From contig WHVD01000168.1 in NCBI GenBank assembly GCA_015178975.1, positions 1 to 64,000 on the forward strand: a stretch of DNA of 64,000 nucleotides, given 5' to 3'. This document shows positions 1 through 64,000 of this stretch, piece by piece (positions within the stretch are counted from its first letter, which is position 1; each line of letters starts with the position of its first letter). The DNA comes from Hysterangium stoloniferum. Taxonomy: Eukaryota; Basidiomycota; Agaricomycetes; Hysterangiales; Hysterangiaceae. The position numbers were made by a program, and so were the translations under genes. The notes below the pieces were generated by a model that ran no database searches, was not told the DNA's origin, and saw nothing but the letters and a program-made list of their open reading frames with translations.

Positions 1-3000
1 CCGGAGTCAGCCAGACTAGTGCCTATTTTTGTTGAGGACCTGATAGGCGAGGAGTGGATTGTTGAAGGAATTGTATTACAAAATGAGGATGGCTCCATAT
101 TAGCCACCCCAATCACGGCAATTTCAAGGAATAGCACGTCAGTACCTTTGGCCAACCCGTCGTTAATCCCTAAGATTATCTGACGAGGGGAGACAATTGG
201 GATAATTCACGACCCCGCTCGTTGGGCTCATAAGCCCAAGTCACTTAAGGAGAAGGATTTAATGGTAGCCAGCGTGACCAAGATTGCACACCTTATTGAA
301 AGTCTCTCTCAACTTGAGGAGGACCGTCAATCTGCTTCAGAAAGGCCTAAGCCACCTGTCGAACCAGAGATTACGGACGATTTCGAACCGCCCGGTCCCA
401 AAACAGCCGCGGTGGCTGATAATGAGAAATTGGCCTCAGAAGATCTCCACAAGCTGGTTAACCTGGGACCAGATATACCAACGGAGATTCTGCCACATCC
501 TCAGATCAGTTTTGACTGAGAACGTTAAGGCTTTCGGAGTCGATGGACGTTTAGGGCAAGTGGAATGCAGAGTCCCTATCCCTTTGAAAGAGGGCGCCCA
601 GCCCATTTCCATGCCTATGTTCCCCTCTTCCCCTGCCAATCGGAGAGTTATAGACGAGCAAATGGATACCTGGTTTGAACAGGGTGTCATCGAGCCATCT
701 AAAAGTCCATGGGGGCACCGGCTTTCGTAGTTTACCGCAATGGTAAACCACGAGTGGTTATCGATTACCGGAAACTCAATCATCTTACTGTTCCAGACGA
801 ATTTCCTTTACCACGTCAATCGGAGATCATGCAAGCGTTGTCGGGGTCAAATGTCCTATCTTCTTTCGACGCGTTAGCTGGATTTACTCAATTAGAAATG
901 TTAGAGGATGATAAGCCCAAAACAGCCTTCAGATCTCACAGAGGGCTGTGGCAATTTAAAAGGATGCCGTTCGGGCTTAGAAACGGTCCCTCCATGTTTC
1001 AGCGCATTATGCAAACAGTTTTAGCACCCTATTTATGGATCTTTTGTTTGGTTTACATCAACGACATAGTAATATTCTCTAAAAATTGGGACGATCATCT
1101 GCTTCACCTAAATCAGGTGCTCGGCGCTATTGCTTCGGCCAGCATCACTCTCTCCCCCAAGAAATGTTTTATCGGATATAATTCGATCTTGTTGTTGGGT
1201 CATAAGGTATCCAGGTTGGGTTTCTCGACTCATCAAGAGAAAGTTCACGCTATATTGGAACTGGCCCCACCTACTAAGGTTTCCGAACTGCAACGGTTCC
1301 TTGGGATGGTCCTTTATTTTTCGGCATACATACCATTCTATTCTTGGCTGGTGTCTCCTTTATTCTCACTCCTGAAGAAGGGAACACCCTGGGTGTGGAC
1401 CGCTGAACATGTCAGAGCTTATGAGGATGTTAAAGCCGCACTAGGATCAGCACCAGTGCTGGGACATCCAGTAAGCGGGATGCCCTATCGGCTATATACG
1501 GACGCTTCGGATTTTGCCTTAGGCTGTTGTCTCCAACAAGTCCAGAAAATGGCTTTAGGAGACTTAATAGACACTAAGATCCACGCCCAAGCCAAACTGG
1601 CTTTCGACCGTGTGCAGGACATGCCATCCTTTGTTCATCAGTATAAAACCAAACAGCCCGAGATTGAGTGGTCAGACTCATGGGGATCCACTTTCGAGGA
1701 GACCGAGGTTACCGTTGAGCGAGTCATTGCATACTGGAGTCGCACACTGAAAAACGCTGAATGTAACTATTCCACTACTGAACGGGAAGCGTTAGCAGCA
1801 AAGGAAGGACTAGTTCATTTTCAACCCTTCATTGAAGGTGAACATGTTCTACTCATTACGGACCATGCAGCTCTGCAATGGGCTAGATCGTACGAGAACA
1901 CTAATCGTCGACTAGCCGCATGGGGGGCGATATACGCTGCATTTCCAGGTCTCGAGATCTTACACCGAGCAGGAAGAGTTCACAGCAATGTGGACCCACT
2001 GTCCAGACTCCCTCGAGTACCAGCTTTTGTGAGCCCCATTAGAGATGATTTACAAGCTATCACCTCAACCTCTTTGGACAAGAGTACTGAGGAAAATCTA
2101 TGGAAGGACGAACCTGCTAAGAAGGTGGTCTTCTCTACCATACACGATTCTATGGAACCTTTCGGAGCGACTCAAAAGGTCCAACAGTCAGAATGGGATT
2201 CCCATAACGCAGTAAGAAACGATCAGGAAGACAAGTCGAACTTCGCATTGCATCATCCTCAGTTGCTAATCAGTATCAAGGAGGGATACATAAATAAATT
2301 TCTAGAGGGATACACGAAAGATCCTGTTTTCAGGAATCTCTACGCTCTAGATACCCCTTCACCCAATGCGGTGGTTACTCCTTCTCACTACTTTGTGGGA
2401 GCAAACAGACTCCTGTACTTTCGTGACTCGGACTGGAAAAGTTGAGTCTGTGTGCCCAGTACCATGACTAACTCTATCTTAAGGTTGGTACATGATAACC
2501 CTTTTGAGGGAGCGCATGCCGGAGGCCAACGGTTCTTCAACCTGATGAAAGACCGGTTCTTTTGGCCAAAATGCTACAAGATTGCTTGTCGTACGCACGT
2601 ACCTGCGACATTTGCCAAAAAACCAAAGTTGATCGCACCGGTCGTCAAGGAGCCCTCAGACCTGCCGACGTACCTTTTAGGCCTTTCGAAGTAATTTCTA
2701 TGGACTTAATCACAGGACTACCCGACTCAGGGAAGGATTCTTATTCTGCAGTCTTCATCGCCATTGATAAATTGACGCATTTCACTATTACCTTACCTAC
2801 TTTCTCGAACCTTACAGCTGAAGGATTCGGATGAATATTTGTCAAACAAGTGGCCAGCCCCTTCGGACTGCCCTTTCGAATAATCTGTGATCGGGACAAG
2901 AGATGGACCTGCAGGTTCTGGCGGGAAGTCTGTAAGATTTATGGTACTACCCTCGCGGTATCTTCAGCTCATCATCCCCAGACGGATGGACAAATGGAGA

Positions 3001-3785
3001 ATATGAATGCGACCATAGAACAGATGCTTCGAGCCTATTGTGCTTCTGCTAAGGAGAGCTGGTCCCAATGGATTGAAGTGGTTGTCCACACGTACAACTC
3101 AACCGTTCACAGTTCCACAAACTACGCTCGGGCCTTCTTATTAATGGGATATCTCCCGAGAGGAATGTCTCGAGTTCTAGGAGGTGACGAACCCCTAGTT
3201 CCTAGAGAACTATCAGATAGCCCTATGGCCGATCAATGGATTCTCGAACTAGAAAATCATCGGCAGATGGCACAAGATTCGATCGCTCGAGCTCAGGAGA
3301 TTCAAGCACGAGCGTATAACAAGAAGCAAAGACCTGTAGAAGATATCTCCGAGGGAGACCTCGTATTGGTAAACCCCCACTCCCTCGAACTGGTGGAAGT
3401 CAAGGGAACTGGGAAGAAACTAATACAAAGATGGATTGGACCGTTTGAGGTGCTCGAGAAACTGAACCCTCAAGTATTTAGGCTTAAGATCCCCTCGGAG
3501 TATCTGATGCATCCAGTCATTAACCGGGACCATCTCCGAAAATATCAACCCTCTCCTCCCAATCTCGGTCCAAGACCCCAACTTGAGAACCTAAGAGAGT
3601 TGAAACCGGATCATGAAGAATATGAGGTCGAAGCTATTGTTGGGCACAGAAAACAGCGAAATCGCCTGCTATTTAGGGTACGCTGGAAAGGTTATGGACC
3701 TGAGGAGGATTCGTGGCTAAACAGTACTAACCTCAGAAACGCTCCGGCACTTCTGAGGGCGTACAAGGCGCTGTTCAAAATCTAA
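1..3785 (+). pseudogene. pol: Gypsy pol (protease end, RT, RNase H, integrase, chromodomain), family A, decayed
   Basis: Frame 1 is open from base 1 to a TGA at 181 (end of the protease region). The RT start is read in a second frame up to about 720, then RT and RNase H are open from 709 to 2445. Recognisable pieces are the RT core with KPRVVIDYRKLN and MPFGLRNGPS, the RNase H stretch YTDASDFALG, the integrase H2C2 region (CDIC, near 2620), integrase core residues in SMDLITGLP, ICDRDK and TDGQMEN, and a chromodomain with VRWKGYGPEEDSW near 3680-3720. The RT active-site box reads YIND where Y-x-D-D is required, so the enzyme should be dead even without the frameshifts. There is a stop at 2443, a frame change near 2560 and a TGA at 2832. 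Function inferred from family: element replication and integration. Confidence 0.9.
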
Positions 3786-4217
3786 CGACATATATGCGCT
3801 CGAGGAAGCATCTATTCTATCAATTATTCCATTTCTTTCGTAACTTCCTTCCAGAAACATTTCAGCCGTTCAGTGAGCCGTCTCATTGGTATCTATTCTC
3901 TTTCATTTTTACTCTCCTTCCAATCGGTTGGGACAACCCCTCGTTGACAGTGGAAATATTTTATTCAAAACCCGGCCACAATTACTGAACCTCATTTAAC
4001 GACCAACCGAGCGGAGTTTCAATTTAATATATATATAAAAAGTACACGTAAAATCGCATAAATTTTCTTTATCTTTCATACCACATCCTTCACCTATCTA
4101 CAGCTCTTCCATCTACCTTCCACTTCATCACCTTGCCGCGCTACGATATTCCCATTCCAGCAGAACAAGCAAGTCCTCCCTAAGTTCAAGAAGGTCCCGC
4201 GGGCCCCGATAGCCAGT
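3786..4217 (+). promoter_or_regulatory. Spacer between pol and the accessory ORF, with a TATA-like run at about 4028-4040
   Basis: This 432-bp stretch has no convincing coding frame. It contains an alternating TA run followed by four A residues (4028-4040), then a pyrimidine-rich leader up to the ATG at 4218. The same arrangement is recognisable in reverse in the second family A copy (about 29880-29930), so it is an ancestral part of the element. I infer a separate promoter for the downstream ORF; no transcript evidence is available here. Confidence 0.45.
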
Positions 4218-6550
4218 ATGTCCACGACTGGCGGGGCATTCATTACCCGCATGCCTCGTACAGACAATGTCGAGAGCAATCGAGGTACCTTAGGACCTAC
4301 CCCCTCGTCGACTTTCTCCTTTGATGCTGAGCCAAGGGGAGATAGTGGTACTGATTGGAGTAAGCCATTAGGGCACTCTTTCGGACCGTCGTCGGAAGAA
4401 GTTGCTGCTACCATGTGGAGGCAGGAAACGTTTATGGAGGAACATAATGCAAGGAGGCTCACCCGCAAGAGAGAAAGACACACTGAGTATAGAAGTCAGC
4501 AGGAAGCTAGGGGAGCAAGAGAAGGAGTCCCCTCCAAGAGGCAGCAGCGCGAGGACAGAATACGTTTCGGAAACAGAGCTTCCGCGCCGATCCTTCCCCC
4601 CCCGGGAGAGAAATGGGCCGACTTTGCAGAGACAGATGATAGCGAGGGTGGAACGCCTTGCGTTAGAACGACAGGAGCCAAGAGCTGGAAGGAAAAGGAG
4701 GGTACCATCTTCTATGACTGGGAATTACTCCGGCATATTAAGTTGCGACGAATAATCCTTACCCGAGGGGACGGTCAAGCATTGCCCCCACGAGAAAAGG
4801 GACATCGTAGGGGACCAATCGATTTTTCCTCGGATGAGGATGAGGAGGGAGACAAGGATAGGGATGATGCGTATAGCGTCCAATATCTGGGAGAGGACTG
4901 TCACGAAGGGTTCCTCCTCCCCTCAAAAGTTCGCTTCGTAACCAGCGACACCAACCAACGACAAATGCGGAGACCATCATCCAAGGTATGGAGGGGTCAT
5001 CGCCCTAGCCAACCGTCGCAGGAATGCGAACCTTCCCCGATTCCAGTCCCATGTCTTTCGCCGATGTCGAGGCCCCCTCCCGTCCTCCATCCTGCACACC
5101 CTCCCTCAGCCCCGATTCTAGCGCCTGGTCCACCCCCTTCCCCTAAGACTATACCGGTCTCTACTCCACTTCCGCTGTCACCGGCTATCCCTCCCGACTC
5201 TCCTTATTCATATTGCGTGTCCTTAGGTAGCCCCATCCACGAGCTTTCACAAGAGCGAATGGACATCGATTTGGACCCTCTTACACCGGACATCACCGTT
5301 CCAGCGACGAGCGGAAAAGCCAAGGAGATACCGAAGGCCACCACCCCTCTCCCAGAGCGATCCCCTATTCCTATCCCCATCTCTGACAGCCCGCCTTCCC
5401 CCACCGATCCCATCTCCACCACCTTCTGGACGCGAGTAGCTGTCAATTACCCTTCCGAACAGTTCCCCGTCGGAAGGGTACTATCACAGCTAGCGCCGGT
5501 ACTCCAGCAACCGGTCCTTCAAGGGAGCTGTGAAGAGTGGTAGAAGTTCAGACCGTTCTATATACGAAGAAATGAGTAGAAGAGGAGGATATTGACCTAT
5601 TCGGTGCAATATAGGAGAAAGTGAGAGAAAGAGCACAAGATGACGAAGGAGTCAACGAGTGCGATGGTTCGAGTGGAGGCCTCGACTATTACAGTTCGAG
5701 GCCAGAAGTATTCAGTAGTTCAGATAATGCTACCTATGTGGTAGCTGACACGTTACCCTGATCACTGTTCGTAGTAGACCTAGTTTGTGTCTTACGAGTG
5801 GTGGTTCTTGGGTTAAAGTGTGTCTGAGTTCTAATTGGTGCTGAGTGCACCCACAAGTATACACAATGCTTTGAACTAATGAAATATGCAATATTCGAAG
5901 AATATGAAAGATAGAAAAATATGAATAGAATATGTAAAATATAAATGAAATAAAAGGAGTGTTTTACCACAATGATACTGTGGTAAAAGCATACTCCTCA
6001 CAGGAGCCTTAAGGGTTGTTGCGGTCTCGCTCCGTTGTCCGAGATAATGAAGGACTTCTATCTCTCCTTCGAGGATCCCGCAGAGGGGGAGAACTTTGTG
6101 CGAGCAGCTCGGGGGGTTAAACTCTCTATGTTCCGGCATATCATAGTGGAACCCCACCGTCTGCCCCCAGACTCAGCGAGTGTCCTCTCTATTGCTGGCC
6201 TTGTAGATCTACTCGAGGCCCTCGTCCTGACGCCTCCCATAGAGACCCCTATGCAGCCACAGGTTCCTGCCCCGTTACCCGCATCTTCATCTTCCCTCCC
6301 CAATGCTCCTCTTCTCGCGCAAATTTCTGCTCCCCCGATTAGTGTGCGCGCAGTCATTCGTTGCAGGGAGAAGGCTTACAGACGCTGGGCCGACTCCTTG
6401 CACAGGGATTCTAGTGATTTGGCTCGAGCGAGAATAGCCGAGTCCTTCAGAGTAAAACGGGAACGATGGGGAAACATCATTTTGGACCTAGGGGGATCCT
6501 CACAGGCAGCTTGGGGCGGCGTCCCAGACGCTCTCCGACACCTTGTATAG
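4218..6550 (+). pseudogene. Post-pol accessory ORF of family A, interrupted by solo LTR J
   Basis: An ATG at 4218 opens a frame that runs into the J solo LTR and stops at 5541-5543. If the LTR and one copy of its GGAGC duplication are ignored, the frame continues without a break from 6008 to the stop at 6550, giving about 617 codons in total. I recognise no domain. The N-terminal part is charged (basic stretch RRLTRKRERH near residue 75), the middle (roughly residues 270-390) is Pro/Ser rich, and the C-terminal part has a mixed helical look with RCREKAYRRWADSL. It lies between pol and the polypurine tract, where simple Gypsy elements have only a short untranslated region. It could be an envelope-like or accessory protein, but no signal peptide or membrane segment is evident. 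Function unknown. Confidence 0.65.
5529..6002 (-). mobile_element. Solo LTR, family J (474 bp), with 5-bp target duplication GGAGC
   Basis: The unit starts TGTGAAGAG and ends CTCCTCACA on the plus strand, and is flanked by GGAGC at 5524-5528 and 6003-6007. A 5-bp duplication with TG...CA ends is typical of LTR retrotransposon integration. No internal region remains, so it is a recombined solo LTR. It holds a perfect 10-bp stem with a 7-base loop at 5962-5988. By its ends (TTCTTCGTATATAGAACGGT-like sequence near the 3' terminus) it is related to families A and B. Confidence 0.9.
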
Positions 6551-6575
6551 CACATCCCTTCGAACTGGGGGGCAC

Positions 6576-7215
6576 TGTGAAGGGTATGCATATATCATGA
6601 TTGGACTGTGGAATAATACATATATTATAGTATTTTATTATTTAGTTCTTACTCTTTTTCCCTAACTCTCTATATCTTTCAAGCATACCCGTATTTCTTA
6701 GTTTGAAGTCTTGTGTATATCTATGGGCGCTCTCGGCGCTAAATCTCAGACATCTTTTTACCCAGCAGACACCACCTCGTAAATGACCCAGACATCGAAT
6801 AGCGAGAGGTGTCAAGGGTAACATCTAAGCTACCTATAAGGGTAGCGTTCTCTAGTCTCCTGACATACTTTGGACTCGAACCGTGAAGGTCGAGTTCCAC
6901 TCTAAAGTCTTTGCACTCGTTGACGCTATAGTCGACTCGCGCTATTATCTCTTTACTTCAGATATTCGGCTTCTCGTTGATTATCTATTTACATTTAGCT
7001 ATGAGTTGCACCATAAAGGTCAACTCTTCGTTCTCTCATTCTAACCGTCAAGAGCAACTGTACAGTTGCTCTTGTGACGTGTAGCGTGTCTCCTTGCTAG
7101 TACTGTCAATCTAGCAATTTACAGTATTGTACTGAACGGTCAATACTTTCTAATAGTAGTTGAATAAACACTATTCTTCGTATATTGAGCAGTAGGAATC
7201 TAACGACTCTTCACA
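6576..7215 (+). repeat. 3' LTR of the family A Gypsy element (640 bp)
   Basis: Starts TGTGAAGGGTATGCAT and ends GACTCTTCACA, and is preceded directly by a G-rich polypurine tract. Sister copies are at 23940-25725 (interrupted) and 30538-31178 (reversed). A perfect 26-bp palindrome lies at 7049-7074. Confidence 0.9.
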
Positions 7216-9397
7216 CAAAGTGAAGAGGTAAAAAGTTGAAAGAGATGTCGAAGGATGGCAGATATGATCAGATGTGATGAGTATGCTGAAGCATGGACAG
7301 ACACGAATACATACCAAATCTAAACAAATGGGCTCATGTGTGCAGTGTCTTCATGCTCAACACTTCCCCTCGCCGCTCTACTCCTCCTGTCACGTAGGTT
7401 CCTCCCATAAGCCTAGAAGGCAACTGCAAAACAGTGAGCTAAAACAAAGCTCCTAGTCGAAGTTGCTTACATAATCAAACATACTTTTCACTCATAGGCT
7501 CGAGTGTAGTTTACTCGATTACCTTTTCGCACTGAAGGGAATAATATATTTTTTGTTTAATGGTATATAATTAATAATAGGACATTATGGAGTTGGCAAG
7601 TGTGTTGGTTTCATAACAAACCACATGATAGTCACTTTCACCCATAATATAATTGCAAGACCCGTCATCCAGCAGCCCTGAATGCAATAAAACCCACTGA
7701 AAAAGTTCTGTTGTATGTGAAGAGAATGAATAACAGTCAATATAAGCTACACATAATTTTTTAGGTTGGATTTTAAACATAAGTCGCAATTAAGTGACCT
7801 ACAAGGCCTAATTAAGTTAACCGAGCTTAATTTTAAGGCAAATTTTAACGAATTTTAATGAATTTTAAGGGCTCGCATCAACAAACCAGGTGATTTTATA
7901 GTACAAAGATGGCTGCTAGACCTTTTCTTTACTATTAAAAAGCCAACTATCCATTTTCTATAATATTTGAAGTGAAATATAGGCCCAACATACCAAATAA
8001 GTTTCATCGAATGGTCTATTGCCTTAAGCGCATGTTGAAGAATATAAGCTGACCCATTTCGTATGACTATATGTATGATAAATGCTACATAAAAGATGAA
8101 TTAAATTCAAAATTATTTCCAGTGAAACTGGTGATGTAGTCAACTATGAGTCTCATCCATTGTAAGATTTGAATAAATTTAAGAACCGTCTAAGAACAGT
8201 GGCCTGTGTATGAATTTAATTCTACAAGAGAAATGGCTGCTGAGGATTAAATCTTTACATTTCTAGGCTTTGCATTCAACTCGGAATGAGATTGGGAAAC
8301 TGTCACAAAGTAGTTTAGGCAGATGATCTATCTGATCACTATTTTTTACTTTCTATGCATTAAAAAATTACAGTGCTGATTTTGTCAAAATGATCTAAAA
8401 GAAATTCAAGAGAATGATTGTGCCATCTTAAATAAATCTATTCATTCAATTTTTTTTTTGTTCAGTGAAAAATGAGCATGACCCAATGGTGTTTAGGACA
8501 CGATGAAGGGGTTAGAGTGGGCGTTTGAGTGCGTTCACGGCAGTGTCTGAGGAATGATCCTACACTATCCTGCACTATCCCAATTTTAAGCGGTTAGCAA
8601 ATTTTAACACCAAAAGGCTTAAAATATCGGAGTTAAGGGGACTTAAGTTGACTAAAACTATTTTGTTACCTATATTGTACTTTGATAGTCAATATACTGT
8701 TGTGTCATACCTAGACGGTTGATATTCTTTATATATAGAGCAGTCAGAACTTCCACAACTCTTCACACCAATACACCAGGTTCTGTTTAGTAGCATGATT
8801 AAAATGGTAGAATCTTTATAAACCCAAGATATTTTATCTCAAGGATACTAGGACTAACTTAACTGGTACAAGTGCTCCAGCTGGATAGGAATGAGATGAG
8901 CAGATGAAAATTTATTGATCAACTCTTAAGTTCCAAGAATAATGCATAGAGACAAGGTATGTTTATTTGAAATCTGAGCACAAACTGGGATGCTACATGC
9001 ACCCAGCTTGTTGATAGATGCTAGGATGCTTAGAGTAACTAAATGTCAAAAACGAGATGCCCCAGAGTCATACGAGCAACATGAATGCCATTGTACCAAT
9101 TGCACCATGTGGTGTGCCATTGTGTCAGAAGCCATAGAGCGAAACATAACCTTGAATTAAAGAAGTCCCTGGTCAGACATAGCAAAGAAAGCCAACAAGT
9201 AACTGAGAACGGTGCAGCTACACATGAGAGTTGAAGGGAAAGAGTGAGACCGCAGAATTGCCGAAATAGGCCCTTGTGGCGAACCCGACAGTCGCGGCCA
9301 ATTCCGGACACCCTGTAATACATCGAGCAGAACAGGCGACTCGTCGCGCTAACGGGACTCAATCCTTCGACCTCAATTCTTCTTTCTTTCTATTCCC
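7216..9397. other. AT-rich intergenic region upstream of MED13
   Basis: No gene is recognised. The stretch is AT-rich, with several AATTTTAA-type words around 7780-7880 and 8580-8640. A short piece of a family B LTR end is present at 8687-8767. The MED13 promoter should lie in the last few hundred bases; a pyrimidine run at 9376-9396 directly precedes its ATG. Confidence 0.6.
8687..8767 (+). repeat. Fragment of a family B LTR (3' end only)
   Basis: The sequence from AGTCAATATACTG to CTCTTCACA matches the right end of the intact B LTR at 58494-59134, including the motif around GGTTGATATTCTTTATATATAGA. It is truncated on its left side. Confidence 0.6.
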
Positions 9398-12300
9398 ATG
9401 TCGCCCTCAACTCGAAATAACAAACTTCCTCGTATAACTGAACATTCTCAGCTACTTCTATCGACCATATATCTTCCGCCACAGCCCTCGATATCATATA
9501 CGAAATTCGTCCCAGCTCTTCATCAGGAACAACCTCATAAGTTGGTCGACTTAGCCAGGCAGAAAATCGTTAATGATACCCGTCGATGTGCTAAGAGCAT
9601 CACAGACTCGCTGTTGCCGATTGTGTGTGTCGGGAAGGGAGACGTATGTCTGTGGGTTTTCTTTATATCATCTCAGGTTAAGGCCTTAGGGCAAAATCCA
9701 ATTGGAAAAGGAAAAGACAAAGAACATGCCGTGGTTCTGAGTGAGCTCGAAGATTTGGCATTTGATGGTCTACAACGTGCGTAACTTCTGTTTACACCTT
9801 CTAACACTGATTTATTGATGATTTAGGACGAGAATTGTCTTTTTTCAATCCTTCTGGCTTGTATCCTTGCTCAGCAGAGTGTGCTAAATTACCCCTTCCA
9901 TGCTTAGCCTGTACAGGTGTGCCACCAACTTCTACAACCCCATCACGCACGGAAGCCTCTGCTTCTTCATCTCCTACAACTCTCCTCCCTAGAATACCTC
10001 TCAGGCGAATCTATTCTCTGTTTATTGACGCAGTCCGCGATAGACTAATTGATGACATTTGCATACAAAGTCAATCGAATGAGAACAAGGGTGTCACCGG
10101 AGCGTCGAAGTTGACATCAAATCCCGTACGGCTTGGATGTGGCTTCTTAGCAGCTGAGCAGTGTGTAGCACCCCTTTGGGGAGGTAGTTGGGAACGTCAA
10201 GCTCAAGCGCGGCAAGTCTCATCAATTTATGTGTGTGAATGTTGATCTGATTATAATTTAGACCTTTAATACATACAGCTATTGATGTATACCTCTCACC
10301 GATGGCCATTCACGTACGCTCCCTTCCTACAGTGACTAGGCTGCTTCCGCTCCCACCGTTTCATCATCCATCGTCGTCAACCCAGCCATCTACATCTACG
10401 CCGGTATCACATGCAACGCTCAACCCACCGGCGCTCACTCCAGGTACACCTGTCTTACTTGCACCTTACCCAACACCTGCATTCTATGTCTCTACACATC
10501 CCGCCGTATCCATACCCAGCTCTCTCCGTGCACAGTTTTGGGATGCGCTCTCTGGCCTTGGGGCATCTGCATCTCCCTCGTATACTGGCTCTGATTTTTC
10601 TGGCATGAACCCATCGGCTTATAATAATGGCAAAACACTGCCCGTTAGCCTAAACAACTCTCACACTGTCACAGATATATTCATCCTAGTGTATATCCCT
10701 GTTGTTAACCCACAAGGTGAACATAAAGGCGTTGCGGCTCTATGGCCTGCTCACATTACCTTCATCGACACCAGCCCAACGAGGATACACCTTACCACCT
10801 TGCCCGAAATACCTGGGATGGTGACTCTTTTAACACCACCGCGTGGATCAACCGATTCGGCCCTTCTGCCCACTACTTGCCTCAAACCAGTCCCACCTAT
10901 GGCTCGACGACGCGCCTTTCCGCGCGGATCATCGTACCACCTTTCACATTCCCAGCGTTCTTTCCGTGCGCTCGAGCTGTCCGCCTGTAAACGAGCTCCA
11001 GGGATCCCTATACATAATACAGCTAAAAATACAGCGGGTTATGTCGAGAACGTAGCTAAAGAGCGCGAAAAGGAACGCGAGCGGGCTAATCAAGAACGGA
11101 TCCGTCGAGAACGGGAGTTGAAAGAAGGGAAATCGTCTTCAATAGCTGCAACATCAACAACTATCTCGACCATCAATCCTCCTCAAACGATTCTACCGTC
11201 CACAGATATTGCAGGACCAGTCGTGGCATCTCCAAAGATAGCGGGAGATTCTTCCCGCTCAATTTTAGGCTGGCATTCTGTATCTACGGATTTTTTTGCC
11301 AAACTTGCGCAAGAGAACATTGTCAATTCGTTCTATCCTTCCCCCCCGGACTGGAATCCCAATTCGACAACTATGGATACTTCGTCAAGTCACGCCGCGA
11401 CGAACCCGACAGGTTCTGATACGACCGCACTCCCCCAGGCAGGATGCCAATCGGAATCGGAAGATACCCAAAAAGACGCACTAGACAGCCTAGATTTGGG
11501 TATGGATCTTGACGTGAACGATATGAAAATGAGCATTAGTCTCACGCAGTCAATAGGCATACTGGATGTTAATATGGATGTCAGCCTAATGGACAGTGGA
11601 TTCGGAAATTACAGCGACGCTTTTACAGATGACGATTTCAACTACTTTGACACTGCCCCAGAACCGGAGCCGATGTCAGTTTTAACTCCAGGTCTCATAG
11701 CAGATACGTCCTTGAATATTGAAGAGAGTGACATGGACAGATGGCTGACAACCGGGCTTGCAAGGGATGGGATGCGGTCCATTATGCCGAGCTCGAGTGA
11801 TGCAACCGCTCGTTTGGTAGACGCAATGGCACTGTCAGACGACGAAAAAGAGCCTCCAGCTCCTGATTTGATTCCCTCGTCCCCTGCGAAGACACCTTCA
11901 TCACCTGGTAATCCTCCGACGCCCTCTTGGACCTTTAACTCCCCTCCTCCGATTCATTCCGCAAAGAGCATGTTTGAACCTATATACTTCGGTGATCGAC
12001 ATCACATGGCAGATGGAAAGTATATGGATGTCCGAGGCAAGTTTGCTTTTCCCGATGTGTTGCCCAGATCAGTTCCTTTGGCAGATCGGGCGCCGGACCT
12101 TAGCAATGGTTACAATAACAAGGAGGACGGGTGGAAACTGCGTTACGATGCTATTACAGATCCTCGCGTTGGCGTTATCAAACGTCTTAGAGGCGTCAAG
12201 CGAAAGCAACATAACCGACCGTTTTCTTCAAAAACAGTCGATGGTCGATTACGTGACGAAGAATGGGAAAATGTACATGACTATAATGATGATGCAGAGG

Positions 12301-14737
12301 ATGATGATGACTCTATATCGTCTTCAGAAATTGAGGGAGATTTCGACGAGCTGGAGTTTGATCAGGATCACGCTGACGACTTGAGCTCACAGTCCCATCC
12401 CTCAAGACCTTCTACTCCGCCACCCCCAGGACTCCCTTTGATAACAACACTTCTGTATACCCACCTCGAGCACAGCCATTTACTTCCTTTAGGTGTCACC
12501 ATGCGCCCATCGTACGAAGAACTCGTAGCCTACGATCCCCCTCCAGCACTTGCCTCCGTTCCTACTCCCGTTTCCCCCGCTGCTGCACTCGGAAGTGCAT
12601 CGGAACGCAGCAAGACCTTGGAGCTCTTTGCCCAGGCAATTGCAAAGGAGACTGTAGAAAACGAAGCTTGGGCACAAGCCTGGGGAGCAACAATGGACGG
12701 TCGCACCAGTTCGCATTCTACTTGTTTCCGTCACAGGGTACCTCAGCAAGCGCTGCATTACCTGGTATCACTCATAAGGAGAGTGCCTGGATTAGCAGTC
12801 CCCTCGCCGTTATCCGATTGGCTTGAACCTGGTGAGCTTTTATAACTAACTTATTCACTCTTCCTTTCATTTGCCTCATGTTATCTACCTCAGCGAATGA
12901 CTCACGAGCAGCATCATCTACGCATGGCGACTCTATCTCTAATGGGATACAATTACTTCACCCACCTATGTTCTCCATCGGCCGAGCTGGGCTAGTCTAC
13001 CACGTACTCCCATCGGCCATACGATTCTGGGAAAAGGAAGGCTTGGGGCCTCGTGGTGGAGCCAAAGACGTACTAGCTTTTGCGTTATTTGAAGAAGGCG
13101 AGGAAAAATCGGGGCTGGTTGCTTCGTGGATGGACCGTGTTGGTCGAGCTTATAATGTAAAGTTCTTTGCACCAGTGTGAACGGTTGAACCAAGCTAATA
13201 TATGGGCAGGCACGAGGTTTTGGAACGCACAAGCCTGGAGATGCAGGCTCTGTGGAAGGAGGATTAGTGCCGGTTCAGTTTGAAACAGTGCGGAAAGTTC
13301 TACGTGAGTTTGTCTCTCATTTAAATTAGCTGACACAATGTCTGATCCTTGTATAAAACAGCTAACTTGATCTCTGCCTTGCCTTCTGAACCGCAACATG
13401 TCGTTATATATATTATAACTCCTCCATCCTTGTGCTCTTCCCTCGAATCTTCCGCTTTACGCTCTATAATCAAAAGCCAAAAGTGTGTTTCCAAACTGGG
13501 GGGACAACATGATTTTGATCAAGATCGTATTTTGGTACATTTCGTTCCTGATTATTGCGTTGCAGACCCATATACCTACCCGGCGACGCGTCATGTCGGA
13601 CTGGAGTGCTTTGTTAACTCTATATACGATAGACTGTTAAGGGTGACAAGGAGGCAGACCTCTCGGCAGTTTGGGGAGTACAGTCCTGCCTTTGAAAACA
13701 GGTTTCAAGTACCGGCATTTGTCCTTGCGAGGAAGGCATCTTTACAGACACATCTACAGTGGGATGAACGTCCATCTCTCAACGTTCTGGACCGCCACAC
13801 CTTTTTGCATGTTGGATATTGTCTTTCTAGATGTAAAAGGTGGTTGCTAGCGGCCTGCATCGATGAGCGTGGAGAAGCTCATGATGTCGGTGTTTGGAGT
13901 GTTCCCAACCATAATGATTCACATCCGATGAATGTGACATGGATGGTGTCTAATATCTGGATTTTTGTCAAGCTATTTTCACAGCAAGCAGATACTGAAT
14001 GGCGCATCGTAATATCGAAACTGGGCGAAATTGGAGAGATCGAGGTCGCAGGTAAATGCTATAGCTCTGCTAACTATCATGTTGTCTTACGTCGTACTCA
14101 TTTCTTTATAGCTTGGACGTCTCATTTAGAGACAGTGGTTTCAGCAAATGCAGGGCCACCAGTACATGTCAGCCTAGTGTGTGCACAGAACGACATACCA
14201 CTACCGTTCTTATGTTCTGAAAAAGACAACGCTTGGCATCCGGATAAGGCTCCAGATGCTCGTGCAACCACTGTCTTCACAGACATCTCATCGGCCACTT
14301 ACAATCTTTTCTTCCCACATCGCACACCTATTATATCTAATAGTTTATTATGCCCCCTGGAGCATCTATCACTTGTTTCGCCTACACCCATAGACGATGA
14401 AGGAGAGTCATCTCAAACAGCCAGCGATAATATTGGCATCCTGCCTCTTGGTACAACAGCTCTTCTTCGTATATCAACTGACACAAACTGCACCGCTGTC
14501 GAAGCGCTCTATGTTCATTTTATCTATGCATATAAATCTGCGAAGTCAACTCTGAAGAAGACCACGCACGAGGTTCATGCCGATATAACCCGTAATTGGC
14601 ATGATCTTGCGATATTGACACATGAAAGGTGGCATTACCCCCAGTCTGGTCTCCCATTCCATCTGGCCGCATTGGAATTGATGTCGAGCGCATTAGATCC
14701 TGTTGTTTTGATTGCGGACACTAAAGAGGTGGAATAA
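9398..14737 (+). CDS. MED13: Mediator complex subunit 13 (MED13/Srb9), seven exons
   Basis: Exons by eye: 9398-9767, 9827-10234, 10279-12831, 12894-13156, 13210-13303, 13362-14051, 14112-14737. They total 5004 bases, an unbroken 1667-residue frame. MED13 is the large scaffold of the nuclear CDK8 kinase module and links CDK8, cyclin C and MED12 to core Mediator to control RNA polymerase II transcription. Family features are the conserved N-terminal block (YLSPMAIHVRSLPTVTRLLP), a long low-complexity acidic linker (roughly residues 520-790, many D/E/S/P), and the C-terminal MED13 domain with GFGTHKPGDAGSVEGGLVPV, DRILVHFVPDYCV and WLLAACIDERGE. The last intron (60 nt) is a multiple of three, so its retention would not break the frame. 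The second intron is short (44 nt) and its boundary is the least certain. The start codon is the first ATG after a pyrimidine-rich leader. Confidence 0.9.
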
Positions 14738-15146
14738 GGCACACTTGCCTTTATTTTTTGGCTGCTCTTGTTGTTTTTAATCGCACTTCACTGCATAATT
14801 TATTTAGCATATTGTATAAAGCATGTACGATTGCACTTACATCATGTTTTTTGTATAGTCTGGTAGGGAGTATCTCGCGACACGAGCCAAACCCTGACTC
14901 GAGCCCTCTAAAATCCATCGTAGACACGAAGCTCACTCGGAACTTCTTACCACCGTAGCATAGTTTCTCTGGGGGCCTTTCCACCCCCTAGCCGCAGTTA
15001 GCCATTGTTGCTTGAAGCGGGATACAAATATAACAAAAAAAAAAACAAAAACACGTCACGCTTGTCAAGTATTTCCGCTCACGGATCCATATATCCTCAT
15101 CGAACGTGCATCGTCCTTTCATTCCAACGTCCACGACCTTAGCACA
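14738..15146. promoter_or_regulatory. Intergenic region between MED13 and PMI
   Basis: About 400 bp with no coding signal. It must hold the MED13 3' end and the promoter of the isomerase gene. An A-rich run is seen at 15038-15055 and a pyrimidine-rich stretch shortly before the ATG at 15147. No clear TATA box was found. Confidence 0.5.
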
Positions 15147-16576
15147 ATGACTGCACCCGTTTTCCTCATCATTGGCGGTACTCAATCTTATGATTGGGGA
15201 AAGCTAGGTCGTGATTCAAAAGCGGCTCAGTATGCCCTCGGTGGAATCCCAGGGTTCCAGGTCGATGAGAATAAACCTTATGCTGAGGTGAGACCTATTC
15301 TTGTTAGTGTATGCGCATGTTAAATAGGAAGACTAAACATAGTTGTGGATGGGCACACATGCAAGCCTTCCCTCATATTTGCTTAACAGCGGGGAGAAGC
15401 TTTCCGATCACCTTACCAAGTATCCCTCATTAATAGGGAATCAGTCCATAAAATCGCGCTTTCCGGAAACCAAATCTGGGAATCTTCCTTTTCTGTTCAA
15501 AGTGCTTGCGATCCGCAAAGCACTGAGCATTCAGGCGCACCCAGATAAGAAGCTTGCTGAAAAATTGCATGTTGAAAGACCAGACTTGTACAAGGGCATG
15601 TCTGTATCATGTAGACCTTGACAAATTCATAAAATTTTGTTTCTCTCCCAGATGACAACCACAAGCCCGAAATGGCGATCGCCTTGACTCCTTTCACTGG
15701 TCTTTGCGGATTCCGACCCCTCACACAAATAAGCATATATCTCTCTCATGTTTCAGAATTCGCTGCACTCGTTCCTCGTGACATCATTACATTATTTCAA
15801 TCAAACTGTACGCTAATCCCTTCCGACCCGCTCCTCAAAGCTGCTCTGCGTGATGTATTCTCCGCATTGATGACAGCTCCTCCAGTAGATGTCAAAGCAC
15901 AGCTTGAGATGCTAGTAGGGAGATATAAAAGCGGCGGGATAGGACCAGAGGAGGCGGAAGGTGGCCTTCCGGAGCTAGTAATAAGGCTGGATGAACAGTT
16001 TCCGGGTGACGTTGGGTGTTTTTGCGTATTTCTCCTGAACATTGTAAGGTTGAACCCCGGAGAAGCTATATTCCTTGGCGCGGGAGAGCCGCACGCTTAC
16101 ATAGATGGTGGTAAGTTGATCTTTTTAACCATACATATACATATTTTACATCCATTTATTATTAAGATATTGTCGAGACAATGGCTACTTCAGATAATGT
16201 CCTCAGAGCCGGTCTCACTCCCAAAACCCGAGATGTTCCTAATCTCGTTTCATCCCTCACATACGCCGCTGCCGATTCGTCTATGCATTTGGTCAAGCCA
16301 CAACATGGCCTTTTTTCGGGTTCACATACGAAACTTTACGATCCTCCCATTCCTGAGTTCTCAGTCGCAATGACGAAACTCAGCAAAGGCGAGAAAGAAG
16401 ATCATCCGGGCGTTAATGGCCCAAGCTTGGCCATTGTTACAGCAGGCAATGGAAGTGTACACTGGCATGGAGGCGAGATGGACCTGAAGGAGGGTGGCAT
16501 GCTTTTTGTGAGTGCTGACGTCGGGGTGACGTTTGTTGGGGACATGGAAATATTTAGAGCATTTGTGGAGGCATAA
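15147..16576 (+). CDS. PMI: Mannose-6-phosphate isomerase (phosphomannose isomerase, type I)
   Basis: Exons 15147-15287, 15343-15595, 15652-16110, 16167-16576 sum to 1263 bases (420 residues, stop at 16574-16576), close to the usual length of fungal type I enzymes. The enzyme interconverts fructose-6-phosphate and mannose-6-phosphate in the cytosol, using a bound zinc, and feeds GDP-mannose for glycosylation and cell wall synthesis. Visible family motifs are YDWGKLGRDS at the N-terminus, the zinc-site stretch ALSIQAHPDKKLAEKLH, DDNHKPEMAIALTPF, and GAGEPHAYIDGDIVE near residue 285. The intron 15596-15651 starts with GC instead of GT; only this GC-AG choice restores KDDNHKPEM. It lies 409 bp downstream of MED13 in the same direction. 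Confidence 0.95.
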
Positions 16577-16952
16577 ATGATGTACTGTAGATACTATATG
16601 TACCTCGTAATGAATATTTAATAAAAGTATATGATAATCATTGGAGCTTAGCAGGCTTCAGGTAACTACAAGACACTTTCTTGCGGTGGCTATACCAAGT
16701 ATTGTAGTCGAGGGTTACTACTGGCAGCAGAAACACGGTTTGCAAGTGTGACAACCTGAATAAACGAAATATTAAGAACCTCGAGTGCTTATATTACAAG
16801 TGCCTGATACATATTATGATATTGTTGGTAGCATATATACACGGCGGCCTGAGATCTCACCCGGAACTATCGGCCCGAAAAATAATATAACGCTGGATTA
16901 CGTTCCCCTCGTCTGTATCGTCACCACTACCATCTCTCATAACATTCAAGCA
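16577..16952. promoter_or_regulatory. Intergenic region between PMI and the permease gene
   Basis: 376 bp without a coding frame. TAATAAAAG near 16619 could serve as a poly(A) signal for PMI. The second half should carry the permease promoter; a weak TATATACA word occurs at about 16835. Confidence 0.4.
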
Positions 16953-19435
16953 ATGTCCAACATTTCAGTCATCAAGTCGAACGATCCACAGGCTGCAGGT
17001 GACGATGCTGCTTCTTTCGATCACGACGAATTGCAGCTGGTTAGTGACATCAAGCAGTGTTGCTGGGTATTCTCTACGTCTCTAGGCAGATGATGATTAG
17101 TCGGTAAAGTCCCTTTCTGGTAGTACTGGAAAATGGCTGCGGGTATCCATTCCTCTATCTTCGATGCATTTTGACCATGTCGAGAGCGTCGACGAATAGT
17201 GGCTGGGTTGAGATTATACCGCTATTACCCTGATCAGCTCATACTGCGTAGGGAAAGCCCCAGTGTCGCCTTTTTTCCTTCCCCCTTTCGAGGGGACCCT
17301 TCACAATACTGACAAATTCCTATTTTTTCTCCTTGTTAGCAAAGGCTTGGATATAAGCAGGTATGTCCCCATTGGCATAATTAGCTCATCGCATATCTAT
17401 AGCTCTTATATAGTCGCTACACCGCAGCTGGAGTATAGTAGAAAGCTTTGCAGCTAGCTTCTGTGCTCTCAATTTCATAGGAGGCGTGAGGTACTTAATA
17501 GCGTCAGCTGTCCCATCTCGTACATTACTAACAGTTTCGCAGGTCTGCATTCTTTCTTGGCATCGAGGCTGGTGGTCCCGCCGCTCTCTGGTATACAGTG
17601 ATCATTACGATATTGTCCTACTACTGATCTATGTGTGAAGGTCTTCCTACCTTATAACAATCATTTTCATGTGGATCACAGCTGCAGTTTTGGCGGAGAT
17701 CTGTTCTGCCCTTCCATTAAGCGGCTCTATATATATCTGGGCAGCTGAAAGTGCTGGTCCAAGGCATGCCAGGTTGTTCGGCTTCTTGGTTGCGTGGTGG
17801 GCTTGTACCGCTTGGATGACTTTCTCTGCTAGTAATTCACAGGTATGTATGCCTATTTACGCTTATAGTTTGTGACTACCAAACTTTAATGAAACAGACC
17901 ACAGCTAATTACCTTGTTTCTATCTTGGCTATTTATGACGTGGATATTCCGGGAGGAATTGATAATTCGAATGTTAAATGGCGCGCTATTATATGGGCTT
18001 TTTCCGAGGCATTTTTCATCCTCTCAATTGCCATTAACTATCTGCCTCGTAAGTATACATAATATCGAAGAAGGCGTGAGCTATTAAAACTATCCTTAGC
18101 TAAATGGTATTCCCGGATTTTCCGACTTGCTATTGGCCTCATCATGCTAGACTTTTTCCTGTGTGTCACTTGGCTTCCGCTTGGGGTTTCGAAAACGTAC
18201 GGTTTCCGTTCTGCCAAAGATGTATTTACCAGCACATGTTCGTTCTGTTGTCTTTTTTATTTTTTGTTTTCACTCCTAAAGCTGTCCCGCAGACAATGGG
18301 ACCGGCGCACCTCCAATCTGGAATTGGATGTTGTCGTTGTATGTTTGGAACCTTTATGTTAATTGTAACGTGTCTTGACTAATTTTTTTGCTTCAGCCTC
18401 TTCACCGCTGGCACACTTGTTGGGTTTGATGCTTCTGGTCACATCGCAGAAGAGACTAAGAACGCAAGGTGACATCATTTTCATAACATCCAAAGGGATA
18501 TATATTCTCAATGGCATACCGTTCACAGCATTGTTGCTGCGCGAGGACTTTTCAGTAGTGCAGTCGCCACAGGTATTTTAGGATTCGCTACAGCCATTCT
18601 TTTCTTGTTCTGCACACCTGACTTCGAGACACTATTCGCCTTGGATGCGCCTCAGCCTTTTGTTCAAATTTACGCTGTTGCGCTTGGTCGAGGTGGTGCT
18701 GTGTTTATGTCTATTTTGGCCATGATTGGCCTCGTTCTGGTAAGTCACTATTTTTTTTATCGTTATGATTGAAATGATGACATGATAACACAGAACACGA
18801 GCATAGCCGTGGTCGCCGCCTCTCGGCTTATTTTTGCGGTCGCTCGTGATGGCGTGTTGCCTGGTTCAAAGTGGATCGGACAAGTTACGCAGGATGGTCA
18901 GCCTAGAAACGCCGTTACGGTAATGTTCATTTTCGGTGCAGCTATTCTATGCACAATTCTACCCAGTCAAGTGGCGTTTACGTCGCTTGTCTCTGCGGGA
19001 GGTATTCCAACTGTCGCAGCCTATGCGCTAATCCCGTTGCTGAGGCTCATTTTCACCCCCAATTCGTTCCGTTCTACCCATTTCAAACTTGGGAGGTTTA
19101 GGAAGCCGTTTTATCTCGCTGCATCAGTCTTTAACACCTTCGTGCTTGCTGTAAGTTTAATTTCAAATAGTTGTCATTGCCGGTGTTTGATTATAAAATC
19201 TAAATAGGTCATGCTCTCACCGTTTGTTTTCCCGGTGACGAAGGATACCTTCAATTTTGTGCGTTTCATCCGTCTACGATATCGTTGCGTCCTCTGAACA
19301 TTATAATAGGCATGCGTCATTTTCGGTTCTGTTAGCATCTTTGCTGTGCTTTGTTGGCGGTTTATGCCTGCAGACCAATGGTTGAGGAATGACCAACTCG
19401 GACAGATGTACGATGCCATCGAAATTGAACAGTAG
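16953..19435 (+). CDS. Amino acid permease of the APC superfamily (GABA/choline-permease-like), 13 exons
   Basis: Exons by eye: 16953-17039, 17340-17360, 17414-17490, 17543-17590, 17641-17842, 17898-18048, 18100-18237, 18293-18335, 18397-18468, 18529-18739, 18794-19150, 19208-19258, 19310-19435. They sum to 1584 bases (527 residues), in one frame. Family hallmarks are QRLGYKQ before the first membrane segment, ASFCALNFIGGVR, FFLGIEAGGPAALW, the conserved AEICSALPLSGSIYIWAAES, GFDASGHIAEETKNAS in the middle, and VAASRLIFAVARDGVLPGS. This architecture fits plasma-membrane proton-coupled transporters with 12 predicted helices. The substrate cannot be told from sequence; UGA4- and HNM1-like proteins share these motifs. 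Odd points are a 300-nt first intron and a 21-nt second exon. It converges on the aminopeptidase gene, with 139 bp between the stop codons. Confidence 0.88.
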
Positions 19436-19574
19436 AATGCTTTTTCGAGGTCGTGGCGATAATTACTAAATGCTTTTTGCCTTCCATATAACAAATTTCT
19501 TGTCATCTTGATTCGCTCTCTTCCTCCGTATAAAATGAAGTTCTAAAAGGGCATGGTAGGATAGATATGTATAT

Positions 19575-21959
19575 TTAAAATGGCTCGAGTCCTAAGAGGC
19601 CTTGACATGCGGCCTCCACATCCGCAATCTAGACGACAGTATGATAAATTGTGTTTGGTGCTGCACAGACCTTCGCCATTTACCTCTTTGGGTGCGTTTA
19701 CACTTAAAACGATCGGATGGTCTTTTTGGATAAGGACTTCATCCTGGAAAACAGTTAGTATCGTATTTCATAGTACCATTATTTCAGTCACCTCTATCCG
19801 AATTCCTATATTGTGGTATTGTTTTGGGAATGCCGGTGATTCGGGAACATATACGCCTATAGACGTATCAGATGGACTACATGCTAATGGGCCGGAGTCA
19901 CAAACCTGGCTCCACAGTAATGACCATGCCACTTTGGAGTCTGGCAAATGGATCAATGAATACGAATACAACAAGTAAAGCAGACAGATAGAATTTACGG
20001 GCTAGATCGATTAATAAAGGCTTCATGCAAATCTTGGGATGGACACACTCAGCAAATATACCGTTTCAAAGCCTATTATCCCTTACCAATGCCTACCGGA
20101 TGACTCAGGAAATGAGGATAGAGAATCTTTTCAACTTCTGAGTGACCGGGTCCTGCAGAGCATTCCCGGAGGTTGAAGCCAAGTCGGTTCAGCTCAAGCG
20201 AAAGCATGCGACAGGACTCCGTGTGAAGTTCGTACAGGTTTAAGCCACTCGATTCAGTGCACAGGACCGTGCAGTATTTGAGTGTGCTTAAAACGGCATT
20301 GTAGATTTCTGCTTGAGCCGTTGTGAAACGACCAGTAGGAAATGTGGGATATGTCCGTGCTGGAGTGTCATTTGAATGGTGTGAGATGGAGTACGTGGAG
20401 AGGACCCACTAATATCCGATGCGTAGCCACTGTATAACGGTAAAATATATCCGCCAAGGTGTAGAAGAAGTTCTTACTTGAATTCACAGCCTGCATCGAC
20501 TAGGACAAGGTCTCCTTCTTGAACGAGGCTGTCATTAGATGTGTAGTGTATCACTAAGGCGTTCGCTCTTTGAGGATGTTAGTTTGATACCAGGCTTACT
20601 TCGGGGGTGCACACACCCAGAGGCAACCACTGGTACGTATGCCATGCGTTCCGCACCGCTAAGCAGACACAAATACTCAAAGTGTGCCGCTATTGAGGAT
20701 TCAGGGGTATTCGGCCGCGTGTTAGCAAAGCGCATCGTCTTGAAGGTCACCAGTTGACAGCGCTATATTGTATAATATGAACTCGCCCACCTTGGCGTGT
20801 GCCATCCCACTGGCATCAGCGGCATTGCGCATCACGGCTTGCTCGTTGGTGCTCTTTATACACCTTAATCGTGCAACCTCACGTGGTAACTCCCGAATTC
20901 TGGCTCCAGAAGATTCATCGATCACGGCATCACAAGCCTCTTGCAAAGTGAAGGTTGACCCCACATTTGAAGGGGCAATGTATTCGACAATCGTCCGCTT
21001 TCGCTTGTGACGACGCGATTGTGATTGTGATGATGGAGAGGGAGAAAAAAAATAGTGGCTATACCGTGGCATAAGACTTTTAAGATGAGAATAGAAGCGG
21101 GAGGAATCCAATGCCTGTGGGATGTCTGTTAGATGGGAATTTGGCAAGATGAGTAGAATCCAGCATGCCTCGTCGGCGCTGAAGATTGAAACGACATCGT
21201 CAAAGCCTGTTCTTCATGCAAGCGGAGAGCAATAGTTAATTAACATATATGCGCGGATAATGCTGATATAAATAACCTAGCTCCATCCCATTGTTCGCGA
21301 CGAGCGTTTTTTCCTCTGCAAAAGAGGGTCATTCTATAAGGACGTCCCGCACGACCCGAGGTTTTCTCTGTGGGGGTGTAAGGGATCTTCAAACCCATGC
21401 TTGAAGTGGGGGACAAACCGAGTATGAGTGCTGCATCAGCCTCTTGGAAACCAGTGAGATACCAGAAGTCAGAGGCTTGACGGAACTTATAACTGAATTA
21501 TTCGGTTCATACAGATGCTGAGGGAAGTAATTGAACATCGTACAAAATTTCTGAGATATACACTGAGTCCCGCACGCGAATATAACTGCCATTACACACC
21601 CTGGCTCATGTACTTGATCGTCCCTCCCAGACATACCTGCGACGACCGTTGTTAGGCTAATGGAGTTCACTACTGAAACAGCAACACACCACGAGACTAT
21701 CATCGGGAAGATTATCCATTAATTGTGACCTACGATGTTCATATTCGCTTTTTGGAATACCGGGCGTAAGCTCGTTTGGTGCTATGAGATGAGCGTGAGT
21801 AGAAGCGAGAGGTTGACCGTAGATAGGTGGTTTTTTGAGCAGTCGCGAATCTGTTGCGTATTGACGACACGGGAGACTTATATTTGTGATACTATGAAGA
21901 AGTAGGCGTGAAAGTGTCCGCGACGCCGTGTGCAAGGCTGGCTTCTTCAAAGACATCAT
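19575..21959 (-). CDS. ICP55: Intermediate-cleaving/Xaa-Pro aminopeptidase (ICP55/XPNPEP3-like, M24B), 14 exons
   Basis: Exons (minus strand, high to low): 21959-21690, 21636-21596, 21492-21419, 21367-21277, 21211-20791, 20738-20617, 20567-20478, 20429-20410, 20359-20087, 20032-19999, 19940-19906, 19856-19792, 19743-19684, 19628-19575. The sum is 1650 bases, 549 residues, consistent in phase throughout. ICP55 trims one residue from proteins processed in the mitochondrial matrix. The N-terminus is Arg/Leu/Ser rich and acid-free (likely targeting presequence), followed by PNELTPGIPKSEYEHRRSQL. M24B catalytic motifs present: VDAGCEFNGYASDITRTYP (two metal Asp), SHPVGIDLHE (His), VITVEPGVYVP and GIRIEDEV (metal Glu). 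Exon 8 is only 20 nt and encodes the second metal Asp. A second Met follows the first at 21956, so the start may be either. Confidence 0.92.
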
Positions 21960-22103
21960 GAGAAATTTAAAGTGTAGGTCACGATCCGTCACACGAGTCA
22001 CGTATTCATCTGGTTATTTTTTTCGTGTTTTCTTTATCTCAAGAGATGTGTGTCGTAATTCGATTCAATTCAAAGAAAGGATATAGTGCGCTGCGCAACG
22101 AGA

Positions 22104-22792
22104 TCATGCATCTACTTTTAAGCGTTTGTGTCCGCCAGTGGAACCGAAACCACCAACTCCACGGACGGTCTCTTCTAGGTCCTAGGTGTTATATTGAATG
22201 AATGGGTAAAAATATTATCATGAGAAACATACATCCACCTCTAAGATGTCCGGTGTCTCAATTTTCTCAATGATTAGCTGTGCAATGCGTTCGCCCTCTG
22301 AAACTGCAGGAGATCTCGCAATTAGTGCGGATATCACAAAATAATGGCCACAACTGACCTTGAAATTCTTTATCTGAATGGTTGAAAAGCAGCACAAAGA
22401 CAACCCCACGATAGTCGGCGTCAATAACACCAGCTCCAGTATCAATCATAAATTTGGCCGCTGAGGAAAACATTGAGAACTACATAAGCAACTTGGAACA
22501 ACTTACCCAGTCCACTACGTGGTGCGACGCGCCCATATGTTCCTGCTGGGACCGCAATTGAGAGTTGTGTGTCTATTAAAGCCTTTCCGCCAGCCGGGAT
22601 GACTTTGTCTTCGGCACTGTACAAAAGCTCATTGTTTAAAACGCGTCCGGGGAGGTATAAAAATGCGTACCTGTATAGGTCATATCCTGCAGAGAGTGGC
22701 GACCCACGCGTTGGGATGCGTGCCTTTTCTGAAAGACGTTTGATGAGAAGATTTGAAACGGGTGTAGCGACGAGAGTAGTTTCTGAGGACAT
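22104..22792 (-). CDS. DUT1: Deoxyuridine 5'-triphosphate nucleotidohydrolase (dUTPase), five exons
   Basis: Exons 22792-22671, 22616-22507, 22460-22359, 22303-22233, 22181-22104 sum to 483 bases, 160 residues, the normal length for a trimeric dUTPase. The enzyme splits dUTP to dUMP and pyrophosphate, keeping uracil out of DNA and supplying dUMP for dTTP synthesis. All five conserved motifs are visible in order: [26 protein letters not shown] (containing the catalytic Asp), GERIAQLII, and the C-terminal [10 protein letters not shown]. It is transcribed in the same direction as the aminopeptidase gene, starting upstream of it with 144 bp between them. No targeting peptide is obvious, so a nuclear/cytosolic form is likely. 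Confidence 0.96.
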
Positions 22793-23150
22793 CGTGTACT
22801 TGAGATAAATGGAAGGCTAAAGTCAATGTTCCAGTGATGGGCGTAGTGTCGGGTCACAGCGTGTGGTCACTTCGTGAGTAGAGTCTTGCTGTCTGCTATC
22901 TCCTCAATAGTACAAGCTGCTACAGTGAACCCCTTTTAATGCACTGCAAAATCCTTCCCAGGAAGATGAACTTTAAGGATGAATTTTGTTATTACAATAG
23001 ACATTTTAGATCATACAAAAGTGGAATTAAAGGCAAGTTAACTTTTGGGTTGAATTTAGTTTGTCAGTAAATATCAAATGTAACTTCATGCAAAAATACA
23101 CACCAAAAGTGACCTCCACCAGTATTTTGTGACTGCATAAACTAAGTTAT
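22793..23150. other. Intergenic region left of the repeat cluster
   Basis: About 360 bp upstream of the dUTPase gene with no coding signal. The first 60 bases should include its promoter. The rest is AT-rich and of unknown origin. Confidence 0.5.
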
Positions 23151-23438
23151 TGTTATGTTCAGGACTTATGGGCAGGATTCTGGGCAAAAACTGTGGAGAT
23201 TCTAGGTGGCAGGTGGGACTTGGCTTCAGCTTATGTCCTACACCCTCACATGATTGTCATGTCCTATTTCAGGCAAGGGTAAAATGGACAACCTGTAGGG
23301 TCCAGGATGTAAGAGGTGATTGAGACAGGAAGTCCAAAGACTTTGAGAATATGTTAGGATCCCTATTGTTTCAGACCCCCATGACCTGTTTTGGACTTGA
23401 AAACCCTCCATCGTCTCATTATTGGTACCCCTGCCCAC
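23151..23438 (-). repeat. LTR-like relic related to family I
   Basis: Begins TGTTATGTTCAGGAC and contains the block GGACTTGGCTTCAGCTTATG followed by a C-rich segment and ATTTCAGG. The same blocks occur in the same order in the reverse complement of the intact I LTR (62678-63324). The right end is not clear; the next LTR starts at 23439. Confidence 0.45.
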
Positions 23439-23803
23439 TGTTAAGTGCCATGTCAGGAACTTATTTGGGAACTATCAGGAAATAACGGGAACTTGGAAAC
23501 TTCTAGATAGGGTCAGGATGTTGGCTTCAGATTATGTGCTGTGCCCTTACACAAATGCTCAGAAGTCCTTAATTTCAAAGGAGGGAATTACACTCGAAGA
23601 TTATGGATATTCAGAGTTCTGAAGAGTTCCGAATATTGAGCATACAGAAAGAAGGAAGGAATAAGAAATTAAGTTGATATCAGATCTAAGTGTTAGTGCT
23701 ATGTTGGGAACTTATTCCAGAACTCTTGGAAAGTGACTGGGAACTCAGAAACTTCCAAATAGGGTCAGAATGTTGGCTTCAGCTTATGTGCTGCACCTCT
23801 ATG
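23439..23803 (-). repeat. Two nested partial family E LTRs
   Basis: The first starts at 23439 (TGTTAAGTGCCATGTC) and matches the intact E LTR of 47057-47600 up to CAGATCTAAG at 23690. A second E-like start (TGTTAGTGCTATG) follows at 23691 and is itself cut at 23804 by a family B LTR. The right-hand remainders of both were not found. Orientation is judged by comparison with families D and I. Confidence 0.65.
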
Positions 23804-23939
23804 TGTGAGAGGTATGGCAAAATATGCTCGGAAATATAGTCTGGATAAACCCATACTATATTCCCATTATTATTTCTAATTTCTCTCTATTATACATTTA
23901 TATTAGTTCGACGACCTATGTATGCGGTACATCGACTCT
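23804..23939 (+). repeat. Family B LTR, left part only
   Basis: Starts TGTGAGAGGTATGG and follows the intact B LTR (58494) through GCGGTACATCGACTCT, where the family A LTR begins. The remainder of this B copy is missing on the far side of the A LTR. Confidence 0.75.
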
Positions 23940-24562
23940 TGTGAAGGGTATGCATATATGCATAATTGGACTAAGGAATAATAGTTGGATTATAGTACTT
24001 TATTATTTACCTTTTATTTTCTTCATTTACATTCTTTCTATATTTCAAGCATACCCTTATTTTGTAGTTCGAAGCTTTGTGTATACGTATGGGCGCTCTC
24101 AGCACCAAACGATAGACACCTTTTACCCAGCAGACACCATCTCGTAAACGACCCAGACGTCGAATAGTGAGAGGTGTCAAGGGTAACATCTCAACTACCT
24201 ATAAAGGTAGTGTTCTCTCACATACTAACGTACTTTGGACTCGAACCATGAAGGTCGAGTTCTACTCTAAGGTCTTTGCGCTCGTCGACACCATAGTCGA
24301 CTCACGCTACTATCTCTTGACTTTAGATATTCAGCTTCTCGTTGATTATCTATCTTACATCTAGCTACGAGTTGTACCGTGAAGGTCAACTCTTTCATTC
24401 TTTCATTCTAGCCGTCAAGAGCAACTGTACAGTTGCTCTTGTGATGCATAGTGTGTCTCCTTACTAGTACTGCCAGTCTAGTAATCTACGGTATTGTACT
24501 GTACGGTCAATACCTGCTAATAGTAGTTGAATAAAACACTATTCTTCGTATATTGAACAGTC

Positions 24563-25699
24563 TGTTAAAACTGCCTCCACTGTCTCCAAGACCTTCTGGA
24601 ACCTTCTAGAACCTTCTAGAAGCTTCCAGCATGTTCCAGAGTATTTCCAGTTCATTTCCCATGACAGCTGTCAATCAGCTGTCACTGTTACGACCCGGAC
24701 AAATCCCGCCGGACTCCGGGCACTAACTCGTACGCCCCCACGCGCTACAAGCACCAATCGTCTGTTTATAGGATTTCCCGCCCGGACTCCGTTACGTCAA
24801 GACTCGTTACGTTCGACCTCATTAAGACACATATCAGTCACCGGACTTCCCCCGGACCCCGTCTCTGTCTATGTCCGTCTTCGTCCCACGCATCAGTCAC
24901 CGGACCCGCTTAGAATCCCGTCACCGCTCTAATCGAGCCCCGTTCCCATTTTAGTCAAATGACCTGTCACGATTTAGGACTCCGCTCCCGCTCCGTTTCC
25001 CGTTATGGGTTATGCTTTGTCACGATTCGGACTCCGCTCCGTTCCGTCCCGTTCCTAACACCAATTTGGTGTTTACTATTCCCGTTTTATGTTTTGCTCG
25101 TCTCGTCTCATTATTACTGGATTCGGTATGTCATGCATTCCACGGTCTATATAAACTGGCAGATGTTGTACATACAATCCAGTCAGAAAATTAGCTTAGA
25201 TTCCCCCCAGTAATCTAATACATTTTCCTCTCTAAAAACCCTACTCTCATCAGACCGCTCGCACTAGTCGGAGCCCACGGGCTCCGGCGCATCTATCTCT
25301 CTCGACTATCTCGATTCACGACTCTCGACTCACGACCTACGACTCACGACCCACGAACCCCCGCCCGGACTCCCCGGGATTCCCGTCCGCCTGTCTGAAA
25401 TTGGACAACACGATCTAGCGAGGGCGCAGCCTATAAGCTGAAGCCAAGTCCTACCGGATATCCCGCGGGTTTCTCCGGAAACCCGGCCTGAGTGTGTATC
25501 CTAACAGTCACTTTGTATTCCAGCTGTCAATCAGCTGTCAGTTTCCATTCAAGCTGTCAATCAGCTGTCACTTTTGACAGCTGACAAGCCTACTGATGTA
25601 TAACATATATAAGCTTGTAGTTAGTGACCTGAATAGTAACAACTTTCCTCAGACTTGTGTGTGTCACGTGTCACAGTAAGTCACAGGTCACATTTAACA
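24563..25699 (+). mobile_element. Solo LTR of Copia family C, itself split by LTR D1
   Basis: Outer ends TGTTAAAACTGCC and CACATTTAACA, about 311 bp once the D1 insert is left out. Flanks are CAGTC (24558-24562) and CGGTC (25700-25704), a 5-bp duplication with one change. The intact relative at 29148-29455 is the 3' LTR of a Copia element. Both copies contain repeated CAGCTGTCAA words. Confidence 0.85.
24686..25506 (+). mobile_element. Solo LTR of Gypsy family D (821 bp), duplication GTCAC
   Basis: Starts TGTTACGACCCGG and ends GTATCCTAACA, flanked by GTCAC at 24681-24685 and 25507-25511. It closely matches in reverse the two LTRs of the complete D element (31961-32795 and 39243-40082). Confidence 0.93.
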
Positions 25700-25725
25700 C
25701 GGTCAGAATCTATCGACTCTTCACA

Positions 25726-26750
25726 GTGGTGATCCGGGCCAGACCGTTCTTTTCCTACGAAGAAAGATCTTATTATTGGACTACTAAAACCCGAACACGT
25801 GAATGACTACGGGCAAGAATCAAACACCCAGGTCTTCATCAGCTCCGAGTAGCTCCATGCCTCGTCAAAAATCCGCTAATTTGGAACCACCCCGTAACGT
25901 CACTTTGAGGAAGTCTTCGTCGACTCTCCAAGGATCAACTCCTCTGGAGGATCCTTCTGGAGTAGTAGCGGAATCGTCAACGAATATTCCACCCGACCCA
26001 CCTGAAGAACACTCGTCACCTGGGCAGTTGAACACCCCTGGAACCAACGTTGAGCCTGGTCGAGCACCCTCACCTGTTCTCAGGTTCCCTCCGAGACAAG
26101 TTATCCTCAAGCAGTTCCTCGGAGGTCATATGATTTATGCTCAGCCCATCGACTTACAATGGGATATGTACTACACCGATCGAATCTCCGAGGATCTGGT
26201 TACCCCCTTTGTAGAGGAGTACAATACAGATTATCCCATTTTACCAGTGACTGTAGCAGTTTGGTTGGGTTGTTACCAAGCGATCTTATCGGCGCAAGAT
26301 TTATTCACGCGACCAGGGAACCTCGAGGACTTGACCCGATCGATTCCCGAATGGTCGAATGAGGTGACTACCGCTACAGAAGGAGGAAGAAGGATTCTCA
26401 AGTGGGAGGTGTTTTCTCTATTCCTTGAGACACTTCGTACGTATGATGATGTGTTGCAGATCCTGCACGTCCTGCTCGGCGGAGATCATGTCGTGCCTAA
26501 GGTCGACTACCAGTACATGTACATCCGCATGTTGGAGGAGTCTCTCAATGGAGTCATGCCAAATCTGTCTTTTGCATACTTCACTCTAAGGGGTCGGCTG
26601 AAACGAAATCAAAGAAGACTCGATAAGATGGTTTTAGAGATACTCCTCCCCTATAACGACTCGATTCAGGTCCCCGATTTGCCTATCTCCACGACTGATT
26701 CGTTTGTTCGCAACCTAAATGGGTCTCCAGATACTTGTTTCCTATTTTCT
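25726..26750 (+). pseudogene. gag: Gypsy gag of family A, truncated at its 3' end
   Basis: The ATG at 25803 opens a frame through about 26750, where the sequence abruptly becomes GC-rich and non-homologous. The readable part has a Ser/Pro-rich N-terminus, then a mostly helical capsid-like region with QPIDLQWDMYYTDRISEDL and DDVLQILHVLLGGDH. No zinc knuckle is reached. Bases 25726-25802 are the leader with the presumed primer-binding site directly after the LTR. Capsid function is inferred from position after a 5' LTR; no diagnostic motif is present. Confidence 0.65.
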
Positions 26751-27620
26751 CTCAACCGTCCTGTATGGGGGTGTGTGCCACCGTGCGTGATCGCGTGCAG
26801 CGGTGCAGGGTGCAGCGTGTCGTAGGGCCCGTTCCCGTGTCCGTGTCCATCACCACCACCGTGCAGCCCGTGCCCGTGCCCATGTCCCTGTCCATGGTCA
26901 TGTGGCCCATACCCGTGTCCTTGTGGCCTGTGAGGCCGGTGGCCACCATGCGTGTGCCCCAGCTTGGGGAAGGCGGGGTGCCATGTCGCGGTGGGGGGGA
27001 AGTGGTCGTCGGGGTCTGCGTGGACGGTAGGTCTGTTCAGCGCGGGCATGGCATCGGCGTAGTGGCTGCTGCTGGGGTAGTAGGCCGTGGTGAGCCTGTA
27101 GGGGAGGTGGTAGGGTGCACCGTCGACGGGGGAGATGCTGCCAAACTCATCAGCGGGGAAGTTGTGTGGCGAGATGGAGGTGTTGTAGGGCGAGGCATTG
27201 GTGCGGCACTTCTTGCAGCTGTTGTTGGGGTGGGGGCAGTAGATGTGGTAGTGCTCTGCGTGAGGTTTCTGGTGGGCAGGTGGGATAACAATGGGGGGGC
27301 GGACTACCAGGTTGGGTTTGAGCGCTCCAAGGGAGAGAGGGCGGGGGACCTACAGCTGGGGCTGGAGAAAGCGAGTGTCATGGTCACCATTGTGGATGAC
27401 AGGCGACATAAACTCCCCCCGTGGAGGCTGAGGATTCTCCCCCACACGCTCCGCGACTCTGACTCGGATGCTGACTTTGACAACGATTCATTAACGGGCA
27501 AGGACAAGGACAAGTTGTCCCTGGCGGAACCGGAACCCACGCTCACCTCGCCTTTCGCTGCACAGTATGATTTCCACACTAGCTTGAAGGGAAAGACAAC
27601 ATGGACATCTTGAGCCCAAG
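26750..27620. other. GC-rich segment of unknown origin between a Gypsy gag and a minisatellite
   Basis: Composition changes sharply from the flanking retroelement sequence. On the minus strand one frame is open from about 27345 to 26667 and would encode a His/Gly-rich tract (repeated GHGHG near 26900) preceded by a Pro/Tyr/Ser-rich part with CPHPNNSCKKCRTNAS. On the plus strand another frame is open to a stop at 27613 with an acidic end (DSDSDADFDNDS). I cannot decide which strand, if either, is coding. It resembles a fragment of a host gene more than a retroelement. Confidence 0.4.
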
Positions 27621-27654
27621 TTCGGGACCCGCCACTGCACCCACCCCTGTGCCC

Positions 27655-27946
27655 AAAAAGTCACAAAGAGTCTACATGAGTCACAAAGAGTCTATAACAG
27701 TTGCAAAGAGTCTATAACAGTTGTAACGAGTCTATAAGAGTCGCAAAAAGTCCAAAAGAGTTGCAAACAGTCCAAAAGAGTTGCAAACAGTCCAAAAGAG
27801 TTGCAAACAGTCCAAAAGAGTTGCAAACAGTCTATCAGAGTCACAAATAGTTGCAAACAATCACAAAGAGTCTAGAATAGTCACAAAGAGTCTAGAATAG
27901 TCACAAAAAATCTAGAATAGTTGCAAAAAGTCTAAAAGAGTCGCAC
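27655..27946 (+). repeat. Minisatellite with about 20-bp units
   Basis: Tandem units alternate AGTTGCAAAC and AGTCCAAAAG (or AGTCACAAAG and AGTCTATAAC), giving a 20-bp period made of two related 10-mers, about 14 units in all. The centre (27750-27830) is nearly perfect and the edges are degenerate. Confidence 0.85.
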
Positions 27947-28708
27947 TTTAGCCTCCTGAAAACTTGCAAATTGCATTGAATATTCCCGAACACTTGCCAA
28001 TTGTAATGAATCACACTGTATCTTTTCAAATATTTGCAAATCGCACTGAATTGCACTGTATCCTTTTGAATATTTGCGAATCGTGCTGAATTGCAAAACA
28101 TCAGTTCAGGGTTTCTCACCTTGAAAAACCTCTAAGAAACTCATGAAAATCATCAATTTCTTCATGATTTCACAAACAGATTTTTTGAATTTCCATAGTG
28201 TTTATGACCAAGGAAAATTTTGTTGAAATATCTAATTATTCAATGATTTTATATATAATTAAATTGTAAACTTCATCATGGTTTTCCCCTTGACAAAACA
28301 TTAAAAAAACTTTGTCTTGGCTCAAGATTTTTTCAGGCAGAGAATCATAGCTTTCACTGAATTCCCTCAGAGACAAAATTAAGTAGAAATATGTGGTTTT
28401 CAATTGATTTCTCTAGGCACATTATTACAGTTTTCATAGGATTTTGTTAGGTGGAAAAATCCTAACAAAATACAGGGTTTTCTAAAAGTTTTCTTATTCA
28501 GAAAATCCATAAAGAATAGGCTATTTCCAACAATATTTCCTCATAATTTCCTGATGCAAATTTTTAGAATTTTCAGATCCAATTTTTGGCCTCAGAAAAA
28601 CCTACTAAAACTCAGAATTTTCAAAGAGTTTTTCAATTCACAAAACACTTAGAAAATTTGGCCAAATAACAAGATTTTCTGAAGGTTTTCCAACTCCAAA
28701 AATCTTGG
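27947..28708. other. AT-rich sequence with short degenerate repeats
   Basis: A roughly 50-bp unit containing CTGTATCCTTTT and TATTTGCGAATCG is repeated two to three times at 27970-28100. The rest to 28708 is AT-rich with recurring GAAAATTTT-type words and no coding frame. It directly precedes a Copia pol fragment and may be decayed Copia internal sequence. Confidence 0.5.
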
Positions 28709-29045
28709 GATGCCTCCAGTGGCAGAATTTGTCTCTGCTGTAGAAGCTGGCAAGGAGATTGCCTGGATGCAAAATATCCTAGGTGAATTTGGCTACCAAG
28801 TTAATCAACCCTCCACTCTACACATTGACAACCAGTCTGCCATCAGTATGGCTAAGAACCCTGAGCATCATGGGAGGATGAAATATCTTGATCTTCACTA
28901 CTATTGGCTTAGAGATGCTGTAAATGCCAAGTGTATTACTCCTTCCTATATTCCTACTGCAGAACAAATTGCAGATATTCTAACCAAGCCTCTATCCTCT
29001 CCCAAGGTTCAATTTTGCTGTGATGGAATGGGCATTAGAACTTAG
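28709..29045 (+). pseudogene. pol: Copia pol fragment: C-terminal RNase H, family C
   Basis: A 111-codon open frame contains AGKEIAWMQNILGEFGY, TLHIDNQSAISMAKNPEHHG and PTAEQIADILTKPL, hallmarks of the Ty1/Copia RNase H end. Upstream pol is missing. Downstream come a short leader, CT-rich microsatellite (about 29085-29120), a polypurine tract (GAGATCAGGGGGG) and the 3' LTR. Confidence 0.9.
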
Positions 29046-29147
29046 TTCTATCCTCTCTTTTCTTACTCTCTGTAGTTTAGCAAAGTCTCTGTCTCTGTCT
29101 CTGTCTCTGTTTCTTTTTCTTTGGAGACATGTGAGATCAGGGGGGTC

Positions 29148-29455
29148 TGTTAAAACTGCCTTTACTGTCTCCAAGACCTTCTGGAACCTTCTAGAAGCTT
29201 CTAGAAGCTTCCAGCATGTTCCAGAGTATTCCCAGTTCATTTCCCATGACAGCTGTCAATCAGCTGTCAGTTTCCATTCAAGCTGTCAATCAGCTATCAC
29301 TTCTGACAGCTGTCAACCAGCTGTCACTTTTGACAGCTGACAAGCCTACTGATGTATAACATATATAAGCTTGTAGTTAGTGACCTGAATAGTAACAACT
29401 TTCCTCAGACTTGAGTGTGCCACATGTCACAGTAAGTCACAGGTCACATTTAACA
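29148..29455 (+). repeat. 3' LTR of the Copia family C element (308 bp)
   Basis: TGTTAAAACTGCC to CACATTTAACA, preceded by a polypurine tract. The right flank is the reversed family A element, so this Copia inserted into that Gypsy copy. The left partner LTR with a matching GACTC flank is not in the window. Four CAGCTGTCAA-type words lie in its middle. Confidence 0.9.
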
Positions 29456-31960
29456 GACTCCTTTAGTCAGCGCATCTTTCTCTTTTGCGGGTGAGCCGCC
29501 TCGTATTATGTTCTTCTATAAATGTTTCCTGCCACTGCATCGTAGCAGCGACCTCCTCTGATAACAGTCTGAAGGAGTGCCCTAACAGCTTGCTCCGGTC
29601 AGTACCACGGCCGCCCTCTGGCTCAGCACCAATGGAGAAGGTCGGCAGTGGAGTTGGTCCTAGGATACCCTAACTGCTCTCGACATTGTCTGTACGAGGC
29701 ACACAGGTGATGAATGCCCTGCCAGTCGTGGACGTACTAGCTACTGGGGCCCGTGGAACCTTTTTGAACTTAGAGAGGACTTGCTTGTTTCATTGGGATG
29801 GGAGCATCGTAGCGCGGCAAGGTGGTGGAGTTGAAAGTGGAGGAAAGTACTGCAGATAGGTGAAGGATGTGGTATGAAAGATAAAGAAAATTTATGCAAA
29901 TTTACGTGTACTTTCTTTTATAAATTGAATTGAAACTCCACTCAGCTGGATGTTAAATGAGATTCATTAATTGTTGCTGTGGGTTTTGGGTAAATGTGTC
30001 TGCCACCAAAGAATGGTCATCCCAACTGATCAGAAGGAGAGAAAGAATGAAAGAGAATAAAAAGCCCATGAGATGGCTCACTGAATGACTGAGATGTTTC
30101 TGAAAGGAAGTTATGAAAGAAAAGAAATAAAAGATTGAATAGATGGCTCCTCAGCCGCATATATTCCGTTAGATTTTGAACAACACCTTATATGCCCTCA
30201 GAAGTACCGGAGCGTTTCTGAGATTTGTGCTGTTTAACTACGAATCCTCTTCAGGTCCGTAACCTTTCCAGCACACTCTAAATAGCAGGCGGTTTCGCTG
30301 TTTTTGGTGTCCAACAATAGCTTCAACCTCATATTCCTCCTGATCTGATTTCAACTCTCTTAGGTTCTCAAGTTGGGATCTCGGGCCGAGGTTAGGAGGA
30401 GAGGGAAGGTATTTCCATAGATGGTCCCGGTTAATGACTGGATGCATTGGATACTCCGGAGGAATCTTAAGCCTAAATACTTGAGGGTTCAGTTTCTCCA
30501 GAACCTCGAACGGTCCAATCTGTCTTTGTATTAGTTTTGTGAAGAGTCAATAGATTCTGACCGCTCAATGTACGAAGAATAGTATTTATTCAACTACTAT
30601 TATTCAGTATTGACCGTTCTGTACAATACTGTAGCTTACTAGATTGATAGTACTAGTAAAAGATGCACTACACATCACAAGAGCAACTGTACAGTTGCTC
30701 GTGACGATAAGGACCGGAGAAAAGAAGAGTTGACCTTTACGGTACAACTTGTAGCTAGAAGTAAGAAAGATAATCAGCAAAAGACCGAGTATCAAAGGTA
30801 GAGATATAGCAGCACGAATCGACTCGAGTGTCGACGAGCGCAAAGACTTGAGAGTGGGACTCGACCTTCACGGTTCGAGTCCAAAGATTATTAGGACGCA
30901 AGAAGTTGCTACTTTTATAAGTAGCTGAGACGTTACCCTTGACACCTCTCACTATTCGATGTCTGGGTCGTTACGAGGTGGTGTCTGCTGGGTAAAAAGG
31001 TGTCTGTCTTTTGGCGCCAAGAGCACCCATAGGTATACACAAGACTTCGAACTAAGAAATACGGGTATGCTCGAAGGATATAGAGAATTAAAGAAAAGGA
31101 ATAGAAACTAGATAATAAAGTACTATAATATGCATATTATTCCACTGTCCAATCATGCATATATGCATACCCTTCACAAGTTTCTTCCCAGTTCCCTTGA
31201 CTTCTACCAGTTCGAGGGAGTGGGGGTTCACCAATACGAAGTCTCCCTCAGAGATGTCTTCTACAGGTCTTTGCTTCTTGTTATATGCTCGTGCTTGTAT
31301 TTCCTGAGCTTGCACGATTGAATCCCATGCCATCTGCCGATGATTTTCCAATTCGAGAATCCATTGGTCAGCCATAGGGCTGTCTGATAGTTCTCTAGGA
31401 ACTAGGGGTTCATCACCTTCTAGAACTTGAGACATTCCTCTCGGAAGGTATCCCATTAATAGGAAGGCCAGAGCGTAGTTTGTGGAACTGTGAACAGTTG
31501 AGTTGGTTGAGTTGTACGTGTGGACAACTACCTCAATCCATTGGGACCAGCTCTCCTTAGCAGAAGCACAGTAGGCTCGAAGCATCTGTTCTATGGTAGC
31601 ATTTATATTCTCTGTTTGTCCATCCGTCTGGGGATGGTGAGCTGAAGATACCGCGAGGGTGGTACCATAAATCTTACAGACTTCCCGCCAGAACCTGCAG
31701 GTCCATCTCTTGTCCCAATCACAGATTATTCGAGAGGACAGTCCAAAGGGGCTGGCTACCTGTTTGACAAATATTCATGCAAATCCTTCTGCCGTAAGGT
31801 TCAAGAAGGTAGGTATTGAAATAGCAAAATGAGTCAATTTGTCAACAGCCACGAAGACTGCGGAATACAAATCCTTCCCTGAGTCAGGTAGTCCGGTGAT
31901 CAAGTCCATAGAAACTACTTCAAAAGGCCTAAAGGGTATATCGGCAGGTCTGAGGGCTCC
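29456..31960 (-). pseudogene. pol: Second family A Gypsy remnant (integrase, chromodomain, accessory ORF start), reversed
   Basis: In reverse order this follows the family A copy at about 2640-4490: integrase core (DLITGLPDSGKD, near 31900), integrase C-terminal region, chromodomain with CWKGYGPEEDS (near 30250), the spacer, and the first part of the accessory ORF (29460-29720). RT and the LTRs are absent. It is cut on the left by Copia family C and on the right by the family D element at 31961, and a family A solo LTR sits inside it at 30538-31178. Stops and frame changes are frequent. Confidence 0.85.
30538..31178 (-). mobile_element. Solo LTR of family A (641 bp), duplication AGTTT
   Basis: Starts TGTGAAGAGTC and ends ACCCTTCACA, flanked by AGTTT at 30533-30537 and 31179-31183. 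Comparison with the uninterrupted integrase sequence at about 3405-3430 shows that exactly this unit was inserted. Confidence 0.95.
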
Positions 31961-32795
31961 TGTTAGGATACACACTCAGGCCGGGTTTCCGGAGAAACCC
32001 GCGGGATATCCGGTAGGACTTGGCTTCAGCTTATAGGCTGCGCCCTCGCTAGATCGTGTTGTCCAATTTCAGACAGGCGGACGGGAATCCCGGGGAGTCC
32101 GGGCGGGGGTTCGTGGGTCGTGAGTCGTAGGTCGTGAGTCGAGAGTCGTGAGTCGAGAGTCGTGAATCGAGATAGTCGAGAGAGATAGATGCGCCGGAGC
32201 CCGTGGGCTCCGACTAGTGCGAGCGGTCTGATGAGAGTAGGGTTTTTAGAGAGGAAAATGTATTAGATTACTGGGGGGAATCTAAGCTAATTTTCTGACT
32301 GGATTGTATGTACAACATCTGCCAGTTTATATAGACCGTGGAATGCATGACATACCGAATCCAGTAATAATGAGACGAGACGAGCAAAACATAAAACGGG
32401 AATAGTAAACACCAAATTGGTGTTAGGAACGGGACGGAACGGAGCGGAGTCCGAATCGTGACAAAGCATAACCCATAACGGGAAACGGAGCGGGAGCGGA
32501 GTCCTAAATCGTGACAGGTCATTTGACTAAAACGGGAACGGGGCTCGATTAGAGCGGTGACGGGATTCTAAGCGGGTCCGGTGACTGATGCGTGGGACGA
32601 AGACGGACATAGACAGAGACGGGGTCCGGGGGAAGTCCGGTGACTGATATGTGTCTTAATGAGGTCGAACGTAACGAGTCTTGACGTAACGGAGTCCGGG
32701 CGGGAAATCCTATAAACAGACGATTGGTGCTTGTAGCGCGTGGGGGCGTACGAGTTAGTGCCCGGAGTCCGGCGGGATTTGTCCGGGTCGTAACA
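31961..32795 (-). repeat. 3' LTR of the family D element (835 bp)
   Basis: On the plus strand TGTTAGGATACACACTC to GGTCGTAACA. It contains a perfect 8-bp stem (CGGGTTTC/GAAACCCG, near 31982-32001), a second stem around CGGAGCCC/GGGCTCCG (about 32194-32212), and a tract of 7-10-bp CGTGAGT repeats (about 32110-32170). Confidence 0.93.
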
Positions 32796-32945
32796 GTATC
32801 CTCCCTTTATGCCGAAGTCCCAAAGAGGCTCTAGACCTAAATAAGGTTCTTGTCGGCTACGTGCATGTGTCAAAAGTCATGTCGGTTACACGTATGTGTC
32901 AAAGAGTCATGTGATCTGGAAGGTAAGGTTCAAACGCGACGAGCC

Positions 32946-32954
32946 TATATAAAA
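32946..32954 (+). promoter_or_regulatory. TATA-like box of the antisense gene
   Basis: TATATAAAA lies 52-60 bp upstream of the ATG at 33006 and is followed by an AT-rich then pyrimidine-rich leader. Its spacing fits a fungal core promoter reading opposite to the retrotransposon. Confidence 0.55.
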
Positions 32955-33005
32955 AATTGAAAAAATAGAAATTTCTTCTTCTTTATTACCCCCATCTTCG
33001 TCACT

Positions 33006-33988
33006 ATGGGACCAAAACCAACACCACGCAAACCAATGCCGACAGCAGGGCCCTCCACGGGCACTCCGTATCGGGCGCCGTGGACGGCGGCCCAATTGTT
33101 GGCGCGGCGAGAAGAGCAGCGCCAGCTTCGTGAAGCAGCAGAGAGAGAGGCGAGGGAGGCTGAGGAGGCCCTGGACAAGGAGTACCAGGAAGCATTGGCC
33201 GCGGAGGAAGAGGCCGCAAAGGAGAGGGAATGTGAGGCGGAGGAGGCTGCGCGAGTGGCCGCGGAGAACGCCCGGGTGGCTGCGGAGAAAGCCCGGTTGG
33301 CCGCGGAGAGGGCCGCCATTGTTGCGGGAAAAGTAAGTCCCAAATTCACTTGTCGATTGTTTACTGACTTGTGATCTTCAGCGCAAAGCGACAGAGGTGG
33401 AGTCCGAGTCCGAGGGGGAGCCAGAGAGCCCCCAAAAGGTAGGCCTCACGTCCATGGAATACCCGTGGAGACTGACCAACTCAACAGAAGGCAAGGAAGG
33501 CGGTGCCAGTCCGTCTTCCGACGCGGAACGAGCCGCGGTGTTCCGGTTGCAACGACCGGAACACGGAATGCAACCGAAAGGCCGGCTGGGGGCCGGGATG
33601 TTATCAATGCGCGCACCTCAAGGCGAGGTGCTCGCTTGTGCACGAGCAGGCCACGGGATCCGGGGCGCGAGACATAAGCGGGACGGACGGGTTGTCCGGG
33701 TTGGACGAGGTCCTTGGACGGATCGCCGAGGGCATCGAGGCCCAAAACGAGTTGCTCCGGAAGAGCAACAAAGTCCAAATTGTGGTGGCAAAGGAGCTGT
33801 CCGGACTCCGCGAGGAGTTTTGGAAGTTCCTGGCGGAGTATGGCGGCTATGTCTTTGAAGAGCCGCAAGTCGGGAGTTCCGAGGATGCCGGATCGGATGA
33901 GGACGGGGTTGCCGCGGAAGTCGCGGAGCTCCCAGAGGAGATAGCTGAGGAAGCAGGGAAAAAGAACAGTCCCATAAATGTAGACTGA
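33006..33988 (+). CDS. Antisense gene inside Gypsy D: coiled-coil protein with a Zn2Cys6-like cluster, three exons
   Basis: Exons 33006-33332, 33382-33438 and 33488-33988 join in frame through two 49-nt GT-AG introns to 885 bases, 294 residues. Residues about 30-109 form an Ala/Glu/Arg-rich helix (likely coiled coil). Residues 146-176 hold six cysteines spaced C-x2-C-x6-C-x9-C-x2-C-x6-C (starting CSGC, ending ARC), the spacing of fungal Zn2Cys6 clusters, though the basic residues usual after the second Cys are absent. The end is acidic. It runs against gag-pol, sits between the pol stop and the 3' LTR, and has its own TATA-like box. Introns in this orientation would not be removed from the element's genomic RNA, which would let them survive retrotransposition. 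Function unknown; a regulator or accessory protein is possible. Confidence 0.75.
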
Positions 33989-34198
33989 AAAAGTAGTGTA
34001 GAATAAAAAATAATTTGAATTATAAAAGCAAAGCGTGAAAGAAAAACATAAAAATTAAAAGTCAAAGCCAAAGTCCGCGGGGAATCCGCTTAAAGACTTG
34101 ACAAGACATGTCAGAACCTGTAAAAGCAAAGAGAGACATAGGGCGACAGGGAATAGTGAAAATGAGTCCAAACGTAACACGGGGTCCGCGGAGTGCGG

Positions 34199-37100
34199 TC
34201 AGAGAGACGATAATGGTCCAGGTTTGAGTGGGTAAGCTGTATGAAAGTCAGTAACAATTTCCGTGGCATTACCAAGTTCCGTGGCCAAAATCCATGAGGT
34301 TTCTTCATCGGTGCCCTCGTAACCCGCCCACTTGACCAAGTAAAGCAGTTTACAAGTGCGTCGACGCTTGTCAATTTTTGAATCTAAAATCTGAGAGATT
34401 TCAAACTCGGGTTCTCCGTCAATGACGACAGGAGGAGGCGGAGATTGCACGCGATCCGGGATAGTGTTAGCAGTACAAGGTTCTAGCATAGAGACATGAA
34501 ATACCGGGTGTACCGCGCACATGCTATCCGGAAGCCGTAGAGTCCAAGAAACTGAACCTACTTGTGCGATAATTTCAAAAGGACCTAAATATTTTTCAGC
34601 AAGCTTCTTTGATGGACGGGTAGTCCGGAAGAATTGAGCTTTGACATAAACACGGTCGCCAATCTTGAAGTTTGGTGGCGGGATCCGGTGTTTGTCCGCT
34701 GAATGTTGGTATTGCTCTTGGGCGGACAATATTGCAGTCCGGAGTTCCTCGTGGAGCTCGTGGAGGTCCGTGGTGAACTCTTGAGCACGAACAGAGGCGA
34801 GATTTCGTTCTGGATGTACTGTAATATTTGGATTATATCCTTTATTTGCAAAGAACGGGGAAACGCCAGTAGTGGCCGAGGGTGCATTGTTGTAAGCAAA
34901 TTCTGCAAGTGGTAACAAGGTTTTCCAATTGTCCTGTTGATAGTTGCAATATACGCGGAGGTATTGTTCCAATGTCTGGTTGACGCGTTCGGTTTGTCCG
35001 TCACCTTCCGGGTGATGTCCGGACGTGAAATGTAATGTCATGTCCAAGGATTTTCCGAGGGATCTAAAGAAGTGAGACACGAACTCTGATCCTCGATCGG
35101 AAGTCACGTGGGACGGAACTCCGTGCTTGGAAAATACGTGGATAATAAAAAGTTCCGCTAACTGCACGGACGTAATTGTATCATAAGTAGGGATGAATAT
35201 ACCTTGTTTTGAGAATCTGTCAACAACGACTAGGATAGCGGAAAAGCCTTCGGAATCCGGCAGGTGTTCAATGAAATCCATAGATATAGAATTCCACGGG
35301 TGTTCCGGTACCGGGAGTTGTTTCAAAAGGCCGTATGGCTTGTGTCGCTGAGATTTCGAGCGGGGACAAGTAGTGCAAGATTTACAATAGTGCTTAACGA
35401 ATCCACGGAGTCCGGGCCAAGTATATTCTCTTCTTATTAATGATAGAGTCTTGTTGTACCCGAAAGTGTCCTGAGAGTGGATGATCATGTTTGTATTGAA
35501 GGATCCTGAGGCGGAGGCCGTCGGAGTCCGGTACATAGATCCTATCGTCAAGTCTAATGAAACCATGTTGATCAAGAGACCACCGAGGTTGATCGGGGTC
35601 CACGGGATTGTCCAGATGAGCTTTAGTAACTGGGTCTAGCGGAATTGCCGATAGAATATCTTGATGTAGCTTTCTCGATATCCATAATGATAATTCCACG
35701 GACAATGGGATTGACGAGGAAAGTTGCGCGGACCGATGCGGTAAGTTGTTGATTCGTGAAGATAGGTTTCAGGTTGTGCGGATTTACCGTTGCATAGTCG
35801 TTGCTCCCCTCTTTAGGATAGACGTCCCATCGTCTAGTTAAAGCGTCGGGTTTGCCGCCGAGACGGCCGGGTCGAAAACGGATAATCATGTTGAAGGCGG
35901 AGAGATATTCAGACCAGCAGGCCTGCCGACGGGTCAAGAGTTTTGTGGTAGAAAAGTATTCCAGGTTTTTGTGATCTGTTACAACGTCAATAGGAGCTCC
36001 TGAACCTTCCAAATAGTGTCGCCACGCTTTGAAAGCTGAAAAGATTGCCAGAAGTTCTTTATCATGAACGTCGTAGTTGAGCTCTGCTCCGGTAAAAGTC
36101 TGGGACAGAAAAGCCACGGGGTGAACTTCTCCGTCGGAGTCCTGGATAGAGAGAATGGCTCCAAGTGCATAGTCGGAGGCGTCCGTTTCAACAATGAGCG
36201 GGAAGTCCGGTTTCCAATGCGACAGAATAGGAGCTGTGGAAAAAGAATTTTTTAAAAGATTGAAAGCTTTTTGACACTTATCGTTAAAGTTCCACGGAGT
36301 ACCCTTACGCGTAAGACGGGTAAGGGGTACCGTGATGTCGGAATATCCACGGATAAAACGTCTATAAAAATTGGCAAAGCCGAGGAAGGATTGGATATCT
36401 TTAACTTTTCGGGGTTCGGGCCAGTCTTTGATGACTTGCACTTTAGTTTCGTCCATGCGGAGTCCATCGGGTCCCATCATGAAACCTAGGTATTCCACGG
36501 AGTCCGTGTCAAAAGTACATTTTTTACCATTTGCGAATAAACCATGTTGTCTGAGCCTCCGGAGAACCTCACGGACTTGTTTGTCGTGTTCCGCGGGATT
36601 CTCGGAGTAGATAAGGATGTCGTCCAAGTAAACAATGACGCATACATCGAGCATGTCGGAGAAAATGTCGTTGATAAAACGCTGAAAAACAGACGGGGCA
36701 TTAGTGAGTCCAAAAGGGATGACCAACCACTCGAAGGCCCCATAGCGGGTTCTAAAAGTGGTTTTCCATTCATCGCCCACGGCAATCCGGACCAAATGAT
36801 AGGCATGCTTGAGATCTATTTTGGTGTAAATCCGGGCATTCCGCGGAGCATCGAGCAGGTCAGATATAAGTGGGAGTGGATATTTGTCCTTTTTGGTGAC
36901 AGCATTGAGTCCTCTAAAATCAACACATAGTCGAAGGGATCCATCCTTTTTTCTGACAAACAGAACAGGTGCTCCAAAAGGAGACTTTGAGGGTCGAATA
37001 AAACCTATGGACAAATGTTCATCCAGGAAATCACGGATTGCGGATAGTTCCGTGGACGAAAGCGGGTAAATATGTCCTAGGGGTGGCTGGGCGCCATCTT

Positions 37101-38058
37101 CAAGATCGATTTTTAAGTCGTATTCTCTGTGAGGCGGAAGCCGGTCAGCTTTTCGCTTGCTAAAAACATCCGCGAAGTCATGGTATTTCTCCGGGACGCC
37201 TTCTAGGTCAGCAGCTTGCTCAGATTCAGATACTGGGGTTGAGAAACGTCCAGTTGCTTCATCAATTTTTAAGTTGATAGTGAACGCCTGGGATCCATCC
37301 ATTTTTGAAGCCCTAATAAAAGCTGCAGCATTAATCAGAGAAATGGACGGAGGTGCCGTGGGTTCCGGGGAAGCTGTGGGTGCCGTAGGGATCACAGGAG
37401 TCCTCGAGACTGCAGGTGCCGGGAAGGCCATGGGTGCCGTGGAGGCCGAGACAGGCGCAGTTTCCTCGGTTGCCGCGGGAGTTCGGAATGTTATACTGTT
37501 AGCTATCCAGTCAATCAACGGATTGTAGCGGGTAAGCCAGTTATGTCCTAGAACCACCGAGCAACTTGAGTCTAACTGGGTCACATAGAAAGTGACCAAT
37601 TGAGATGTTCCACAAGGGAAACTGATGGGTAAATCACAAGCTTGGGTAACAACCGAATTACTTGTGCCATCGAAGAGGCGGAGAGCGACGGGATTTATCG
37701 AATAAGTTGACAAAGAATTTTTTTGCGTGAATTTTGTATCTAAAAAACAATGAGTCGAGCCGGAATCTATGAGAGCTGAAAAAACGAATTTCGGAAGCAT
37801 ATTAGACATAAGTTTAACGAAAAATGAATCAGAATGTGAAAGAGCGGATGCGTTGAGGCGAGTGAACTCTTGAATGCGCGGAGAGGCAACGCAACCCCTA
37901 ACCCGCGCGGAGTCCGCGGGGTTGCTTACTCTTTTTTCGAATCGGCAGCCGGTTTGTCCTTCGACGGGGTTTCCGTGGAGGCCTTGGCTGTTCGACCCTT
38001 TGAAGAGTTTGCTTTTGCCAGCGGACATTCCGGGACTCGATGACCAGGTTTCCCGCAC
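34199..38058 (-). pseudogene. pol: Family D pol: protease, RT, RNase H, integrase, chromodomain (two frame changes)
   Basis: The frame is open from 38058 to 35623, then shifts near 35655 and again near 35470, after which it is open to the stop at 34199. Motifs in order: protease LIDSGSTHCFL, RT LRLCVDFRGLN and the active site YLDDILIYS, RNase H ETDASDYALGAI, integrase zinc region HYCKSCTTC, core residues in SMDFIEHLP, TSDRGSEF and DGQTERVNQ, and a C-terminal chromodomain with YLVKWAGYEGTDEETSW. All catalytic residues seem intact, so the two small indels are the only evident lesions. Pol starts inside the gag frame, in the -1 frame relative to gag, overlapping it by about 130 bases. Confidence 0.93.
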
Positions 38059-39206
38059 AAGAGACAGAGGTTGTTGTCCATACGACGTTGTCTTTCTTGT
38101 GAAGTCAATTTGCCATCAGGTCCGAGTTTGCCTGAGAGGTCGGGTTTTCCGGCTTGCTTGCCGGACTGTTGACCCTTGTTGTTGTCCTTATTGTCCTTAT
38201 TGTTGTTGTTGTTGTTTGAAGACTTTTTATCGTTCTTCTTGTCGGATTGCGTGGAGTTCTGGTTGCTGGTTGACGAATTGGTGTTATTGTTTTTATTTAT
38301 TTTGTCCGCGGATGTCTCGCGGGCAACTTCCGCGCGACGTTCCCAATAACGTGCGTCCGCGTTTTGAGCTTTGAGGCGCATACGGGACAGGGTTTTTGGC
38401 TTGCCATCTTCTCCTTTTGAGACTTCGTCTTTAAGGCGGGACGGCAGACCGGCGTAGAATTGGTGGCGGAGAGCGGGATCGCCCCACTGACAACGAGCTG
38501 CAAGATTATTGAATTGGACGATGTAGTCCGTGATGCGCTGCGTGTCCTTCATACGAAGATTTGTGAGACTATTCTCGGCTTCTCCTGTCGGGTCATACGG
38601 GCCGAAGTTGGTTTCAAGCTCCTCAACAAAAGCTTCCCAATTTTCAAGCCAGAGCGGCTCTTCCTCGGTAATCCCGCTAAAAGCCGGTTCGAACCATTTC
38701 AACGCGGATCCCGACAAATATGAAAGTGCGTAGTTGACTTTTCGGGAGTCCGTGGAGAATGCAGCGGCGCGATCGCGGAAATTGAAGCGACATTGCATGA
38801 GGAAAGTAGAGAGTTTGTTTGGGTTGGAACCCGTGAAGGGTTCCGGAGCATTGACTTTTGACCGTGGAGGTTCTTGTTCCTTTCTTTTTCGTTCTTCTAG
38901 CAGGTGCGTCATGAATTTATCTATAGTACCTGCTAAAAACTCAGAAGTAGGATCCCTCGTGTTTGGTCGTTGAAAAGGCGGAGGATTTTCAGGAGGGATT
39001 TCGACACCTTTGCCCTTGTCGGGGGCCACGGAATCGTCCTCGCGCTCGGATTCGTCCAGGTCTTCCGGGATGTCTTCGATGCGGGCTTCTTCCATGGGTT
39101 CCGACTGGTTCGCAAGCGTCTGACTGGTATACAGAGTTAACGGGGAATGAAGAGTCGACGGTCCAGGCATTGATGACTGTGCGCGTGTACTTCTTCTTGG
39201 TGGCAT
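37926..39206 (-). CDS. gag: Family D gag (capsid and zinc knuckle), 426 residues
   Basis: Intact frame from ATG at 39206 to a stop at 37926. The central part has the Gypsy capsid fold signature region (ALKWFEPAFSGI, NLRMKDTQRITDYIVQFNNL). Near residues 381-394 is a CCHC zinc knuckle, CLLCGKPGHRVPEC. An Asn-rich low-complexity stretch (about residues 310-340) precedes the knuckle. It forms the particle that packages element RNA. The 5' LTR ends 37 bp upstream of the ATG. Confidence 0.93.
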   Translation of the reverse strand: MPPRRSTRAQSSMPGPSTLHSPLTLYTSQTLANQSEPMEEARIEDIPEDLDESEREDDSVAPDKGKGVEIPPENPPPFQRPNTRDPTSEFLAGTIDKFMTHLLEERKRKEQEPPRSKVNAPEPFTGSNPNKLSTFLMQCRFNFRDRAAAFSTDSRKVNYALSYLSGSALKWFEPAFSGITEEEPLWLENWEAFVEELETNFGPYDPTGEAENSLTNLRMKDTQRITDYIVQFNNLAARCQWGDPALRHQFYAGLPSRLKDEVSKGEDGKPKTLSRMRLKAQNADARYWERRAEVARETSADKINKNNNTNSSTSNQNSTQSDKKNDKKSSNNNNNNKDNKDNNKGQQSGKQAGKPDLSGKLGPDGKLTSQERQRRMDNNLCLLCGKPGHRVPECPLAKANSSKGRTAKASTETPSKDKPAADSKKE

Positions 39207-39242
39207 AATGAAAACAATCTGCGAGTATTAGTCAGAAAATAC

Positions 39243-40082
39243 TGTTAGGATACACACTCAGGCCGGGTTTCCGGAGAAACCCGCGGGATATCCGGTAGGA
39301 CTTGGCTTCAGCTTATAGGCTGCGCCCTCGCTAGATCGTGTTGTCCAATTTCAGACAGGCGGACGGGAATCCCGGGGAGTCCGGGCGGGGGTTCGTGGGT
39401 CGTGAGTCGTAGGTCGTGGGTCGTGAGTCGTAGGTCGTGAGTCGAGAGTCGTGAGTCGAGATAGTCGAGAGAGATAGATGCGCCGGAGCCCGCGGGCTCC
39501 GACTAGTGCGAGCGGTCTGATGAGAGTAGGGTTTTAGAGAGGAAAATGTATTAGATTACTGGGGGGAATCTAAGCTAATTTTCTGACTGGATTGTATGTA
39601 CAACATCTGCCAGTTTATATAGACCGTGGAATGCATGACATACCGAATCCAGTAATAATGAGACGAGACGAGCAAAACATAAAACGGGAATAGTAAACAC
39701 CAAATTGGTGTTAGGAACGGGACGGAACGGAGCGGAGTCCGAATCGTGACAAAGCATAACCCATAACGGGAAACGGAGCGGGAGCGGAGTCCTAAATCGT
39801 GACAGGTCATTTGACTAAAACGGGAATGGGGCTCGATTAGAGCGGTGACGGGATTCTAAGCGGGTCCGGTGACTGATGCGTGGGACGAAGACGGACATAG
39901 ACAGAGACGGGGTCCGGGGGAAGTCCGGTGACTGATATGTGTCTTATGAGGTCGAACGTAACGAGTCTTGACGTAACGGAGTCCGGGCGGGAAATCCTAT
40001 AAACAGACGATTGGTGCTTGTAGCGCGTGGGGGCGTACGAGTTAGTGCCCGGAGTCCAGCGGGATTTGTCCGGGTCGTAACA
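39243..40082 (-). repeat. 5' LTR of the family D element (840 bp)
   Basis: On the plus strand TGTTAGGATACAC to GGTCGTAACA. It matches the left LTR almost base for base; the main difference is a longer tandem CGTGGGT/CGTGAGT tract near 39400-39455. Confidence 0.93.
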
Positions 40083-40292
40083 GTGACCATCATAAAGACT
40101 TGACCGTTGCGCGCAGGTTATTAGGTTTTTTCCTAGTAACGAACTTACACCGGACTCCCCGGGATTCCCGTCCATCTGTTTGAAATTGGACAACACAATC
40201 TAGCGAGGGTGCAGCCTATAAGCTGAAGCCAAGTCCTACTGGATGTCCCATGGGTTTCTCCGGAGACCTGGCCTGTGTGTGTATCCTAACAC
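40083..40292 (+). repeat. Short unassigned spacer plus a reversed family D LTR fragment
   Basis: After about 65 bp of unknown sequence, 40150-40292 matches the last 140 bp of a D LTR in the opposite orientation to the adjacent 5' LTR, ending GTATCCTAACA. Its own left part is missing. Confidence 0.7.
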
Positions 40293-40984
40293 TGACAAAG
40301 ATTCAAGATTCTGCAAGTGTAGGTGCTTGCAGTTAGTGTATCAGACTAAGGCTATTATTGTCCTTAGGATGATTAGATAAGCTTCTGAGCTGTGCAGTAA
40401 AATATGTGAGATAAGATTATTTTATTGGAAACTTGGCCCTCCTTATATACATTTTGATAACTAAATATTTAACCATTTATTTATTTTATGAGGTCATTAT
40501 TTAGTGACCTCATATTCTGCTTATTTTTTACCCTTTATTTACCATGTGATTCCCCTCTCTGAGACAAGGTTCCAACCTTTGGCTTGAACATGAAGGTTCA
40601 AGGCCATGGTCCCGGGATGGAAGCAAACGATGAGCTGGCAGAATCAATTAATGACTCGAGTAGTCACATCCGTGACTTGTGTGATATCCCGACACCGGAG
40701 GCTTATCTAATAGGTCACATGACTTCAAAAATGTGCAAACAAGGCTGCAGCAAGGTGCTGAAAAGCAATAACTAAGTAAATAAAATATAAATAATTAGTT
40801 AAAAATTATAATAAAATAAATAAGATATAATAGCATTATATGAGCTCATATATGCTATTATTATGTGAAGTTAAAAGGAATAGGGCCTTATATTTCACAA
40901 TAAAAATATAATAAAAATACAATAAATTCAAGAAAATATTAAATAATTCACAGAAAATTAAGAGAATATTATGAGATGATGCTG
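40293..40984. other. AT-rich stretch without recognisable genes
   Basis: Contains TA-rich runs (40770-40990). A 25-bp word related to CCTTTTAACTTCACATA appears here in reverse (about 40862-40885) and again at about 47795-47815, which suggests a shared unclassified repeat. No coding frame is supported. Confidence 0.4.
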
Positions 40985-42256
40985 ATACCTCACATGTGCC
41001 TTGAAGGAGTCAAGGATCACCTGGCATGTTTGGCAGCCATTTGGAATCTTCACCCCATTGGTTGTATGTGCTGCAATATGTATCATCTTTTGGAAGGCTG
41101 GGTGGTGGAATGCTTGGATTGGCTATCATCAAACATCATTTGAACATGTACTGTATTGTATGATTAGAACCTCTGTCACCTGGTCAGTCAATACAAGCCA
41201 CCCTATTGCTGCCTCACAAAACAGGTTATCTGTGTATGGAATGACTCTCTCTCGATGTGGTTTCTCTTCCAGGTGAGGATCAAGGTGTTGTTGTGTGTCC
41301 TTCATGGTTGCCTGACGACAACATTTAGCATCCTTGGACAACATTGATTGGAACTCATTTTCAGTGGCCCATTTGAGGTATACTCCCTACCATAGGATGA
41401 AGCATTTAATGAAGTGGAAATCTAAGAATAGACAAATTTACTCTGTGATATGATTCCATGTGTCATCGACAGGTGGTCACAGCTGTGATAAGAGACACCT
41501 GATGTTTCGGAGACTTTATACTGTAAAGCCAGGCACCAGAGGTCAACGAGGGAAAGGTTTCCACAATTGTATAACCACTCACAAGCAAATGTGACAATTG
41601 TGGTAATTTTTGTCTTTCTGGATAAAGCTCAGTGTGAATAAATGATCAATGTTATGGCTTTGATCCTTCAATGACATTTTTGGGGTGGCATTGGGAATAG
41701 GTTGGATGTCCACATCAATGAGAAAACCATCTTTGTCAATGGCTTCTGATTGACAACTCTCTGGTGGCAGATTATGGTTTATAATTCAGTCTACTATATG
41801 AATGAGAATGTCTTGCCTTGCTCTGGTGAATTTTCTGAAACACCTTGCCTTTCCTCATTACTTTCACTGATAATGATTAAGTGTCGTGACCTTTTGCTCC
41901 CTAGGTTTCAAGAGTTAGTAACCAAAAACAACTCAAGCAAGACATGATGTACGATGCCTAATCAGGTCTTGATCATTGTCAGAGTCATCACCACCCTCAA
42001 TCATTGGGTTTGAATGCTTGCCAGTTGTGGGTAGTTCCAGCAATGAAGTGACAGTTGTTGGTGGAATTGGTGGTGATGTCCATCCAGATGTTTCTAGTGT
42101 TGATCTTGTTGTATCTTGACCACTAGCAGCCTCAGCAGCTTCAGCCATCCTTCTTGCATTGATAGCATCTTTGTGAGAGTGCAGCTCAGCAGATGCAATG
42201 TTTGCTGGGTCGACAACTTTGCTTGCTGGATGCAAACCCCATTTGGGGCGGGACAC
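40985..42256 (-). pseudogene. hAT-family DNA transposase remnant
   Basis: On the minus strand an ATG at 42256 starts a 107-codon frame (SRPKWGLHPASKVVDPANIA). Further down are YLKWATENEFQSML, a BED-finger-adjacent region, and CEAAIGWLVLTDQ followed after a probable intron (GT...TAG, about 58 nt, near 41115-41172) by PIQAFHHPAFQKMIHIA and TTNGVKIPNG. This series is the familiar N-terminal part of basidiomycete hAT transposases. The catalytic core and terminal inverted repeats were not found, and the middle (about 41400-41930) is unreadable. Inactive. Confidence 0.65.
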
Positions 42257-42334
42257 TGATGGCTTGAATCTGGGTCTCTTGAACCGCTTTGGTCAGGGCA
42301 GTTGAAAACTGTACAGTTGAACCAAGTGGAGCAT

Positions 42335-42480
42335 GATGTATGACTAAAAGCCCGGGCCCAAGGGCTCGGCTCAGGCTTTCAAAATCCTGGGCTGAGCCCT
42401 CGGGCCGCCTGAGCCTTGTGTGAAGGCTCGGCTCGGCAGCCTGGCTTTCGGGCTTTGGGCCGGGCCTTGCAAACCACTAC
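42335..42480. repeat. GC-rich imperfect hairpin (GGCTCGG/CCGAGCC words)
   Basis: Dense GGGCTCGGCTCAGG and CCTGGGCTGAGCCC words form an imperfect inverted repeat at about 42365-42412, followed by more of the same words to 42475. No coding frame. It may be a terminal piece of an unclassified element. Confidence 0.45.
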
Positions 42481-43340
42481 TCTGGACGATGTCGAAAAAC
42501 GCCTCTGCTCTTAGCCCGGTCGAAGAAACTGAATCTGTATACGCCCAATAATTGCATTGCTTATACATTTCTTAGCCTTGATTGTGACATCAAGGTTCAG
42601 CCCTCAATGCGCGTCACCGCAGCCTAGTCAATAGTCCGGGCATACAAGACCGTAATGAAGGCAGCAATCTCCATGAATACTGGCGTAAAATTTAAAACCC
42701 ACTAGCCATTAATATGCAATGGGGGCATTTTCTTGTTCAATAGCATGTGTCAGTTTCAGGTTAGCGATAAAATTTGAAATCAATTGTGTCGTCGTGTCCA
42801 ACGTCGATGGACAACCCGCACCCAATCGCAGGGGTCTGCTTAAATACTTTTTCTTTCAAAGCACATCCAATTTTATTTATAGCTTTTGGAGCTTGCTCAT
42901 TATATCCGGATGCCATACCAAATATTTATACAGCTCTTGCGCATAATTTCTCTTATTGACGAACTTTGTTCGGACGGACCGCCAGTGTGGCACGCTAAGG
43001 ATCGTCTCTGCTTATTGTGCTGATTCTCTGCCTGCCATTTTCCTTGTATTGGATGATATTGTGACACTAGCACTGGCTGATGCAAGTCGCATGAAGTTGG
43101 AGAACAATCTTTGCAGCCGTGTGTATTGCTATTTCTTATTTCCTAACAATTTCCGAAAATATCAAGTATGATCATTATTCTCCGGGGTTTTCGGGGACTC
43201 TTCTGAAAATTTGAATTGCCTTGTCAGCTGGATCTTCCCATGGATAGTCAGCAATAGAATTGTGGCGGCTCCGACCATTAAAGAGGATAAAAGGGATGTG
43301 AGGCGTCTACGAAGCTCCGCCTTTTGTCTTTCTGCCACCA
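42481..43340. other. Unassigned sequence
   Basis: Several short open frames of 60-75 codons occur but none has recognisable motifs or a convincing splice structure. I see no gene or repeat I can support. Confidence 0.4.
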
Positions 43341-43817
43341 CCCACCATCAATTTCCACCCACCTCGTCCCCAAACACTCAAGATGTCTACCCTTAATCTA
43401 GGATCGCTTTCATCGTCTCTTCTTCACCATCGTTGGCACCATCTTGCCTCTTCACCCAAGGGGCGCCCATTCCACAAGACGGGTGTTGTGAAGGACATTG
43501 CCATCAAATACCCTAACGTCGATCAGGCTCTAATTGAGAGTGTAGGTCGTCAAAATTTTCATCTCATATACTTTCCCTCATGCTCTCCATCAGTTTGTGG
43601 CTGATTTTGAGAATACCCACTTGTAAGGTTCACAAGTCCTCAGCTATATATATATCACGTGATGCACTGCACAACACCCATCTTGCGGAATGGGCGCCCC
43701 TTGGGTGAAGAGGCAAGATGGTGCGAACGATGGTGAGGAAGAGATGATGAAAGTGATCCTAGATTAAGGGCAGACATTGAGTGTTTGCGGACGAGGTGGG
43801 TGGAAATCAATGGTGGG
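43341..43817. repeat. Large inverted repeat (arms about 150 bp, spacer 179 bp)
   Basis: 43341-43490 is repeated as its reverse complement at 43670-43817 with a modest number of mismatches and small gaps. The left arm holds an ATG at 43383 opening a 73-codon frame (STLNLGSLSSSLLHHRW...). The right arm is a reversed copy of the same start region. No target duplication was recognised. Confidence 0.8.
43383..43604 (+). CDS. Hypothetical small ORF in the inverted repeat
   Basis: 73 codons starting in the left arm and ending in the spacer. A possible GT donor after codon ESV (near 43540) suggests it could be the first exon of a longer gene, but no following exon was recognised. Contains SSPKGRPFHKTGVVKDI. 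Function unknown; it may be a captured gene start. Confidence 0.3.
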   Translation: MSTLNLGSLSSSLLHHRWHHLASSPKGRPFHKTGVVKDIAIKYPNVDQALIESVGRQNFHLIYFPSCSPSVCG

Positions 43818-43939
43818 TCGTCTCCCCCACCCCGTCAAGGTAAGGACATTCAATGTACCCATTGCAAGGCCGTCAATTTTAGGTGGGGAGGTGATGGTGA
43901 CGCATGTGCGAAAGTGGTGTGTTTTGTTATGACTAATCT
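43818..43939. other. Spacer without recognised features
   Basis: About 120 bp between the inverted repeat and the acidic ORF; nothing seen. Confidence 0.4.
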
Positions 43940-44410
43940 ATGACTCCATTGATTATTTCCATCAGTCCCTTGGCGCAATGGATCCCTCCTCCTATGGTCA
44001 CTTTCCTACCTGGCCCGTTGAAGACCACGTCCGCTACTACCACGGGCAACCGCTCGCGCTGTTGGAATCTCAGTCGGAAAAACTGGACGACTGCCACGGA
44101 GGGTGAATATGTCGATGCTTATCCCGGTATCAACTACCCCCTTCGCCCCGACCCCGCTGTATGGTCCTCTGAGGACTATTACGCATCGTCTGACACTAGT
44201 TCGAGCTCCAGCGACTCCAACTCCGACTCGGACATCTTGTTGGGCAACAATGACCTGGAGATGGATGACAATGGCATGGATCGGCAAGCTCCCACCATCT
44301 CCTACAATGGCGACTTTTACCTTCCTGCGTATGAGGACGGATCCCGTACTTCTTGCCAGGATGAAGGTCCCCACACTGTTTCCAGCCTTCTCTTGGTATG
44401 GCTTATGTGA
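43940..44410 (+). pseudogene. Hypothetical Ser/Asp-rich acidic protein fragment
   Basis: An ATG at 43979 (DPSSYGHFPTWPVEDHVRYY...) opens a frame that ends near 44105. A second frame is open across the same region to 44410 and reads EYVDAYPGINYPLRPDPAVW and then a Ser/Asp-rich stretch. The two look like one protein separated by a small indel near 44095. A GT donor at about 44395 could end an exon. No family recognised. Confidence 0.35.
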
Positions 44411-45321
44411 ACCGTCTTATTTGTCCTTGCCACTATGCCGTCTCTTGTTTTACTTTTATGTTATGATCTTATTTCTTGGATCGCTTTTATGTCTGTGGAT
44501 TTCAAATCTTGTCTCAATCAATTTACATCAGTCAATGATGTTTGATCGGCCCGTCTGGCTCTGTGGTAAGTTTTTGCCTACATATTTTACTTTATAAACT
44601 GAAGGTCGGACTCTCAATAGCTTATCAGGCCCTCGAATGGTTGCGTGATTGCATGCGGCAGCGATATTGTGGATATCGCTGCCCGATCACTTAGTGTTTG
44701 TTACGGCGAGTTCAATCAGTTGCATTGCATCGTCGGCAGTATTTTATTCATATTTTCACAAAAAAACAATTCTTTTTTAAAATCTCATTTGAGTATCAGC
44801 TGAGTTATCCATGGACGCTATTTTTGCATGCATGTCACCTTTTGCGGATGCAGTGATATCTGTAAAGGTACACTGCCCGATCGCTGGTAGAGCTTTTCAG
44901 GTAAGCCGAAGGCATGATATTCTTTCCGGTCGGTTCACATCTTTTTGATGCAGGTTCCGTCGATTGTGACTATTTACTATCCGTACCTTTCCTCCCTCAT
45001 CGTTTTGATTGACCTTGCACATGTGCTCCCGTTTCTCTTTCTTGTAAACTAACGTTGACTGAGCATATATTTTCGCAATAGAAGTCTGAATCTGGATTCC
45101 TGTCCCAAATTGCGGCGCGGTAGTAGCATTAAACTCGAACTCTAATTTCCATGTAAATGTCTAAAAGATGGGGCTTGGAAGCCCCCTGTCAAATGGGCTC
45201 ACAGGCGTTGCTGCTTAACAAGGACGCACCCTTCGTTTATTCCTTGTGTTATAAAGTCACGCATTCAATTTGTAACCTATTCCTTTGCTACGCATACGCA
45301 TATCATGATTTTGGAAGTATC
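44411..45321. other. Unassigned sequence left of the Copia H insertion
   Basis: No coding frame or repeat that I can support. The last five bases (GTATC, 45317-45321) are the left copy of the target duplication of the 18-kb composite insertion. Confidence 0.5.
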
Positions 45322-45752
45322 TGTTAAAAGTAAATCCCTAAAAATATATCTCAGTCTCGAATACAATAGGCCCATAACCTGTTAAAAATAAATCCCTAGA
45401 ATATATCTCAGTCTCATATGATAGTACAATGGACTAACTAAGTACCTAGAATATATCTAATACATGTGTGATTAATATAAGAGTCAGTCGATATAGGAGA
45501 AGATTAGCTTACCTCAGTCTCGTATGATAGTACAACGGACTGAGGTAAAACTATGGTATCGGCACGATATATATATGAAAGACGAACAATAGGTAGATGA
45601 GTGGCACAGAGGTGAGACATGGGAACAAGGGGAATAACAGCACAACAAAGGGTGTGCTATTTTTGTACCTTTGTTACCATTGTTCGCTTGATCCTAGTAA
45701 CAGTCAACCCTGATCCATATATCCATATGTGCGGTGTCTTTGTTCCTCAACA
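45322..45752 (-). repeat. 3' LTR of Copia H (45380-45752) plus a tandem LTR stub (45322-45359)
   Basis: The 373-bp LTR at 45380-45752 is followed on its right by a polypurine tract (GTGAGGAGGA on the minus strand) and on its left by the element's primer-binding site (45369-45379), then by about 38 bp that again match the end of an H LTR. The layout is LTR, primer site, LTR end, as left by a deletion inside a tandem LTR-internal-LTR array. Confidence 0.85.
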
Positions 45753-45759
45753 GTCCTCC

Positions 45760-47695
45760 TCACCGCAGTACCACTTGTCGTGTATGCCAATTTTAAACCT
45801 AAAAAGGCCCGAAGACATGTAAACTGTGGGCTCTCCAATGCTTTGGTGAATATCCAGGTTGTCCTTAGTGTGAATGTACTTGAGTTTCAGTTCTTTAGAC
45901 TCTAAGTGTTCTCTTATGAAATGGTCTTTAATGTTGATATGCTTGACTCGGTCATGTAGTAGTGGATCCTCTGAAAGACAGATTGCAGCATTGTTGTCGC
46001 AATGAATTGTTGTTGGGTTTGTAAAAGGTAAGTTGATTGCCTGGAAAACTGACTGTAGCCAGGAATTTTCTTTAGCCACTGAAAATGCTGCAATATATTC
46101 AGCCTCACAGGATGAAGCAGTAACAGTCTTCTGTTTGTGAGCATTCCACAATACAATACCAGAACCAAGGGTGAATGTGAACCCCCCCACACTTCTATGG
46201 GTGTTGAGGCAGTTTGCCCAATCAGAGTCGCTGTACCCTACCAGGCTCAAGCTATCAGAGCCCCCAAGGTGAAGTTGAAGGGCACAAGTCCCTTTAAGGT
46301 ACCAGACAACATGGACTGCTGTATTCCAGTGTTCATAAGCATAACAGTCAAGGAACTGTGATAGTTTCTGGATAGTGTAAGAGATATCAGTGTGAGTTGA
46401 GATGGCAAGATATAGAAGGGAGCCAACAAGGGAATGGTATGGAAGTTTGGCCAGGTTGTCCTGGTCATCTGCCAGGAGGGAAGACCAAATGACATGCCTT
46501 AGTTTGAGGCCAGGGACTATAGGAATAGAAAGGGGAGTAGCATCAGTTTGGCTGAACTGAGAAATGAGGCGATCAATTAGAGCAGTCTGAGATAACTTAA
46601 CAACATGATTTGGCTGGGCCCATTTTGACAGCTATGCCAATAACAAAGTGGACTGTCCCAAGATCAGAAATCTTCCAAACCTCTTTCAGCTGTTGTTTAA
46701 ACCTCTCATTTTCTGCCTGGGATGATGCAATGGATAGAAAATCATCAACATGGACTGCAGTAATGACAATCCCTAGCGATGTTTTGCAGTAGTATATGCA
46801 AGAGTCGCTGGAGAGCTGAGTAAATCCCCAGCTCAACATTTTCTCATGTATTGTACAGTTCCAGATATGACCTGCCTGTTTCATGCTATACAAGCCACAG
46901 ACAATCTGCCATACCCAAGACTCTTTCCCTGGCTCCTCAAAACCATCTGGCTGGAACATATATTGGACCTCATCATCTGGGAGTAAACCATACAAAAATG
47001 TGGTTTTGACATCAATTTGCTGTGCATCCCAGCCAAAATGGGCTGCCATATGTAGGTGTTAAGTGCCGTGTCGGGAACTTATTCCAGAACTATCGGAAAG
47101 TCACCAGAAAGTCGGGAACTATCGGATAGGGTCAGGACATTGGCTTCAGCTTATGTGCTGCACCTCTACGCAAACGCTCAAAGTCCTTAATTTCAGAAGT
47201 GAGACTTACGATGGAAGATATGGATATTCAGAGTTCCAAAGAGTTCCAAATATCGAGTGTACAGAAAGATGGAAGAAGGAATAAGAAACTAAGTCGATAT
47301 CAGATCTAAGGTAAAGTACAAATTCGCGGAAACTAATATAAGTCTTCTTGTTATTGTACTACAAACTAAGATCATAATAAGATGGAAACGGAAGTATTCT
47401 TAAAATGGAAATACAATAAGACATATCAGGGAGACAATATTCCGAAATGGGAATATAATAAACAAACGAGTGAATACTTGTCAACGGACAAATTACCAAA
47501 TGTGGAACAAGGGAAGAATGTGGAAGATACGGTAACTATGATGTTCCGTAGTCAGAGATCGGAAGTCGGATATTGAAACATCCGGGAACGGGTTGTAACA
47601 GTAGGAGAAGGTGCCAGGACTCCATCTGGGCTGTAGGTGATGTTGTTTTACCGTAATCATGCCCATAGGCCTGTTCAAAACCTGTGATGTATCCA
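45760..47695 (-). pseudogene. pol: Copia H pol: RT and RNase H
   Basis: RT begins GFEQAYGHDYGKTTSP (near 47680), is cut by LTR E, and resumes with AAHFGWDAQQIDVKTTFLYG. The RT active site VDDFL is intact near 46740. A frame change follows near 46610. The RNase H part has SLVGYSDSDWANC, TASSCEAEYIAAF and TTIHCDNNAAICL, and ends near 45747. Family Ty1/Copia by order and motif. Interrupted and frame-shifted, so inactive. Confidence 0.9.
47057..47600 (-). mobile_element. Solo LTR of family E (544 bp), duplication GTAGG
   Basis: Plus strand TGTTAAGTGCCGTG to GGGTTGTAACA, flanked by GTAGG at 47052-47056 and 47601-47605. Removing it in comparison joins the Copia RT frame (MESWHLLLHMAAHFGW) exactly. 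Confidence 0.95.
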
Positions 47696-48179
47696 GTTGA
47701 TTTTCACAATTTTTCCCTTAATTTTCCCGAATTTCTTTCAATTTATTTCCATTTATTTTATTTTATTTATTATTCCAAGAATATTGCTATTTCCTTTTAA
47801 CTTCACATACTCAAAAGCTTCGAATGATGTCACATTACATAATTGAAGCCTAGAGCGGTCCAAAGTTAAGATTAATAAGCCACTTTATCTGTTTTTAGTG
47901 ATTTGGGCCCTTTTCTCATAATCACTGCATATATGCACATTTTTTCGGCTCTATCATGTGATATTATGTAATCATTGACTCGATGATGCGTCTGCAAGTC
48001 GACGCGTGCCATTTTCACAGCCGAGCGGCCGGTTTCGTCCAAATTCGGCCCTGGAAGCTATTTTGCTTCCACCCTCGGCCATCCCAGACATATCTTCTGA
48101 CTCGAACGGTTCGGATCTTCGGTTAATCCTGCATATATGCGCATGGTACAGGCCTTGCCCATGAGAGTCCAGTGAAAGC
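47696..48179. other. Unassigned segment replacing part of Copia H pol
   Basis: AT-rich at its left, ordinary composition at its right, with no coding frame. It lies where the Copia integrase C-terminus and the RT start should be. It may belong to an incomplete element whose right end is the F LTR at 48180. Confidence 0.4.
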
Positions 48180-48569
48180 TGTAAGATATGTTGTGCTGTG
48201 AGTGCACAACCTATAGTTATCTAAGTGAAAAGACATGTAAATCTGATGATATTCTAGGGAACTTGGGAGACTTTATATACAGCAAAACTATGAGTGGCAC
48301 AATCTTAAAGAACAAAAGCACATGTGAAGGACAATGGGAAAAGAGGGACAATGGGAAAAGAAGGACAATGGGAAAATAAGGACAATGGGAAAAAGAAGGA
48401 ACAATGGAGGTGGCTTATTCTAGCAGAAATATGACAATATAATCAATGAGATAGAACAAAAGACATGTAGAAACAATGAGAAAGAAACATGTGGCTCAAC
48501 ACAATAGGATGCATGATGTCATGCATATTGATGACAAGATCACAGTGTAGGGAGTCTCACTCCCTTACA
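48180..48569 (-). repeat. Isolated LTR of Gypsy family F (390 bp)
   Basis: TGTAAGATATGTTGTG to ACTCCCTTACA on the plus strand, with about four 17-18-bp ACAATGGGAAAAGAAGG-type units. The flanks (GAAAGC and AGGTG) do not match, consistent with a deletion on one side. Confidence 0.85.
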
Positions 48570-49240
48570 AGGTGTTCAATGTGGCCTATATGTGCAGAAG
48601 TGTGAGGTGCAGTGAATTGATGAACAGTACCTTGAGATTCCAGCCACTGTTTCAATTGGTTAGACTTCAATTCCCCATTATCTGTTCTGTAGATGCCAAT
48701 TTTAGACCAGTTTCCACTTCATGAGAAAGCTCCCAGGCTTCCAAGGTAGGAAAAGCATCACTCTTGTATTTGAGGGGAATAGTCCAGGGGTAGCTGGAAT
48801 AATCATCAATGATGTTCATTACATACAATGATCCTGTGTGGGATGCTACATCATTAGGACCTGCCAAATCCACCCAGACCTTCCCTAAATGTCTTGTAGC
48901 CTTATGCCCATCCCCCTGTGCTTGTACTTTCAGTACAGAACTTTTGGTCTGTTTGCCAAGAATGCAAAAGTCACATTTCGGAGGAGGCTGGCAAATGGAT
49001 ACTGGCATACCTTTGATGGTGCCACTGTTAATCATGTCCATGATGGACTGGTAATTGGCATGGCCTAGCATTGGTGCCAAGTAGCAATGTCTAGAGTGCC
49101 GTGGGTGAGAAGTGCATGTTCAGCTGTAGCAGATTTGATGGACAAAGAGTACAGATTTTTGTGTGACAATAAAGATCCAGATGCAATGGTTGCACCAGAG
49201 GAGTTCATAAGCCAACATGATGAATCACTAAAATGTCAAC
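48570..49240 (-). pseudogene. pol: Copia H integrase (partial)
   Basis: Minus strand shows LGHANYQSIMDM, a zinc-binding pair (CDFCILGK), DLAGPNDVASHTGSLYV with the first core Asp, and after a one-base frame change IYRTDNGELKSN with the second. It stops at HIGHIEHL where the F LTR begins, before the end of the core. The stretch 49241-49420 is Copia sequence in poor frame. Confidence 0.85.
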
Positions 49241-49420
49241 AATTTTAGAATCCCTAGTGATGCACTGGACCGAAACGAGCTGAATGGAAGCAGTAGGGAT
49301 ATAGAGAACATCACGAAGAACTATGTGTGCCCCCCTTCTGATGTGTCAGTGAACATCTCCTATGCCAATAGCAGTGACTGATGATCTCCCAAGACCCTTA
49401 ACAGAACATGGAGGGATCAA

Positions 49421-50005
49421 TCACAAGGATTTGAAATTGTGGTGATCAGGTGTGACATGGACACTGGCACCCATGTCCAGCCAAAATGGGTGTGTATCAC
49501 AGGAGATGGGTGTAGCAGCAGTCTGAGAGAGAGAGCAAATAGTGGAAGTAGTGAGAGCTGTCATGTCCACTGGATGTGTTTGTGTCCTCCAATCAACCGT
49601 TGCCCGCAGGTTGTCTTCCAGAGCAATCCAACCAGCATATTCTATTGTGTTAGATGGCAACATGATGATAGTGGGATCTGTGGTAGCAGCACTAACAAAA
49701 GCTGGGTCAGATGGAAGGGGTGTGTCCATGTATGCAGTGTATACTTGTCCATTGGCTCCTTTGATACTAACTGGAAATTTCCTGGGAGGTGAAGGGGTAG
49801 TACCCCCAGTCTTCTTGCTTTCCTGGTCCTTCTGCCTGGCAGCCTTGCACTCCTCAATTGTTTTCCCAGCCATACCCCCCCCAGGTGACACACAGTAAGT
49901 GACAATGTGGCCCTGTTTCTTGCAATTGCTGAAGGACACCACATTGTGCTTTGATGGTGCAGCCTGAGAAGCAAGAGCAGCAAGGGCAACAGCATCAGTG
50001 GCAGC
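49421..50005 (-). pseudogene. gag: Copia H gag C-terminus and protease
   Basis: Reads ATDAVALAALASQAAPSKHN, then a partly degenerate zinc knuckle (SNCKKQGHIVTYC, first Cys lost) and the protease site FWLDMGASVHVTP (Asp-Met-Gly instead of Asp-Ser/Thr-Gly). The frame runs directly into the N-terminal gag part at 61704 if the F element is ignored. Confidence 0.8.
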
Positions 50006-53000
50006 TGTAAGATATGTTGTGCTGTGAGTACAAAATATCTAATGTGAAAAGATGAGTAAAATCTGATGATATTCTAGGGAACTTGGGAGGCTTTATATAC
50101 AGCAAAACTATGAGTGGTGCAATCTTAAAGAACAAAAGCACATGTTGAGGACAATAGGAAAAAAGAGGGATAATGGGAAAAAGAAGGACAATGGGAAAAA
50201 GAAGGACAATGGGAAAAAGAAGAACAATGGAGGGCTCGACACAATAGGACACGTGACGTCACGCGTATTGATGACAAGATCACAGTGTAGGGAGTCTCAC
50301 TTGTTGGAAAGCATCATGGACAACAGTGTCTATTTTTAGAATGACAAAGGGGTGGTCTCTGGAACTTGTGGACACACGGGGATGTAGGGCCGCGTCACCT
50401 TGTATAAATACTATGAGTTTGTTACTATGTTACCTAGTCTATTATACTTATCCTTGACTCCCTATTAATATGGGTCTTGAATTCTAACAGGTTATGGGCC
50501 CCGGCTCACGCCGTATAACCAAGTCACAAAACACTGTCCAATCGTGTTTTCAAGCCACAAGACCTTATCATACATTCTCATACCTAGTCAAAACAACTTT
50601 CTGCACAGGCTGCATATTCGTCAAAGTTCTTACACATGGTGTTGATCACCCATTCCCGCCATGGCACCACAACTATTATCATTCGAACACATGTCCATCA
50701 CATCCATCACATCTACCATAATTCTATTCGAATATTAAACGCAACTACATTATCCTCTTCCAACATCATCTCCTTGTACCCCACCAGCTTTTTTGAGACA
50801 GCAGTCTTGCCCAATCCATACCTCTCGAGCGTCGCTACAATTACTCGACTACTTTGAGGATATCTCATGCACGATGACTCTACTCAAGGACTGAACAACC
50901 AATATGGCAACATCTTTGAATTAATTACACAAACTAGGATATATTTCATCCACAAGACTTTACACCCTGTTCTACAATCGACAACTTATATAACGTAACT
51001 CGTCACCATCAATTCGACAGACAGCTAGGAGCTTTCCTTCACGACGAACTGATCATATCCTGTCTCGCGTCAACCAATTGATTCGGTTGTATTTTTTTTA
51101 GGTCTCCGGTAGTAAACTACATGGCAGGAGGAGCAGAGCAGTGAGGAGGAGTGTTGAAGAAAACACCGCACCATGGAAAGAAGCGGCGCCCCTGTGTTTA
51201 GTGAGGCCGAATCTGACACCACTTAAAACACCTTCCCTCTTGACTTCGCGCGATCACAACAACTTTCCACACCTAATCACATCTCATCGTATCTGCGACA
51301 TCCACTGCCCTTCGAGATCCCTTTCAACTCTTGACCCGCATGTAATTGGGTCCACTTCATCGTCTTGTCTGCACTCGACATCCTCAATTTTGTCGCCTTA
51401 TCTGGACTAGACTATCCAATCACGTCTGTCCACCAATTTTCGTCGGCGTCGACTCCAAATTCTGGCCCACATCAACTAGTCGCGTCGGCCATCCTTATCG
51501 GCTCAGCATTCTCGACACTGTTCCTAATCGTGCCTGCCACCAATTTCCGTCGATAAATTCCACCCACATCAACTCATCATTTCACTGTCACCTCTGAACG
51601 AAATTATTTGGTGCTACCTTACACCACCATCCTTTTGTGTCATCTACTCCACTCAGTCTCCATCGCATTGGTTCCTATCATATAATGGCCACGACACTTA
51701 TCTTATCCGTCCCTTTGCATGGCTGTGGTGGTGAACTACGCAACAGGAAGAGTAGCGCGGTGAGGAGGAGTGTTGAGAAGAAAACACCGCACCACGGAAA
51801 GAAGCGGCGCCCCTTTGTTTAGGTTACGACACTCAGCAATCAACTATTCAGCATACCATGGAGCCTGAGCCGTTCATGGACTTACTATTCTTAGCCTGGC
51901 ACGTAGTCGCGTCCGCTTCATTGTCTCATTGTCACCACATGTTTTGACAGTGTCTGCGCTCAACATGCTCAACTTTGTCACCTTATCTGGCCTATCCAAT
52001 GGGCGATGCAAGGACGTCTGCTATCACGACAGCGTCCATTTCAAACACTGCCCACAACATTACAATGCATAAACGTCGTTTTATTATCACCTCTGTGCGA
52101 ATTTTTAGTGTGCCAATATGCACCATCATCTTACATCACCTCTGAGCGCAATTTTACAAACATTACGACGGATAAATTTCGCTTCATTATCGCCTCTGTG
52201 CGAATTTTTAGTGTGCTAATACGCACCATCATCTTATATCGCCTCTGAGCGCAATTTTCACCGTCATTTTTCTGTCAGCTATATTTTCTTGGAACCGCCT
52301 GTTCCAAAGTCTACCGCAACCACTCCTCAATAGGAACTAGGTAATTTCTGGGACAGAATTTATGGCAAAATTTATAGAGCTTAAACTTGAATTCTTTCGG
52401 AACCGCCTGTTCCAAGTTAATCGCGACCACCTCTGTCTGGCCGGTGACGAAACTTATGGCAATATAGCTCAATTTTTTATGGAACCGCTTGTTCCAAGTC
52501 CACCGCACCCACCTTTGTGTGGCCATTTCGGCGACAAAATTTATGGCACAATTTATTGAGTATAAAACTCATATTTCATTTCCTCGACATTCGATCCTTC
52601 TATTTTTTGACAGGCGTATGCATAATTAGGAAACAACAATCTATGCCAGCTTAATGGCACATTTATAGGGCGGCAGGAAGCTTCGACATCTTGCCTTATG
52701 GATTTCTTTTAGGCCAAATCCGACTCTGGAATACCCTGAATAATCTACTATTTTTTATGACTTGTCTAGCAATGCATTGGTCCTTATACAAGACATACAT
52801 GGGCCGAGGAGGAGAATTTTGGACCTACATTATACGACCCAGAAAGCTGTATTTTGGACCTACGTTATACGACCCAAAATTCACTTCAAATTTTGTACTC
52901 TCATCCGCGCACCAAGCTTTATTTTGGACCTACGTTATACGACCTAAAATTCACTTCAAATTTTGTACCCTCGTTGGCGCACCAAAGCTATGCGATTCGA

Positions 53001-53379
53001 GGAGGAGAATTTTAGTCCTACCTTATTCAACTCCGCAAGTTTGTCTGGCTGACGACTGTAGGGACCCGACAAGGCGGATAAAAAGTTGATCCCAAATTTA
53101 TTCTGGAGACTCATCCAAAGGAAGACTCCTATGCGTGAGGAGGAGCTTATCTTAACTGTTGTCCACGCTGAGGAGGAGTGTTGGAAAGCATCATGGACAA
53201 CAGTGTCTATTTTTAGAATGACAAAGGGGTGGTCTCTGGAACTTGTGGACACACGGGGATGTAGGGCCGCGTCACCTTGTATAAATACTATGAGTTTGTT
53301 ACTATGTTACCTAGTCTATTATACTTATCCTTGACTCCCTATTAATATGGGTCTTGAATTCTAACATCACTCCCTTACA
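50006..53379 (-). repeat. 3' LTR of family F (304 bp net), split by element G
   Basis: Parts 50006-50301 and 53372-53379 flank element G and its TCACT duplication. It holds three 18-bp ACAATGGGAAAAAGAAGG units plus a partial, against eleven in the partner LTR. Confidence 0.85.
50302..53366 (+). mobile_element. Non-coding LTR retrotransposon G (3065 bp), LARD/TRIM-like, duplication TCACT
   Basis: Two apparently identical 188-bp LTRs (50302-50489 and 53179-53366, TGTTGG...CTAACA) flank 2.69 kb. TCACT occurs at 50297-50301 and 53367-53371. Directly after the left LTR is GGTTATGGGCC (50490-50500), the same primer site as Copia H, and directly before the right LTR is a polypurine tract (GAGGAGGAG). 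No frame in the interior shows gag or pol motifs. The interior instead contains repeats: a 75-bp unit at about 51126-51202 and 51742-51820, GGAACCGCCTGTTCC words at 52291, 52400 and 52480, and a 48-bp unit repeated around 52815-52975. It must depend on another element, probably a Copia. Confidence 0.9.
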
Positions 53380-53424
53380 CCTCCCTGGGACTTGAATGTT
53401 GACCGTCCCCGGTCAACCAACTTG

Positions 53425-56400
53425 TCAAGAACTGTCTTCGGCAGGAATTTCAGATGGATCAATGAGAGACGTGACAGGAATGATAGTGCGAGAGCGCGGG
53501 TAGTAAGGGATGAGGCGAAAGGCGGCGGAGGAGTGTTTGTGAACTGCACCGTCGAGCTCAGCTAAAATGTAAACCTTATTACCAGTGCGAGGGATGACAA
53601 GCAGAGGTCCTAAGTAACGCGGCTTCGTTTTACGCGATAAATCTGTCTCAATGCGAGAATTGCACACAAGCACAAGCGACCCTTCCTGAAAATCATAGTC
53701 GACAATGAGATTTTCATGTTCCTTCTCAAACTGGGCAATGGAGGCATAGCGGGACTTTAAAACATGTTCCTTGATCCCGGCAAGATCCTCAGGCCGCTTT
53801 TCAAGCTGTCGGACTCGGATGGCAATGAGGTCAGCAGTAGGCAACGGCTTGTCAATTTTTGGCACAAGATATGTGGCTTCAACGACGTCCAGTACTTTGC
53901 GGACAGTAACACGGTCAGCCCAAAATATATGAGGAGTAATGTCAGGCCAACGCGAGATGTCACCTTCGCAGGCTTTGACTATAGATTCACGAATGGTACG
54001 ATGGCTGCGTTCAACAATGCCATTAGCCTGTTTGTTGTACGGCGAGATGCGAATGTGGTGAATGTGATACTTCGCAGCTAGCCAATCCAATGCTGCAATA
54101 AAAGGAGTGCCGTTGTCAGTGATGATTTCCGAGAGCGCACCCCATCGACAGAGAATATCATTAAATATGAATTTTCCCAGTGTTTCCGCCGTTTCTTGTG
54201 CCAGCATCTTGAACTCCGGATACGAAGTTAGAGAACAGCGACCCTGAACGATGTATTGCAAACCTTACGCCTTCGGCATGTGCATAGTGTCGAGGTGTGC
54301 GCGCTGGAAGAGGGAGCCGGGAGTTGCGACGGTAGGCGGGATAAAGACATGTTGGGTGTTACGTAGTTGACATTCGTGACATGTCTTGACAAACCACGCT
54401 ATGTTACGATCGAGTCCTGGCCACCAAAAACGGTTCGACAAATTCCTGCGAGTAGAAAATGCTTGTTTGTGTCCGAGCTGATCATGAGCCTGAGAAATGA
54501 GAGATAGACGCGTTTCGATATCCAAAACAACAAGCCTATGCATTCCTGAACTATGCCGGCGCCAGAGCTTCCTGTCCCTGACAAAAAAACGCATTGACCG
54601 TTTAATAAATTGCTTTGTGGCTTCGTCGGATAGTCCCGATGGATTTTGAGTGGTAGAAAGAGAGTCGAAAATGAGGGGAAGTTGTGAGTCCATACAGATT
54701 TCGTCTTGAATATGTGGCATGTCGATAGCGGGAGTGCCAGCTGATTGATTGAATGAAAACGCCGCAAGAGGGGAGGGCGGGCTTAGCACCACAAAGTCAT
54801 TGCCGAAATACCTGTCCTGATGTCCAGCTGTTGACCCACAATCCCAATCCTAACACATCATCCATCCACCCATCATCCCTATCCTCGAGATCTCCTTCGG
54901 TACCCCGTCTCCTGGATAACCCATCAGGTCCGGTGTGATCCTTTCCAGGCACATGGACACATTGTTTGGCTGAATGTCGGGGTTGTTGAGCATTCCCTTG
55001 ATGTATTTAGCGTCAACCTCGAGCTGGAAAGAAGGAAGTCCAATAAGATAGATCCTGAGGGCTCTTAATGGACGATAAACACCGTAGAGCTCGAGTTTTG
55101 TCTGCGAATAACGAGACTCGCGGTCGTTCCACGCGATAGAACCATACCGGGAAGGCCTGCGCCGGCTCTTTTCATCCAACTGATAGACGATCCATCCCAC
55201 AGCGATATTGGAAGAGTCGACGGCTACGATGATCGATCTCCCACATGCATAATCGAGGGGAACGAGGGCGGGTGCTGACGTAACGGCTCTCTTGAGTAAA
55301 TTCATGGCTTTTTGCTGTGGCTCTCCCAAATGAAAGGCGCGTCTTTTCGTGTCAGTGAGATCAGTGGACGAGAAATTTCAGCGAACCGGTCAATAAAAAT
55401 TCGGACGACTCCACAGGTGCCCAAAAATCCTCGGACTTCGGTGAGATTCTCACAGGGGGGCCAATTAAGAATTTTAGAGATCCGTGCCTGGTTAGGAATG
55501 CGGCCATCGTAATTGCATGTGTGGCCGACAATATTAACTTCTGGCATGCCAATGTATAGTTTGCTGGCTAAAAAAAGTCCCTCCAGCATGCCAGATCCTG
55601 TGAAAAACGCGGTTAACATCCTAAAAATGTTCCCAGACAAAACGACGAATGCCAGGGTTTTCCGGATTGGTTTCATAACCGCCGTCCTGTAGTTCGTAGC
55701 GAGTCGTAGGCCCCAATACAGGTATATCGTCAAGAAAGGGTGGGGCAATGGCCATTTCATCCTGTTAAATAAAGTTAACATGGCCCTGAAAAATAGAGAC
55801 TGAGTTGGACCAGCCCATAGGAAGGCACGTGAGACGGTGCGGCCCAAGGGGGGTTTGAAACATCGTGAGGTCGCGGGACTGTTCGGCTAGCGGCGCATGA
55901 TCGTATCCGACATACAAGTCACCTAACGTGTAAATAGAGCGTCCAGCACAGTGCTCAGCATAAGGCTAGATGTTAGGCGGGATGCCAGCATCTTTAATCG
56001 TGACCGCATTAAGTGGCTGCAAGTCGTGAACAATGCGAAACTTTCCATTTTTCTTGGGCACACAAAACCAGCGAGACCGATAAGATGACCCAGATGGCTC
56101 ATAAACACCACTCGATATCTTCTTCTTGATGAACTCAATTACCTCCTCTTTGAGTCCAAGTGGAATTGGAATATTCTTGAGTGCCCAAGGTTCATGTTCA
56201 ATGGTCGGAATAATAATTGGTTCAAAATAGTCTGTGCGGAATGTTCCCCGTTCAGAGTCATCCCAGGCCAAGGCCAATTCGTTGCCGAGGAGAACCTGGA
56301 ATGCCAACTTCAATTCCTTGCCAGTTAGGAAACTTCTGTCAACCTTGAGCTCCCTCCAGCGGTCTTCAGTGAGTCGAGACCCAAAAGTCACAATGTCAGG

Positions 56401-57664
56401 TGGAGTGGGGGATGGTGGGCAAGGAGTTGAGGGGATTCTCTGGAAATCGTCGCTTTGGAACTGCCACCTCAGGCATAGTTGTAGCAACAGGGCGGACCTT
56501 CCTGTCAACTGGCTTGTACTTCATAACAAGAGCAGGGTAAGAACAATCGTAAATGCTATGAAAATACCTCAGAGCAAAACAAGAACGGAAAGAGAGGAAC
56601 TCCGGGGTGTCACTGGCAACATGGGGTGGGGCTGGTGTCGAAGTCATCTGCAAGTTTAAGAGGGTGGTAGAAGTGGGTAGCAAGGTCGCATCATCTGCGA
56701 GCAACAGGTTTGACGAAACTCCTGGCGCATTTGGCTGCGCGTGGGATCGCATGGGAACTCGAAGCTTAAAGCCAGGTCGGGAGGGGTCCTGCAGAACCAA
56801 AGTTTCACCAACATTCTCCGTGTCAGCTTTGGCTGATATCTGAAAGGGATGCCCTAAAAGTAGGCAATAAGGAGCATTCTGAATAATCCAAGCATGGACA
56901 GAAACAGCAATGCCACCAATCATAAGCTGTAAGTTTTCAATAATACCGAATGTCGTACGAACACCACCATTGGCATCATGCATGTTGAGCCTGAGGTCAG
57001 TACTAAAAGGGAGTGCCATATCCTTTGCAGCACTTTCACTAACACAGACAAGCTCTGAGCCAGGATCATAAAGACCTATTTCAGTAAATTTTCCGTGGAT
57101 CGTCACATCCAATTCCATTATTGGCGCAGTATGAAGAGGTGTTGATTGAGCCAGCAAAGCTGTGGAAGTGATTGCAGCTTCAGGGACTGATGATGTAGCT
57201 GAGAAGACCGGAATACGATTGACTTTACAACTATCAACGAAGAGCCTCCGTACATCGGGGGAGAGGGCCAATACCTCACCATGGGTTAGGGTGAATGGAG
57301 AACCTATCATTCTGTCAAAAACTCCCTGCACGATGTCAGAATCCTCAATTTTAGATTTGTAATGAAATTGCAGCCCCTTTTTGTTGCTTTCCGGAGGATC
57401 CTTGGCAGACCCATGGCTGGTAGAGGATGACACTGCAGTGGACCCAAGTGACGTCTTGTCTTTGTAGGCCACAAGGGAAATTGTGGGTGCCTGACAATCA
57501 TGACAGACAGGCTTGCAATCCTCACTGAGTTCCTCGATATATCCTGTAGTTGTAGCAGAAGGTGGATGTTCGACGGGAGAGACTTCAAAAAACAATGCTA
57601 AGTGCTGTGCTGTAGATGCCCCAGTACCATTCCCGGAGACAGGAACTTGCCCTTGATCAACCAC
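53425..57664 (-). pseudogene. pol: Family F pol: protease, RT, RNase H, integrase (frame-shifted)
   Basis: High to low: protease region with GLYDPGSELVCVSE (near 57080), RT with RSRWFCVPKKNGKFRIVHDL (near 56060) and FLDDIPVLG (near 55730), RNase H with VAVDSSNIAVGWIVYQLDE, integrase zinc region HDQLGHKQAF...CHEC (near 54400), and integrase core with ITDNGTPF and NGIVERSHRTIRES (near 54130-53980). It ends at 53425, 45 bp before the 3' LTR, without a chromodomain. At least four frame changes and stops interrupt it. The RNase H lacks the usual DAS box (DSS instead). Confidence 0.88.
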
Positions 57665-58493
57665 AAACCTCAGTCCCTAAGGGTGATTGGGCAGTCGCTC
57701 CCCACTGGGCCATCTCCAGAAACCATCAATGTTGGTGACCTTTCCTGCTCGTAAGTATTCCTGCCCCACAGGACAGTACTGAGTACTATGAATATTCATA
57801 GGGTTTTTACAAAAAGAACACAGTGGTTGCCTGATGGGACCTGCATTGGCTTGCACAGCCATTGAAACAGATGCAGAAACAGGGATAAATTTGGCCACTA
57901 GTGGGTAACCAGCATGCAAGCGAGCATATGCCATGGCATAGTCTTTGTCTGCAACATTATGAGCCTCAAGTCGTTTTAGAAGGCCATCCAAGTTGTCAGA
58001 AAGGTGGTAAGAAGCTGGAGGGGAAGTCAAATTGACAGTACGGGTGACAATGTTGGACTCAGAGGGGGCTCCTTGAGATGTAGATGGAACTGTGGATGAT
58101 GGGATGTCAAAGCCTTCAGGGGGGCTCCGATCGAAAGCATTGACATCAAATATATATTTTCCAGCACTGAAGACGTCTTGCCAATCATATGGCTCTGTGC
58201 GGGGGTGACTTAGGTGGGTTGTTGACAGCCATTGCTCAAGTTTTGCCTAGTACCCTCATGGAAACCAAACCAGAAATAGCGGTCACGTTCCTCAGTAGTG
58301 ATGACATGTTCAGCAAGGAGATAATGGGAAATGGCTTGGAAACTCAATTTATAGGTATGCAGCTCAGCATCAGTCAATATAGACTGGCCAGATTGTTTTC
58401 GTGTGAGCTGAATGAGGGACTGCCATGTATACCGCTTTTCCTTAAAGGCACCCTTGAATGCATCTTCAATGGCTGCCTTAAAGGTAGGCCAGG

Positions 58494-59134
58494 TGTGAGA
58501 GGTATGTATAGCGAAATATGCTCAGGAAATATAGTCTGGATAAGCCCATACTATATTCCCATTATTATTTCTTCTTTCTCTCTATTCTATTATACATTTA
58601 TATTAGTTCGACGACCTATGTATGCGGTACATCGACTCTTGTGGGCACATACATGCCAGACTCATGTATTCTAGTGCCCATAATTAGAACTCAGACACTT
58701 TTACCCCGCAACCACAACTTACCCAGACACCCAGTTAGTGTCCCATAAGTTGTGATTGGGGTATCGTCTTGACCGTTATGTACGGGCTTCAACCATCCAT
58801 GCAATCCGAGTTTCAAACTGTACCGGTCGAAACTCCATCTATATATTAATCTGCACAAACTACATTCACACTACTCAACCATTTGACTCTCTCGTTACTC
58901 TTTTTCACACTTGAGCAGTCACTTGGAATTGCACTTAACAGTCAATTCCCTTTATTCATTTTAGCTCTCTACCTTACTTAGATAGCTGCTTCACTTGATC
59001 GTATTGAACTACATAAGTAGCCAATACCTGTCCGGCCTGTATTAGACTTAGACAGTCAGTACATCTATGTATCATACCTAAACGGTCGATATTCTTCGTA
59101 TATAGAACGGTTAAAACTTCCACCACTCTTCACA
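58494..59134 (+). mobile_element. Solo LTR of family B (641 bp), duplication CCAGG
   Basis: TGTGAGAGGTATG to ACTCTTCACA, flanked by CCAGG at 58489-58493 and 59135-59139. It separates capsid codons of the F gag. Confidence 0.95.
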
Positions 59135-59434
59135 CCAGGCTGAAGATGAATAGCCCTCAAAAGTTTTGAAGACATCCCGCTGCTGTCTAGAAAGGTAGCA
59201 GAATAAAAAGGTGACCTTTTCACTGTCCAGGAGCTGGGCATCATTGGCACAATTGTCAAACTGCTCCAAAAATTCCGCAATGTCATCTTCATTTCCATCA
59301 AAAGTTTTTGGAGCTCGGTTAGATCCTGGTACAGGCATGTCGCCCTTTCCAGTCAGGACAGTAGCCATAGGGTGTGGGGTAGAAACTGGAAGGGTTGGGA
59401 GGAATGGCAGGGGGCCAAGAGCTGGGATGAGAGG

Positions 59435-60880
59435 TTGTGGTAGGGTATGTACACGGCGGGTTTCCAGAGAAACCCGCAGAATATCCAGTAGGACTTGGCT
59501 TCAGCTTATAGGCTGTGCCCTCGTGAGATCGTGTTGTCCAATTTCAGACAGGTGGACAGGAATCCCGGGGAGTCTGGGTGGGGTTCGTGGGTAGAGGGGT
59601 TGTGGGTCGGGGGTTGTGGGTCAAGGGGTTGAGATGAATAAGAGAGATAGATGTGCCGGAGCCCATGGGCTCCAACTAGCGTGAGCAGTGTGATTCAAGT
59701 AGGAATTTAGAGCAGAAAATGTATTAGATTACTGGGGGGAATCTAAGCCGATTTTCTGACTGGATTGTATGTACAACATCTGCCAGACTATATAGACCAT
59801 GGAATGAATGACATACCAAATCCAGTAATAATGAAACAAAACTAGCAAAACATAAAATGAGAATAGTAAACACCAAATTTGGTGTTAGGAATGGGACGTA
59901 ACGGAATGGAGTCCAAATTGTGACAAATCATAAACCATGACGGGAAATAGAGTGGGAGTGGAGTCCGAATCGTGACAGGTCATTTGACTAAAATGGGAAT
60001 GGGGCTCAGTTAGAGGGGTGATGGGTTTTCCGAGCGTGGTCTGGTGACTGATGCATGGGATGAGGTCAGACATAGACAGGGACAGTGTGAGAGGTATGGC
60101 GAAATACACTCAGGAAATATAGTCGGATGAGCTCTTACTATATTCCCTTTATTATTTCTGTTTCTCTCTATTTTATTATACATCTATAATTAGTTCGATG
60201 ACCTATGTATGCGGTACATCGACTCTTGTGGGCGCATACTCATGTATTCTAGCGCCCGTAGTTAAAACTCAGACACTTTTACACCACAACCACGACTTAC
60301 CCAGACACCTGTTAGTGTCCTGTAAGTTGTGATTGGTGTATCGTCTCGACCGTCACAGACGGGCTTTAGCTATTTACTCAATCAGAGTTTCGAACTGTAC
60401 TAGTCGAAACTCAATCCTTACCTCAACCCACATGGACTACATCCACACTACTCTACTATTCAACTCTCTAGTTACTCTACTTGACACTCGAGCAGTCACC
60501 CAGAATCGCACTTAACAGTCGATTCTACTTATTTGTACTAGCTCTCTACCTTACTTTAGATAGCTACTTCTCTCTACCATATTGAACTAAGTAGTCAATA
60601 CATGTCCAGTCTGTATTAGACTTAGACAGTCAATACATCTTAGTGTCATACCTAAACGGTCGAAATTCTTCGTATATAGAACAGTTAGAACTTCCACCAC
60701 TCTTCACAGACGGAGTCCAGTGGGTATTCTGGTGACTGAACACAACGTAATGAAGTCAAACATAGACAAGTCTGACGTACGGAGTCTGGCGGGAATTCCG
60801 GTAAACTGACAATTGGTGCGTGTAGGGTGCAGGTACATATAAATTAGTGCCTGCAGTCCGGCAGGAATTCCAGTCATACC
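59435..60880 (-). mobile_element. Degenerate family D LTR (D4), split by LTR B2
   Basis: Matches the D LTR across its length in two parts (59435-60085 and 60709-60880) but with many C-to-T and G-to-A changes and unclear ends. Both D hairpins are still formed. It lies in the F gag N-terminal region. Confidence 0.8.
60086..60708 (+). mobile_element. Solo LTR of family B (B2, 623 bp), duplication GACAG/GACGG
   Basis: TGTGAGAGGTATGG to ACTCTTCACA, flanked by GACAG (60081-60085) and GACGG (60709-60713), one mismatch. It sits inside the D4 LTR. Confidence 0.9.
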
Positions 60881-61251
60881 AGATTGAGATGAAGGGAACA
60901 CTGCAGGACAAAGCTGGAATGAGGGGAGTGCAGCCCGAACAATGGGGACACTGTCTAAAGAAGGTGGCAAAGATAGATCAGGTGGCAAAAAATTGTCCTG
61001 GGGTTCTGGAAATTTGGAAGGTAAAAGGGGTGGAGAGTCGCTGGTGTCAATTAATGGAAGGGAAGAGGATTGTTGAAGAGGGGAGGGGTTTAATGGGTGT
61101 TGATGAATGGAAGCTGTCGCACGTTCACGAGGGTGAAGAGAGCGAAGTGGCAGGGCCGGCTTCAACTTCTGCTTAGGTGGAATTATGAGAAGAGTAAAAG
61201 AAGACTCTTAATCTTAAGGTGTGAGGTTCGATGAAGAGTGGAGCCCCAATA

Positions 61252-61699
61252 TGTAAGATATGTTGTGCTGTGAGCACAAAATATCTAATGTGAAAAGATG
61301 AGTAAAATCTGATGATATTCTAGGGAACTTGGGAGGCTTTATATACAGCAAAACTATGAGTGGCGCAATCTTAAAGAACAAAAGCACATGCTGAGGAAAA
61401 TAGGAAACAAGAGGGACAATGGGAAAAAGAAGGACAATGGGAGAAAGAAGGACAATGGGAAAAAGAAGGACAATGGGAAAAAGAAGGACAATGGGAAAAA
61501 GAAGGACAATGGGAAAAAGAAGGACAATGGGAAAAAAAAGGACAATGGGAAAAAGAAGGACAATGGGAAAAAAAAGGACAATGGGAAAAAGAAGGACAAT
61601 GGGAAAAAGAAGAACAATGGAGGGCTCGACACAATAGGACACATGATGTCACATGTATTGATGACAAGATCACAGTGTAGGGAGTCTCACTCCCTTACA
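61252..61699 (-). repeat. 5' LTR of family F (448 bp) with an 18-bp minisatellite
   Basis: TGTAAGATATGTTG to CTCCCTTACA on the plus strand. At 61414-61619 it holds eleven ACAATGGGAAAAAGAAGG-type units plus a partial one. It differs in length from its partner (304 bp) by 144 bp, exactly eight units. Confidence 0.9.
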
Positions 61700-62439
61700 C
61701 AGCACACTTGGTGTCTGACTCAAGGATACACTGCTCATTTTCAAGAAGAGTGAGAATGCGAGAAGATGGATATGGGAGGGAGGCAGAGGACTCAGATGGA
61801 TCACAAGTGATGATAGAATGCAAGTGAGGGAAATTGGTGAGTGAGTTGAGTAATGCGATACACTTGAATAAATCTTCTGTAAGTTGCTGCACCTTGAATG
61901 CACAGGATATTGCTTTGCAGATCTGAGAAGTGGTGATGGATAAAGATGTGGATTTTGAGCATTGGAGCATAAGGGCCTCCTGGACCAATTGGACCTGGTG
62001 AATGGGCCCTTAATTACAATGATGAAGTAAAAGCACATCCCAGCAGGGCTTGGCACCCTGTATAGGCTCAGCAAAATCCCACTCAGTCCTCGAAAGGGTT
62101 GAAAGGATCAATGCATGAGCAAGAGTATCATTGGAGTGCCAGTTTTGGAGAGCAATGGGTTCAGAAGGGCCTGGGGAGGTGGTGGTGCCAAGGGCATAAG
62201 AAATAAGACCAGTAATGGTAAGATAGTGTTTTGCATTGCAATACCACTCAGAGTAATTACCCTCAGCTTTATCAAGCTTGGTCTCCATATAAATGATAGA
62301 TATTCACAAAAGAGGGACTGATGGGATATGAGAAGTTGACAAGGGGGTGATGCCGGTAGACATTGTAGGCAGTGACTAAAAAATGGATGCCAAAAGAAAA
62401 AGTGTAATGAAGGGACTTCAATACAATAGGCCCATAACC
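61700..62439 (-). pseudogene. gag: Copia H gag N-terminal part, leader and primer-binding site
   Basis: An ATG at 62288 starts a Copia-type gag (KLDKAEGNYSEWYCNAKHYL, LQNWHSNDTLAHALILSTL) with a frame change near 62000, running to ESDTKCA at 61704 where F begins. The leader is 62289-62428. The primer site, GGCCCATAACC on the plus strand (62429-62439), abuts the 5' LTR. Confidence 0.85.
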
Positions 62440-63464
62440 TGTTAAAAATAAATCCCTAGAATATATCTCAGTCTCATATGATAGTACAATGGACTAACTA
62501 AGTACCTAGAATATATCTAATACATTTGTGATTAATATAAGAGTCAGTTGATATAGGAGAATATTAGCTTACCTCAGGCTTGTATGATAGTACAACAGAC
62601 TGAGGTAAAACTATGGTATCTGCATGATATATATATGAAAGATGAACAATAGGTAGATGAGTGGCACAGAGGTGAGATGTTACGACCCATGTGCTTGGCA
62701 CACCATCGGACCCAATCAGACCTCATGCAAAACTCCAATCGCTTGCAAACCATCAGTATTCCAACTAACCCCATTAAGCACCTTCATTGTTCCCAATTAG
62801 TATTTCCGTCCACCCTTTATCCTATACAACCAGCTTACACCTTTTCCGCCCCTGTAGTAGTCTACATCCATATTTGTAATGTTCCATCTATCGCTCTCTG
62901 TTTTCGCGTCACTCTACATATATGTAGTTCCATCTGCTCCATTAGTAATTTCCTTTGTTCTGTTTTCATTTGGATAAGTGCCAGTTTTCTGTATATATGC
63001 CGTTCATGTATCATAATATTAGGACAATCAGAATATCGACTCAGAACACTTGTATACCTCTCATAGTTCCGCTCTAAGTATTCCACTCCCACCCTTGCTT
63101 GCACTCACTCATTCTAGGTCTCCAACCTCATGACCCACTACTACCCTTCAGCTTCCAATTGGTGACTTACTGAGAGGACTATACAACAGGATAAGTTTCC
63201 ACCCACCTGAAATTTAAGGACACCTGACAGTAACTTGTGAGGGCACAGCACATAAGCTGAAGCCAAGTCCTTCCGATCAGTCCCCATCAGCCTACCAATA
63301 TTAGTCAGTTTTCAGTTCTTAACATGAGACATGGGAACAAGGGGAATAACAGCACAACAAAGGGTGTGCTATTTTTGTTCCTTTGTTACCATTGTTCACT
63401 TGATCCTGGTAACAGTTGACCCTGATCCATATATCCATATGTGCGGTGTCTTTGTTCCTCAACA
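62440..63464 (-). repeat. 5' LTR of Copia H (373 bp net), split by solo LTR I
   Basis: TGTTAAAAATAAATCCC to GTTCCTCAACA, parts 62440-62677 and 63330-63464. By eye it differs from the 3' LTR at about 14 of 373 positions, mostly transitions. Confidence 0.9.
62678..63324 (+). mobile_element. Solo LTR of family I (647 bp), duplication TGAGA
   Basis: TGTTACGACCCATG to CAGTTCTTAACA, flanked by TGAGA at 62673-62677 and 63325-63329. Its start matches the D LTR start (TGTTACGACCC), and near its end it shares the block AAGCTGAAGCCAAGTCC with D and E. Confidence 0.93.
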
Positions 63465-64000
63465 GTATCAAGCTTCACCACTCCAATTGGGGTCTCATCG
63501 CATGTCTCGCAGTTAACTCTCCTCTGATTCATATTCAACCATCCAATCCACAGCATCTCAGGTGCTCAGCAATGCTCTCCAGTGAGTTGATTGTTGGCCA
63601 TTAAGCGGAACATGGCCTTGTCATGCTCTTGGGCCTCAGGAGTCGCTTTTTGTAATCACTCGGTCATGCCATAGGTTTTTGTGATTGCATTATGAGTCCA
63701 AATGTTAGCGGGATCCTCACTATAACACCTCTTTTCACAATACATTTACTTTCTATAGATTGTGGATTCGTATATTCTAAGAATGCTTTATGGCACAACG
63801 TTGCCCATTTATCGAGTAGGGATTCGGGGCCTATCGCTGTAGTACTGCTGACAATACTCGCCCTAAAGAACTGGTGTCCAGAAGGCCCGCAATGCATCCT
63901 GGACCATCTATTGTCTCATCATAAAAGTAAATGGATCGCTGAGGAAGGCTGAGTATAGATAACCAGTTCCCGGTCGTTGATCCGAGGAATTGGTTCAATA
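63465..64000. other. Right flank of the composite insertion, unassigned
   Basis: Starts with the right copy of GTATC. Short open frames exist on both strands (minus strand 63897-63664, LLDKWATLCHKAFLEY...; plus strand 63692-63952), but neither has a recognised family. It should be contiguous with the sequence ending at 45321 in an allele lacking the insertion. Confidence 0.45.

Follow-up and report, generated by a model that had tools for sequence, protein, structure and literature searches.

The chromodomain Ty3/Gypsy retrotransposon described here carries, antisense to gag-pol, an old, selected accessory gene with two introns. The gene lies in element D of the window, the whole 64,000-nucleotide stretch that was analysed from the ectomycorrhizal, truffle-like fungus Hysterangium stoloniferum, and its relatives were sought in the genome (111 Mb in 554 contigs). 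Gene structure and selection leave little doubt that it makes a protein. From its sequence the product is probably a DNA-binding protein, and spaced CGG pairs in the same element provide a strong lead to its target.

Element D has the gag-PR-RT-RH-INT order, the C-terminal chromodomain and the LTRs of a Ty3/Gypsy chromovirus; matching 5-bp flanks were not seen by eye. The features of the element and of its antisense gene are as follows.

31962-40084, minus strand: element D, a chromodomain Ty3/Gypsy element
31962..32797, minus strand: 3' LTR of element D, 98.2% identical to 39244-40084, with ends TGTTAG..TAACA
34199..35575, minus strand: integrase with C-terminal chromodomain (Pfam rve, Integrase_H2C2, SH3_Tf2-1, Chromo)
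35623..38058, minus strand: protease, reverse transcriptase and RNase H frame (Pfam RVP_2, RVT_1, RT_RNaseH)
37926..39206, minus strand: gag, 426 aa (Pfam Retrotrans_gag, E 3e-14; zinc knuckle weak)
39244..40084, minus strand: 5' LTR of element D, from the comparison of the LTR pair
32946..32954, plus strand: TATA-like box TATATAAAA of the antisense gene, outside the LTR
33006..33332, plus strand: exon 1, with start codon (ATG at 33006) and Ala/Glu-rich, coiled-coil-like region
33333..33381, plus strand: intron 1, 49 nt, GTAAGT..CTGAC..CAG
33382..33438, plus strand: exon 2, with its flanks a basic-acidic-basic, NLS-like stretch (GKRKA..SPQK/KARK)
33439..33487, plus strand: intron 2, 49 nt, GTAGGC..CTGAC..ACAG
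33488..33988, plus strand: exon 3, with Cys6 cluster, second helix, acidic C-terminal part and TGA stop
33539..33631, plus strand: C-x2-C-x6-C-x9-C-x2-C-x6-C cluster
31962..39206, no strand assigned: dispersed inverted CGG pairs (21 CGG-N3-CCG and 23 CGG-N5-CCG), judged against an order-3 Markov null

In the window copy the integrase frame is set apart from the reverse transcriptase (RT) frame. Many sibling copies have a 1,304-codon open frame that includes integrase, as against the separate RT-RNase H and integrase frames at 34199-38058, and the pol of the window copy looks interrupted.

The sequence-only reading had proposed a TATA-like box, an ATG, two 49-nt GT-AG introns and a 294-aa frame at this place, six cysteines with the spacing listed above, and a pol stop at 34199 on the opposite strand. 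All coordinates were rechecked: the gene model is exact, the six cysteines are spaced as described, and the pol stop is where it had been placed. The gene is thus an open frame antisense to gag-pol, located between pol and the 3' LTR, as in an antisense aORF. In the window copy by itself, several alternative GT-AG choices also leave the frame open, so a single sequence is insufficient to settle the introns. Their assignment is settled because the splice sites recur across 32 distinct loci.

The alignment of copies has 39 rows, among them duplicates of the same place, and the counts given here refer to the 32 distinct loci. Intron 1 reads GTAAGT..CAG in 31 of these, the remaining copy having a deletion across it, and intron 2 reads GTA[AG]G..CAG in all 32. 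The intron bodies differ by non-triplet indels, with lengths of 47-72 nt and no three-base step, and in most of them there is a branch motif resembling CTGAC or CTAAC. Exon 2 measures 57 nt at 30/32 loci, the ATG is retained at 31/32, and the TATA-like box is kept or nearly kept in all copies except one (L034), from which it is absent. By a strict test, the whole frame is intact at 12 loci. Five more (L017, L031, L032, L033, and L036) are free of internal stops but do not terminate where the alignment has its stop codon, and premature stops or frame shifts occur in the remaining 15. To judge by their CpG loss, the decayed copies are presumably old insertions.

Between the window copy and 16 loci, dN/dS is 0.147-0.278, and third positions changed about two to four times as often as first or second positions. 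When substitutions were relocated at random, the observed Nd/Sd ratio was never reached (0/1000 in each of four pairs). Exon 2 has zero to two amino-acid-changing differences in four comparisons. For integrase of the same elements, dN/dS is 0.04-0.38 (seven comparisons, some covering part of the gene). Purifying selection, together with the conserved TATA-like box, frame and splice sites, upholds the claim that a real spliced gene is carried on the antisense strand of the element. The sequence-only reading had named two checks of that claim, and both came out in its favour: the frame and splice sites are kept in other copies of the family (31/32 and 32/32 for the introns), and dN/dS among copies is 0.15-0.28 in 16 comparisons.

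Alternative frames were compared over exon 3. Six comparisons gave dN/dS of 1.2-5.1 in four of the five other frames; the fifth, a reverse frame that shares third positions, has dN/dS of 0.16-0.30 with five to seven stops. In the window, the reverse strand over exon 3 includes an open stretch of 202 codons, and in this open frame dN/dS is 1.2-3.3 (six comparisons). Sense-strand coding of the same DNA was rejected: dN/dS is too high in the open reverse frame, and the one with shared third positions is interrupted by stops.

The gene accompanies a particular kind of element across the genome. It lies antisense beside a Gypsy integrase at 19 of the 20 loci with long flanks (L019-L038; the exception is L038), at a distance of 195-224 nt in 18 of them and about 940 nt in L023. 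Genome-wide, a match to the gene stands on the other strand, 205-265 nt past the end of integrase, in no fewer than 72 of 93 integrase copies; it is therefore present in most copies of the family. The 93 are the copies scored among 6060 candidates, and the antisense matches compared with them are part of those listed. The other 21 copies have no antisense match among those listed, and at least one (C32) is at a contig end.

Searched exon by exon, the product of family F1, that of the window, has 201 genomic matches among the matches listed. Two divergent families were also identified, F1b (right half of L026, left end of L029, and L048; 34-52% identity in matched pieces) and F2 (left part of L036, and L039-L047), and queries from these gave 150 scored matches each, those of F1b overlapping F1. 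The full F2 and F1 proteins share 30% identity over 183 columns (BLASTP, E 0.022). Because this identity is weak, their homology rests on a common exon-intron architecture and a common slot in the element. The intact F2 copy L047 encodes 292 aa and has two phase-0 introns of 50 and 56 nt at the same positions as in F1 (..GK|RKA.. and ..SPK|K..). It also has the basic flank, a C-x2-C-x6-C-x10-C-x2-C-x6-C cluster, a TATA box and the slot behind the chromodomain. Of nine F2 loci, seven have integrase adjoining the gene; in L043 the integrase match is a distant piece, and in L042 there is none.

Few relatives were identified elsewhere. A first protein search was swamped by low-complexity words. 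An alignment search for homologues outside the genome returned three proteins only: two are H. stoloniferum gene-model fragments (76% identity) and the third is a 144-aa metagenome protein (31% identity). One H. stoloniferum gene model (P0001) matches the window at 99% over residues 65-201. A protein search with residues 130-262 found no homologue, and there was no relative among 32 pattern matches in IMG/VR.

The exon 1 product is rich in Ala, Glu and Arg and coil-like, and the NLS-like stretch of exon 2 and its flanks was recognised by eye. The six cysteines are invariant across five aligned rows, and the decayed copy L036 lacks one of them. Fungal Zn2Cys6 domains (PF00172) have the cysteine spacing C-x2-C-x6-C-x5-12-C-x2-C-x6-8-C, and the product has this spacing. 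In three of the five proteins scanned, the Pfam Zn_clus scores were 7.3, 15.8, and 7.2 bits, below the gathering score of 21; the other two, the F2 protein and P0001, had no Zn_clus match among those listed. The second half of the Zn_clus model pairs with the first cysteine triad of the F1 product and of L048, and its first half with the second triad of P0003, a hint that the halves may have been exchanged. The best Pfam match of the product is DUF5539 (15 bits, under the cut-off of 25), and no fungal_trans domain is listed. Searches of the PDB gave no significant match: the best E was 0.14 (talin) with the single sequence and 0.18 (influenza HA2 coil) with a profile, which gave Ppr1 at E 5.3. 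An AlphaFold model of exon 3 alone (four aligned rows, mean pLDDT 53.7) predicts a helix at exon-3 residues 67-118 (pLDDT about 80) and no confident fold for the Cys6 cluster. The earlier description of a coiled-coil, Zn2Cys6-like protein therefore stands as to cysteine spacing and adjoining coil-like regions, and falls short at the Pfam Zn_clus cut-off.

Zn2Cys6 dimers typically bind paired CGG triplets at a fixed spacing, and we propose for this reason that the antisense protein may read spaced CGG pairs in its own element. From the 3' LTR to the gag end (7,245 nt) we counted 21 CGG-N3-CCG against 4.4 expected and 23 CGG-N5-CCG against 4.2, an excess of about five-fold; 300 order-3 Markov sequences gave no more than 12 and 10. 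The remaining inverted spacers (0 to 12) all fall within the null range, N7 near its top (10 versus 4.0). The motif was reached by exploration (CGG counts, k-mers, then spacings), which inflates nominal significance, and each motif test used its own subset of loci.

The excess extends to synonymous choices. In the gag, RT and integrase frames N3 pairs number 13 against 2.2 and N5 pairs 17 against 3.0 in 100 synonymous shuffles (maxima 6 and 11) that hold the protein, codon usage and nearly all dinucleotides, the gag-RT overlap being counted twice. For both integrase and RT, each of the three reading frames contributes to it. At non-CpG third positions, motif bases show 12 changes against 29.0 expected, with controls that scatter from 0 to 5-fold. 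Direct CGG pairs with N4, N6 and N8 spacers, first flagged under a dinucleotide null, are enriched less than inverted N3 and N5 pairs (21, 26, and 22 versus 8.8, 8.4, and 8.8 under the order-3 Markov null, or 2.4- to 3.1-fold). They may result secondarily from CCGG or CCGCGG cores that have an N3 or N5 partner. The enrichment is not confined to inverted N3 and N5 pairs, which tells slightly against the reading of these pairs as a self-motif.

Two other forms of the motif were considered and discarded. CGG pairs as operators of the LTR only are ruled out, as gag-pol is enriched too. The Pdr1-type octamer is TCCGYGGA; among hexamers of the sense frames CCACGG/CCGTGG ranks first (19 versus 3.1 in synonymous shuffles), but 18 of 26 sites there fall in one codon frame, and CCRYGG is not enriched in three F2 loci (0, 0, and 5).

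Other DNA and other families were used for comparison. Four of five other regions of the window have no N3 or N5 excess. The fifth, 25-31 kb, exceeded the null (3 and 4 sites), and its excess is not independent because most of the sites (5/7) lie in a further copy of the element D LTR (24684-25505) or within 150 nt before its end. The control DNA, 92 kb in all (flanks, 45.6 kb; window, 46.9 kb), has no peak that compares with that of the element, although N5 is still the tallest class in the window control (104 versus 70-95 for the others). With one CpG-decay step allowed, F1b in L026 has both peaks (24 and 22 versus 8.6 and 8.5), as does an F1b-type piece in L029 (17 and 18 versus 6.7 and 6.3). 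In F2, N3 is the tallest class at eight of nine loci; in L042 it is tied with N2 and hardly a peak (1.5-fold). Over the nine loci N3 reaches 1.5 to 3.1 times the average of the other classes, and N5 reaches 0.5 to 1.5 times. A strict order-3 test of N3 at five F2 loci gave 0, 0, 0, 0, and 1 null values as high among 300 sequences each, or 0 to 15 of 300 if any spacing is allowed. The F1b and F2 peaks are partial replications, and part of the integrase sites is perhaps shared by descent. Another Gypsy family (L038, 1-4000) has only one to six sites per class, and an F1-like piece, L036 6100-9300, has an N5 peak and no N3. Overall, the motif is denser in F1, F1b and F2 pieces than in the 92 kb control, L042 and L036 6100-9300 excepted.

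The host exerts marked pressure on CpG. Element D has observed/expected ratios of 1.04-1.37; the remainder of the window has 0.71, and several loci that hold old copies have 0.28-0.52. One copy, L048 (G000:C5:272450-273750), is almost free of CpG (0.02), an extreme case of CpG erosion of repeats in H. stoloniferum. These lower values show that the host erodes CpG. An element under this pressure would gain from encoding a protein that is addressed to the element itself and holds its chromatin accessible.

Bringing these observations together, we favour a self-targeted nuclear regulator of the zinc-cluster type that binds spaced CGG pairs, and give this reading about an even chance of being right. 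Transcription of the antisense gene would start at a TATA promoter of its own, immediately internal to the 3' LTR, and run towards pol, and two introns would be removed by splicing. From the life cycle of retrotransposons, these introns, which are antisense to the genomic RNA, would be copied unspliced during retrotransposition. They also provide a strand marker, as RNA spliced there could only derive from the antisense promoter. The product would be a nuclear dimer with an N-terminal coil, an NLS-like segment, a six-cysteine zinc cluster, a second coil and an acidic tail. The dimer would bind inverted CGG pairs across the whole element, in LTR and coding regions, and the bound protein would act as a self-recognising regulator. 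We infer expression of the gene, and zinc binding, DNA binding and self-targeting by its product. The sign and the step of the proposed regulation are the least certain parts; the likeliest role would be to keep the chromatin of the element open against CpG attack and silencing by the host, in a logic comparable to that of VANC proteins. Whatever the role, the antisense mRNA and the genomic RNA would be complementary, given their convergent arrangement.

The same anatomy would suit a nuclear protein that represses the element or limits its copy number, with the CGG sites as operators, and nothing in the sequence evidence separates activation from repression. The antisense product HBZ of a retrovirus affects transcription. 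The available parts of PMC11963269 place HBZ in the nucleus and describe it as critical to the life cycle of the virus. RNA interference would be a further possibility, as the overlap with the genomic RNA is tail-to-tail. However, the sites extend beyond the LTR over the whole element and a repressor needs fewer, and we consider such an HBZ-like, self-regulatory product unlikely. The NLS-like stretch and coiled coils are compatible with many roles, among them a step of replication (packaging, nuclear import of cDNA or integration targeting). The CGG sites would then be due to a host Zn2Cys6 factor or another cause, and the enrichment of direct pairs fits this as well. But spaced sites accompany the gene-carrying families, and 92 kb of other DNA has nothing like their peaks; we consider a replication role improbable, though worth keeping in mind.

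Explanations that dispense with a protein of the element fare much worse. Antisense transcripts of LTR elements can be non-coding, according to the available parts of PMC7264820, and the antisense RNA alone might matter as a dsRNA trigger with an incidental frame. Such an RNA predicts dN/dS near 1 and free indels, contrary to the purifying selection on the spliced protein and the conserved splice sites, and we consider it very improbable. That a host gene was captured once by one copy, or that a sense-strand frame was misread, draws on the 202-codon open stretch over exon 3. It is almost certainly wrong, given the 201 F1 matches among those listed, the 150 scored matches each for F2 and F1b, and the dN/dS of 1.2-3.3 in the reverse open frame.

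Knowledge of antisense genes in Gypsy elements goes back to the 1990s; the available parts of PMC11963269 and PMC7264820 still call their function unknown. The plant examples described there are ORFs of Retand with TRP28, gene23 of Grande, and RIRE2; TRP28 is predicted to bind DNA, and gene23 is nuclear and has its own promoter. No self-motif is reported for them in those parts, and the word "intron" is absent from the main text of both papers. Retand belongs to a non-chromovirus lineage, unlike element D, and a Pfam scan to E 10 found no TRP28 (PF04195) in the antisense product. The sequence-only reading knew of no fungal counterpart with introns and a zinc cluster. This has to be qualified, as there is a fungal antisense precedent: brtn is an additional antisense gene of Boty (BcGypsy1) in Botrytis cinerea and Sclerotinia (PMC7264820, PMC8365987, PMC4227169, as far as available). 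Boty resembles element D in being a fungal Gypsy with a chromodomain gag-pol and an antisense gene, brtn being compared by its description only. Beyond Botrytis brtn, the literature searched, with most subscription papers outside its reach, held no fungal spliced antisense gene and no zinc-cluster gene of a retrotransposon. Relative to the known Gypsy antisense genes, this one is new in being basidiomycete, spliced, of zinc-cluster type and accompanied by a candidate self-motif. A candidate DNA target inside the same element makes the role of antisense accessory genes testable.

In Zn(II)2Cys6 factors of the Gal4, Ppr1 and Pdr1 type, the likeness is in cysteine spacing, a neighbouring coil and inverted CGG pairs as candidate target. 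The product differs in having its cluster mid-protein rather than at the N-terminus and in scoring under the Pfam cut-off. A different parallel comes from VANC proteins, which recognise short motifs that are dense in their own VANDAL family, rare elsewhere and different between families, and which keep VANDAL chromatin accessible (PMC5735166, parts available). The shared feature is an element-encoded protein with a dense, family-specific self-motif, where binding is proven for VANC and predicted from sequence here. VANDALs are Arabidopsis transposons and not retrotransposons, and homology to VANC is not evident. VANC motifs are mostly non-coding and in tandem repeats, according to the same parts of PMC5735166, whereas the CGG sites of element D lie in gag-pol and the LTR and so are not mainly non-coding. 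Tentatively, a clade of fungal chromoviruses may carry an antisense, intron-bearing gene for a zinc-cluster protein that reads element-wide CGG pairs with family-specific spacing (N3 and N5 in F1 and F1b, N3 in F2, synonymous sites included), for self-addressed anti-silencing or regulation evolved independently of plant VANC. If true, self-addressed anti-silencing would reach beyond plant transposons and include a fungal retrotransposon.

Several minor features were also recorded. Synonymous divergence, compared in seven element pairs, is higher in the antisense gene (33006-33988) than in integrase (34199-35575), by a factor of 1.6 to 4.8; in L032 the values are 0.273 and 0.057. This suggests an exchange of modules, a higher rate of evolution, or constraint on the synonymous sites of pol. 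At 32798-32945, upstream of the TATA box, the window has a block like TGTGTCAAA..TCATGTGA, variants of which were seen by eye in F1, F1b and F2 promoters; it is possibly a shared upstream element. The additional LTR copy at 24684-25505 is reverse-oriented and 98.2% identical, a 141-nt reversed piece of the LTR adjoins the 5' LTR at 40150-40290, and an 84% copy lies at 59457-60083. Positions 27636-27955 hold an array of degenerate 10- and 20-nt repeats of the AGAGTCnnAA type.
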